DNA of 64,000 bases from Onthophagus taurus (Eukaryota > Arthropoda > Insecta > Coleoptera > Scarabaeidae): the NCBI RefSeq assembly GCF_036711975.1, contig NC_091967.1, positions 186,001 through 250,000 on the forward strand, read 5' to 3'. The notes under the pieces are model-generated. The model searched no databases, had not been told where the DNA came from, and worked only from the letters and a program-made list of their open reading frames with translations. Positions 1 to 64,000 of the stretch are shown here, piece after piece. The position numbers were made by a program, and so were the translations under genes. The first letter of the stretch is position 1, and every line of letters begins with the position of its first letter.

Positions 1-308
1 TTAATAATTATTTGAAATATTCACAATTATCTATCTCCAATTTCCCTGTATACTTAATTTTGTGAGCAACTGTAATTGTATACAACTGGCATAACTTACG
101 TTAGTTGTGGATTATAAAAAAGAAAAATTTTAGAACACAAAAAAATTGACATTTCAACCTAACCTATAAGCTCAAAACCTTGTCAAAATGACAGATGACA
201 GATAACCTATCAATGATTATCTGCCAATGTTTGCATTCAATCAGTCACGAATAAAGGCATTTTGGTAAACTCCTCTTCTATTATTGAAATTTGCCTTTTT
301 TGTTACAG

Positions 309-1811
309 TTTATTCCGTTTCTGGACAAGATTTACCAACGAGTTTAAACGATCCAAATTTAAATGTTGATGAAGATCAATTTAAGAAACTCGCTGAAGAA
401 GGAGCAAAAGGGCTTAAAGAAAAATGTTTAAAAGTTAGTGGAACCGAATCAACTTTTGAAGAAGTCCAGGTAAAAACGATTCAACATAAATTACTATAAA
501 GAATTAATTTGTTTTTTTGATCATTTTTTAGGAAGCAAAAGATACCTTAATATCATGTTTCCAAGGGATTGTAAACGTAACAGCTTTCAAAACGGAATTG
601 GATGAAGCAAAACAACGCGGCGCGATGGAAGAAGTTTTTGGGAAATATTGCAAAAAGAAGCCCGAATTGTTAGGTTGCGTAAATGGATTCCAAACAACTT
701 TGGAGAAGTGTATGGAAGAAAGTGAAAAGGAAACCGCGAAAACCATTCAGAATTTAACGGAGAATTTATTGGATTTTATGTGTTATAAAGATGGAGATCG
801 AGTTGCTAGTAAGTAATCAAGCTCTTTTTTACAAGAATATTTAATGTTTGTATAAAGTGACACTTTCAAGTCAGAACCACTTTTAAAAAATACATTTTAT
901 ATTTATGATTTGTTTTTATTTTAGTGTTTATTGCTGAAGGTGGTTTTGAATGTATTGAATCGAAGAAGAACGAAATTCAAAATTGCGTAAACGAAACATT
1001 TTCCGATATGATTCCTAAAGATATGGGTATTGAAAACCTTGGTAGCCTTATATTGATTGACGACGGTAAATGCGAGTAAGTTGCATATTAATTTTTTTTT
1101 TAAATCATCATTAACCCCCAGAATGTTCTTGTCTTCTTGGTATCTTCTCTTGTTTACACCATAAGCCTTATTTCTTTGCAAAACCATGGTTTAGTGTGGC
1201 TGGTGGCGTTTATATTAATTTTTCCTTTCCTTGTAGACTTTTCCAGTAATTCTTGACTTTACATTCCTGTGGATGTTCCATTAATATTTTGTAATCAGCT
1301 TTATGGGCTAATAATGTTAAGACATCACATCTAATAACAGCTCTATTTGTTATCATGAAGTCAATCATTGTCTTCTGGTGTTACAGAAATCATACTTATG
1401 CTGTATTTTCGTCCTTGCTCATGTTGCGCAAGTAGCTAACCTCACCTAGAAATGCTCTTCCTTTATCTGGGTTAGCGAGTAGCAGTGATATTTGTTGAAC
1501 CACTCAATCCACCCAACTAAGTCAGTTAATATATACTAACAATTTTTTTCTTATTAAATTCTAGTGATTTCACAAAGTTACAAAATTGTGTAACTAAAAA
1601 ACTGGAAGGTTGCGAAAACCAAACACCTGCTAACGTTGTGGATTCGCTCTTTAAATACATAAAGAAGAGTTTGCCCTGTTCGACAACAACCCCGCCACAA
1701 AGCCATTCGGAGACTCGTAAGTTCAATCCGAACAGCGGAAATTCATTCTCCTCAATGGGAATGTTTGTTGTTTCGTTAGTGTCACTAATAGCTCTATCCC
1801 AAAGTTTCTAA
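309..1811 (+). CDS. 27-kDa hemolymph glycoprotein family (DUF1397) gene A, first exon missing
   Basis: Four exons join in phase: 309-469, 532-808, 925-1075 and 1565-1811 (TAA). The product is rich in Lys/Glu and has many spaced cysteines (EKCLK, ISCFQ, KYCKKK, LGCVN, EKCME, FMCYK, FECIE, QNCVN, GKCDD, LEGCEN), the pattern of the insect hemolymph 27-kDa glycoprotein/DUF1397 family, which is secreted and of uncertain function. The last ~20 residues are hydrophobic after a Ser-rich stretch, so a GPI anchor or tail anchor is possible. Exon 2 starts two bases into a codon, so a signal-peptide exon must lie upstream. I found no ATG plus donor of the right phase in bases 1-308, and it may lie outside the window. 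An open frame from 284 uses TTG and runs through the splice acceptor, so it is not the start. Family assignment is from cysteine pattern, length and exon layout. A second member lies 8 kb downstream. Confidence 0.75.
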
Positions 1812-2640
1812 GTTATTTTTAATGAATAATACCGACAAAAAAGAGTATATTACATTTACTATTACATAAACTTTAAGCACTTTTTTTATCAATAGTAATC
1901 ATAAGTCTTTATATTTATAAATATCTATTTTAATATAATGGTACGCTTTATAAAAAAATATAATAAAAGTATAAGATTGATATATTCTGGTGGTTTTTCA
2001 AAATATTAATAAATAAAAACATAAAAATCTATTTGGTACGGTAAATGTGATATTAATTTAGGATTTTTTATTGTTAAAGTAACTTTTGTTTCCTTTACTT
2101 TTCTTTGGAAAAATGAAAACTGGTTATTACAGATTTTGGTACTACTTTATTTTCTTGTTTTATGTGAACGTTAATTTTTTTATAGTTTAAATGAATTAAA
2201 AATTTCTTTCTGTACACTAATTGCGTTTTATTTTACGTTCCTTTTATAAATTTCCTTCTTATATACATATTTATTTACATATTGATATATATATCTATAT
2301 CAATCTTCCCTTATTTCAGGATGATCAGAATCTGTAATGATTAAATTTATTTTTCCCAATAAAAAAATGATTTATCGGTAAGTTTTTCTTTTATTTTGCA
2401 TGTCGTGATAGTTCCGCTTTTTTGTCTAAAACCCTTATCAATGGCGATAAATATTGAAAGATATATTGTTCCACGATTCAAAAATGGACTTTGACCCCAC
2501 TTATTAATGAAGCGATTAAAAGTGCATAATAAACTATTGGGAATCATAGAGCAAAGGTGAAACTACAAGCAACGAACATTTTCATTTCAATTAAAACAAT
2601 TACTATTAATTAAACAGTTTTCGATTTTTATTTTTTATTA
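1812..2640. other. AT-rich intergenic, 3' side of DUF1397 gene A
   Basis: There is no credible coding sequence. AATAAA-like motifs near 1955-1975 (ataataaaag) could be the poly(A) signal of the upstream gene. Otherwise this is plain AT-rich DNA ending at a TA-flanked transposon. Confidence 0.4.
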
Positions 2641-2642
2641 TA

Positions 2643-3354
2643 CCGGGTGTCCCTCAAAAGTGGCTCACCCCCATATTTTTTTTATTATTAGTGATATAAG
2701 AAAACCATTTGGAATGCATAGTTAGCTCGCTAAAACGGATTATTACGACATGAAATCATTCTTTTTGTACTTCCGGTTATACCGGATGTGAGTACTAATT
2801 TCGCTATTTTTTTAAATCTATAAAAAATTATAGATTTTCAGTTGGATAGATCTTAGATCTCTCTTTTGATCGCGTTTTTCTTTTAAAACTAATTTAATAC
2901 AACTGTTAATTTACACCATTATTAAAAAAGAACCACTGACTAAAGCATAGCTGTGATCACTGCAGAAATAGCAAATCAAGAGGGACATAACGTAGTTTAT
3001 ACTATTAACCTAGCTACTATGCGTCAAAAGTTGTAATACATTTTCCGAAGGTACTAAAACGTTATAAAATAACTAAAATATTTTTTTTTCAAAAATTATA
3101 AGCGATCGTGAAAATTTTTTCAAGTAAAAGTTATGTGAAATTATACTACCAACCCAACTGAAGAAAAAAAAATTATAAATTTAAAAAAATAGCGAAATTA
3201 GTACTCACATCCGGTATAACCGGAAGAACAAAAAGAATGATTTCATGTCGTAATAATCCGTTTTAGCGACCTAATTATGCATTCCAAATGGTTTTCTTAT
3301 ATCACCAATAATAAAGAAAAATATGGGGGTGAGCCACTTTTGAGGGACACCCGG
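2643..3354. mobile_element. TE2 copy A: foldback TA-transposon, ends CCGGGTGTCCC
   Basis: This 712-bp element is flanked by TA (2641-2642 and 3355-3356). It starts CCGGGTGTCCCTCAAAAGTG and ends with the inverse. The inverted repeats run for about 300 bp on each side and leave almost no unique middle, so it is a foldback MITE of the Tc1/mariner type. A longer relative at 49121-50517 keeps a transposase remnant in the centre. Confidence 0.85.
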
Positions 3355-3557
3355 TAGGTGTAATACAGGGTGATTCACATAAGAACCGACACAGAACAGG
3401 GACAATAAATTAAGATGATTTAAAGTAACTTACCTTTATACTAAGTTGTACACCTGAGGAGTTATAGGCCTTCAAAGTTGGCTCTTAAATTTTTAAAAAG
3501 TTCAATATCTTCGTAATAAATTAAGCTGGAAGAACCAAATTTGGTATACGTTATGAG

Positions 3558-5143
3558 TAGGGCACGGAACTTTTGTAACAAAACGATACGATTTCCCCCT
3601 CCACTCGTTCTCAGAAAATCTTGATTAAAAGAACAGCATACTGTTCAGTGGGAAATTAAAATTTCAAGTTAGAAAAAAATTGTGTTAACAAAAATTGTTC
3701 CTGAAACAATTCTAAACAAACTTTGTCAACATTTTTTTTTGATTTAATCAATAATTAAGGAGATAACCTCAAAATAATAATTTTTAAATTTTTATACATA
3801 ATTACTTTTAGATGGTTAATTAATAGAGATGTAAAAATTTTTTATTAAGATAATTGATTCAAAATCGAAATTGAAACAAATTTTATTTAAAACAGTTTTT
3901 GATAAAAACAATAACTATTGAGATAATTAATTTTGATAGCATACTATTCAGAGCGAAATTAAAATTTCAAGTTAGCAAAAAATTGTGTTAACAAACACTG
4001 TTCCTGAAGTAATGCTAAACAAATTTTGTTAACAACATTTTTTGATTAAATCAACAATAAGGATATAACGTCAAAAATATTAATTTTTGTAGCATACTGT
4101 TCAGTGGGAAATTAAAATTTCAAGTTAGAAAAAAATTATGTTAACAAAAATTGTTCCTGAAACAATTCTAAACAAACTTTGTCAACATTTTTTTTTGATT
4201 TAATCAATAATTAAGGAGATAACCTCAAAATAATAATTTTTAAATTTTTATACATAATTACTTTTAGATGGTTAATTGATAGAGATGTAAAAATTTTTTA
4301 TTAAGATAATTGATTCAAAATTGAAATTGAAACAAATTTTATTTAAAACATTTTTTGATAAAAACAATAATTATCGAGATAATTAATTTTGATAGCATAC
4401 TATTCAGAGCGAAATTAAAATTTCAAGTTAGCAAAAAATCGTATTAACAAACACTGTTCTTGAAGTAATTCTAAACAAATTTTGTTAACAACATTTTTTG
4501 ATTAAATCAACAATAAGGATATAACCTCAAAAATATTAATTTTTGTAGCATACTGTTCAGTGGGAAATTAAAATTTCAAGTTAGAAAAAAATTATGTTAA
4601 CAAAAATTGTTCCTGAAACAATTCTAAACAAACTTTGTCAACATTTTTTTTTGATTTAATCAATAATTAAGGAGATAACCTCAAAATAATAATTTTTAAA
4701 TTTTTATACATAATTACTTTTAGATGGTTAATTGATAGAGATGTAAAAATTTTTTATTAAGATAATTGATTCAAAATTGAAATTGAAACAAATTTTATTT
4801 AAAACATTTTTTGATAAAAACAATAATTATCGAGATAATTAATTTTGATAGCATACTATTCAGAGGGAAATTAAAATTTCAAGTTAGCAAAAAATTGTAT
4901 TAACAAACACTGTTCCTGAAGTAATTCTAAACAAATATTGTTAATAAAAATTTTTGATTTGATCAATAATTGGGAACAAAACCTCAAAAAAATTTTTATA
5001 TATACATATATTTTTATATATTTTTTATTGAGAAAATCGTTTTAGAATTTAATTTAGAACAACTTTTGTATGAAATTTTCTGCTGAGAATAAGTGGAGGG
5101 GGGAGGGGATCGTATCGTTTCGTTACAAAAGTTCCGTGCCCTA
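3558..5143. mobile_element. Nonautonomous hAT-like element nested in TE3
   Basis: The inverted ends start TAGGGCACGGAACTTTTGTA and are flanked by the 8-bp duplication GTTATGAG (3550-3557 and 5144-5151). The empty site is visible in TE3 copy B near 30472 (ttatgagtgtacc). An 8-bp duplication with a TAGGG end is typical of hAT. The 1586-bp interior has no coding capacity and is almost entirely a tandem array (3636-4960). Confidence 0.8.
3636..4960. repeat. 456-bp higher-order tandem array inside the hAT-like element
   Basis: The landmark gcatactgttcagtggg recurs at 3636, 4092 and 4548, exactly 456 bp apart. A diverged sister landmark gcatactattcagag recurs at 3939, 4395 and 4851, also 456 bp apart. 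Each 456-bp unit is therefore two related subunits of about 303 and 153 bp, giving an array of three units with higher-order structure. Confidence 0.9.
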
Positions 5144-6599
5144 GTTATGAGTGTAAAAAGAGTATTAATTGGTAGCAAATTGAACTCAATTGAGGCATTT
5201 CAAAGGGTTGATTAAGGGTGATGGTACCATAAATTTTGACATATTTTTTTAACCTTTTGGCGGATTTAATAATTTACTACTTCATTTCATGTGGAATTTA
5301 ATTCTAAAACTTTTTTTACTCCTATTATTTTTTAAAAAACATTGTCGTTTTCATAAAAAACTCAAATAACCAAAGACACGTATTTCGTTAATGCTACTTA
5401 AAATCATCGAAAATTCAGTAGTCGGCTGTGAAATTGTATGTCAAACTTGACAAATAGGTTATAAAACCTTGTTGTCAAATAACTTTATAACCTATTTGTC
5501 AAGTTTGACGTACAATTTCATAGCCGACTACTGTATTTTCGCTTATTTTAAGTAAAATTACGAAATAAGTGTCTTTAGTTATTTAAGTTTTTTATGAAAA
5601 CAATAAGAGTAACAAAAGTTTTAGAATTAAATTCCACATGAAATGAGGTAATAATGCATTAAATTCACCAAAAGGTTAAAAAAATCTGTCAAAATTTAGG
5701 GGACCATCACCTTTAATCAACTCTTTGGAATGCCTCAACTTGCTACCAATTAATACCTTCGGTACACTCATAACGTATACCAAATTTGGTTTTTCTAGCT
5801 TAATGTATTACGAAGATATTCAATATTTTAAAAATTTAAGACGCAACTTTGAAGGCCTATAACTCCTCAGGGGTACAACTTAGTATAGAGATAAGTTGCG
5901 TTAAATCATCTTAATTTATTGTCCTCTACATGTCCCTGCTCTGTGTTGGTTCTTATGTGAATCACCCTGTACTACTGCTTTCATACAGGGTGTCTCAGCG
6001 AGACCGGTCATTAGACGTTTCTGTGGTTCTGGCCAAAATAAAAAATTGAGAATTCAGACTTAAGTATTATCAATTACGTTCTCTTCGTCTAAAATATTTT
6101 CAGATTTCTAGCACTTCCGGTTATACCGAAAGTCGCCACCTACTTTATTTTTTTAAATGGAACACCCTGTATATTTTTACATATTTGGATTTAATAACTT
6201 TACTTTTTGCAATTTGATTCGGCCGTTCTCGAGTTATTCGATTTTTTCTAGAAAAATCTGCTCCAGCGGACATTTGCTCAAAAAATCATAGAACACTCGA
6301 TTTTTGAGATATCAATTTAGGATTCAGAACATGCTTAAACAACATGTAGGAGTATGTTTTGGTGCCAAGAACGGCTGTCTAGATCGTTTGGTCACTTTAC
6401 TATGACACGTTAACTTTTCGAAATTTGGAACTATCATAACTTCATTTTTTTAAATGGCACCCCCCATATTTTATTACTTAGTCGTCTTCGGCGTCTCATT
6501 TTACATCTTTTATACTCCATATGTCCTATGCCTAAAATTAATAGTTTGAGAAATAATTAGGGTTTTTTAAAAAATGCTCACATATCATATCGATATTAA

Positions 6600-8080
6600 C
6601 CCTTTGTGTCCCAAGAAGTCAAACATTTTGAAACTTTGTGACAGAATCAGACAGAATTAAAACGCTATCAAAATACACTCAGTAAAGGCCTTTGGAATAA
6701 AATTTTAGCAAAATATGCAATCCCCCTATTTTCGCATAGTCTAAGTGTCAAAAAAGATGCTAATTCAAAAATTCCTGGAAACCGTGTTTATTGAAATTAA
6801 GAAATAAAACTTATTTTAAATTGAAACTTGAAGCTTTCTATTTAAATCGATGTATAACAATCAATGGGTTGAATTAAAAAAATATTGAGAAAAAGAATAT
6901 TGAGTTAAAACTAACATTTTCGTATAACCTAAAAGTGTCAAAAAAGATGCTAATTTAAAAATTCCTGGAAGCCGTATTTATTGAAATTAAAGAATGAGAC
7001 TTATTCTAAATTAAAGCTCAAAGCTTTCTTTTTAAAATGATGTATAATAATTGTTAGGTTAGATTGGAAAAATATTGACAAAAAACATGTTGAAAGAAAA
7101 CTTACATTTTCGTATAACCTAAGAGTGCCAAAAAGATGCTAATTTAAAAATTCCTGGAAGCCGTATTTATTGAAATTAAGGAATGAGACTTATTCTATAT
7201 TAAAGCTCAAAGCTTTCTCTTTAAAATTATGTATAATAATTGTTAGGTTGGATTGGAAAAATATTAAAAAAAACATGTTGAAACAAAACTAACATTTTCG
7301 TATAACCTAAAAGTGCCAAAAAAGATGCTAATTTAAAAATTCCTGGAAGCCATTTTTATTGAAATTAAGGAATAAAACTTATTTTAAATTAAAGCTCAAA
7401 GCTTTCTCTTTAAAATGATATATAATAATTGTTGGGTTGGATTGGAAAAATATAGAGAAAAGAAATGTTGAAATAAAACTTACATTTTCGTATAACCTAA
7501 GAGTGTCAAAAAAGATGCTATTTTAAAAATTCCTGGAAGCCGTATTTATTGAAGTTAAGGAATGAAATTTATTTTAAATTAAAGCTCAAAGTTTTCTCTT
7601 TAACATGATGTATAATAATTGTTGGGTTGGATTGGAAAAATATTAAGAAAAAAAATGTTGAAACAACACTTACATTTAAAAGAGTCAAAAAAGATGCTAA
7701 TTTAAAAATTCTTAGAAACCATGTTTATAGAAATTAAGGAATGAGACTTATTTTCAATTTAAGCTCAATGTTTTCTTTTTAAAATGATCTGTAATAATCA
7801 CACCTAATAACCATGTATCAAAGAAATACCTTCTTGAACAACAAAATTCAACAGCACCACTTTTCACTAAACTTCTAACCTCACATTTGGATGAATAAGT
7901 TTAAAGTGTACCTAAAAATCCTACAGTGGGGATTGCGACGTTTTTTATACAGATTATTTCTTGTATACACTTGTATAGTAGAAAGTATAGACAGCTCTAA
8001 ATGCGCCGAATAGATAACTACAGTTTAAAATGAGTGTTTAAAATTACCGGTACTTTAAAGTACCGTCGGGACACAAAGGG
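6600..8080. mobile_element. piggyBac-like nonautonomous element (TTAA target)
   Basis: The inverted ends CCCTTTGTGTCCC / GGGACACAAAGGG lie between TTAA on both sides (6596-6599, 8081-8084). TE1 copy 3 shows the empty site (gatattaacctagtg near 22863). TTAA duplication with CCC ends is diagnostic of the piggyBac superfamily. The 1481-bp interior has no transposase and is mostly a tandem array of ~190-bp units. Confidence 0.82.
6745..7830 (+). repeat. ~190-bp tandem repeat, six units
   Basis: Units beginning gtgtcaaaaaagatgc (or gtgccaaa..) start at 6745, 6935, 7125, 7313, 7503 and about 7683, so the period is 188-190 bp with a slightly shorter last unit. The array lies wholly inside the piggyBac-like element. 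Confidence 0.9.
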
Positions 8081-8152
8081 TTAACCTAGTGTGCCATGGA
8101 AAACAAATGTTTAATGACTTATTGACAAACGTCAAAGTCTGATTTACGTTGT

Positions 8153-8575
8153 TTGATGTTTGTGAGTCTGAAACCAGATAAAATGGATATTAATAACGTA
8201 AATAATGTTTATACAAATGAAGAAATCCATAATTTATTTTTTGTGCATGAAAAGTGCGACAAAGTTCTTAGTAGAACTTGCAGAATGTTTAATGAAAATT
8301 ATCCGCATTTACCTCCGATGACAAAAGATAAATTTAGAAGAATAGAAGCAAATTTTTTGCATTTTGGACGAATTAATCACGTGTTAAACTGACCAAAAAA
8401 TGTAGTAGATAATGCAACGGAAGAGGTGAATGCCTTGGCTTATTTTGAGCCCAGTCCCAACACGTCAATTTGAGCTGCCAAAGAAGATCTAGGAATCGTA
8501 CTACGAACTTTGTCACGCTTTTTATGCATAAAAAATAAATTAAGAATTTTTTGATTTGTGTAAATAGTACTTTCG
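8153..8575 (+). pseudogene. TE1 helix-turn-helix (DUF4817-like) ORF, copy 1
   Basis: The frame encodes the same ~130-aa domain as the intact ORF in TE1 copy 2: YTNEEIHNLFFVHEKC, then TCRMFNENYPHLPP and NFLHFGRINHVLN. This resembles the N-terminal DUF4817 helix-turn-helix of IS630/mariner-like transposases of insects. Here it is broken by TGA at 8390-8392 where copy 2 has Trp, and by a second TGA at ~8473. No DDE catalytic domain follows. Confidence 0.6.
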
Positions 8576-9357
8576 TTGTTGTTATCGATTTTAACTCTTT
8601 TCAGTACTAATATTAAGGGACATAGCAGATAATTATTTGCTCACATGCATCAAGTGAGGTAAACAAGTGAGTCTTTGACAAGAACTCATTGAGAAGGCTT
8701 GTTTTTCATGGCACACTAGGCTAAATATCCATATGATATGTGTGCATTTTTCAAAAAACCTTAATTATATCCTAAACTATTAATGTTAGGTATGGGACAT
8801 ATGGGATATAAAAGATGTAGAATGAGACGCCGAAGACGACTAAGTAATAAAATATGGGGGGTGCCATTTAAAAAAATGAAGTTATGGTACTTCCAAATTT
8901 TGAAAAGTTAACGTGCCATAGTAAAGTGACCAAACGTTCTAGACAGCCGTTCTCGGCACCAAAACATACTCCATCATGTTGTTTAAGCATATTCTGAATC
9001 CTAAATTGATATCCCAAAAATCGAGTGTTCTCTGATTTTTTGAACAAATGTCTGCTGTAGCAGATTTTTCTAGAAAAATTCGAATAACTCGAGAACGGCC
9101 GAATCAAATTGCAAAAAGTAAAGTTATTTATAAACCCTGAAAACAGACAAATCCAAATGTGTAAAAATATACAGGGTGTTCCATTTAAAAAAATAAAGTA
9201 GGTGGCGACTTCCGGTATAACCGGAAGTGCAAGAAATCTGAAAATATTTTAGTCGAAGAGATCGTAATTGATAATACTTAAGTCTGAATTCTCAAATTTT
9301 TATTTTCGCCAGAACCCCAGAAACGTCTAATGACCGGTCTCGCTGAGACACCCTGTA

Positions 9358-9760
9358 TAGTGTTTACCAACCTATTAAAAATTAATTGATTAATTGAGTT
9401 AATTTCCACATCACATCCATATTAATTTATCCTGATCCAACCCCACTCAGCGCTCTTCTTATCTCTTATTATGGTTTTATTATCCTCTACGCTTCGTTAT
9501 AGAACATCAATTCAAAAGTTGTTTGTAGAACACTAGGTATTGCTTGCAAAACACTAGATACCGTTTGCAGAAGACTAAATACTGTTAATTGAGGCCTACA
9601 TCCTCCTTATAGAAAGCTAGATAGTATTAGCAGAAATAACGCAAGATTAGATAATATCTCTTATAATGAAATAAAATAAACCTAATTAAAAATTGACACA
9701 CATATTTATTAACTTAAATAATTATGTTTTGTATACTTCTCCAATTTTTCTTTTAAATAG
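9358..9760. other. Intergenic or first-intron DNA upstream of DUF1397 gene B
   Basis: No coding sequence of the right phase is visible. A short degenerate repeat of agaacactag/gcaaaacactaga type occurs at about 9525-9600. The interval ends in the acceptor ttttaaatag before exon 2 of gene B, so the signal-peptide exon of that gene probably lies here or within or before the transposon block. Confidence 0.35.
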
Positions 9761-10608
9761 GTTTAACAACACTCAACAGAATTTCACGTGAAGCATTACT
9801 ACCAAATGGCCTCGAAACAAAATGCAGAATGAACGCTGTAAATACACCAACGGCTTTCCAAGATTTAACGGTATATATATACCTAACAAAAAGAATTTTT
9901 TTTATTATGTTTTTAATATTTTAGGCGTCCTTCCAAAACTTCTGGTCTTGCGCGTCATCAAATCTGTTTGGGGGAAATCCAGATGATTGTCCAAAAATAT
10001 CAAGAACGGTTGAAATTTGCGCTGATGAATTTTACCCAAAATTACGACAATGTTTATTACCAAAAGAAGACGAATTCTTCATCGGGTTTGTTAGAGATTC
10101 TATTAAAGCCGTTTTGGAGTTTGCTTGCAAGGATAATGCATTAAATTTACGTGGTACGTTTTATTTAATAGAAATATAATAATTTACGTTTGTTTATAAT
10201 TTGTTAATTTAAATGTTCTTTCCAGATTTCCTTACAGTTGGGGGTTTAAAATGTTTAAAAAACTCCGAAAGTACTCATAACTTTGAAGGATGTATGGAAA
10301 GAGTAGATAGACATAAAGTTGAAAATGGTCAAGTGGTAATTGAAAAAGAAGCTCTGTGCAAGTAAGTAAACTTTACTAATTATTAAAAAAAATTGTTAAT
10401 AATTTGTTTAAACAGAGATATTGATACTATTCGAATGTGTTCTGTGAAACATATAAAAGCCAGTAGCTGCCATAAAGACGAAAGATTTACGGAGCTAGTT
10501 GACGGTTTTATGGGGGCGATTCATTCACCTTGCAGCGCAACTTCGATATTTGTAAATTTAACGCTTTTATTTACATTAATATGTTACCATTTGAAAAAAA
10601 TGTTTTGA
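9761..10608 (+). CDS. 27-kDa hemolymph glycoprotein family (DUF1397) gene B, first exon missing
   Basis: Exons 9761-9870, 9925-10153, 10226-10361 and 10416-10608 (TGA) join in phase. Exon number, phases and cysteine positions match gene A: TKCRMN, FWSCASSN, DDCPK, VEICADE, LRQCLLP, EFACKD, LKCLKN, EGCMER, ALCKDID, RMCSVK, SSCHKD. The last exon ends in a strongly hydrophobic stretch of ~18 residues followed by HLKK, which suggests a membrane or GPI anchor. As in gene A, the first recognisable exon starts two bases into a codon, so a leader exon is missing. The pair looks like an old tandem duplication since separated by about 8 kb of transposons. Function in the hemolymph is not established for the family. 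Confidence 0.72.
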
Positions 10609-11069
10609 ATAATCCATCTCAAAATGATATTTTTAATTTAATGTATGTTTATCTTGAATTATATTTAATAAGGGCACAAAACTAAATTTATGCAAGTTTG
10701 TAATTGTAACTTTTTAAAGGTTATATTTTTATATTGATGAAATCATTATTAATTTTATTATTTTGGAATAATGATATATATATATTCCTTTGGATATTAA
10801 TTAATTTTACTGTATAAAGCCATTTTTTATATATAGACGTTTCTAACTGTTTATGCATTATTAATAATATTATTATAGTCCTTCAAGAACCAGTTTAAAT
10901 AAAAAATGGCTTACTTATTATTATTATTCTCGAAGTTAAGTGGTTAAATGTACTTATAGTAACTGATTTAAATCATTATTGTGTCTCGATCTTAGAATTA
11001 TTGAAAATGTAAAAATAAATACTGTTTTAGTTTATTTAACTTTATTTTTATTTCTAAATATACCGAATG
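10609..11069. other. AT-rich intergenic
   Basis: This is the 3' flank of DUF1397 gene B. No gene, RNA or clear transposon end was seen. Confidence 0.35.
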
Positions 11070-11526
11070 TAGTTGATGCGGATGTCCAGGGCAGCGCTAA
11101 AGCGTTTGTGGGGCCAGACCCAGCAGGTGATGTATCATTTGCGATGGCCAAACAAACATAGGATTGATCTGTGGGCTAAAGAATGATTTTGCCTATTGTG
11201 GACTTGGACCAGTTCTCCTGGAAAGAACTGCTAAACCCGGGAATATCTTACGACTTGCTTGTAGCAGCATTAAAGTTCTAATGGATGTCTTTACTGGGCA
11301 CTACCGATTAAAAGCACCCCTCCACTTGTTGGGTCTAGCCGACGATGTTCAATACCGACTATGTGCGGAGGACGAGAAGACGGTTGAGCAAGTTTTATGC
11401 TACTGCCCTGCTGTTAATCGTATCAGATTCTCGATTTTTGGGTCGCTGTTTATCTCTCCAAAGGATCTGAATGACTTTGAGCTTCTTGCTGAGCAAAGTA
11501 TTGTAATAATTTTAACATTCTCTTAG
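11070..11526 (+). pseudogene. LINE (I/Jockey-like) 3' ORF fragment
   Basis: Frames in this stretch resemble the C-terminal part of the LINE ORF at 61407-62253. Shared features are a FVGPDP stretch (FIGPQP there), a FTGHYRLKAPLHLLGLAD segment (LTGHVPLKYHLFHIGQAE there), and a YRLCAEDEKTVEQVLCYC motif parallel to the CRLC..E..EHILCNC zinc-binding motif. It is broken by a stop at 11158-11160 and ends at TAG 11524-11526. Neither target duplications nor a tail could be recognised. Confidence 0.6.
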
Positions 11527-11529
11527 TTC

Positions 11530-14500
11530 ACCGAGAGAACATAACCTAGAATTTGTGACAGAGATTTTTTGTTGGTAAAAATCTTATCTTAAACCGTTTT
11601 GTTTACTTCCAAATGTATCAATTATTATAGTTCAGCTCCTAAAGCACATTTTTCATCCATCTTTTGAGGTTTTAACGTTATTTTGAGAAAGAAATCCTTG
11701 ATTTAAATTTGAATTTTTCTAACTTTACTCATTGTTGAAATTTGGCGTGTACTCCAATGTATGTCTATAAACAAGAAAAGACAACGTTGAATACGAAGTT
11801 TTATTACGTTTCATAAAGGAATAAGGGAGAAATCAACGAAAAAAGAATTAAATTTTGAAGGTTAATTCCGAGAAAAATCAAGAGATGACGCTAGTTTCGA
11901 AGCAAGAATTTTGAATTTTGAAAAGGGCGCGAAGCTAAGAACCAATCAGAAACGAGGAAAAAACAGTTGGAGTGCCGGGGTATATAAGGAGATCGCGAAC
12001 AGGGAGTGAGAGAGTCGTCGTCGGACCAGCGTCGAATCCACGTCGTCAGATAGAAGAATTTTTGAAGAGATAACCTCGAAAATTTAAGATAATTTTTAAA
12101 AAAAAAAGTCAAACCAACTTACAATATTAAAATAAAAGAGAATCATCCTACAACCTATTCCGAGAATTACCGATACTTCTTCGAGATCATCCAAGACCCT
12201 ATGTCCGAAGAACAAACAGTGCAATTACCCGCAAGAAGAATCCTGTAGACAATCCAGAAAATTAGTTAGTGCCCCGAACACAAGAGACAATTCCATAATC
12301 CAGATACCACATTGAACTCCAATCCTTTTTTTTATACAGTGAGTCGGATGATAATTTTATTTTATTATTTAACATAACCTACAAAAAGAAAATTCAAAGA
12401 ATCAAACTCAAAGAACAACTCACAAGAGTTTCCTATAATTTTGATCAATACTTACTTGTGTGTAAAGATTTATTAGTTTTTCTTGAATAACGTTCATTTA
12501 TTTAATTCTATTTTTTTTTTAAACGAGTTTGATGACAATTTAAGACATCGGCCATTTGTTATTTTCAAAGAACGGTTCTAACTAGTTTTATCCTACTCTC
12601 TCTCTCAAATAATAAACTGGTTCTCTCTAATATCGATATTTCAGTCGATAACCGCAGTTATCTATTTTATTTTAAAAATTTATCTCTCGTAAATAAGCAG
12701 TGTTATTAAAGTTAATTTAGGAAAACCATTTTTTTTGTTGTTACTCATAAAACGAGTTAATTTGATTTTGTATTAATTAAATGAATTTTTTGTCGAACCT
12801 GATTAATATTCTTTTGAACCTGAACTTGCCTGAAACCCTGAGTTTTTTAATAAGAGTCTCTTAAAATTAAAGAAACCCAAATTTATAGATTAATAACTTG
12901 TGTATAAAACATCACACAAGTAATACAGCACAGTATTAATGTTCGTTAAGAGCATTGGACTGCACTCATAACTCATAAACCATGTACTCGATTATCAAGA
13001 TCTATACGTCACAATGCCCTAATGGCATTTAAATAGCTAAATGCAGTTGTTGAAATGCCCGATTCGACATATTTAATAATATTTAATCAAACACATCAAT
13101 TATTTCCTTAATTAATTAATCAATTTTAGTTATCAACGTTTCAATCGAAAGTATGATCCACAATGAATGCGAAGGCGGAAATGCCCGATCTCAAAATTTA
13201 CTAATTACCTACGTACGGTTATTTAAATGACTCCACGTATCTACCGAATGGAAGTTTAGCCCCCAATAAGAGAAGAAATTAATTAATTTTGATTAAATTC
13301 GCTATAAGCAAAGAACGGTTCGACGGATTTTAATGTTTTATATCTCAAACGAAAGTTTGCCTCCGCCTGAATAATTATGTCGAAATGCCCGTTCAAAATA
13401 TTTAAGAATTTTGATTAAAACACAAAAACTACTTAGTCAAATAAGTCAATTATCTCCTAATAGAATTAAAAACGACTCACCGATTGGATGTTGTTTCCTT
13501 TGGATTTTACTTCGAACCTCAGCTGGAAAGAAAAGATAAATAATTTATTGTGACAAAAAAAATGAATTAATACGATACCTTCTAACATCCATAAAATAGC
13601 AATCCGATGATCTCAACTATATCACATCACTAATATCACCTAACACTTAGCATAAATATAACACGTATTTATCACTTAATTCAAGTAATAAGTTTTATTT
13701 TTCAAAGCTACTTTATCACCCTTAAATGCCCGCACATCAACTAAAATGCGTTATTAGCGAATCAACTTCCAAACATCCCCTCCTTAATTTATTGTGTGAA
13801 GAAGGAATACTGGAGGTGAATCAACAAAAAATGTAAAGACGACGTTGCCAAGCGGTTTTAAATCGTTTTTTGGTTCAACCTTTCAATAAAAAAATTACTC
13901 GTTTTCTCGAAACATTTTAAATAAAACTTACGTCATTTTATTATAATAAAACGCACTATCGAATTTTAATGTTCAACACTTCCTGCAAAAGAATCAGGTG
14001 CCCAACAAATAATTAAAACGAAGCACTCGAGACGTTGGATAAATTTAAAAAAAAAGTCGTATCTCAAGAACGAATTGAGATATCATCATGAAATAAAGAA
14101 CATTTTAAAGCAAATTTTATGAAGGTTTAATTAATGTACCATAAATAATGTCTTATCTATCGTAAACTTCGTCGTTATGATTTTTTAAATCCAACTCTGT
14201 ATATTTGATATGAAATATAAATTTTGAAAAGAGCATCTCTTTTTTATGCAAAAAAATCGCAAAATGACGGACCAGCCACAAACGAAACTGCTTCTCTTCC
14301 GAATAAAACTTCAAACGTTGCAAATAATACGGCGATAAAGTACTTTTTTGCTATGTTGATCTTAGCAACCGTCGTTATGCAAAAATGACTTATTTCTACC
14401 GCGAGTAAACACGCCAATTCATTTAATGACGTTTGAAGAAAAAAGAAGTCATAGGCAAAAAACGAAAAAGTCATTTTTTTGTTTTTCGGCCATATTTTAA

Positions 14501-14911
14501 AAACTAAAACGGCTAGATCTAAAAACTTAGTTGAAAAATGATGAGCTCTGACAATAAGATACGCAACTTTGCTCCCATTTAACCATTTCTGTATCTCTTA
14601 TGGTTTGTGAGATCACAATCTGGTTTTATACAAAATATTAATGGGACGGTCAACCAAGACAAAAAAAAAAGCCCATAAAGGTGATTCCAAAACATCCACA
14701 CGAACGTCAGTATACAAGAAGCTGTAGAAAAGTCTACAAGGAATTGAAAAATTAATATGAAAAGCAACCAACGACACTTTTTAAGCACTCAAAGTAACTC
14801 TGAATGTCAGGTGTGGTTAAAAGTATATAATCAGTAATGATTTGGTTTAGTAATAAATCAAATTACGTTAAGAGTGTTTTTATGATTACTGTTAATATAT
14901 ACATATTAATA
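11530..14911. other. Unassigned 3.4-kb AT-rich stretch with a TATA-like promoter motif
   Basis: No convincing protein-coding exon was found. A good TATA motif (gtatataaggagatcg, ~11980) is followed by GC-richer sequence (gagagagtcgtcgtcggacc), as in an LTR or gene promoter. The sequence TGTGACAGAG at 11555 could be the start of an LTR, but no matching end or duplication was found. The phrase aaatgcccg recurs (about 13055, 13178, 13386, 13726), hinting at a diverged repeat. The segment 14040-14560 has a MITE-like look but no confirmed ends. Confidence 0.3.
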
Positions 14912-14913
14912 TA

Positions 14914-16770
14914 CAGGATGTCTCAGCGAGACCGGTCATTAGACGTTTCTGGGGTTCTGGCGAAAATAAAAATTTGAGAATTCAGACTTAAGTATTATCA
15001 ATTACGATCTCTTCGACTAAAATATTTTCAGATTTCTTGCACTTCCGGTTATACCGGAAGTCGCCACCTACTTTATTTTTTTAAATGGAACATCCTGTAT
15101 ATTTTTACATATTTGGATTTGTCTGTTTTCAGGGTTTATAAATAAGTTTACTTTTTGCAATTTGATTCGGCCGTTCTCGAATTATTCGAATTTTTCTAGA
15201 AAAATCTGCTCCAGCAGACATTTGTTCAAAAAATCAGAGAACACTCGATTTTTGGGATATCAATTTAGGATTCAGAATATGCTTAAACAACATGATGGAG
15301 TATGTTTTGGTGCCGAGAACGGTTATCTAGAACGTTTGGTCACTTTACTATGGCACGTTCACTTTTCAAAATTTGGAAGTACCATAACTTCATTTTTTTA
15401 AATGGCAACCCCCATATTTTATTACTTAGTCGTCTTCGGCGTCTCATTCTACATCTTTTATATCCCATATGTCCCATACCTAACATTAATAGTTTAGGAG
15501 ATAATTAGGGTTTTTTGAAAAATGCACCATAACATATGGATATTTAGCCTAGTGTGCCATTAAAAACAAGCCTTCTCAATGAGTTCTTGTCAAAGACTCA
15601 CTTGTTTACGTCACTTGATGCATGTGAGCTAATAATTATCTGTTATGTCCCTTAATATTAGTACTGAAAAGAGTTAAAATCGATAACAATAACGAAAGTA
15701 CTATTTACACAAATCAAGAAATTCTTAATTTATTTTTTATGCATAAAAAGCGCGACAAAGTTCGTAGTATGATTCCTAGATCTTCTTTGGCAGCTCGAAT
15801 TGAGGTGTTGGGACTGGGCTCGAAATAAGCCAAGGCATTCACCTCTTTCGTTGCATTATCTACTACATTTTTTGGCCAATTTAACACGTGATTAATTCGT
15901 CCAAAATGCAAAAAATTTGCTTCTATTCTTTTAAATTTATCTTTTGTCATCGGAGGTAAATGCGGATAATTTTCATTAAATATTCTGCAAGTTCTACTAA
16001 GAACTTTGTCGCACTTTTCGTGCACAAAAAATAAATTATGGATTTCTTTATTTGTATAAACATTATTTACGTTATTAATATCCATTTTATCTGGTTTCAG
16101 ACTCACAAGCATCAAACAACGTAAATCAGACTTTGACGTTTGTCAATAAGTCATTAAACATTTGTTTTCCATGGAACACTAGGTCAATATCGATATGATA
16201 TGTGAGCATTTTTCAAAAAACCCTAATTATTTCTCAAACTATTAATGTTAGGCATAGGACGTATGGGATATAAAAGATGTAAAATGAGGCGCCGAAGACG
16301 ACTAAGCAATAAAATATAGGGGGTGCCATTAAAAAAAATGAAGTTATGGTGCTTCCAAATTTCGAAAAGTTAACGTGTCATAGTAGAGTGACGAAACGAT
16401 CTAGATAGCCGTTCTCGGCACGAAAACATACTTCATCATGTTGCTTAAGCATGTTCTGAATCCTAAATTGATATCTCAAAAATCGAGTGTTCTATGATTT
16501 TTTTAACAAATGTCCGCTGGAGCAGATTTTTCTAGAAAAAAACGAATAACTCGAGAACGGCCGAATCAAATTGCAAAAAGTAAAGTTATTTATAAACCTT
16601 CAAAACAGACTAATCCAAATATGTAAAAATATACGGGGTGTTCCGTTTAAAAAAATAAAGTAGGTGGCGACTTCCGGTATAACCGGAAGTGCTTAAGTCT
16701 GAATTCTCAATTTTTTATTTTGGCCAGAACCACAGAAACGTCTAATGACCGGTCTCGCTGAGACACCCTG
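14914..16770. mobile_element. TE1 copy 2, uninterrupted
   Basis: The ends CAGGATGTCTCAGCGAGACC and inverse are flanked by TA (14912-14913, 16771-16772). This 1857-bp copy has no nested insertion and therefore serves as the family reference. The arms are complementary over about 600 bp, and the middle segment with the ORF is in the opposite orientation to copies 1 and 3. The element ends ~50 bp from the MARS2 stop codon. Confidence 0.88.
15714..16115 (-). CDS. TE1-encoded helix-turn-helix protein (DUF4817-like), no DDE domain
   Basis: This is the best-preserved copy of the TE1 ORF, with 133 open codons. A methionine just inside (MDINNVNNVYTNEE) is the likely start if it is translated at all. 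The segment YTNEEIHNLFFVHEKC with TCRIFNENYPHLPP and NFLHFGRINH has the layout of the DUF4817 helix-turn-helix at the N-terminus of insect IS630/mariner-like transposases. Compare YSKEEMADMVYCYG..ARHYAQRFPNRRLP in the TE6 protein. The frame then runs through a Pro/Asn-rich linker and stops with no catalytic domain. It could be a binding-only protein or just the residue of a full transposase. Confidence 0.5.
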   Translation of the reverse strand: MMLVSLKPDKMDINNVNNVYTNKEIHNLFFVHEKCDKVLSRTCRIFNENYPHLPPMTKDKFKRIEANFLHFGRINHVLNWPKNVVDNATKEVNALAYFEPSPNTSIRAAKEDLGIILRTLSRFLCIKNKLRIS

Positions 16771-16822
16771 TATACATAATAATACATTTTCAGTAAATAG
16801 TAATTTAATTTTTTAACTACAT

Positions 16823-18810
16823 TTACATAAATTTATTACAATTTATTTTTCTCTTTTTTTTTTCTTTATCCTCTCTTTCGGTTAGAATCCGTTTAAACAA
16901 AATTGTTTTTTCTTTTGATAATTCCACAATTTCCTTAGTTTCGTCAACGTTCCAAGACAATCTCTTTAAATCGTTCCAAAATCTTTTATTTGGATCGACA
17001 TTTAATTTATCCAACAATTGTTTAGACAATTGAGGAATAATCGGTTGTAAAATAATTCCGGAAACTCTCAACGTTTCAAACGTTAAATGTAACGTAATTT
17101 CTAATTGCGGTATTAATTCAATTTTTTTCCTTAACTCCCATGGTTTCATCGTTTCAACGAATAAATTCGCAGCATGTAAAGTGTTTATAACCGAATCAAC
17201 AACTTTATAAAAGTTGTAATTTTCGTAATGTTTGAAACAAACGTTTTCTAACGATTCAACTAATTCTATTAGTTTCTTTCCAGCTTCAATTTTTGTTATT
17301 TCATTAAAGGCGGTTTTATTTAATGGTGGAATTGTTTGAGTTGGGTTTAAAGCGTTTCCACAACATCTACTTAATAAATTTCCGAATGTATCTGCTAATT
17401 CCGAGTTTAAAACTCTCATCAATTTTACTTCACTATAATCTGAAGAAAATATTTTAATTAATTTAAGGGGACCAACAAATTTTATTTAATTAAAGTTACT
17501 TCCATCGCGATGAGTAATTCCTTCTCGAAGTAAAAAGTAACGAATCCCTTCATTTGTGTATGTGTTACTTAATTTTATTGGGGAAATAACATTACTTTTA
17601 GATTTTGACATCTTTTCACCATCAACGGTCCAATGGGAATGGCAAAGAATCGTTTTTGGTAACTTTAAACTTGCTGCCATTAAAAAAGCTGGCCAATATA
17701 TTCCATGAAATCTAATTAAAGTAAATTACTAAAATGTTCATGGAATAATATTCATTGATTACTTTAATATATCTTTGCCAATAACTTGAACGTTAGGTGG
17801 CCAACAATTTAACTCATTTGGATATCCAACAACACTCAAATAATTAATTAAAGCATCCATCCAAACGTAAATTGTTTGCGTACTATCGCCCGGTACTTTA
17901 ATACCCCAATGTACTCTAGAAATTGGTCTTGAAATGGATACATCTCGCATTTCATCTTTTGTTATCCAATTTAATAAGATTTTATGAAACTTTTTTGGTT
18001 GAACTGCGTTCTCTAAAACTTAAAATGTAATATAAATTTCAAATAAATGAGTTTAGTACCGTTTTGTAATAACCAATTCTTTAAATTATCTTGAAAATTC
18101 GATAATTTAAACATATAATTTTGTTCTTCTGTCCATTCAACTGGATGTCCACTTTCTTTAGAAACTTTTATTTTTTGTCCATTACTTAATATTTGGTCGG
18201 TTACTTCTAAATCGCTTAAAAATGTTTCATCAGCTATGCAATACCACCCGGAATAATTTGCTGAGTAAACACAACCATTTTTATCTATAGTTTCCTTAAA
18301 TAACATCAATTAAACAGCAATTGCAAACTACAATTCTTATATTAAATAAGGATAATTTTACCCAAAATTTATGCACAGCCTCTTTATGTTTAGCTTCGGT
18401 AGTTCTTATAAATCGAGTATAATCAACACTAAAACATTGAAACATCTCTTTATAACTATTAGAAACATTTAAACAATATTCATTTAGAGGCTGATTATGC
18501 TTAATGGCTGATTGCTGAATTTTAGTTCCATGTTCATCAGTTCCTGTTGAAAAAATAACATTTTCTTCAGGATGAATTAATTTTTGAAATCTTTGAATCG
18601 CATCCGCTATAACGGAACTGTATAAATGGCCTATATGTGGCGCTGGAATTATATGATGAAATTTACAATTTTCTAACTAAATTAATGCTTACATGCGTTC
18701 ACATAGTAAATAGGAGTCGTTATATAATAGCTTGGAATCAACGTGGAATATCTTCGTAAAGGTTTAATCATATTTTTCTTAGTGAATGATCGGCGAAAAC
18801 ATAACCTCAT
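16823..18810 (-). CDS. MARS2: Methionine--tRNA ligase, mitochondrial
   Basis: This class-I aminoacyl-tRNA synthetase charges mitochondrial tRNA-Met. Six exons on the minus strand (18810-18693, 18642-18362, 18294-18060, 18012-17763, 17711-17500, 17439-16823) join in phase to give 570 aa, close to the usual length. The first ~30 residues ([20 protein letters not shown]) are basic, as in a mitochondrial targeting peptide. [12 protein letters not shown] is followed by [10 protein letters not shown], the HIGH signature, across intron 1. [28 protein letters not shown] and [16 protein letters not shown] follow. The KMSKS loop is exact ([11 protein letters not shown]). The C-terminal part is the anticodon-binding helical domain. 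There is no zinc knuckle, as expected for the mitochondrial type. It is divergent from DCAF7. Its 5' end is repeated twice more upstream (18275-20872). Confidence 0.95.
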
Positions 18811-19154
18811 TTTCTAACCTCAAAAATGCATCAAAAATGATAAACGTCAAAAATTCATTTGATTTATTAAAAATACTTGAAATATATTTGTCAAAATAAT
18901 AAATTCTCGCAAATAAAATGTTTTTAATTACATATTATGCAAAATTATAAAATAAAAATAATAATTTCAATGAAAATTTTATTGAATTTTTATCGCCACC
19001 TATTTTTAAAAAGCCCAACTTTAGTAAGAATGCATTTTAGTTTGTAAGCATAATTTTTTTTACTTACCGCTTAAAATCTCGAGTATGTACATTTTTCAAT
19101 TCTACGTAAATATTATTATTATAAACTTATGATTCTTTGTAACGTTAATAAGAT

Positions 19155-19684
19155 CCATTTTTATCTATAGTTTCCTTAAATAGCATCAATTAAACAGCAA
19201 TTGCAAACTACAATTCTTATATCAAATAAGTTTACCCAAAATTTATGCACAGCCTCTTTATATTTAGCTTCGGTAGTTCTTATAAATCGAGTATAATCAA
19301 CACTAAAACATTGAAACATCTCTTTATAACTATTAGAAACGTTTAAACAATATTCGTTTAGAGGCTGATTATGCTTAGTGGCTGATTGCTGAATTTTAGT
19401 TCCATGTTCATCAGTTCCTGTTGAAAAAATAACATTTTCTTCCTGATGAATTAATTTTTGAAATCTTTGAATCGCATCCGCTATAACGGAACTATATAAA
19501 TGGCCGATATATGGCGCTGGAATTATATGATGAAATTTACAATTTTTTAACTAAATTAATGCTTACATGCGTTCACATAGTAAATAGGAGTCGTTATATA
19601 ATAGCTTGGAATCAACGTGGAATATCTTCGTAAAGGTTTAATCATATTTTTCTTAGTGAATGATCGGCGAAAACATAACCTCAT
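19155..19684 (-). pseudogene. Partial MARS2 duplicate, copy 2 (exons 1, 2 and start of 3)
   Basis: It has exon 1 with ATG at 19684, intron 1, exon 2 and its donor, and a few bases of exon 3, then joins the upstream flank of copy 1. The HIGH signature reads SPYIGH here (tatatggcg on + where the gene has tatgtggcg), and PEEN has become QEEN. Exon 2 stays open. It could serve as an alternative 5' end if spliced to the real exon 3, but would carry a damaged active site. Confidence 0.85.
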
Positions 19685-20017
19685 TTTGTAACCTCAAAAA
19701 TGATAAACGTCAAAAATTCATTTGATTTATTAAAAATACTTGAAATATATTTGTCAAAATAATAAATTCTCGCAAACAATATGTTTTTAAATACATATTA
19801 TGCAAAATTATAAAATAAAAATAATAATTTCAATGAAAATTTTATTGAATTTTTAGCGCCACCTATTTTTAAAAAGCCCAATTTTAATAAGAATGCATTT
19901 TAGTTTGTTAGCATAATTTTTTTTACTTACCGCTTACAATCTCGAGTATGTACATTTTTCAATTCTACGTAAATATTATTATTATAAACTTATGATTCTT
20001 TGTAACGTTAATAAGAT

Positions 20018-20539
20018 CCATTTTTATCTATAGTTTCCTTAAATAGCATCAATTAAACAGCAATTGCAAACTACAATTTGTATATCAAATAAGTTTACCC
20101 AAAATTTATGCACAGCCTCTTTATGTTTAGCTTCGGTAGTTCTTATAAATCGAGTGTAATCAACACTAAAACATTGAAACATCTCTTTATAACTATTAGA
20201 AACGTTTAAACAATATTCGTTTATTATGTTTAGTGGCTGATTGCTGAATTTTAGTTCCATGTTCATCAGTTCCTGTTGAAAAAATAACATTTTCTTCCGG
20301 ATGAATTAATTTTTGAAATCTTTGAATCGCATCCGCTATAACGGAACTATATAAATGGCCGATATGTGGCGCTGGAATTATATGATGAAATTTACAATTT
20401 TTTAACTAAATTAATGCTTACATGCGTTCACATAGTAAATAGGAGTCGTTATATAATAGCTTGGAATCAACGTGGAATATCTTCGTAAAGGTTTAATCAT
20501 AATTTTCTTAGTGAATGATCGGCGAAAACATAACCTCAT
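20018..20539 (-). pseudogene. Partial MARS2 duplicate, copy 3 (exons 1, 2 and start of 3)
   Basis: This has the same layout with ATG at 20539. HIGH is intact, but an 8-bp deletion near 20223 (gaggctga missing) shifts the frame within exon 2, so no functional synthetase can start here. Its upstream flank is the one that now adjoins DCAF7. Confidence 0.85.
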
Positions 20540-20987
20540 TTTGTAACCTCAAAAATGATAAACGTCAAAAATTCATTTGATTTATTAAAAATACTTGAAA
20601 TATATTTGTCAAAATAATAAATTCTCGCAAATAAAATGTTTTTAATTACATATTATGCAAAATTATAAAATAAAAATAATAATTTCAATGAAAATTTTAT
20701 TGAATTTTTAGCGCCATCTATTTTTAAAAAGCCCAACTTTAGTAAGAATGCATTTTAGTTTGTTAGCATAATTTTTTTTACTTACCGCTTACAATCTCGA
20801 GTATGTACATTTTTCAATTCTACGTAAATATTATTATTATAAACTTATGATTCTTTGTAACGTTAATAAGATCACCACCGAAAGTATGAACAAGTAGAAA
20901 TAAATTAAAGTGTTTACCCTTCGTAAAGGACAAAAATCCTTTACCCCTTTTAAAAACAGACTGGAGCATATTCGTAATTCAGCTAAA

Positions 20988-22084
20988 ATGGCCCATTCAT
21001 CGGTGGGTCCGGCTGTTAAACGAAAAGAAATTTACAAGTATGTAGCCCCATGGCCCCTTTACAGTATGAATTGGTCGGTGAGACCTGATAAAAGATTCAG
21101 ATTGGCTTTGGGAAGTTTTGTCGAAGAATATAACAACAAAGTTCAAATTGTCTCTTTAGATGAAGATAGTAGTGAGTTTACACCAAAGAGTACTTTTGAA
21201 CATCCATATCCAACAACAAAAATTATGTGGATACCGGATAGTAAGGGAGTTTTTCCCGATTTATTAGCCACAAGGTAGGAAATTAAAAGTGAGCAAAAAA
21301 TAAGTGTATAATATTTCTTTTTAGCGGAGATTATTTAAGAGTATGGAGAGCTGGAGAACCAGATACACGTTTAGAATGTGTCTTAAACAATAACAAAAAT
21401 TCCGATTTTTGTGCTCCATTAACAAGTTTTGATTGGAACGAAGTTGACCCAAACTTAGTAGGTACTTCCTCGATAGACACAACTTGCACTATTTGGGGTT
21501 TGGAAACTGGACAAATTTTGGGCCGGGTAAACTTAGTTTCCGGTCATGTAAAAACCCAATTAATAGCACATGATAAAGAAGTTTATGACATAGCGTTCTC
21601 TCGTGCTGGAGGTGGAAGGGATATGTTCGCTTCAGTTGGGGCGGACGGTTCAGTTAGAATGTTTGATTTACGCCACTTAGAACATTCAACAATAATTTAC
21701 GAGGACCCAGCGCATACACCATTATTACGACTTGCCTGGAATAAACAAGACCCAAATTATTTAGCGACGATTGCGATGGATGCTTGCGAAGTAATCATAT
21801 TAGATGTAAGAGTACCTTGTACGCCAGTTGCAAGGCTTAATAACCATAGGGCGTGTGTTAATGGGATTGCTTGGGCTCCACATTCATCATGTCATATTTG
21901 TACGGCTGGCGATGATCATCAAGCGTTAATTTGGGATATACAACAGATGCCTAGAGCTATTGAAGATCCCATTTTGGCATATACCGCCGCCGAAGGTGAA
22001 GTTAATCAGATTCAATGGGGGGCGACGCAGCCCGATTGGATCGCAATTTGTTATAATAAATCTCTAGAGATTTTACGTGTATAA
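20988..22084 (+). CDS. DCAF7: DDB1- and CUL4-associated factor 7 (WDR68; wings apart)
   Basis: This WD40 scaffold protein is known to bind DYRK/HIPK kinases and to act as a substrate receptor of the CUL4-DDB1 ubiquitin ligase. Two exons (20988-21274 and 21325-22084) give 348 aa, about the size of the vertebrate protein. The start [21 protein letters not shown] is followed by [19 protein letters not shown] and [11 protein letters not shown] across the intron. Repeats GLETG.., [23 protein letters not shown] and [15 protein letters not shown] are WD40 blades, and LEILRV ends the protein. An open frame extends upstream of the ATG, but from a GTG and without conservation. The protein family is extremely conserved, which makes the call firm. 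It shares an upstream region with the MARS2 duplication. Confidence 0.96.
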
Positions 22085-22236
22085 GAAGGTAAATTTAAGG
22101 TAGGTTAACATTAATTTATTTTTTTGTTTATTATGGTAAGTATAAGTTGAGGATTTAATATAAATGATATATAGAAGGTGAGATCAGAACCGGAATTATT
22201 AGTTTCTCCTTAATTACAATGTTATTTTTTGATATA
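22085..22236. other. DCAF7 3' flank
   Basis: This short AT-rich 3' region is bounded by TE1 copy 3. No clear canonical poly(A) signal is seen, so the transcript may end inside the transposon. Confidence 0.3.
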
Positions 22237-22938
22237 CAGGGTGTCTCAATGAGACCGGTCATTAGACGTTTCTGTGGTTTTGGCCAAAATAAAAAATTGA
22301 GAATTCAAACTTAAGTATTATCAATTACGTTCTCTTTGTCTAAAATATTTTCAGTTTTCTAGCACTTCTGGTTATACCGGAAGTCGCCACCTACTTTATT
22401 TTTTTAAATGGATCACCCTATATATTTTTACATATTTGGATTTGTCTGTTTTCAAGGTTTATGAATAACTTTACTTTTTGCAATTTGATTCGGCCGTTCT
22501 CGAGTTAATCGAATTTTTCTAGAAAAATCTGCTCCAGCGGACATTTGTTCAAAAAATCATAGAACACTCGATTTTTGAGATATCAATTTAGGATTCAGAA
22601 CATGCTTAAACAACATGATGGAGTATGTTTTGGTGCCAAGAACGGCTGTCTAGATCGTTTGGTCACTTTACTATGACACGTTAACTTTTCGAAATTTGGA
22701 AGCACCATAACTTCATTTTTTTAAATGGCACCCCCCATATTTTATTACTTAGTCGTCTTCGGCGTCTCATTTTACATCTTTTCTACTCCATACGTCCTAT
22801 GCCTAACATTAATAGTTTGAGAAATAATTAGGGTTTTTTGAAAAATGCTCACATATCATATGGATATTAACCTAGTGTGCCATGGAAAACAAATGTTTAA
22901 TGACTTATTTATAAACGTCAAAGTCTAATTTAGGTTGT

Positions 22939-23330
22939 TTGATGCTTGTGAGTCTAAAACCAGTTAAAATGGATATTAATAACGTAAATAAAGTTTATAC
23001 AAATGAAGAAATCCATAATTTATTTTTTGTGCACGAAAAGTGCGACAAAGTTCTTAGTAGAACTTGCAGAATGTTTAATGAAAATTATCCGCATTTACCT
23101 CCGATGACAAAAGATAAATTTAAAAGAATAGAAGCAAATTTTTTGCATTTTGGACGAATTAATCACGTGTTAAACTGACCAAAAAATGTAGTAGATAATG
23201 CAACGGAAGAGGTGAATGCCTTGGCTTATTTCGAGCCCAGTCCCAACACCTCAATTCGAGCTGCCAAAGAAGATCTAGGAATCATACTACGAACTTTGTC
23301 GCGCTTTTTATGAATAAAAAATAAATTAAG
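22939..23330 (+). pseudogene. TE1 helix-turn-helix ORF, copy 3
   Basis: The same DUF4817-like domain as in copy 2, with NVNKVYTNEEIHNLFF and MFNENYPHLPP. It carries the same Trp-to-TGA change (23176-23178) as copy 1. Beyond that the frame continues (PKNVVDNATEEVNALAYFEPS, then IRAAKEDLGI), so one stop separates it from the full 133-codon version. Confidence 0.6.
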
Positions 23331-24050
23331 AATTCCTTGATTTGTGTAAATATTACTTTCGTTATTGTTATCGATTTTAACTCATTTCAGTACTAATATT
23401 AAGGGACATAACAGATAATTATTAGCTCACATGCATCAAGTGACGTAAACAAGTGAGTCTTTGACAAGAACTCATTGAGAAGGCTTGTTTTTCATGGCAC
23501 ATTAGGCTAAATATTCATATGATATGTGTGCATTTTTCAAAAAACCCTAATTATCTCCTAAACTATTAATGTTAGGTATGGGACATATGGGATATAAAAG
23601 ATGTAGAATGAGACGCCGAAGACGACTAAGTAATAAAATGTGGGGGGTGCCATTTAAAAAAATGAAGTTATGGTACTTCCAAACTTTGAAAAGTTAACGT
23701 GCCATAGTAAAGTGACCAAACGTTCTAGATAACCGTTCTCGGCACCAAAACATACTCCATCATGTTGTTTAAGCATATTCTGAATCCTAAATTGATATCC
23801 CAAAAATCGAGTGTTCTCTGATTTTTTGAACAAATGTGCTGGAGCAGATTTTTCTAGAAAAATTCGAATAACTCGAGAACGGCCGTATCAAATTGCAAAA
23901 AGTAAAGTTATTTATAAACCCTGAAAACAGACAAATCCAAATATGTAAAAATATACAGGGTGTTCCATTTAAAAAAATAAAGTAGGTGGCGACTTCCGGT
24001 ATAACCGGAAGTGCAAGAAATCTGAAAATATTTTAGTCGAAGAGATCGTA

Positions 24051-25778
24051 CCCTGTTTTTCCGTTAGAAGCCGCGGTTTCGTATGAAGAAAAAGTGGTTT
24101 TAAAGCACGGCTTATAAAAGGTTGCGGCTTGTAGATATGTACAAAATGTACCTATCTAAGTATTTATTAGAATTATATTTACATTATATTTCTCCATTTA
24201 AAATGTTATTCAAAAATGTTTTTCTGATCGGTTTTCTTTGACGGCTAGAATTTAAACATCAAAATATAGCAAACAGTTGCAAAACATTTCAAAAATAGTA
24301 CTTTTTTATTTTTAATAAAAGTTCATTTACGTAAATATCTAGGTAATTAAAAAAACCCAAATATATTTTAATGAAACAATATAATATATTCTACATTAAA
24401 ACAAAAGATATATTCTATGAGAAATAAAACAAATTATGTACCTACTACTATGTGTAGGTAGATAACTATCATAAAATCCATGTCTTCTTCATGACCTGGT
24501 CTATCCGAATCAAAGCCTGACAAAAGGCAGTCAAACAATAAATGATCGTCCTCGTGATTATTTTCATTGCTTTCTTTCTAATCGTTTACTTCCACTTCAT
24601 TTATAGGTTCATCTTCTTGTAGGAATTATTTCTTCATTGTAGAATTTTATTTTAGTCTTTCTAAATCCGTTTTTAATGACGTCCTCAGAAATATTTTGCC
24701 ATACTGTGTCAATCCAATTAACGATTTCTTCATAAGACACTCGCTTTATCGGTTTTCCTGTTTCTTTATAAGCATTATAAGAATTGATCATAAATTTTTC
24801 CCACAATTCTCTTAGTTTTGCTTTAAAAGATTTATTGAAATATCCAACGGCTGTAACAGTTTCGTTAATCTTCCAGGTGTAACTGCAGGTATTGTTTGAT
24901 TTTTTTTAATTTATTTTTTACAGCATCGGTGCGATGTCCAGGTGCGGAGTCCAACATTAATCGGCCATTATCCCTTTTAAAAAATGATCCAAGCCGTTTA
25001 TTTAGTCTTAGTTTCTTTAGTCTTTAGTATTTAATTTCATTTAGCCATAGCTCCATTTCATTCGAAGACATCCATCCCTTTTCATTAGCCGAAATAATAA
25101 CACTTTTTGGAAAATTTCCTTTTGGGCGTGTTTTTCTTTTAAATAGTACATATGGTAGCAGTTTCTTGTCACTAGCAAGAACACTTAAAGCCACTGTGAA
25201 ATTAGATTTTTCATGTCTAGTAGTTACAATTTTTATGTCATCACTGCCTTTTTTTGAAAAGTAAATTTTGATGGTAAGTCAAAACTCACTGGTACTTCAT
25301 CCATATTCCCAATGTTAGGTAAGTCCACGTTTATTTTGGTTTCGGTTACGAAATGTTGAAACTGTATTAACTTTTCCTCCCAATTTGCAGGCAAATGTTG
25401 TCCAACCGATGTTGCAGCTCTTCTTACATCATTTCTTTTCATGAAATTATATACCCAATTTGGTGATCTTTTAAATGTAATTTCTAACTGCTCGGCTACT
25501 AATTTTGCTTGTCACAGAATCTGTTTACCAGTAACTTGTATTCCATCCTTTCTTTTTTCAGTTATCCAATTTTTTAATTGAATTTCTATTTGTGGCCAAG
25601 GTGTTACTGCTCAACAGATCTGAATGTGTGCTTCTTATAATCGAGAGCGGCTTGTATTTGAGTGTGGCTTATATATGTGTGCGGCTTAATAGGGATAAAA
25701 TGTAGAAAAAATGAAAAAAGTATAACATTTAATAAGCCGCGGCTTATATTGAATGCGGCTTCTAGCGGAAAAACAGGG
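24051..25778 (-). mobile_element. pogo/Tigger-like transposon nested in TE1 copy 3
   Basis: The inverted ends CCCTGTTTTTCCGTTAGAAG and CTTCTAGCGGAAAAACAGGG are flanked by TA (24049-24050, 25779-25780). Removing it restores gagatcgtaattg as in TE1 copy 1 (~9260). GC-rich sub-repeats (gcggcttat) lie just inside both ends. The interior on the minus strand encodes remnants of a DDE_1 transposase. Confidence 0.88.
24600..25640 (-). pseudogene. Decayed pogo/Tigger (DDE_1) transposase
   Basis: Reading leftward: a CENP-B-type helix-turn-helix start (WPQIEIQLKNWITEKRK, then FKRSPNWVYNFMKR), then the catalytic core NMDEVPVSFDLP, then LPYVLFKRKTRPKG and MLDSAPGHR, then KAKLRELWEKFMINSYNAY. The order is typical of pogo-family DDE_1 transposases. 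Stops (e.g. TGA near 25513) and frameshifts split it, so it is inactive. Confidence 0.7.
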
Positions 25779-25862
25779 TAATTGATAATACTTAAGTCTG
25801 AATTCTCAAATTTTTATTTTCGCCAGAACCCCAGAAACGTCTAATGACCGGTCTCGCTGAGA

Positions 25863-26535
25863 TGGTTATCATAAAAATTAGTAAATTAAAAATTTTTGAT
25901 CCTGACTCACCCTATGTATATCTTAAAAAATTAATTACCTGTAAAAATGTGAATTTATTTAGACATTCTAGATTATTTTTTAATTTATAAAAGCACTCTA
26001 ATCAAGATAGACGCATTTAAGTTTTATGTTTCAGTCGTATTTTATGTTGTACATAGTTTTGGGTTATTTGTGATATATCAATATCATATAAGTGCTTAAA
26101 ATCTTTTATAGTGTAATCATAATTATCAAATAAACACCATTTTATAAAAAAAATGGTTATTATTTATATTTGAATATCCTAACAAATAAAACAACCATTT
26201 AGAAAATAATACAACTTTTAATGCTTAACAATATATACAATTATTTGCACAAAATGATCAGTTAGCAACTAGCAAAAACATGAATAAATTATTAGTGTAT
26301 ATCACTATATATACACAATCAAAATAATGTGAAAATTTCTAAATAAAACTAATTGTGTTAAACTAAAATTTGTTTGTAAATAAATACAATTCAATATCGT
26401 CTTAAAATCAAGATTAATTTTAAAAAGAAACGTTTCAATATATTTAAACTCTTATTAAAAAAATTTGTACATTTCAACTTATCTCAAACTTAAAAAATTT
26501 CTAATTCGAAACGAACAAAAAGAGATCTACATTTA
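25863..26535. other. NELF-A 3' region
   Basis: AT-rich, non-coding DNA downstream of the NELF-A stop codon. It probably holds its 3' UTR, with several TTTATT (AATAAA on the minus strand) motifs. No transposon ends were recognised. Confidence 0.4.
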
Positions 26536-28485
26536 TCAAACGAGTGCGGCGGCTTGCGCATTCTGTTGTATCGGTTCGACACTTTTTTCAATATGTCTGT
26601 ATTTCCTAATGCGTTTCCACTCGCCGTTGTTATAATTCATTTGGAAATGTGTCTCAACCATCATCGTCAAATAAGTATCATCGGGTTGTTGCACATTTTC
26701 CTGATCCTCAGATAACTTTATCGTCACTATATTACCCAAATGCGGGCAAGGATTATCTCTTGATCCCGCCATAAATCCAAGAATAAGGGCCTTCTCAGGT
26801 CTCGTCACTTTATTAGCCGCTCTAAACATTTCCTGCGCTTCCAACATTTGTTCGCGAGTCAATGCTAATCCGCGTCGTTGTAACGATGTGTTAGCAGCGG
26901 GCGGTTGTATTCTAACCTGCGTCACATGTTGGACGGGACGCGTTGATATCACCAGAGGTGTTCCAACAGGCACGGCAGTCGCTGGTTGTTCTGCAACAAT
27001 CGCAGTTCGTTGAGTAACGTTTGTCGTGGTTAATAAAGGCGGTACTGGTCGTATGATGGATGTTGTTATGTATTGAGGAGCTGTCGTTGTTGTTTGAATA
27101 ACCGTTACGATTGAAGCTGGAGCTGCGACAACCGATGATGGTTGTTGTGTAGTTTGGGAAATTACTGTGGTTGAGACTGTTGCTGTAGATGGAGATGTGG
27201 GTGCTAAAAATATTAATAGGGTGTATAAATGTATATAAAGTATTTAATCTATTTAATAGAACGCTCGTACTTCTTGAAACGGCGGGTTGCGGTGTTGGTG
27301 GGGCATAAGTTGTAGCGGATGCTAATCCAGCTGCATAATCCGGTGCGGGAACTGCAGGTGGAGGTGAATTTTGAAGACCTGTGGTTTCCACAGCCTTTTT
27401 CTCTTCCATTTCTACAACAAAAAACTAAATTTACTAACTTTCAAATATTAAATTCAAAACATTCATACCTTGCATCTTCTTTCTTTTTTTAGCAGCCATA
27501 AATCCGAGTGGTTGATCTGAAATATCCAATAACTTAACACCACCTTCCTTACGACCTGCTGCAGGTCTTGACAGTGGTGGTCGATTCGTTAAGGTGTTTG
27601 TTAAAGCGTTAGATCTAAAACCAGATGTTGGAACTCTACTTGGGATACCTTTCAATGGAGCTAAAAATATTTTTTTAAAGTTATTAATTAGATATTGATT
27701 TAACAAGGATTTGTTACTGGTATCGGTCATTTTTCGTGGCATCCCTCGCGACCTAACAGGTATAACTGGCGCAGAAGCTTTTTTAAGGTTAGAAGCAACA
27801 TCGTGAGATTTTTGTAATAAGTCACTGCGTAAAATTGCCGATTTTGGTTTCTTTTTTATAGTAAAATGCTTTATAGGAGCAGGCTGTTGACCAACCTTAA
27901 AAAAATCAATTTTAAGTTTTAATCCAACCGCAATAGAAAATCCAATATACATACAACGGAAACTAACGCTGGTTTATTTAAATAATGACATTCCATCGGT
28001 AGCATAACATGATCAGCTTGCTTCTTAACCAATTTCCTTAATTCATTAACTAAATCGGTGAATATGGGTCGAACTTCATCTACATCGGTTAATTCGGTGT
28101 TTAAAGATCCTGTAGCTGGGAAAGTTTTTAAAGACTCAGCAAGCATAGAAACCCATAATTCGGAATCACCAATAGCAACATCTATAATTTGATCCAACTC
28201 AACTCGCCACTAAAAAAAATTTATCCGAATCAGTTACATTATTAAAACGAATCTTTTTAAAAGGTAAACACGCACCTCCTCGATGTTTCTACGAGGTATG
28301 TGGAAGAAACTAAGTAGCAATTTTAGTTTAACTTGCGTTTGAAGGTCAGGAAAGCAGTCCTTGATGTTTCGTAGAACCTCAGCGTTTAATTGACCGCATA
28401 TCGAACCTCCAGTCCAAGAATCGTTGGAAGTTCCGAGTTTGTTATGTAGCCAGAGTGAGGTATCGCTGTCCCGCACGTTCGCCAT
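26536..28485 (-). CDS. NELFA: Negative elongation factor A
   Basis: This subunit of the NELF complex, with DSIF, holds RNA polymerase II in the promoter-proximal pause; it is nuclear. Six minus-strand exons (28485-28276, 28209-27955, 27895-27718, 27660-27469, 27411-27271, 27203-26536) join in phase to 547 aa. The N-terminal domain starts MANVRDSDTSLWLHNKLGTS and continues LNAEVLRNIKDCFPDLQ. YLNKPALVSV leads into KHFTIKKKPKSAILRSDLLQ, then TTPLKGIPSR, RKEGGVKLLDIS and MAAKKRKKMQ. The central part is low-complexity (Pro/Thr/Val). The conserved C-terminus has LTREQMLEAQEMFRAANKVT and RPEKALILGFMAGSRDNPC. The ATG chosen matches the conserved start; an upstream in-frame extension is unsupported. 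It is divergent from VPS13B. Confidence 0.95.
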
Positions 28486-29027
28486 GTTGGTTGAAGCGCA
28501 ACTGCACGAGAACCGCGAACATAAATGCGCGTTAAAACGGGGCCAATGCAATGTGTCATGTGTCAAATCAAAACAACGCGAACGTATTCTATCGGCATGT
28601 TTGAACACTACATTAAGATATCTATAATATGATTTTTTTATTTTATTATTAAATTTAATTCATTATTAGTAATTATTAAGTTTGAATATATATTATAATC
28701 AAAAAAATAGATAGGTTTTAAAACATAGTCTAAAATGCATTTTTGATAGTTAAAATAAATATTAAATTGCGCCCCCTACCCGAACTTTAATTAACCTAAA
28801 TTGTAAATATGTCAAAATTGTGTCAAAATCAGTCAAACTACACGTAGCGTTGAATGACGTTTTTATTTAAAACCACCGCACAAACTGGGGGTTTAAAGTT
28901 GTTTTAATATTCCTTGAAGATTATTTTTAAAAAAACAGCACAAAATCAAATCATAACCAAACGTTTCGTTTAAGTTAAAATGATACTTAAATAATAACCA
29001 AAAAATTATTTCTTAAAATCATATTAA
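28486..29027. promoter_or_regulatory. Divergent promoter region of NELF-A and VPS13B
   Basis: The 542 bp between the two start codons must hold both promoters and 5' UTRs. The NELF-A side (28486-28600) is GC-richer (gcgcgttaaaacggggcc). No TATA box at a convincing position was seen for either gene. Confidence 0.55.
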
Positions 29028-32000
29028 ATGTTTAAATTAGAATCATATATAACGCCTTTAATTTTGAGCTATGTTGATAAGTATATTAAAAATTTCCGAT
29101 TGGAAGATTCTCAGGTAATTAATAAAATTATCATCTAAGTTAGTTTATTATTCTTTGATATTTTTTTAAGGTATCATTGTGGGGTGGAGATGCATCGTTT
29201 CATAATTTGGACTTACGACTCGAGGTGCTTGAGCAAGAATTACAATTACCTTTTAGTTTTGTATCGGGACACATCCATGAACTTTCCATACATGTGCCAT
29301 GGACCAAATTAACTTCAGAACCTATTTCCATTACCATAAATACTATAGAATGTATTTTAAAATTGAGAAGTACAGAAAATGATAAACCATCTGAACCGCC
29401 GAAAGAAAAACCAAAAAAAATTCAAGGAAAAAAGTTAGTTGTTTGAAAATGATTTACTTTTATTTATACAATAAAATTCTTTATAGACATGAAGTGGAAG
29501 CTCCACCAAGTTACGTTCATGCATTAATCAATAAAATAGTAAGTAACATTAGGATTTATTGTAACAATCTTATTTTGAAGTATGTGGAAGAGGATATTGT
29601 GCTATCTATGAATATTAAGTTGTTAACGTATGAGTCTTGTGATGAGAAATGGGAACCAACGTATTCAGGTAAGTGATAAAAATGAATAAAAAAAAGTCTT
29701 AATACTTAGCGATAAAATTTTATTATTGTCATTATATAAATCTTGATTACAAAAATGTTGTCTTAGAATACCTTTTTTGGTCATATTATAAGAAATATCC
29801 AACCCATTACATTATAGATTCTTCCCCAGCGCAGGTAACAATGCGAAAATTAATCACTGTAAACGATCTCACTATATGTTTGGATAAAAGGAATGCATCA
29901 GGAAAAATTGACGTTTATCAAGAACCAATGTTATACCGATGCTCTCTAACCATGCATTTTCTACGAACCTATCAATCTTCAAACATTTCGAAAGCATCCA
30001 CTACAAGATTTGATATTTATTGTAACAAGTAAGGTTAAGAAATAGTTTCTAACAATTTTTATATTCTAATTATTTTTAGCATGGAATTTAGTATGACTGA
30101 ACAACAAATTCCGATGGTAATAAGACTCGTTTTATTGGCGTGTACATTGGGTGGAAATGATATGAAAAGTGAACACGATGTAAAAATCTGTGATGAAACT
30201 AGTTATGAGGCAATGGGTAATTTTTATAACATTTATTTATTTATTGGGATCAAGCAAGTACAATACAATAAACTATACAGGGTGATTCACATAAGAACCG
30301 ACACAGAGCAGGGACATGTAGAGGACAATAAATTAAAATGATTTAACGTAACTTACCTCTATACTAAGTTGTACACCTGACGAGTTATAGGCCTTCAAAG
30401 TTGGCTCTTAAATTTTTAAAAAGTTCAATATCTTCGTAATACATTAAGCTAGAAAAACCAAATTTGGTATACGTTATGAGTGTACCAAGGGTATTAATTG
30501 ATAGCAAATTGAACTCAATTGAAGCATTTCAAAGGGTTGATTAAAGGTGATGGTACCCTAAATTTTGACAGATTTTTTTAATCTTTTGGCGGATTTAATA
30601 CATTACTACTTCATTTCATGTGGAATTTGATTCTAAAACTTTTCTTACTCTTATTATTTTTTAAAAAACTTCGTCGTTTTCATAGAAAACTTAAATAACT
30701 AAACCCACGTATTTCGTAATGTTGCTTAAAATAAGCGAAAATTCAGTGGTCGGCTATGAAATTGTACGTCAAACTTGACAAATAGGTTATAAAACCTTGT
30801 TGTCAAATAATTTTATAACCTATTTGTCAAGTTTGACGTACAATTTCATAGCCGACTACTGAATTTTCGATAATTTTAAGTAGCATTAACGAAATTCGTG
30901 TCTTTAATTATTTGAGTTTTTTATGAAAACGACAATGTTTTTAAAAAATAATAAGAGTAAAAAAAGTTTTAGAATTAAATTCCACATGAAATCAGGTAAT
31001 AATGTGTTAAATCCACCAAAAGGTTAAAAAAATCTGTCAAAATTTAGGGGACCATCACCCGTAATCAACCCTTTCAAATGCCTCAATTGGTCTCAACTTG
31101 CTACCAATTAATACCCTCGGTACACTCATAACGTATACCTAATTTGGTTTTTCTAACTTAATGTATTACGAAGATATTCAATGTTTTAAAAATTTAAGAC
31201 CCAACTTTGAAGGCCTGTAACTCCTCAGGAGTACAACTTAGTATAGAGATAAGTTGTGTTAAATCGTCTTAATTTATTATCCTCTACATGTCCCTGTTCT
31301 ATGTCGGTTCTTATGTGAATCACCCTGTATATAGGATGTATCTAAATTACTGCACCAAACTTCAAGGGGTGACTCTTTAGTGGATTTTAAGGGTACTTTG
31401 ATATATGAACCATGGGCGAATTCGGCTCCCCTAAGGAGCTACACCCCTCCAAAAATTTTAATGTTTAATTTTCTTTTTAATTCTCAAAAACCATAAACGC
31501 TAGGAAAATGAAATTTGGGGAATATGTTTAATTCATAATAGGGCACGTTTTGACCCTATTTGTACTTTCAACCTACCCATCTAAACTACTATACTCTGTT
31601 TTTAAACCAGGAGGAGTATTTTAAATTTGTCACCAGATTGACCTTGCACGTGATTGGTTGAATGCGAGGAAGGTTCACACACAGGCAATTTTGATTTTGA
31701 ATTTGAAGGTTAGGTTATTGATAATTCGACAGTTTCGTGTCATTGTTGTAAATTTTGTTTAAACTCTTTTGCGTCTTCAATTAATACACTCATAACCTTA
31801 ATGTTAATTTGTATGTTTAGTGTTGACGATAACAAACGAAAATAAATACAATAATAAGTAAATAAATAATAATAATTATTAATTTAAATTTACCGCCAAA
31901 ATATCTAGTGATATTTTCTGGTAATTTTTCCTAGTGTAAATCTGACTTTCGCGTTTACTCCTCCTGGTTTAAAAACAGAGTATAGTTCTAGTGCAAGTGT

Positions 32001-35000
32001 TAGTTCTAGTTTTAATTGTTATTCAGCGCTAAGTTGTATATTTTTAAGTTTCGGGTTTAGCCCTGTGTCTTCAGACGCTGAATGTTAGGTAAGGTTAGTT
32101 TTGTTTACAAACATTAATTATACCATGAAGTATTCTTTGGCAATTAGTAATGGCAATTATAGCGTGAAGTTTTCTTTTGTAATGTCAATTATAGCGTGAA
32201 GGAATGTTCGGTAAGGTTAGTTTTGTTTACAAACATTAATTATACCATGAAGTATTCTTTGGCAATTTGTAATGGCAATTATAGCGTGAAGTTTTCTTTT
32301 GTAATGTCAATTATAGCGTGAAGGAATGTGAGGTAAGGTTAGTTTTGTTTACAAACATTAATTATACCATGAAGTATTCTTTGGCAATTAGTAATGGCAA
32401 GTATAGCGTGAAGTTTTCTTTTGTAATGTCAATTATAGCGTGAAGGAATGTTAGGTAAGGTTAGTTTTGTTTACAAACATTAATTATACCATGAAGTATT
32501 CTTTGGCAATTAGTAATGGCAATTATAGCGTGAAGTTTTCTTTTGTAATGTCAATTATAGCGTGAAGGAATGTTCGGTAAGGTTAGTTTTGTTTACAAAC
32601 ATTAATTATACCATGAAGTTTTCTTTGGCAATTAGTAATGGCAATTATAGCGTGAAGTTTTCTTTTGTAATGTCAATTATAGCGTGAAGGTATGTTAGGT
32701 AAGGTTAGTTTTGTTTACAAACATTAATTATACCTTGAAGTTTTCTTTGGCAATTATACTCTGTTTTTAAACCAGGAAGAGTATTTTAAATTTGTCACCA
32801 GATTGACCTTGCACGTGATTGGTTGAATGCGAGGAAGGTTCACACACAGGCAATTTTGAATTTGAAGGTTAGGTTATTGATAATTCGACAGTTTCGTGTC
32901 ATTGTTGTAAATTTTGTTTAAACTCTTTTGCGTCTTCAATTAATACACTCATAACTTTAATGTTAATTTGTATGTTTAGTGTTGACGATAACAAACGGAA
33001 ATAAATACAATAATAAGTAAATAAATAAATAATAATAATTATTAATTTAAATTTACCGCCAAAATATCTAGTGCTTTGATTATATATAATATGGATTGAG
33101 CCAACGTGAGAGATAGCTTGCGCAAGGTGATCGAACCGAGATAGACATAGAAATGTACTGCCATATAATGGGTGTACTGATAGAAGTGAGATAGATATAG
33201 AAGCGTACTGACATATAATATATCTATCTTTGTTACACTTTCACATTATCGCTTTCCATCTGCGTCTATTCACCTTGAGCAACATTTTTGTTAGTAGATA
33301 TATTCAGTTAGCTCAATCCATATTATATATAATCAAAGATCTAGTGATATTGTCTGGTAATTTTTCCTAGTGTAAATCTGATTTTCGCGTTTACTCCTCC
33401 TGGTTTAAAAACAGAGTATAGTTACTAATTGTAGGCTATCTCAGAAACTATAAGAGATATGAAAAAAGTAGGTGCCATGTCCCGGTCTCTTTTTTCGAGA
33501 CTAACCCAATCCCGCAAACACCAAACCTCTATCTTCTTTTGTTTTTAAGTTATAGCCAAAATGTCAAATGTTCGTGATTTCAAAAAATGCTCATATTTCG
33601 TTTATTTTTGAAATTAGAGAAATGGGGTTGATACGTAGTAGATTATGGTGTTACTGAAAAGAGCATATTTTTAGCTTTCCAATGATGTATTGCACGCATG
33701 GTGTATTTGGGAAAAATAAGCGTTGTTTTTTAATTCTAAAATATTAAAGATTAATATTCAAAATTTTAATTATAGTAGGCGAGGAAAACGTTAAATGCCA
33801 CTTAGTTACTATAGTAACGTGAGTTTACTGATCATTTCATTCATGAATTTTTCGAGGCGAGTTTCCCGCTTAGAAATTCCTTATTATCTTTAAATACATA
33901 AAGCGATAAAATTAAAAAATGTCCATATCCCATATAAACATCGTTTCAATGGAAAGTCCGCTGCCCAGTTTATGATCCCTAATCTTCCTCTATCTCACCC
34001 AATTTCAAAAGAAAAGGTTGCTAATATGAAAAAACTTCTAAATCTCATGGTTGGGGAAAACTGGGAAGATACTACCGAAGGTTTCATTCATTAATACCCA
34101 ACTGTTCTAACTTCTAACCTTACAACCAGTAAGTTTAGTAGAAGAAGATGACACAGTCTGTGACTGTTTAATTCCTAAAGTTGTTGTTCATATTTAATTA
34201 TTCATTAATTAATACGTTTCTTGTATTTTTAATAAACAAACTTTATCTACAAATCATTTTTTATTGGTGAACAAAGTCAGGGATAAGACACTGAGAAATT
34301 TAAATCAACTATTCAAAGTTTTTATTCGTTTTATTCGCCTATAATAACACCGAAATTTGCCCACCCTGTACATCAATCAGTCAATCCGGTACCACATTCC
34401 CATTCCTATTCTCTCATCGTCTATTGAACGTCTTTTTTGCTCCTTCTACAACAATGTTAGCCATTTGTCCAGTGTGCCACTTGGATCTTCGTTCTGTTCT
34501 TTATGTTATGTCCTATCATTTCTTTCTTCAAGATCGTGTTGTCCAATAATGTTGCATTGAAATCGCCCGTCATGACATGGTTGATTGAATAAAATAAATT
34601 TTTTTTTATAGTTGAACCGAATGATACAACCACTTCTTGGGCCGGCTGGATATGGTCATTTGTACCATCAATTCGTTCGTCACAAGATGAACCAGGGGGA
34701 GAAGAACAACCGATCGTTCCAACAGGACACACGTTACACATCGGATTTTACGTAGACACAACGTGTTTAGTTTTTAAAGTAAGTTATATTTCGAATTTTA
34801 TCGGTTATCTTTTCGGTTACTTTTTTTGTTTAGTAAATAAAAAAAAGCTTCGCAGGTTTCGGAAAGTAGCAGCGATCGAAGTTATTATTCGCAGAAGAAA
34901 CTCAAATATTACCCATTGTTGCTTTTAAAAGTGCAAGGTCTTTATTCGGAAACTATTATTCACGGCTTGAAATGGGTTAACGCCAAAGCGGGGATTGGAA

Positions 35001-38000
35001 ATATAGAGATTCAACCATTGGGGTTGTGTACTTGTGGTGTCGTTGATATTTTTGAAGAAAATTCAGTTCAATGTTACTTTTCAGCAGGTTATAAGTAATT
35101 TAAAATTAAAATTCTTTTTAAATATTTATTTTTTGTAATAAGCAGGTTCCGTTACTGAAAATCACAAAACTGATTCGCTATTTGACGCGGAAGCCGTTGA
35201 AAATAAAGGGCAACGAAAATTGTATAACGTTTCATGGGATTACCATGTTGCCCACGTAACTGAAACAACTATGTTGGATAGAACGGCTGCTTTTGCGGTC
35301 GATTTTGTCCATGAAGTTGTTGTGCCAGATGATATGACTTCTGATCAACTGTCGGATATCACAAATCTTGAATATAGGTTGGTTCAAGATTTTTAAATAA
35401 ATTATTGCTTATGGCATTTAATTAATTCCGTTTTAGTAACATTTTAGTAAGGACTTTATTAAGAATCGTTGTTGGTCCAATTCGAGTGAAAGTTTGTGCT
35501 GGATTAATTCACCGTGTTGAATGCATGGTGGCGGCTGCTTCAGCTTATGATTACGCCCCTTATATAGTTGAAAAATCGCACCCCCCATCAAAAGTTGATT
35601 TACAACCACCTTCAACTGATGATTACGACGCTTTAAACGAAAACATTCCAATACAAGTTATGCAATACACCATCATTGCCCCTGTTATTGAAGTACATTT
35701 ATTCGATCATCCTAAATTTGAATCAACTAAAAGTTATTTATTTAGAAAAAGGAAGGTAAATCTCACATTAATTTATTTGTCCACGACTACCTTATAATAT
35801 ACAGGTGTCCCGCAACGATTGTACAAAACTGTATCAGCGTATTCTATGATCAAAAATAAACAAAAAAAGCCTAATAAACATAGGTCCGAAAATGGACCAT
35901 TTTCGAGATATTCAAAGATTTAGTTTCATAAGTTGATATTGTTAACATCATGAATTTAAATTTGTTTTTATAATAATTAAGTCGTTACTATGATTACGAT
36001 AAGTTGTCTAATCAAAAAAAAATAATAATACTTCACGACATTATTATTTTACTATTTCATTTAATAAAACTATTAAGTATGGCTCCTATTAATTACTCCA
36101 AGGAAGAGATGGCGGATATGGTGTATTGTTACGGACTAGCTGATGGAAATGCGTCGTTAGCAGCTCGTCATTACGCGCAAAGGTTCCCGAACAGACGATT
36201 GCCTAATAGTCACACCTTTAGCAGACTATTTCTCAGATTAAAAGAAACGGGAAGCGTAACCCACAGCCATTCCACGGAGAGACATTACACAACGCCGGTG
36301 GAATTAGAAGAAGTAGTTTTGAGAAGAGTCGATGAAAATGCCTCAACCAGCATTAGAAGAATTTCTGCACAAGAAAACATTAACAAAACAACCGTTCACC
36401 GCATTTTAAGGGAGCAGTTGCTTTATCCTTATCATTACAACACCGTTCAAGCTCTAACAGAAAATGATGGCGAAACAAGAGAGATTTTTTGTAGGTGGGT
36501 CATACAGGAAGAGGTAGTAAACGTCGACTTTCCCATAAACATTGTATTTACGGATGAAGCAATGTTTACTCAAAGCGGAATTTTTAATATTCATAATGCG
36601 CACGTTTGGAGCGATGAAAATCCCCATGCAATACTAGAAACTCATCATCAGTGGCGATTCAGTGTTAATGTATGGGCTGGAGTTACAGGTGATCAGTTAT
36701 TAGGTCCATTTTTTCTTCCAAAGAGATTGACAGCCGATGCCTACATACATTTTTTACAAAATGACCTTACAGAGGCATTTGATGAATTACCTCAACAAAT
36801 TCTAGAAGATTGCTACTTTATGCACGATTATGCACGCGCTACTCGAGCATACTTAAATAACAGATTTGGCAATAAGTGGATTGGCCGAGGAGGTCCTGTC
36901 CCGTGGCCACCTCGTTCACCAGATTTAAATCCGTTAGATTTTTGGTTTTGGGGACATTTAAAACAAATTGTTTATTCTGAAGACGTTCAAAATGTGCAGG
37001 ATTTGAAGAATAAAATTAGTGACGCATTTGACACTGTAAAACAAATCGTAACCATGGTAATCATATAATTACTGCATCTAAATCGTTAGAATTAATGATG
37101 TTTACAATAGGTCAGCTTATGAAACTAAAACTTTGAATATCTCGAAATTGGTCCATTTTCGGACCTATGTTTATTAGATTTTTCTTGTCTGTTTTCGATC
37201 TGAGAATACGCTGATGCAGTATTGTACAATCGTTGCGGGACACCCTGTATACCTTATGAATGAGTTTTCTAAAACAAAATGGTAGTCATTTTTCACGGAG
37301 TGAATAATAATCATTATTCACGGGTAGCCATCTTGACCAGACTAATAATAATTATTTGAAACGTTAAAAGTTGAAAAAACGTCAATTTAATTCAAATTTT
37401 TAGGAGTTTCTAAATGTTTGACATTAAAAAGATCTAAACAAATTCCTTTTTTCGTATGATTTAAGCATAAATTAATTAATTTTCGTAAAGAAAACGACGT
37501 TTTATAAAACTGACATTTAATTTTGACAAATTGTTGTGAAGTTGGTTACAGTTAGTAACATTGAATTTGTGTCACATTGACGTTCAACCTTTATTCAAAA
37601 ATTTATTTAAAAAATAAATTTATGGAATCAATTTCAATAGTCATGGACAAAGTATAGTATTCTACTCGCATATAATGGACTATTATTCACTCAGGTTAAT
37701 TATGCCACTCGCTACGGTCGTGACATAAACTTAACCTTAGTGAATAATAGCCCTCATTATATGCTCATATAATAATATACTATTGTCCACGACTAGCTTA
37801 TAATGTATACCTTATGAATGAGTTTTCTAAAACAAAATGGTAGTCATTTTTCACGGAGTGAATAATAATCATTATTCACGGGTAGCCATCGTGACCAGAC
37901 TAATAATAATTATTTGAAACGTTAAAAGTTCAAAAAACGTCAATTTAATTCAATTTTTTAGGAGTTTCTAAATGTTTGACATTAAAAAAACCTAAACAAA

Positions 38001-41000
38001 TTCCTTTTTTCGTATGATTTAAGCATAAATTAATTAATTTTCGTAAAGAAAACGACGTTTTATAAAACTGACATTTAATTTTGACAAATTGTTGTGAAAT
38101 TGGTTACAGTTAGTAACATTGAATTTGTGTCACATTGACGTTTAACCTTTATTCAAAAACTTATTTAAAAAATTAATTTATGGAATCAATTTCAATAGTC
38201 ATGGACAAAGTATAGTATTCTACTCGCATATAATGAGCTATTATTCACTCATTCTATGCTCATATAATAATATACTATTAATTAACACCTAATTATATTT
38301 TTTTTTTCATTTCAGAAATTATCAACGATTATTTCACCGTCTCAACAAAATTATGCGTATTTACCAAAGTTAACTATTGAATGTCAATGTATTGATGTTA
38401 AGGTGGAAGGTCCAATTTATACAAAAAAATTAGTACATACAGTGTGTCAACTTCCTGATCCACCGAGACATATGTTTGATGCTTGTTATCAAAACCTTTC
38501 GGTAAAAGTGTTAAATTTTTGTTCAAAATTAATACTAGGAAGCAATACAACCACGATTATAACTCCGTTTAACGCAACATTTAGAAATAAAAATATTATT
38601 AGTCCAGAGTACTGGGTTAACCCGGATACTCCTCACAACGAAATGAGAATTTATTCCGAAAGTATTGGGATTAATAGTACAAAACCGAGAGCGATTTTAA
38701 TCGGGTTAATAATTGAAAAGATGACAAAGTTTAATTGTGAGGAAGCTATTTATTTTATTAGTAACACTTCTATTCTTCAAGATGCATCTAAATCATGTAA
38801 GAATTATTTTATATTAAAAATTATAACAGAAATTTTTTTTGTTTTTTCAGATAAAACTTGTTTAGAATTTTCTATGGAAGAAATGAAACTTCATAAAGTT
38901 TCAACAAAAACCACACTATCAATTAACGTTTCTTTAGACTCAATAAAAGCATTTATTTTTGATCCACTCGATAATAGCTCGTTTATAAGTACCAGATCGC
39001 ATCTGACTAATTCTCCCTCGTGTTCACGAAGAGGTAGTTTTACGCAAAGTCGCGAAATCCAACAAGTTCTTTTTATATCCGGTCCCGATTCCAGCAACGA
39101 TTCAAACAACGATTCGACTCCATTATTTAAATGTTCCCTTCAAATCCCTTTAGATCCCGATCGCGAAACTCATCCGTCTATTATGATATTTAATTTACAA
39201 GAAATTAGGGTTTGTGTTGATCCCTTACTTTGCTCATGGTTTTTATATACACCCGTTGTTTTGGTTAATTTTAAAAGTGACTATTCGTCAGGTAATAAAT
39301 AATACGTACACAAATTTTTAGCTACTGTTGTTGAAACGAATTTTTATAGATATTAGAAAAATTAAGAGTAGTTCCGAAATTATCTCAACAGTTACTGGTA
39401 TAGAAACTCCTAGAAGGTTAGTAACAACACCTCACGAATCAGTTCATAGCAGTTCAGATAGAGATAGAGAAATTTTACAATTACCAAAAACGCCAAAATA
39501 TTTTAAAGAAGAAGAACAACTAGCGGATGTAATAATATTATTTGGTTATAATTATTTTATATATTATAACATTAATTTTTAGCCTCAAGAAAGAATTTAT
39601 TGCTTTTTAAGTAAATGGTTCCCCATTTGGCAAGCAATGATGCTTTTTGGTGATTTATCCCAATGCACAATTTATTTTCCAACTGAATCTTTATCAGCAA
39701 TTGGATCTCAAGGCATTCAACAAGCTGTTGATGAAGCGATGCAACTCGAAAATCCACCCGATATGTTGGTTATTACTTTACCATGCGGAAATTTACGAAG
39801 TGCTGGTACAAAAGATAACATTTTGGAATATACTAGAAATTTGCCTATTAAATTACCAAATAGTTTGTGGAATCCAAGTAAGTTTTAATTCCATGGTTAA
39901 TAATTCATTTTATATACATTTTTAAACTTAATCATTTAATTTGAAAATTGTTAAAAGTGAGATTAAAGAAAAAAATTTGTTGTAGATAAATCAAATTTCC
40001 CATGGAATATATCAATATCAGATATTAGTTGTTATTCTTGGCAAAAAGGAACTAAATTAGATCTTTTAAAACCTGTATCATTTAACGCCACAGTTGGAAT
40101 GTGCTCAAAAAATAAACCAGATAACCTTAAAGACCAGCAAAAAGAAGACGTTTCAAGTACAGGAAGTGAAAATAATTCTTTAAGTGGATTAGGAGTTTGC
40201 ATTCACATCGATATGAGCCCAACTAAAATTATTTTATCTGAAATACAAGTAAATACATTCAAAAAATAATCTAACTTAAAATCTCAAAAAAATTTATTTC
40301 TTTAGGTTTGTTTAATAGCAAGTATTCTTTATGGACTCATAGAAGTAATAAATAATTTAGCCCCAGATACGTCCGAAGATCAACCGCAACCACCGCGTAT
40401 CATCCCAGTTATAAACGCTCAACCTTCATTTACAGCATCACCAACATTTGTAAAGGAAAGCAGTTTAGATTCGACAAGCGAACAAAGTCCACGTGTTACA
40501 ATTAATACCGATAACATAAATACGGAACATATCAAATTAACCGCTTGGATTCAATGGACAATTACGAAATTTACAATCGAAATGTTGTCTTATAAATTAG
40601 AAGATATGTGTAAAGAAGATTTTAATTACACGAAACCGTTAACGCTTAAACTCGTAGTTGAAGCTGAAGATGTTGTGAGTTCATTGGATTTTCAAAGCAT
40701 TTTTATGAAAATTAAAAGTAAAATTGGCGCGGCTAGTATTCAACATTATTTATTGGATCCATTTAAAAATCAATGGATACCGGGGAATTATTTAGGTTTT
40801 ATCATGAAAACGAGGGAAGAAATTTTATCGCAAGATACTCGGGAAGATAATTGCTTTGCTAGTATTATTATTACAAGAGCTAGTTGTCAACACACCCATA
40901 ATTTATGGGGAACAAAGAATACCATGGTTAAAGAGGACGAAACATCTCAACATCCAAATCGATTTATTTCCGAAGTTGTTGTTACACTCCAAGCTATTGA

Positions 41001-44000
41001 TTTTTTGTTGTGTTTACCAACTTTACGAAGTTTTTCGATAGTTTTTGAGCCGTTGTTACAAATTCCATCTTCACCGTCAAAAGTTAAAGAAACTGAGATG
41101 ACAGTTAATATCAGTAATCGAGTTTTACCCCTTATTTATCTCGATTGTAAAGGTTTCCGAGTAATTGTTCCTTTAGCTGAGTTGGAAAATGTTGATATTT
41201 CCCCGGATGTTTGTATTTTCCAAGTTGATGGTATTAATTTAATGCCGGATCCTGTTAATCCAATTTGTAGAACACCGATTCGGGCCGATATTTATCAACA
41301 AGCTGCTAGATCGAGGATATTAAATATTCCAGGTATTCAAAAACAATGCAACAATTCTACAGGGTGTATCTGAATGACTGCAACAAACTTCAAGGGGTGA
41401 TTCTTTAGTGAATTTTAAGGGTACTTCGATATATTTTTTTTTCTCATAAACCATAGACACTAGGAAAATGAAATTTGGGGAATATGTTTAACTCATAATA
41501 GGGCACGTTTTGGCCCTATTTGTACTTTCAACCTACCCTTCTAAACTACTAAACGCAACCGCCCCCGTTCAATTTATGCCTACATTTTTTTTATGAAAAT
41601 CATAAATACATTGGAAAAATTTTAGTTAGATAGATAAAACTATTCTAAAACTTTTTTGTCTCTCTGATGTTCTTCGAAAATTTAATAATTTCTGAGAAAA
41701 AAAATAATTAAGCAAACACTAACTGTTAAGTTGTAGGGTTGTTAATCGAAAGTTGGAATGAATTTTTAATGAAAAAATCTTAGTAGGCTTTGCAATCTTT
41801 GTCATACATATTTTTGACGTTTAAATCAGTGGTTTTCTTACTATTATTGTTTTATTTAAAATTTTGAAACGTCAAGTGAAAGGGCGTAAATGCGATAAAA
41901 CTTTATTTAAAAATTAATTTGAAAAACAATAATAATAGTAAGAAAAACACTGACATTTAAACGTCAAAAATATTTCTGACAAAGATTGCAAAGCCTACTA
42001 AGATTTTTTCCATTAAAATTCATTCCAACTTTTGATCGACAACCCTGTTGTCTAACGGGCAGTGTTTGCTTTATTATTTTTTTTCTTAAAAATTAGTTGT
42101 TTTTGGAAAAATTTTAGAGAGACAAAAAAGTTTTAGGATACTTTCATCTACCTATGTAAAATTTTTCTAATGTACAGGGTGGGCAAATTTGTGTGTTATT
42201 ATAGGGTATCTCAGAAACTATAAGATATACAAAAAAAGTAGGTGCCATGTCCCGGTCTCTTTTTTCGAGACTAACCCAATCCCGCAAACACCAAACCTCT
42301 ATCTTCTTTTGTTTTTTAGTTATAGCCAAAAAGTCAAATTTTCGTGATTTCAAAAAATGCTCACATTTCGTTTATTTTTGAAATTAGAGAAATGGGGTTG
42401 ATACGTTCTTAAGACACTTTTTTAAGTAGAATATACCGCCGTTGAAAAATTTAAAAAATATTTAATGATTTTTGAGATACAACACAAAGTTGTATTTTTT
42501 TAAATAACAGGTGGGGCAAAAGTAATGTCATAATGTGAATGTATCATAATTATTGCAAATGGCGTTAAATATCATTGTGTTTTGACATTTATGTTGTAGA
42601 CAGATAGAGAATTAGTTGACAATAAGCAATGGAGCGATACACGCTCGAAGAACGCGGAAATATTGTTACTGCTTATTTGACGAATTTTCGGTCTGTTGTT
42701 TTAACGCAGCGGGAATTTCGTCGTCATTTTCCTCGTCGTCCTGCACCTTGTGCGCGAACAATTAAGCATTTGGCTGAGCGTCTCGTGCAAACTGGGTCCA
42801 CTAGAGATGCTGCAAGAAGTGGCCGGCCCCGTAATGCTCGTTCGGTTGAGAATATCGCTGCGTTGGCCGAGGACGTCCGAGAGAGTCCACAAACATCGAC
42901 GAGACAACGATGCATACAATTCGGTATTAGCAGACGTTCGTTGCGTCGAATTTTGGTGAAAGACCTGAAGTTGTTTCCGTATAAAGTCCAAACCGTTCAC
43001 CAATTGCTGCCTGCTGACCGTCAAGTGAGGTTAACTTACTCCCATGCTCTCTTAAACCTGCTGCAAGAAGACGATGATTTCGTATCCAAAATCATAATGG
43101 ACGACGAAGCCCATTTCCACTTAAGCGGTTATGTGAACAAACAAAATATGCGTTTCTGGGGTACGGAGAATCCACATGAAATGCATGAAGAGCTATTGCA
43201 TCCCCTCAAAGTGACTGTTTGAGGACGGCGACGGCACCACCGTAACCGTAACTGGTGAGCGTTACAGATACATGTTAAACAATTTTTTTTTGCCGCAAAT
43301 CGCTGAATTGGGTCTCGAGCATTGTTGGTTCCAACAGGATGGAGCAACCGCTCACACAGCTCGGGCAACGATGGAGATTTTGAAACGCCAATTTCCGGGC
43401 TGTATGATCTCCCGTTTTGGCGATTTGAACTGGCCGGACAGATCGCCAGATCTGACGGCGCCAGACTTCTTTCTTTGGGGCTTTTTGAAATCTCGCGTTT
43501 ACCGCAACAAACCACAAACCCTGCAACTCTTGAAAGCTAACATTAAAGAAGAAATCGCCAATTTGGTGCCTGATATTTTGCGAGCAACAATTTTAAATGC
43601 CGTAAAACGAGCACAAATGTGTATTAACTCAGGAGGGGGTCATTTGACCGATATAATTTTTTCAAGTTAATATAACAAATTTTACACTTTTAAATAAACG
43701 TTCCGTGAAAACAGAGCCCTATTTTTTTCATTTCTAACAAAATGGCAGCCAATTCACATTATGACATTATTTTTGCCCCACCTTGTACAAACTATAGTAG
43801 ATTATGGTGTTACTGAAAAGAGCATATTTTTAGCTTTCCAATGATGTATTGCACCCATGGTGTGTTTGGGGAAAATAAGCGTTATTTTTTAATTCTAAAG
43901 TATTAAAGATTAATATTCAAAATTTTAATTCTAGTAGGCGAGGAAAACGTTAAATGCCACTTAGTTACTATAGTAACGTGAGTTTACTGATCATTTCATT

Positions 44001-47000
44001 CATGAATTTTTCGAAATCATCAAATATTTTTAAAATTCTTCAACGGCAGTATATTCTACTTAAAAAAGTGTCTTAAGAACGTATCAACCCCATTTCTCTA
44101 ATTTCAAAAATAAACGAAATATGAGCATCTTTTGAAATCAAGAAAATTTGACTTTTTGGCTATAACTTAAAAACAAAATAAGATAGAGGTTAGGTGGTTG
44201 CGGGATTGGGTTAGTCTCCAAAAAAGAGACCGGGACATGGCACCTACTTTTTTCGTATCTCTTATAGTTTCTGAGATAGCCTATAATAACACCCAAATTT
44301 GCCCACCGTGTACATATTTATCATCTACATAAAAAAAATTTTAGCAAAAATGTAAAGGGGGTGGTTACGTTTAGTAGTTTAGAAGGGTAGGTTGAAAGTA
44401 CAAACAGGGTCAAAACGTGCCCCAAATTTCATTTTCCTAGCGTTTATGGTTTTTCAGAAAAAAGAATTAAACCAAAATTTTCCGCCATTTTTGGAGGGGT
44501 GTAGCTCCTTAGGGGAGCCGAAGTCGCCCATGGTTCATATATCAAGCTACCCTTAAAATTCACTAAAGAATCACCCCTTGAAGTTTGTTGCAGTCATTCA
44601 GATACACCCTGTATAATTGCACCACCTTGTCCAAAAATAAAATAATTACTTAATCTAAAAGTTGCAGGTAGCGAAATTGAAGATAGACAATACGAATTAA
44701 AAATAGTTGGAATTTCTTTGAGTACGAGCACTTGGAGTGAGTTTGATCCGCTACTACATCAATCGTCATCAATGAAACAATTAAAAACGATGAGTGAAAA
44801 TCCCGCTTTAGAATGGAATTTGGGTAAAGGAACGATTATGAAAGGTCAAAACGTTAATTTTGTGCCGATAATAAACAAATTTGATGTTTTAATAGTAACA
44901 GCACCCGCAATGATTTATAAAAACGAGGTTATTTGCGGCCATTCGATTGAGATAAATTTCGTTTCAAATATTGAGACGTTAATTTCGTTGAACCAAATCA
45001 AATTTTTTCTTGCATTAGAAAACGAAGTGAATGGGGTGTACGATTTATGCGTGGGTAACGCTGAAAGTAAAAGACCCAAAGTTTTTTTACCGTATAGTTG
45101 TTTTAATAAGATAATTGATACACCATCCACTGAAATCCAACAAATTGATTTGGGCAAAGACTCTGGAATTGAAACTAGAGAGTTTAGAAGTATCGCTTCG
45201 TTTAAATCAACAACGGAAATTGCTATAAATTTAAAACGGGTTTCCGCCGCTGAGAATATTTACACAAAACCTTGCGTTAAATATCCTTATGGGTATATCC
45301 CGTTAGATTTATTAATAACAGCGGGGAAAATTAATTTTATTTTGTATAATAACACTAACGATGCCCGAAAAGATTTACTTAATTACGATGGGAGAAAGGA
45401 TTCCGAAAATTTTGAAGAATCTGAAGAGTATTTCCCTTATATTTTCGCTTCAATTTGCCAACCAAATATTTTTATGTCCGATTTACAATTAGGGCGTAAA
45501 ATCCAAGGATCTTGTTATGATGTTAAATTAAAATTACCGGAAATTAAGCAATTAAAATCAATGCCGATTGAAAAAAATTTTAACACAAACTTAGTTGAGA
45601 CAAGAACTGGATACCCAAATCCACATAACGGAGTATTACCCGCTTTTTTTACAGCTCGTTGGTCTAAAGGTGTGGGAAAGCCAAATTTAGAAATAGAGAT
45701 CGCAAAACCCGTGAAAATCGTTGCATCTGTTGCAATTTGCACCCATTTAATCAACGTTGTTAACGCAATAAATGAAACTTTGATTATCCCCGAAGAACCA
45801 ATCGTTATAAAATCAATTAATACTCAGCAAAAAAGTCGATTGAAACAACAAAAAAGTGTTGATTACGTTAAATTCAAAGAGATCAAAGACAAATTATTGG
45901 GAGTGACCGTTTTTAACGTAAAATTATCCCAAGTCGTTTTTAACATAAAAACGGAAAACGATAACGAACTAACATTAACATTGGGGAAAATAAAGAATTA
46001 TTTAACTATATCAAACCGCCCCGAACGGATCACAAATGTAACAACGTTAAATTCGATTTGTATCGGTGTCTCAACCGGGGATGTATCGCGATTATTACTA
46101 AATCCATGGACCATCTCGTTAGAAGTTTGCTTATTTTGGGAAAGTTGGCAAAGTGTCGATTCCGATCCGCAAATACAAATATCAGGTCAAAGCGACTGTA
46201 TCGTAATAGACGTTAGTCCCGAACAACTTCAATGCATCGAATTTGTACAAAAAGAAATTGCGGAATTTATTGCTTCTTTGCCTTTACCGAAAAATAATCC
46301 CGTTGAAACTTACGATGAACCATTAAAACCAATTCCAAGCGATAAAGAACAACATTATAAAGATGATTTAAGAGCCGGAGCTTTTCATTTTGTCGATTCG
46401 ACGAGTAATAATATCGATGAACTTCCTTTGCCTTACCGAGTTATGTTTTGGCACAAAAATATATCTGCTATGGCTTGGAGATACCCACAACCAAGAGCTT
46501 TAACGAAAGTGCGAGTATTTCCGGTTCCTTATAACATAACTCAAGATAGTAAAGAAAAAATATTATGTAATTTAGAGTATTGGTCTGAATGTCATGGTTC
46601 CTATCAACCATACACACAATTTTATTTATCAGAAAGTGAAATGTGCCAATTGGATTTACCGCAAAATAATCAACCGGTCGTAGCTAGTATTTGGAGGATT
46701 GTTTTGACATCGACAATAACAGATGCACGAAATCGGGTTAATTACACAAGAGTTTTATTATCACCGAGGGCTTTAGCTGGGTGTATTCGAGTTGATTCAT
46801 ATTTCAACAAAGTTTTAGTTCCCCAACTAACTTTATCTTTACATATTTCCACGATATCAATTAACTTATTTAACCGATTAGACAAAACGAAAAATTTAAT
46901 TATGCCTGAACAATTAAAAAATTACACCCCTGACCAATTATTTCCTGAATTACAAAATTTTATGACGATAACTTTAGATAATACAAGAGTTTATTTAGCA

Positions 47001-50000
47001 ACGTGGAATTTTGAGATATTTTCGATCGATTTAATTTCACATATAAAATGCACAATTCTCGATTATGCCTTTCTTACGATGCAACCTTTAATTTTGCCGT
47101 TTACATTTAAATTTGAGGCGTCAATTTCGAAATCAATTAATATTAATTTTATATCAAAACCGATTTCGATTAATTTAGGCGCAACAGCCGCTCATACTTT
47201 AGCAGTGAGTGGACAACTTTGGTACGAGTTTCTCACCAATGACGATAACTCAATGAATCTTATTGTTATGACTCAATACGTTGTTTGTAACGATACAAAT
47301 GTAACGTTACGTTTTGGACAAGCCGGTTCTGAAGATATACTTTTATTACCGAGATATTGCCATTTATACGCGTGGAGATCACAGAAAAGTAAATTAATGC
47401 TACGAGTTGCCTTGGAGGAATACGGATGGGTTTGGTCTGAAGCTTTTAGAATCGACAGTGATGGTACTGCGGTGCTTAATATTTCAAAAGAAAATAATAT
47501 TGTTGTTATAATGAGCGTAAGATCGTTATCGGCCACACAAAAAAAGATTACATTTTCGGGGCAATTATCTATTTGTAACACTTTATTGGAACACTTTGAA
47601 TTAAAAGTTGTCGAAAACGTGATGAGCCAGAAAGACGCCGTTTTTAAATCCGCCCCTGTTCACATAATAAGCGGTAAAAGCACCCCACCAAGCATTTTAA
47701 TCGACTCCACCAAAAAATATTTTTTGAGGCTAAGATTTTATGGATTAGATTCAGCTTGGTCTGGAGACATTCCATTAGCTGCAAATCCAAAATGCACCCA
47801 ACCTTGGTTGGTTAAAGTCCCATTACAAGAACGGGGACAATTTTTAAGCATTTGGTGCCAAATTGAGACGCAACATTTCGAATCGGGTTGTAAGATCTTA
47901 GCGATTTTATCCCCGCTCTTTATGGTGCGATCAAATCTAGCTATTAACTCAAAAATTTTTATTGAAACCCCAATGTTACACGTTCACTTAGAATCAACCG
48001 TTCGGGGAAAAGGCGAATATCAACAATTATATTGCCCCGGAACGATCGATCATTCACACCAATTAACATTTCAACTCGATGATACCCCAACATCAAACCC
48101 ATACGTACCATTAAATTACAGCCTTGTAGATCAAAAAGTATTCTTTAAAAAAAAAGATAAAGTGGATATCGACGAAATTTTAGACGTCTTAAACAATTAC
48201 ACTAAATCATCTTGGCCATATTTCGGGGAAGATTTCGAAGGAATCGATTTTTTAATTGAAGACCAACCGCTAACTCACGTCCAAGTAAAATACGAAAACG
48301 CCTGTCTTTATTCAAGCGCGCTTTTAATGGAGTTACTCCCATGGTGTTTATTATTGAACACAACAGGATGTCCGATTGCGATTATCGTCAACGAAAAAGA
48401 ATTATGCAGAGTGAATCATTACGGAATTTGCACCCCACCGAAATTAGAAGAGACTTTCTATTTAGGAGTTGGAATAAACGGAATGTGGAATTTAACCCTA
48501 CCTTTACAACTGGCAAAATCAAATTGGAGCACAGCTTTTTATATGCCGAAAATAAGCGGGAATATTCCGTTAGAAGGAAACATAAAAACGATGGTTAAAT
48601 GCGAACCGTACGTTTGTATGATTTCGATTATTTCGAACGTTGAAAATACAATTAGATTATTAAGGGTTAGCTCAACTCACGTTGTTACAAACCATACTTC
48701 GTTAAACTTTCGGGGGGTTTGTTTTGCTGTACCTGTCACTGGAAGTGTTTACAATTTTCCGAAAAAAACTGAGCAACATTCGTTTAATGTGCCGTGTAAT
48801 TTAAACACAAAATCTTCTGGTGTTTCAATTACGCAGTGGTACGTTATTGGAAAAACAATAGACCCTATGATTGAATACGTTTTATACATTTCTTTTTCAA
48901 CGAATGGTAAATCCGGATGGAGCTGTCCAATTCGTGTTGATAAACCTTTTAACAGAAGAAGTATTAGCGTTAAAATGAACCAAAAAAGTGTAAGTACAAG
49001 TTATTTATTGGACTAAAACTAAAAACATTCGGGGTCTCTCCAGCCACTTTTAGTTCAGTTAATACAGGCTGTGAAAGCCTTCAACTTATATTAATTTGTC
49101 CACGACTACCTTATAATATACCGGGTGTCCCTCAAAAGTGGCTCACCCCCATATTTTTCTTTATTATTGGTGATATAAGAAAACCATTTGGAATGCATAG
49201 TTAGGTCGCTAAAACGGATTATTACGACATGAAATCATTCTTTTTGTACTTCCGGTTATACCGGATGTGAGTACTAATTTTGCTATTTTTTTAAATCTAT
49301 AATTTTTTTTTCTTCAGTTGGGTTAATAGTATAATTTCACATAACTTTTACTTGAAAAAATTTTCACGATAGCTTATAATTTGTGAAAAAGAAATTATTT
49401 TCGTTATTTTATAACGTTTCAGTACCTTCGGAAAATGTATTACAACTTTTGACGCATAGTAGCTAGGTTAATAGTATAAACTACGTTATGTCCCTCTTGA
49501 TTTGCTATTCTCGAGCAGTGATCACTGCTATGCTTTAGTCAGTGGTTCTTTTTTAATAATGGTGTAAATTAACAGTTGTATTAAATTAGTTTTAAAAGAA
49601 TAACGCGATCAAACAATTAAGTTTAATTCAATTATTTTTGATGTTTTATTTTTTTCTTTATTTTTTGTTCTTTTACACTAAATGTTCTGTAGCTGAGTAA
49701 CTTACAATGTCCATTGTACATTATAATTTGGATTGTTTACTTTATTTTGGTTAAAACCTCTCAGATCACCTGACCTCACACCTTTAGATTCTTTTTATGG
49801 GGTAAAATCAAAAATGAGCTGTATAATACACCAGTATGGTCTCGTGAGGTATTAGAAAATAAATCGAGTTAGAAATTGTATTACCTAAATATCTCCGCAG
49901 GAATAACGTCGAGTCGGTAGATCGACAATTCGCAAGATACAATTATGTCAAAATCGAGGCGGGAGCATTTTGAAAATTTAGAAAATTAGTTTTTTTGAAC

Positions 50001-53000
50001 TTACAATTGAATTAAATTTAATTGTTGGATAGCGTTTTTCTTTTAAAACTAATTTAATACAACTGTTAATTTACACCATTATTAAAAAAGAACCACTAAC
50101 TAAAGCATAGCAGTGATCACTGCTCGAGGAATAGCAAATCAAGAAAGACATAACGTAGTTTGTACTATTAACCTAGCTACTATGCGTCAAAAGTTGTAAT
50201 ACATTTTCCGATGGTACTAAAACGTTAAAAATAACGAAAATAATTTTTTTTTTCAAAAATTATAAGCGATCGTGAAAATTTTTTCAAGTAAAAGTTATGT
50301 GAAATTATACTGTCTACCCAACTGCAGAAAAAAAATTGTAGATTTAAAAAAATAGCGAAATTAGTACTCACATCCGGTGTAACCGGAAGTACAAAAAGCA
50401 TGATTTCATGTCGTAATAATCCGTTTTAGCGACCTAACTATGCATTCCAAATGGTTTTCTTATATCACCAATAATAAAGAAAAATATGGGGGTGAGCCAC
50501 TTTTGAGGGACACCCGGTATACCTTACGAATGAGTTTTCTAAAACAAAATGGTAGTCATTTTTCACGGAGTGAATAATAATCATTATTCACGGGTAGCCA
50601 TCTTGACCAGACTAATAATAATTATTTGAAACGTTAAAAGTTCAAAAAACGTCAATTTAATTCAATTTTTTAGGAGTTTCTAAATGTTTGACATTAAAAA
50701 AACCTAAACGAATTCCTTTTTTCGTATGATTTAAGCATAAATTAATTAATTTTCGTAACGAAAACGACGCACATACGTTGATTTTAACGATTTAAGCGGT
50801 CAATAGTTGAATTCAAAAAGTAATCATAATTACAAAGGAAATACACAAAGAGTGTGTAGACAGTTCCAGAAACAAAAGGTAACACCCTCTATACTATCCG
50901 TGGTAGTGTGTGGTTGCACATGTCATTAGAACCTGATCGCATTGCGTGTACGCGTTACAGTTTTCTACGTTCTTTGCGTGAGCAACTTTTACAAAGTCAA
51001 TCTTTGAGTTTCTGTGTCTCTCACTAAAGTGAGGGTGATGGATCCCGATAGTTCAGGTAAGAATCAATAGGGATTACAATATTTTAAAAAACCTGCGATG
51101 TTTTAAGGTTATTTCAAAGGTTCGAAACCTTGTGTGTTTTTGAAACGAAATTTCCGGTATTTTTTGCTTTTAAAATCTATTTTGTTGTACTATCGCGCCC
51201 GATCGAGCTATAATTGATACTTTGTACTAACTGTTAACTGATGACGATTAAATCAGCTGCGGATACGGCGCGTTTCATAAATTTCAGAGACTTATACGTT
51301 ATGACTTGAAATAGAGGAAAAAACACGGAATTTGATTTTTCTATATTATTCTGTTTTCAAGTGATTTCAACATCATCTAGCACGTCTAGAATAAAAGGAC
51401 TAACTCGTCAATATTTATATGATCAACTGTAACAATTCAATTTTTCAACTTTAGATGAAAAGTTGAATCATTTGGAAAAGCATCTCTTGTCGTACTCCTG
51501 TAACGCTGAAGATAAGATAAGATGTCTGAAGAAAAGATTTGGTTACTTTAAATCTTCAATAAAAGTGAAATGGTCGAAAGCTCATAGAAAAGAAGATGTT
51601 TTCAAAAAAACGAATAAGGTCTGGTTGGATGGAACCTTTGAACTTCCAAGTGATCGTCAATGTCGGCCGGGACGTCCTTCTAAACCATTTAGTGAATTGA
51701 GTGAGAGAAGTAAGCGCCGAAAAACCGAACAGGTTCGCACGACTGTAGACGATGAGGTTATTATTCATGCTGCACAAACAACCTTAAGAGAAAGAGGCAA
51801 AAGAGATGCATCCCAAATTCTGAAAAACATCACAAATTCTCCTACTCGTGCTGGAAAATATAAAAAAGCTTTCCAACCCAAATATTGCCAACAAGAAATT
51901 CGTCCACTAACACCGCAGAAGCATTAGCCATGTTTGTAGAGGCTGATTTAACTAAGCGGCAATATGAAGTTATTAGAAGTAGGAACAAAGCTCTTTATCC
52001 GTGTTACAATCTAGTAATTAAAGCAAAACAAGATTGCTATCCACCTAAAGAATGTATAAGGGTCACAAGTACCTGCGCCGAAAGTCCACATGAACAACAC
52101 CGTTACGCGCTTTTCAATTTATCTGGAAGAAGTACTGGCAACCCTCAATGAAGAAGAAGGAAATTCATTGCTAATTATTTGTAAATGGGGTTGTGATGGT
52201 TCGCAGCAAGCTAAATATAAACAGAAATTCGATAATGATGCCGATTCAGATGGTCATATATTTCTGAGTTCTTTCGTACCAATACAAATAGTTTGTGGCA
52301 AGGATAAAAAGAAAGTCATTTGGCAAAACCCAACACCGTCTTCGCCAAAACATTGCCGACCGATAAGATTCAGATTTCTGAAGGAAAACGCGGATGTTAC
52401 TAAAGAAGAAATTAGTTTTGTCTAAGAGTCTGCACAGAGTTTAGTTGCTACCGAAGCCATTTTGAACGGAAAGACATTCTTGTTTGGACATATATTGAAA
52501 ATGACTATGGTTGACGGAAAGGTTTGCAACGCAGCTACTGGCACAAAATCAACGACACGGTGTTATATATGTAACGTAACATCAAAAGATTTCAATAATC
52601 TGGATCTAGAAAAAAAAAGTAGTGAGTAAACCTGCTATCGAATTTGGTTTATCTGTTTTACACGCCAGAATACGATTGTTAGAGAGTATTTTACATTTGG
52701 CTTATAAATTGCCAGTCAAGAAGTACAGACAGAAAAGAAGTAAGGAGGAAAAAATCGTCGAAGAACAAACGAAATTACACATTCAAGAAAGGTTTAGAAA
52801 AGAGACGGGATTATTAATAGATATGCCAAAGGCTAACTATGGAAACACTAGCCGAAGATTCTTCGAAAATGCAAATTTAGCTGCTGACATCACAGGAATT
52901 GATTATAATTTATTGTACAGACTTAAAGTAATTTCATCTGGTCATAAAATTGATACCAAGAAATATGATGAATATGCTCTGGATACGGCTAAATTATACG

Positions 53001-56000
53001 TTCAATTGTATGAATGGCATCCGATGACACCATCCATGCATAAGATATTAATACATGGTGGTACCATCATTAAAAATGCTTTGTTGCCCATAGGGCAATT
53101 ATCAGAAGAAGCCCAAGAGGCTCGAAACAAACATTTTCGAATGTACCGCGAAAACTTTGTCAGGAAATTTTCAAGAGAAGATTGTAACCGCGATATATAT
53201 AATAGATTATTATTAAGCTCAGACCCACTTTTGAGCAGCACAACACAAATTAAAAAAAGTTGTAAATCGAAATCATTCTGCCCAGAAACAATAGAAATGT
53301 TAATATCAGCTGAGCCTTATATTGAAGCCAGTACTGCACCATATTCTTCGGATAGCGAGCAAGATCTGTGATTAAATATGATTGAAATAATGATTATTGA
53401 TATTGTTTACTAACATAATATACCTACGAACAAATATTATGGGACAGTGATTTCGGAAATGAATGCTTATTGTGATTATTATGTCTTTTAAAATACCTTT
53501 TTTTATGTGTTAAGTTAATATGTTTGAATTTTCTGTATTTGTTTTTAAATAATCATATTAATTAGTAATTATTGTGAAAAATACCGAATTATTATTGTTT
53601 ATCCCATTTAGAACTGATATAGATCATAAAATAATTTTGACCGCGTAAATCGATCAAATCAACCTATGTGCGACGTTTTATAAAACTGACATTTAATTTT
53701 GACAAATTGTTGTGAAGTTGGTTACAGTTGGTAACATTGAATATGTGTCATATTGACGTTTAAAATTTATTTAAAAAATAAATTTATGGAATCAATTTTA
53801 ATAGTAGTCGTGGACAAAGTATAGTATTCTACTCGCATATAATGAGCTATCATTCACTCAGGTTAATAAACTTAACCTTCGTGAATAATAGCCCTCATTA
53901 TTTGCTCATATAATAATATACTATTGTCCACGACTACCTTATAATATATACCTTATGAAATGAATGAGGTTTCTAAAACAAAATGGTAGTCATTTTTCAC
54001 GGAGTGAATAATAGCGGTGAATAATAATCATTATTCACGGGTAGCCCAGACTAATAATAATATTTGAAACGTTAAAAGTTTAAAAAACGACAATTTAATT
54101 CAATTTTTTAGGAGTTTCTAAATGTTTGACATTAAAAAAACCTAAACAAATTCCTTTTTTCGTATGATTTAAGCATAAATTAATTAATTTTCGTAAAGAA
54201 AACGACGTTTTATAAAACTGACATTTAATTTTGACAAATTGTTGTGAAGTTGGTTACAGTTAGTATCATTGAATTTGTGTCACATTGACGTTTAACCTTT
54301 ATTCAAAAATTTATTTAAAAAATAAATTTATGGAATCAATTTCAATAGTCGTGGACAAAGTATAGTATTCTACTCGTATATAATAATATAATATTATTTC
54401 TTTAGATTCCAATTGTTGTTGTTTCCCAAGAATACAAAGGCCAATCATTTTTATCATTACACTACGATTCTCACCCGCAATTACAAATAAAAAATCGAAG
54501 CGGTGTTAAATTATATTGTGCTCAATACGCCGATAATGACGGAAGATTAATCGTTGAAGACTGTGAAGATATGAAGTGGTTATGTAGCGTCGATGATGAA
54601 AGTAGTTGTTATTACACAATGCCTGATTTATCCGTTTTATTTCCCGACGTAGCCTTAAACGCAAATCGTTTAGTGTTAGCTGCAGATCCAGAAGGTAATT
54701 TCAGCAAAAGATTTTTTTATTACAATATAAATTGTTTTGATTTGAAGGTGATCCTAAAGGTTTTCAATGGTCGCAACCGATCTTAGTGACAAATTTCAAC
54801 GATCAATTCGTTAGAATACCGTATTATGGTGATGTAAAAGTGTCTGTTAAGTCGACCGCTTATACAACGGTACTCTTCGTCGAATCGGTTACTAAAGTTG
54901 AAATACATGCGAGAGATATTAGAGTACGATTATCAAGGCACGAAATCGAAACAACGGCACCTATAAGTTCACGGGCAAATGACGATCCCGCTGAAAGTAC
55001 ATCGCTTCAAAGTACCTATTTTAGTGCCGAAGAAATATTATCGGATAGTAGCGGGAATAAAAATATGGTGCTGTACTCGAAAGTTTTACCAACGTTGGCG
55101 GAACAATCAAATCCGCAACAAGGGACTAGTACTACACCTTCATCCTCTGAATTTGATTTGCAAAAAGAATCAACGGCTACGGTAAAAAGAAAAGACACTT
55201 GGAATAATTTTAAGGTTCAAGTTTTTATTAAGGCCATTATTTTTACATTGACTTCGGATTTAGAAAGTTGTGGAGCAGAAAAAACTGAAGTTTGTGCTTT
55301 AACCTGTGATAATATTGCTTTGGTTTTAAATAGAACAGATGTAAGTATTTTAAATATAGTGTGATGGATTGCACAACATTTAACCTTTTCACTAATACTT
55401 ATATTTTAATTTTTTTAGAATTTGGAAGTTCATTTCAGCCTGAGTAATATGCAAGTCGACAATCAACTTTATTTTAGAGAAACATACGATTTTCCCGTTA
55501 TTTTAATAAGTAAGAATGCCCCTCCTAATCAACCTTTAAATTCGTTAAACGTACAAGTTAATCAATTGATATCTAACGCAAAAAAGAATGCTTTAATAAA
55601 TGTTTACATTAATTTTGAAATATGGACCGACCCCGTTCGATTAACTACGATAACCAGTATGACTGAGGTTCATATAAAAATGAAACCTTTTGCTGTTTAC
55701 GTAGAAGATACTTATATGATGAAATTAATCGAACAATTTTCGATTTTAAATCCAACTAATTTGGTAATATGGCGAAAAGAAACGAATAATACAAATAAAT
55801 TCGATACAAGTGCAATGTTGGTATACGTTCCGTTACATCTTATTTGGACATCAAACATTTTATCTTCCGCAATTTCAATTCGATCGTTTGTAATTGAACC
55901 GATATCAGTTTTATTATCTGCGCATTGCTCAATGAAAATTTATGTAGCTTTGGATGAGTCGCCTTTAGAATTTGGTAAATTTGATAAAACCAAAATTGTG

Positions 56001-56384
56001 ACGACTTCGTACAAATTAGGAAATGCGATTACAATGCATTATTTATCGGGGGCTATTTTTGGAGCTGGATGGGTTGTGGGTTCGTTAGAGCTTCTTGGTA
56101 GTCCTGGAGGCTTAGCTCGGGCTATGGGAGCGGGATTAAAAGATTTTATAAACTTACCATATCAAGGATTAATGCAAGGACCTTGGGGGTTCATTGTTGG
56201 GATAACGCACGGATTTGCATCCTTAATGATGCATGTTACCGCCGGTACTTTACAATCGGTGACTAAATTAGCTTCTAGCGTTGCTAGAAATTTGGATCGC
56301 ATGACGATGGATGAAGAACATTTGAGGAGAACTGAAGAACAGAGAAGGCAGCGCCCTCAAAGTGTTGGACAAGGATTATTTCAA
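29028..56384 (+). CDS. VPS13B: Intermembrane lipid transfer protein VPS13B (COH1), 3' end outside window
   Basis: A very large bridge-like lipid transfer protein of Golgi/endosome contacts; human loss causes Cohen syndrome. Nineteen exons join in phase: 29028-29114, 29171-29433, 29487-29668, 29818-30028, 30080-30216, 34612-34778, 34856-35087, 35146-35377, 35437-35755, 38316-38796, 38851-39291, 39350-39528, 39583-39877, 39986-40248, 40306-41332, 44668-48989, 54406-54694, 54748-55340, 55419-56384. They total 3562 codons. The N-terminal chorein region has SLWGGDASFHNLDLRLEVLE, SGHIHELSIHVPWTKL and LDKRNASGKI. Mid-protein anchors are GSEIEDRQYEL and NPALEWNLGKG; CNDTNVTLRFGQ lies in the adaptor-binding region. 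The C-terminal part has FGAGWVVGSLELLGSPGG and ARNLDRMTMDEEH. Exon 12 starts at 39350 because the nearer acceptor (39322) breaks the frame. The last donor is 56384; the final few hundred residues must lie past 64000. Several introns are swollen by transposons. Confidence 0.95.
30278..31327. mobile_element. TE3 copy B, uninterrupted (VPS13B intron 5)
   Basis: The ends CAGGGTGATTCACATAAGAA and inverse are flanked by TA (30276-30277, 31328-31329). It is 1050 bp and almost a full palindrome centred near 30810, with complementary arms of ~500 bp. There is no ORF of its own. It gives the empty-site sequence for the hAT-like insertion in copy A. Confidence 0.88.
31330..31589 (+). mobile_element. TE4 left-arm fragment
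   Basis: It matches the left arm of the complete TE4 at 41360: gatgtatctaaattactgca..aacttcaaggggtga, then tagggcacgttttgaccc and ctaaactact. It is cut off where the TATACTCTG element begins. No right end is seen locally. Confidence 0.7.
31590..31984. mobile_element. TATACTCTG-ended element, unit 1
   Basis: Inverted ends TATACTCTGTTTTTAAACCA and its complement bound 395 bp of non-coding DNA. A second unit of the same sequence lies at 32755-33420. This copy shows the empty site (aaaatatctagtgatatt) of the small MITE nested in unit 2. The target could be TA, but the end sequence itself is TATA, so this cannot be settled by eye. Confidence 0.75.
31985..32754 (+). repeat. 122-bp tandem repeat, ~5.5 units, between two copies of the same element
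   Basis: Units beginning aatgttaggtaaggttag recur at 32081, 32203, 32325, 32447, 32569 and 32691, a period of exactly 122 bp. Within each unit, variants of aattatagcgtgaagttttc and aattataccatgaagtattc repeat, so the unit itself derives from shorter repeats. About 95 bp of unique sequence precede it. Confidence 0.92.
32755..33420. mobile_element. TATACTCTG-ended element, unit 2
   Basis: The same inverted ends and interior as unit 1, in the same orientation, enlarged by a 265-bp MITE plus its 8-bp duplication. Units 1 and 2 flank the 122-bp satellite, forming a unit-satellite-unit structure. Confidence 0.75.
33074..33338. mobile_element. 265-bp MITE with perfect 28-bp inverted ends and 8-bp duplication
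   Basis: The ends start CTTTGATTATATATAATATG and are perfect inverted repeats for 28 bp. They are flanked by the 8-bp duplication ATCTAGTG (33066-33073, 33339-33346). Unit 1 at ~31903 shows the empty site. The duplication length suggests the hAT superfamily. The perfect ends suggest recent movement. Confidence 0.85.
33430..34368. mobile_element. TE5 copy, left end truncated (VPS13B intron 5)
   Basis: It starts within the left arm (gtaggctatctcagaaactataagag) and ends with gcccaccctg before TA (34369-34370). It lacks the CAGGGTGGGC start. It contains the coding-like stretch discussed under findings (33967-34095). It lies about 240 bp before exon 6 of VPS13B. Confidence 0.75.
35802..37247 (+). 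mobile_element. TE6: mariner/IS630-like transposon with a near-complete transposase (VPS13B intron 9)
   Basis: The ends CAGGTGTCCCGCAACGATTG (left) and CAATCGTTGCGGGACACCCTG (right) are flanked by TA (35800-35801, 37248-37249). The left end has lost one G relative to the right. The 1446-bp element carries one long ORF (36079-37068). It is inserted in the tail of the repeat unit that continues on its right side (37250 on). Confidence 0.9.
36079..37068 (+). CDS. TE6 transposase, IS630/mariner-like with DUF4817 helix-turn-helix
   Basis: A 329-codon frame from ATG 36079; the frame is open further upstream, but only from a TTG. The N-terminal DUF4817-type domain (YSKEEMADMVYCYG, ARHYAQRFPNRRLP) is followed by a second helix-turn-helix (RRISAQENINKTTVHRILRE) and a DDE domain with FTDEAMF, YFMHDYARA and WPPRSPDLNPLDFWFWGHLK. 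The second motif normally reads QDGAPPHF in this group. Here about five residues are missing right after the Asp, so 36 residues rather than 41 (as in TE7) separate it from the Asp of PLD. The C-terminus (DTVKQIVTMVII) also looks frameshifted. It is probably inactive despite the open frame. Confidence 0.82.
   Translation: MAPINYSKEEMADMVYCYGLADGNASLAARHYAQRFPNRRLPNSHTFSRLFLRLKETGSVTHSHSTERHYTTPVELEEVVLRRVDENASTSIRRISAQENINKTTVHRILREQLLYPYHYNTVQALTENDGETREIFCRWVIQEEVVNVDFPINIVFTDEAMFTQSGIFNIHNAHVWSDENPHAILETHHQWRFSVNVWAGVTGDQLLGPFFLPKRLTADAYIHFLQNDLTEAFDELPQQILEDCYFMHDYARATRAYLNNRFGNKWIGRGGPVPWPPRSPDLNPLDFWFWGHLKQIVYSEDVQNVQDLKNKISDAFDTVKQIVTMVII
37250..38282 (+). repeat. ~558-bp repeat (K), two tandem units in VPS13B intron 9
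   Basis: Units beginning accttatgaatgagttttct start at 37251 and 37809. Each contains the palindromic gaataataatcattattc, the run taggagtttctaaatg and the run aatagtcatggacaaag. Unit 1 ends gtccacgactagcttataatgtat, and a short tail of the same kind (gtccacgactaccttataata) precedes TE6. The second unit ends early, ~35 bp before exon 10. The motif gtccacgacta and its inverse tagtcgtggac may be element ends. No ORF is seen. Confidence 0.8.
42507..43785 (+). mobile_element. TE7: mariner/IS630-like transposon nested in TE5
   Basis: The inverted ends ACAGGTGGGGCAAAAGTAAT and its near-inverse (..ttttgccccaccttg) are flanked by TA (42505-42506, 43786-43787). The 1279-bp element contains one broken transposase gene (42629-43670). 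It is the innermost element of a three-level nest. Confidence 0.88.
42629..43670 (+). pseudogene. TE7 transposase, internal deletion and frameshift
   Basis: From ATG 42629: YTLEERGNIVTAYLTNFRS, a helix-turn-helix with QREFRRHFPRRPAP, ARSGRPRN, then the first catalytic Asp in IIMDDEAHFHLSGYVNKQN. The frame stops at TGA 43220-43222 just after LHPLKVTV. The protein resumes in another frame (FEDGDGTTVTVTGERYRYML) with roughly a dozen residues missing. The second motif is FQQDGATAHTA and the third RSPDLTAPDFFLWG, with 41 residues between the Asp of QQD and the Asp of APD. It ends INSGGGHLTDIIFSS. A single lesion, otherwise well preserved. Confidence 0.85.
49015..49120. repeat. Short repeat tail before TE2 copy B
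   Basis: It includes attaatttgtccacgactaccttataata, the same tail that precedes TE6 at ~35769. It also has a stretch (actaaaactaaaaacattcgggg) resembling 56444-56468. It lies at the start of VPS13B intron 16. Confidence 0.5.
49121..50517. mobile_element. TE2 copy B, long form (VPS13B intron 16)
   Basis: The ends CCGGGTGTCCCTCAAAAGTG and inverse are flanked by TA (49119-49120, 50518-50519). The arms equal copy A, but ~430 bp of extra central sequence (about 49610-50040) is kept, including a transposase remnant. A 16-bp palindrome AGCAGTGATCACTGCT lies in the arm. Confidence 0.87.
49755..49975 (+). pseudogene. Transposase C-terminal remnant in TE2
   Basis: Translation across shifted frames gives RSPDLTPLD, the third catalytic motif of IS630/mariner-like transposases. 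It is followed by KNELYNTPV-like and VESVDRQFARYNYVKIEAGAF-like pieces, as at the C-terminus of these proteins. Nothing of the N-terminal domain is left. Confidence 0.5.
50770..53670 (+). mobile_element. Transib transposon (RAG1-related family)
   Basis: This 2901-bp element has inverted ends beginning CACATACGTTGATTTTAACG (left) and, inverted, CACATAGGTTGATTTGATCG (right), about 32 bp with mismatches. It is flanked by the 5-bp duplication CGACG (50765-50769, 53671-53675). The empty site aaaacgacgtttt is seen in other K repeat copies (e.g. 37490). Transib elements are known for 5-bp CGNCG-type duplications and ends starting CAC, akin to the heptamer of V(D)J recombination signals. The interior encodes a decayed Transib transposase. 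Confidence 0.9.
51038..53371 (+). pseudogene. Decayed Transib transposase (RAG1 core-like)
   Basis: A short first exon (MDPDSS, 51038-51056) splices in phase to 51455, giving DEKLNHLEKHLL. Then come EDKIRCLKKRFGYFKSSIKV, PGRPSKPFSELSERSKRRK, EADLTKRQYEVIRSRNKALY and CKWGCDGSQQAKYKQKF (first catalytic Asp, 52195). MVDGKVCNA (candidate second Asp, 52513) precedes the zinc-type TTRCYICNVTSK. FGLSVLHARIRLLE, ERFRKETGLLIDMP and NTSRRFF are the RAG1/Transib signature, and GQLSEEAQEARNK holds the candidate catalytic Glu. Frameshifts near 51885, 52085 and 52620 and a TAA at 52423-52425 disable it. Order and motifs match the family from start to end. Confidence 0.88.
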
Positions 56385-56570
56385 GTAATTTTTTTAAATT
56401 AGTTTTCTTACATAAGGCTTTCACGGCCGGTGTGAATTAAACTAAGATTAGAACTAAAACTAGAAACTTTCGGGTTTTGCCGTTTTAATAAAAGGTTTGA
56501 CGTTTCGGATGCCATGTTGCAACCTTCTTCAGAAACTGGTTCGAAGTGACGAGATCAAAAAATCGGTAAC
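56385..56570. repeat. Unclassified repeat at start of the last VPS13B intron
   Basis: It contains tttcgggttttgccgtttta and gacgtttcggatgccatg..ttgcaaccttcttcag, which has the look of widespread insect repeats. A piece of it recurs at 49016-49037. Ends could not be defined. Confidence 0.4.
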
Positions 56571-56687
56571 TATACAGGGTGGTTCAGTTTTTAATCGGGA
56601 AACTTTACTAGGACGTAGTACTTGCCAAAATAACACAAGTTTTTTATACAGGGTGATTCATAAGTAATGGGCCAAATTGTAAATGTA

Positions 56688-58337
56688 CAGGGTGGGCAAA
56701 TTTGGGTGTTATTATAGGCTATCTCAGAAACTATAAGAGATACAAAAAAAGTAGGTGCCATGTCCCGGTCTCTTTTTCCGAGACTAATCCAATCCCTTAA
56801 AGACCAAATCTCTATCTTCTTTTGTTTTTAAGTTATAGCCAAAAAGTCAAATTTTAGTGATTTCAAAAAATGCTCGTATTTCATTTATTTTTCAAATTAG
56901 AGAAATGGGGTTAATGCATTCTTAAGATACTTTTTTGAGTAGAATATACTGCCGTTGAAAATTTGATAACATAGCTGATAATTTTTGAGATATAACATAA
57001 AGTTGTATTTTTTTAAATACAACCTATACTTTATTATGATGTTACTGAAAAGAGCATATTTTTAGCTTTCCAATGATGTATCGCACGCATGATGTTTCTG
57101 CGGAAAATAAGCGATATTTTTCAATTTTTAAAATATTAAAGATTAAATTTCAAATTTTTAATTATAGTAGGCGAGGAAAACGCTAAATACTACTTAGTTA
57201 CTATAGCAACGTGAGTTTACTTGTCATTTCATTCATAAATTTTGCGAAACGAGTTTCCCGTTTAAGAAGTTCCGCATTATCTTTAAAGAAAACGATAAAA
57301 TTAAATATAGAATATATTGGAGTCCGCTTTGAAGATGATACATAAGTCTTCATATCCCCATTCAAACGGCGTTTCAATGGAAAGTCCGCTCCCAGTTTAT
57401 GATTCCTAATTTTTCTCTATCTCACCCAATTTCAAAAGAAAAGATTGCTGATATCAAAAAACTTCTACATCTTATGTTTGGGGAAAACTGGGAAAATACT
57501 ACCGAAGATTTCATTCATTGATACCGAACTGTTCTAATCTTACAACCAGTAAGTTGAGTAGAAGAAAATGACCGTTTATGACTCTTTAGTTCCTGAAGTT
57601 GTCCATATTTAATTATTCATTAATTAATACATTTCTTGTATTTTTAATAAACGAACTTAAATGCTAATCATTTTTTATTGGTGAACAAAGTCAGGGATAA
57701 GATGCTGAGAAATTTAAATTAACTATTCAAAGTTTTTATTCGTTGGTACAAAACCAACTTATCCTGAATAATGGTACAAAACCAACTTTATTCTGTCATA
57801 TTCGTGCAAAACCATATATTATAGCCACTAGGTAGTATTTACTGTCCGGACCCGCCTACTATAATCAAAATTTTGAACATTAGCGCTTACTATTTTCGAA
57901 TTGAAAATTAACGCTTATTTTCCGCAGAAACATTATGCGTGCGATACATCATTGGAAAGCTAAAAATATGCTCTTTTCTTTAACATCATAATCGAGTATA
58001 GTTTGTATTTAAAAAAACACAACTTTGTGTTATATCTCAAAAATCATCAAGTATATTTAAAACTTTTCAACGGCAGTATATTCCACTTAAAAAAGTGTCT
58101 TAAGAACGTATCAACCCCATTCCTATAATTTGAAAAATAAACGAAATATGAGCATTTTTTGAAATCACGAAAATTTGACTTTTTGGCTATAACTTAAAAA
58201 CAAAAGAAGATAGAGGTTTGATGTTTGCGGGATTGAATTAGTCTCGAAAAAAGAGACCGGGACATGGCACCTACTTTTTTCGTATCTCTTATAGTTTCTG
58301 AGATAGCCTATAATAACACCCAAATTTGCCCACCCTG
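56688..58337. mobile_element. TE5, longest copy, nested in TE8
   Basis: The ends CAGGGTGGGCAAATTTGGGT and inverse are flanked by TA (56686-56687, 58338-58339). It is 1650 bp with long complementary arms. The middle (57380-57520) has the conserved coding-like piece shared with 33967-34095. No transposase domain is seen. Confidence 0.87.
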
Positions 58338-59358
58338 TACGTTCAGGAGGCCAAAATAATAATATTTTCATTAACAATAATGGGTCTTAGTCTGCTCCTT
58401 ACTGAGATACAGGATGTTAAAGCGAAAAAAATAAAATAGATTTTTGTTAATAGATCAGCTACTTTTCTACATAATGACTCATAGTTGACTTATAGTTTTT
58501 GTAAGGGTAAACAATAATGTGTGAGAGGATTTGAGTTAACTCGTAGATGTCGCCATATGAATTATGAAACGTCAATGAGCTTTTACGTTTAATGAATAGT
58601 TTAAAACATTTTATTGTTAAGTAAACTGATTCATTCTTGTCCTAACATAAATCAAAATGCCGAGACATAATCACTTTTCAAACGAAGAAATGAGAGACAT
58701 GTTATGCGTTTACGCACAAGAACGTTTTTCTGGGCAAGCAGCATCCAGAAAATATCGTGAAATGTACCCTTACAGAAGGCAGCCAAACCGGAAGATATTT
58801 CAAAATATTTATAATCGATTGGGTGAAACAGGTTCATTTCGTCCAAAATATCATACAGGACGTCCTAAGATTATCACTCCGCAGCAAGAAGATGAAATTT
58901 TGGTAAGAATTGCGCAAAATTCTGAAATAAGCACTCGTCGATTGTCTGCAGCAACTGGAATAAGCCAACCATCCGTGACTAGAACGGTGACTACACAAGG
59001 AAAATTTATATCCCTATCATTTTATACCTGTGCAAAATTTACTTCCAACAGATTATCGAATCAGAGTTCAATTTTGTCAGTGGCTAAAAGGAAAATTGAA
59101 TAATAATCCAACATTCCTAAATAACATTCTTTTCACGGATGAAGCAACCTTTACCAGACGCGGAGTTTTTAATTGGCGAAATAGTCATGCCTGGGAAACC
59201 GAAAACCCTCGTTTAAAAAAAGATAGACATTTCCAGCACGAGTTTAAAATAAATGTGTGGTGCAGTTGAATTACCTCCTAATTTAAATGGAGAGTCATAT
59301 TTAATTTTTTTAAATAATGACTTAGTCGACCTCTTGGGAGATCTTCCATTACAACTAA

Positions 59359-61171
59359 TGTGACGACTTATGAACACAAAAAAAAAGGAACGATATAGTC
59401 GATTAGCAGTTTACTAACTAACGCAGGTCCTCGGCCGGCCCAGTGAAGACGGGTAGGGTTATTTATAAGGCGCCACACAGTTAACCCTGCGTTGTCCACG
59501 AACTGTGACGTGAGGTGGTAAAATGATGCTATCGACACAAGTGGACACAAACACAAAAAAATAACAAAACACAAAAAAAAGTTCGAGATATTTTAAGTTG
59601 CAAAAAAAAAAAATATTTATTCGGTAAAAAAAAAATAATAATGTAAATAAAAAAAAAATATTATTATGATATACGTAAGTAAAGAAATGTTGTTGTCCAA
59701 CGAACGTGAAGCAACAAAAAAAAGAAACGAATTGTTGGCGTACCAAAAAAAAAATTGTAATAAATGACCAAAACAACTACGCAAAAAGAAAATAATAAAT
59801 TGAATTGAATTACGCGTACGACCCGTACCCCTGATATCAGTGTGGCGTCGAGAAAGAAAATAAAAAAAAACTAATTCGTGAAACAAAAAAAAGTACGCCA
59901 AAATTTTACAATAAAAATTATTTTGTTTGATTAAACAGACAACAATACTGAATATTCTCAATCTATGATAATTTTATAATATAATAAAATATATTTAATT
60001 AATTTAAATGATTTAGATTTTAATGAATTTAATTTAAATTGTACTAATTAATTGAACAAAAGCTCACCGGGAAGCGGTATATAACAAAAAAAAAAAACGT
60101 TTAGGTCTGACCTTGTCTTGACCACATGTAGACGATCCAAGCAAATTCTTCCAGCTCCAGCGACAATCTCCTCCGATTCAGGGAAAGGAAAACTTAATAG
60201 GTGGTGGCAATGCAACCCCGACCAAAATCCTCAAGGAAGAACCCCTCCGAAAAGGTAGAACTTCGAAAATGGATTGAAAATCTCACACAATAACCAAACT
60301 TCTGTCTCGAAAATGTTACAGAAAGGTTGCCAAAATTTATGCTCTTCAATTAAAACCTTAAATGAACACGAGGAAATTAGAAAAGAGAAAAAAAAAAAAA
60401 AAGTAGAAAGGATGGAAAAATAAGATAAAAAAAAAAATGATGATAATAGTTTAATTAATTCGGTGGTAAAAGGATGTATGTTTGAATAAATGAAGGTATG
60501 AATGTGTAAGGGAAAATATAAAATGTATTCAATAAAAATATCTTACCTCAGATCTTCGAGGTTTAGTCAGAAAAACTTAGAAAAGTTTCAAAATACGGTT
60601 TAATCCGGAGTAATCCGATAATTGGACGTGCAAAAACGTTACCAATAAGTTGCACAACACGTAGATGAATCCCAAAAATTTGGATTAGGAACCAATCACC
60701 ACGCGAAAAATTCAAAATGGCTTTACCAAAAATCCTAACTCTACGTGCGTACACGTACTGATCTGACTTGAAAAGAGGAAGAGAAAATCTTACACAGACG
60801 ATAAATATCCTCAAAAATTCACAAAAAAATTGATACTTGCGCACAAGCAAGAATAACGAAAGAATTAACACCATCTTTTAGGGGAAACGAAGAAGTAAAA
60901 TAAGTTTAGAGGAAAATAAATTGAAAAGGAAAAAGGAAAATTATGAAAGGAGATCTTCGGAGAATTGTCGCTGAAAAAGAAAAATTAATTAAACAAAAAT
61001 TCAACAAAATAAACAAAAAGTAAACAAAATAAATCATCGCGAAATTTATGCAACTCAAAATACTCGATAACAAAATAAAATATCTAACCCAAAATAAAAT
61101 TAAAACGAAGAATTAGGAAAGTAAAGGTTAAACACTCAAATGAAACATTAAGGAAAAATACAACCGTAACA
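59359..61171 (+). mobile_element. Probable solo LTR
   Basis: It begins TGTGACGACTTATG, ends CCGTAACA and is flanked by CTAA on both sides (59355-59358, 61172-61175). Removing it rejoins the TE8 transposase (second DDE motif just downstream). TG..CA ends, a short 4-bp duplication and a TATA-like motif (gggttatttataaggcg, ~59460) fit an LTR retrotransposon LTR of 1813 bp. There is no internal coding region and no second LTR. The many poly-A runs are unusual. Confidence 0.62.
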
Positions 61172-61312
61172 CTAAGAAGAAATATGTGGTTCATGCAAGA
61201 CGGTGCTCCTCCACATTTTTCACGTGCTGTGCGCGAACATCTGAATGAAACATTCCCTCACCGTTGGATTGGACGTGGTAGTGAATTTCAGTGGCCACCA
61301 TGTGTGGGGTTA

Positions 61313-62253
61313 TTATTATTATTATTATTGCTGCCGGGCTGAGGAGGGCGGCCCCTCTCGTTACCGCGACCTATAAGATCTATTGTAACTTTAGCCCTCC
61401 AATGGTTTAGGGCAAATGTAGGTCCTTAATGAACCTTAGTATTGTCCTAAGGTCTTGAACCTTTATGTCGGTAGGTAACAGGGTAGTTTTACCGAAGACG
61501 TTGTGCCTTAGACGTCCTCTGGCGACGCAATTGCACAGTATATGTTCAGCAGTTTCTGACTCGTCGTTGCATAGTCGACAAGTTTGATCCTCAGCTTGTC
61601 CAATGTGGAAGAGGTGGTATTTTAGGGGCACATGGCCGGTTAGGTAGCCTGAGAGCGTTCTTAGATCCCCTTTGCTGAGGCATAAAACCTCTTTGGTTTT
61701 GTTTTGCGACGGAGTTATCATACTCTTCGCTTGTCTGTGACCTGGAAGTTCTTTCCAGCGTAAGGCTATCTTTGAAGCCTCCCAGTTATTGATTATTTGT
61801 TTTAGGTGGCTTTTTTGTAGTCCACATCCAGGTTGGGGTCCAATGAAGGGTGTGTTTGCTGCCTCTTTGGCCAGCTTGTCGGCCTTCTCATTGCCCTCAA
61901 TGTTGCTGTGACCTGGAACCCACCATAAGGTAACATCATTGCCCCTAGCAAGTTCTTTCAGGTTGTTGGTGCACTCTCTGATCAGTGCGGAGCCACACGT
62001 GTAGGCCTGAATTGCCTTTAAGGCGGCCCGACTGTCTGTGAAAATGTTTATGGATGCACCTTTTTGTCCCTTCTGTAGGTTCAAAGCGGTGCAGAAGTTT
62101 ATAGCAAGAACTTCTGCTTGGAAAATTGTTAAGTCCGAGCTGAGGGGCAATTTGATGTGGCTGTTTGGTCCACTGATGCCCATGCCTACTCCAGATCTTA
62201 CTGTCTTTGAAGCATCGGTGTACCAGGCTAGGGCTCCTCTTTTTAGTTGAGGC
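61313..62253 (-). mobile_element. 5'-truncated LINE, I clade
   Basis: It is inserted on the minus strand with the 13-bp duplication ATGTGTGGGGTTA (61300-61312, 62254-62266). The 3' end is a (TAA)n tail (ttattattattatt on +), and the last ORF contains RNase H. A TAA tail with RNase H is characteristic of the I clade. Only the last ~940 bp were copied. Confidence 0.87.
61407..62253 (-). pseudogene. LINE ORF2 C-terminus: RNase H and zinc-type motif
   Basis: An open frame of 282 codons with no start of its own; it enters from the truncated 5' end. RNase H motifs are AWYTDASKT, IFQAEVLAI, NIFTDSRAALKAIQ and WVPGHSNIEGNEKADKLAKE. These are followed by LTGHVPLKYHLFHIG and a zinc-type CRLCNDESETAEHILCNC. 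The lack of stops over 280 codons suggests a young insertion. Confidence 0.85.
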
Positions 62254-63154
62254 ATGTGTGGGGTTACATGAAATCAATGGTCTATGCTGAACCTACTATA
62301 AATACACGAGACGAGTTATGGAATAGAATTCAAGATGCAGCCAATTCAATACGAAATAATCCTGCAACATTTTTTAAAGTCAGACAATCCTTAACCAAAC
62401 GGTTAAATGCGTGTATAAATGCTGGTGGTGGTCATGTTGAAAACCTTTTGCAGTAGCTCATAATTAAGCTTAAATTTAATTTAACTTCGCACAACATTAA
62501 CATGTAGGTTTTGATAACAGTTGTCGTAAGTGGTCTTAGTTCAAGTCTGTTCTAATGTTGTATTTCGTTTTATTAACTGGCGTACAATAAATTGTTTTAT
62601 TACGTAATTTTTTTATGGTTTCAGTTTAATATTGTTATCAATTATCAATTACGGTTAGGTAAATGTCAACATTCCATGCCATGCTTGTGTCTTAACAGAT
62701 TAATGCTACGTCGACCACCGTGAAATGTAGTGTAGTGAATTAGTAAAATTCAAATATCTCGAAAATCGTTAATATTTTCAAGATCAAAGAAGTATAGCTT
62801 TTTTCTACAGAAATGATGGGGCTATCCAAATTAAACAAGTATGTTGTAAAATAATGAGCGATAAAAAATTTGTAGCTGATTTCATCTAATTCATATGGCG
62901 CATGTGGCGACATCTACGAGTTAACTCAAATCCTCTCACACATTATTGTTTACCCTTACAAAAACTATAAGTCAACTATGAGTCATTATGTAGAAAAGTA
63001 GCTGATCTATTAACAAAAATCTATTTTATTTTTTTCGCTTTAACATCCTGTATCTCAGTAAGGAGCAGACTAAGACCCATTATTGTTAATGAAAATATTA
63101 TTATTTTGGCCTCCTGAACGTACATTTACAATTTGGCCTATTACTTATGAATCA

Positions 63155-63691
63155 GTTTTCGAGCTATGAGCGATCAAAGTTGAGCTAAAAATTTACATTT
63201 TATTATTTATTTCGGCTATAAGTAAACCGAAGAATTTGAAATTTGGTATGTATTTACTACTGGTTAACATCTTGTTTTTTTAGCATACCTTAAGCTTCCC
63301 TAGCGCCCTCTAATGGGATGAAATTCACCACCCCCTTGGTTCTTATTAGAAGAAGTTTTTAACGCCATGGAGTATTAACATAAAAAAATATTGGTTATAA
63401 AGCTCATTCTTTAATGGTACTTTTTTGTCTCTTTAGTTTTTTCCTCAAATTGATAGTTTTTGTGTAAAATGAATGTCGTGCCATGTACCGCCATGCTTAG
63501 CTAAAATTACTCTAAAAGTTGGCTTTGATTTTCAAAAAACAATTTATGTTTGTATTGAGACGAGCTGTTAGTTACGTTAAATCCTCTTAATTGTTGACAA
63601 TTATTGAAAATATTTCTTGATTGTTATTAAGTAAAAGTATCATTATTTTTTTATTGTTGATCATTGTTTTAAAAACTAGGAAAAATTGATC
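63155..63691. other. TE9 5' region, non-coding
   Basis: Sequence between the decayed right end of TE8 and the start of the next transposase. No ORF. It probably contains the promoter or leader of the TE9 gene. Confidence 0.35.
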
Positions 63692-64000
63692 ATGCCACGA
63701 TTATTTTCGACAGAAGAATACGCAGACACTCATTTTATTTATGGTTTTTGTGATGGAAATGCGGAAGCGGCATCTAGAGAATACGCTAGAAGGTTTCCTA
63801 ATAGAAGATGTCCTGATCCTCAGGTATTTATCAATACACATCAACGTTTTCGACAATATGGTTTAAATACCCAGCAAGTACGAAATAATCAAAATAACAG
63901 AAACCAAAGAGCAATTTTAAACCTTTTTGATAATGACAGCACATTAAGCAGTCGCATAGCTGCTAGACTACTTCAAGCTCAAAATTTACGAGTCTCAAGA
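63692..64000 (+). CDS. TE9 transposase N-terminus (DUF4817), runs off the window
   Basis: From ATG 63692 the frame is open to the window edge (103 codons). MPRLFSTEEYADTHFIYGFC, then ASREYARRFPNRRCPDPQVF, is the DUF4817 helix-turn-helix start shared with the TE6 and TE8 proteins but clearly a different lineage. A second helical part (LSSRIAARLLQAQNLRVSR) follows. The catalytic domain would lie outside. Confidence 0.75.
   Translation, partial: MPRLFSTEEYADTHFIYGFCDGNAEAASREYARRFPNRRCPDPQVFINTHQRFRQYGLNTQQVRNNQNNRNQRAILNLFDNDSTLSSRIAARLLQAQNLRVSR

Follow-up and report, generated by a model that had tools for sequence, protein, structure and literature searches.

The window, a stretch of 64,000 nucleotides of the Onthophagus taurus genome, contains a Transib element of 2901 bp end to end (50770–53670, + strand), which was assigned to a family designated A. 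It is flanked by a perfect target-site duplication, as the first-pass annotation had claimed: CGACG is found at 50765–50769 on the left and identically at 53671–53675 on the right. Both inverted ends open with CACATA, again as claimed; the 5′ end reads CACATACGTTGATTT and the 3′ end, reverse-complemented, reads CACATAGGTTGATTT. The 5′ terminal signal (50770–50808, + strand) consists of the heptamer CACATAC, a 23-bp spacer and the nonamer-like TCAATAGTT. The 3′ signal (53632–53670, − strand), read inward, consists of CACATAG, a 23-bp spacer and the nonamer-like TCAAAATTA. Since this copy spans both ends, its description as nearly full length holds.

The element has the same orientation as its host, a gene of the VPS13 family. 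The downstream host exon (55419–56399, + strand) encodes a VPS13-family C-terminal region and matches the C-termini of VPS13A (7.7e-14) and VPS13C (4.7e-12). A large open frame lies upstream (44646–49013). No VPS13 match was obtained in Pfam with the ten host open frames tried, seven of them twice, and nothing for VPS13 was returned by a PDB search with two other host exons. Of the earlier placement in a VPS13B intron, the VPS13 family is borne out by exon 55419–56399 and the paralogue name is not proven; by its C-terminal sequence, the host may be VPS13B.

The ends were used to find related copies in the genome. With up to three mismatches, a 30-base pattern from the 5′ end matched 11 places, against none for the reversed control, and a 32-base pattern from the 3′ end matched 14, likewise against none. 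The first 30 bp of the 5′ end are identical in nine of the 11 places, window included. The search of the element against its own genome listed at least 60 matches, 40 of 92 candidates having been scored. The resulting family A sample comprises the window copy and 15 further loci, hence 16, some of which are fragments. Both ends were reached in 11 copies, including that of the window, and the right end only in three further loci. A perfect 5-bp duplication surrounds ten of these 11 copies, which excludes chance as its origin: CGACG four times, CGGCG and CGTCG twice each, CGCCG and TATCG once each. The pattern CGNCG therefore accounts for nine of the ten perfect duplications; as background, it starts at 73 of the 64000 window positions. 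The remaining two-ended copy, L020, lacks a duplication, and its 5′ end is damaged. CGNCG is given as the preferred Transib target site in a portion of PMC4735498, and family A has the 5-bp duplication and the CGNCG preference of Transib. No duplication of another length and no different termini, either of which would have spoken against the assignment, were encountered in the other family A copies, which have the same termini and 5-bp duplications. The pairwise difference within the main group of eight copies is 1.5–3.2%. Family A is a low-copy Transib family. An open full-length frame was found in none of its 16 loci; the intact copies that the first-pass annotation proposed to look for are thus missing from this sample, and open frames occur among the sibling families, which are labelled B to G.

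The main coding exon of the transposase (51362–53371, + strand) is disrupted, and the protein is spread over open pieces on the + strand. One (52060–52422, 121 residues) contains CKWGCDGS with the first catalytic Asp, the next (52426–52626) contains MVDGKVCNA with the second catalytic Asp, followed by CYIC, and the last (52610–53368, 253 residues) contains SEEAQEARNK with the catalytic Glu. In a PDB sequence search, the 253-residue piece matched the chain of HzTransib from Helicoverpa zea (PDB 6pqn) with an E-value of 3.2e-60 and the upstream 121-residue piece matched it with 1e-16. HzTransib is the Transib transposase with a solved structure, and it was the only Transib among the matches from the PDB chain library. 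The middle piece was aligned to family B, whose HzTransib match covers it: residues 170–645 (476 residues) of the open 669-residue frame of family B locus L024 match 6pqn with an E-value of 3.4e-111. As this match starts at residue 170, the proteins of this group extend further N-terminally than the part matched by the solved chain. Four open pieces of the window gave no Pfam match above the curated cut-offs, so that the assignment to Transib is based on the sequence match in the PDB. The proposed search against Transib and RAG1 thus gave a clear answer from the PDB chains and none from Pfam. No closer DDE family was found among these matches, and the Transib assignment made earlier is upheld.

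The catalytic residues of HzTransib are D126, D225 and E436 according to a section of PMC6941560. With an offset of 17, they correspond by alignment to D109, D208 and E419 of the 6pqn chain, which stand opposite CKWGCDGS, MVDGKVC and SEEAQEARNK of the window, the middle one via family B. The window transposase therefore has the catalytic triad in common with HzTransib and belongs to the same transposase family, with 48% identity over 239 C-terminal residues. The two catalytic Asp, the Glu and the zinc-binding CxxC occur in order in the window pieces, and all the motifs quoted earlier for the RAG1/Transib order were recovered there. The C-terminal piece shows 70% identity to family B, with which the window groups (support 99/97) in a tree of the C-terminal region that has 10 rows, families D and E not being among them.

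Upstream of the main exon, ATGGATCCCGATAGTTCAG is followed by GTAAG at 51038–51061. Its family B counterpart, ATGGATTGCGATAATTCAG followed by GTAAGG, also has an ATG and a donor matching this putative first exon. As read from the sequence, a short first coding exon would span 51038–51056 (+ strand), with a GT donor at 51057, and a GT...AG intron would span 51057–51361 (+ strand), with both exons in the same frame. In each family, a downstream AG (51360–51361 in the window) would allow the first exon to be spliced in frame to the main exon. The donor matched in family B and the in-frame AG in each family suggest a two-exon transposase gene.

Compared with the family B frame, the main exon of the window copy contains two in-frame stops, three frameshifts and two in-frame deletions, one of 15 bp and one of 12 bp. 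Both stops are TAA on the + strand, at 51430–51432 and 52423–52425; the first-pass annotation had missed the former and counted one. Its three frameshifts are confirmed, near 51917, near 52085 and in an A run near 52610. Its verdict of a dead copy agrees with this broken frame, from which the loss of activity in the window copy can be inferred. The lesions were compared with the 15 other family A loci, the coverage of which varies by site. At the first stop, ten loci read otherwise, two are deleted and three are not covered. The second stop is absent from all 13 covering loci. Ten of the 12 copies that cover the first frameshift lack it, the other two having their own deletions there. An 11-bp loss was absent from 10 of 12 copies by a first count; on closer examination, L020 has the bases and a separate nearby deletion, and L009 has a different change with the same net length. 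The A run is one base shorter in 11 of 12 copies and one base longer in the twelfth. Twelve of 13 loci lack the 12-bp deletion and, by a first count, 10 of 13 lack the 15-bp deletion. The latter sits in a 15-bp imperfect tandem repeat, and repeated loss of the unit is plausible. None of the frame-breaking changes of the window was found unchanged in the other family A copies compared, so that the window copy probably decayed after landing. At 25 of 2882 sites (0.87%), its base is not that of the column majority.

An element already broken when it jumped would have been a non-autonomous copy moved in trans by a sibling enzyme such as that of family B, which has open frames and a 5′ end 84% identical to that of family A over 38 bp. 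Such movement is conceivable within family A, as a 23-bp coding insertion is common to L012, L013 and L019, and the duplications of L013 and L019 differ from each other; some family A copies may thus have been moved by the enzyme of another copy. The 15-bp in-frame deletion of the window is also shared by L020. For the window copy, this history is nevertheless unlikely: its frame-breaking changes appear private, and no short non-autonomous derivative with family A ends was found, all 11 left and 14 right ends with up to three mismatches lying in known copies.

The relatedness of Transib to RAG1, the enzyme that rearranges antibody genes, raises the further question of a RAG-like (RAGL or ProtoRAG) element that has lost its RAG2-like gene. 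RAG1 has the DDE residues and the CxxC, and the motif order is common to RAG1 and the window transposase. CAC-starting signals and 5-bp duplications, described for RAG and RAGL transposons in a part of PMC7204232, are also features that the window element has in common with RAG1/RAG2 and ProtoRAG. The amphioxus RAG1L chain (PDB 6b40) was the sole other chain listed in the PDB search, with E-values of 0.013 for the 253-residue piece and 0.21 for the 121-residue piece (1.7e-4 for L024). HzTransib is a far better match for the same 253-residue piece, and the weakness of the RAG1-like match argues for Transib and makes a RAG-like origin highly improbable. In contrast to RAG1/RAG2 and ProtoRAG, a single transposase gene was seen in the 2901 bp, in which no other open frame of at least 110 residues, and thus no RAG1L and RAG2L gene pair among such frames, was observed. 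Domestication of the transposase by the host is scarcely credible. Nearly the whole protein is recognisable, and the element shares the orientation of the host gene that contains it, but stops and frameshifts break its frame, and the duplication is intact, as are the two ends.

The window element is almost certainly an inactivated, once autonomous Transib that entered an intron of a VPS13-family gene and then gathered lesions of its own. Its ancestor would have encoded a single RAG1-like DDE transposase, probably split over two exons given the putative splice sites, and this enzyme would have bound both CACATA-type ends. By analogy with HzTransib in the literature, the element may have been cut out through flanking hairpins. 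It would then have been pasted into a C/G-rich 5-bp site, giving rise to the CGACG duplication, in the intron and in the same orientation as the gene, and its own lesions would have accumulated after landing. Reportedly, Transib was characterized by Kapitonov and Jurka in 2005 by a single transposase, CAC ends, CGNCG-like 5-bp duplications and heptamer/nonamer-like ends, all of which are common to the window element; its heptamers CACATAC and CACATAG differ from the CACWATG type of Transib. HzTransib, too, has a 5-bp duplication, GCTCG, according to part of PMC1852546. By the same source, it measures 3518 bp and has a deduced protein of 489 residues; the window element differs in its 2901 bp, CACATA ends and CGNCG-type site.

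Sibling families were examined in the same genome. Family B comprises eight main copies that are 98–100% identical to L024, of which three lack one end, or both, in the match as listed. It carries all three catalytic motifs, and its frames are open over 669 residues in L024 and L025 and 665 in L026. The five two-ended copies all have exact 5-bp duplications (CGCTG once, CAGCG and CGCCG twice each). Family D (L031, L033–L035) has CACATAC ends, as in family A; two of its copies have both ends, and the duplication is exact in one and off by one base in the other. In family F, which has CACACTG ends and exact duplications in all five copies read, L042 is open for 725 codons from stop to stop, and five further long copies are 99% identical. 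L042 has a His at the position of the first catalytic Asp. The Asp is present in the five other copies read, and the copies other than L042 are listed with stops or shorter matches. No F copy was thus seen to combine the Asp with a fully open frame. A scan for the termini of L042–L046 gave nothing or chance pairs, and the ends of L042 were then located from repeat coordinates.

In family E, L036 has CACAGTG at both ends and has KWGCGGS at the expected place of the first catalytic Asp; a second two-ended copy is flanked by CGCTG and CGCTT, with one mismatch. The ends of L047, in family G, are CACATTG and CACAGTG. The ends of L036 and L047 were found by a scan requiring a near-identical duplication, for which reason families E and G were left out of the duplication counts. 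In families A, B, D and F, 23 copies have both ends; 21 of them are flanked by an exact 5-bp duplication, which is CGNCG in 17 of the 21. Ends were sought in family C (L038, L039) and none were found. The family C protein gave at least 71 matches with 31–100% identity, 66 of 1119 candidates having been scored; judged by these matches, Transib-related sequence is abundant in the genome.

The likeness of Transib ends to the recombination signal sequence (RSS), with its heptamer CACAGTG and nonamer ACAAAAACC, has long been known. Twelve ends, from one copy each of families A, B, D, E, F and G, were compared. The six families have one layout, consisting of a CACA heptamer, a 23-bp spacer and an A-rich nonamer-like box. 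Positions 1–4 (CACA) and 29 (G) are invariant in the 12 ends, and heptamer letters 5–7 vary from TAC or TAG in the group of the window to GTG. The family E heptamer CACAGTG is that of the standard RSS. The likeness to the RSS nonamer peaks at a spacer of 23, with 58 of 108 letters over the 12 ends. None of 2000 shuffles reached 58 of 108, whether the spacer was fixed at 23 or the best of 30 was taken; as the families are related and the 12 ends were treated as independent, and the 23-bp register had been noticed beforehand, this result carries less weight than the figures suggest. As in Transib, the ends are inverted, begin with CAC and have an RSS-like arrangement of heptamer and nonamer. A portion of PMC8355894 describes Transib ends with symmetric spacers of 20–22 bp and a few asymmetric 12/23 ones.

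The window copy alone is a fossil of a known superfamily, and its value is as an entry point to its siblings, above all family B. It is possible, although we hold it only tentatively, that the genome harbours a series of Transib families, with at least one (B) having open frames and copies 98–100% identical and another (F) having copies 99% identical and perfect duplications, with symmetric 23-bp-spacer ends and a varying heptamer. These would provide RAG1-like transposases, each with its matching signal, that can be compared functionally with RAG and the RSS. Should the families still be mobile, they would offer a ready system for testing joint change of transposase and signal, and whether ends that both carry a 23-type signal preceded the 12/23 pair of V(D)J recombination. 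The spacer length varies slightly within family D, in which the 3′ end of the second copy, L035, is one base shorter, with a spacer of 22.

Among the sibling families of Transib transposons in the genome, family F looks recently mobile. Its terminal sequence is CACACTG, and exact 5-bp duplications flank all five copies that were read. Besides the copy L042 (G000:C6:23410428-23413924), there are five more long copies, with 99% identity. L042 is fully open and carries a His at the first catalytic position, which is occupied by Asp in five other copies. In the family E copy L036 (1569-4453), this first catalytic Asp is replaced by Gly. Both ends of L036 start with CACAGTG, the exact heptamer of the V(D)J recombination signal.

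Three copies of family B (L024, L025, and L026) have open frames of 665-669 residues, and the copies of this family are 98-100% identical to L024. Family C is represented by a pair, L038 and L039, with 99% identity across 2.55 kb; the transposase frame is open in L039 (669 residues) and broken in L038. CAC ends were looked for in both elements and none was found. These elements are either truncated or have boundaries of another kind.

In family A, to which the dead copy in the window belongs, three further loci (L012, L013, and L019) have the coding region interrupted by a common insertion of 23 bp and form a subfamily that may have been moved in trans. Another copy, L015, is split by a large insert containing a 1116-residue open frame (from 2253 onward), which we take to resemble a retroelement polyprotein.

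Directly 3' of the Transib element of the window lies a hairpin-like repeat (53804-53937) with perfect 14-bp arms separated by 106 nt, possibly a miniature element. A 39-bp repeat (97% identity) flanks the Transib on each side (50528-50566 and 53962-54000) and is probably another dispersed repeat.

Elsewhere in the window, a 363-residue open frame (35977-37065), upstream of a large host exon, matches DUF4817 (8.4e-11), with a DDE_3 match just below the cut-off; it probably encodes a mariner-like transposase. Two open pieces on the minus strand (18299-18676 and 19179-19550), the first with a HIGH-type motif, are similar across the 40 residues printed; they are perhaps a duplicated methionyl-tRNA synthetase exon.
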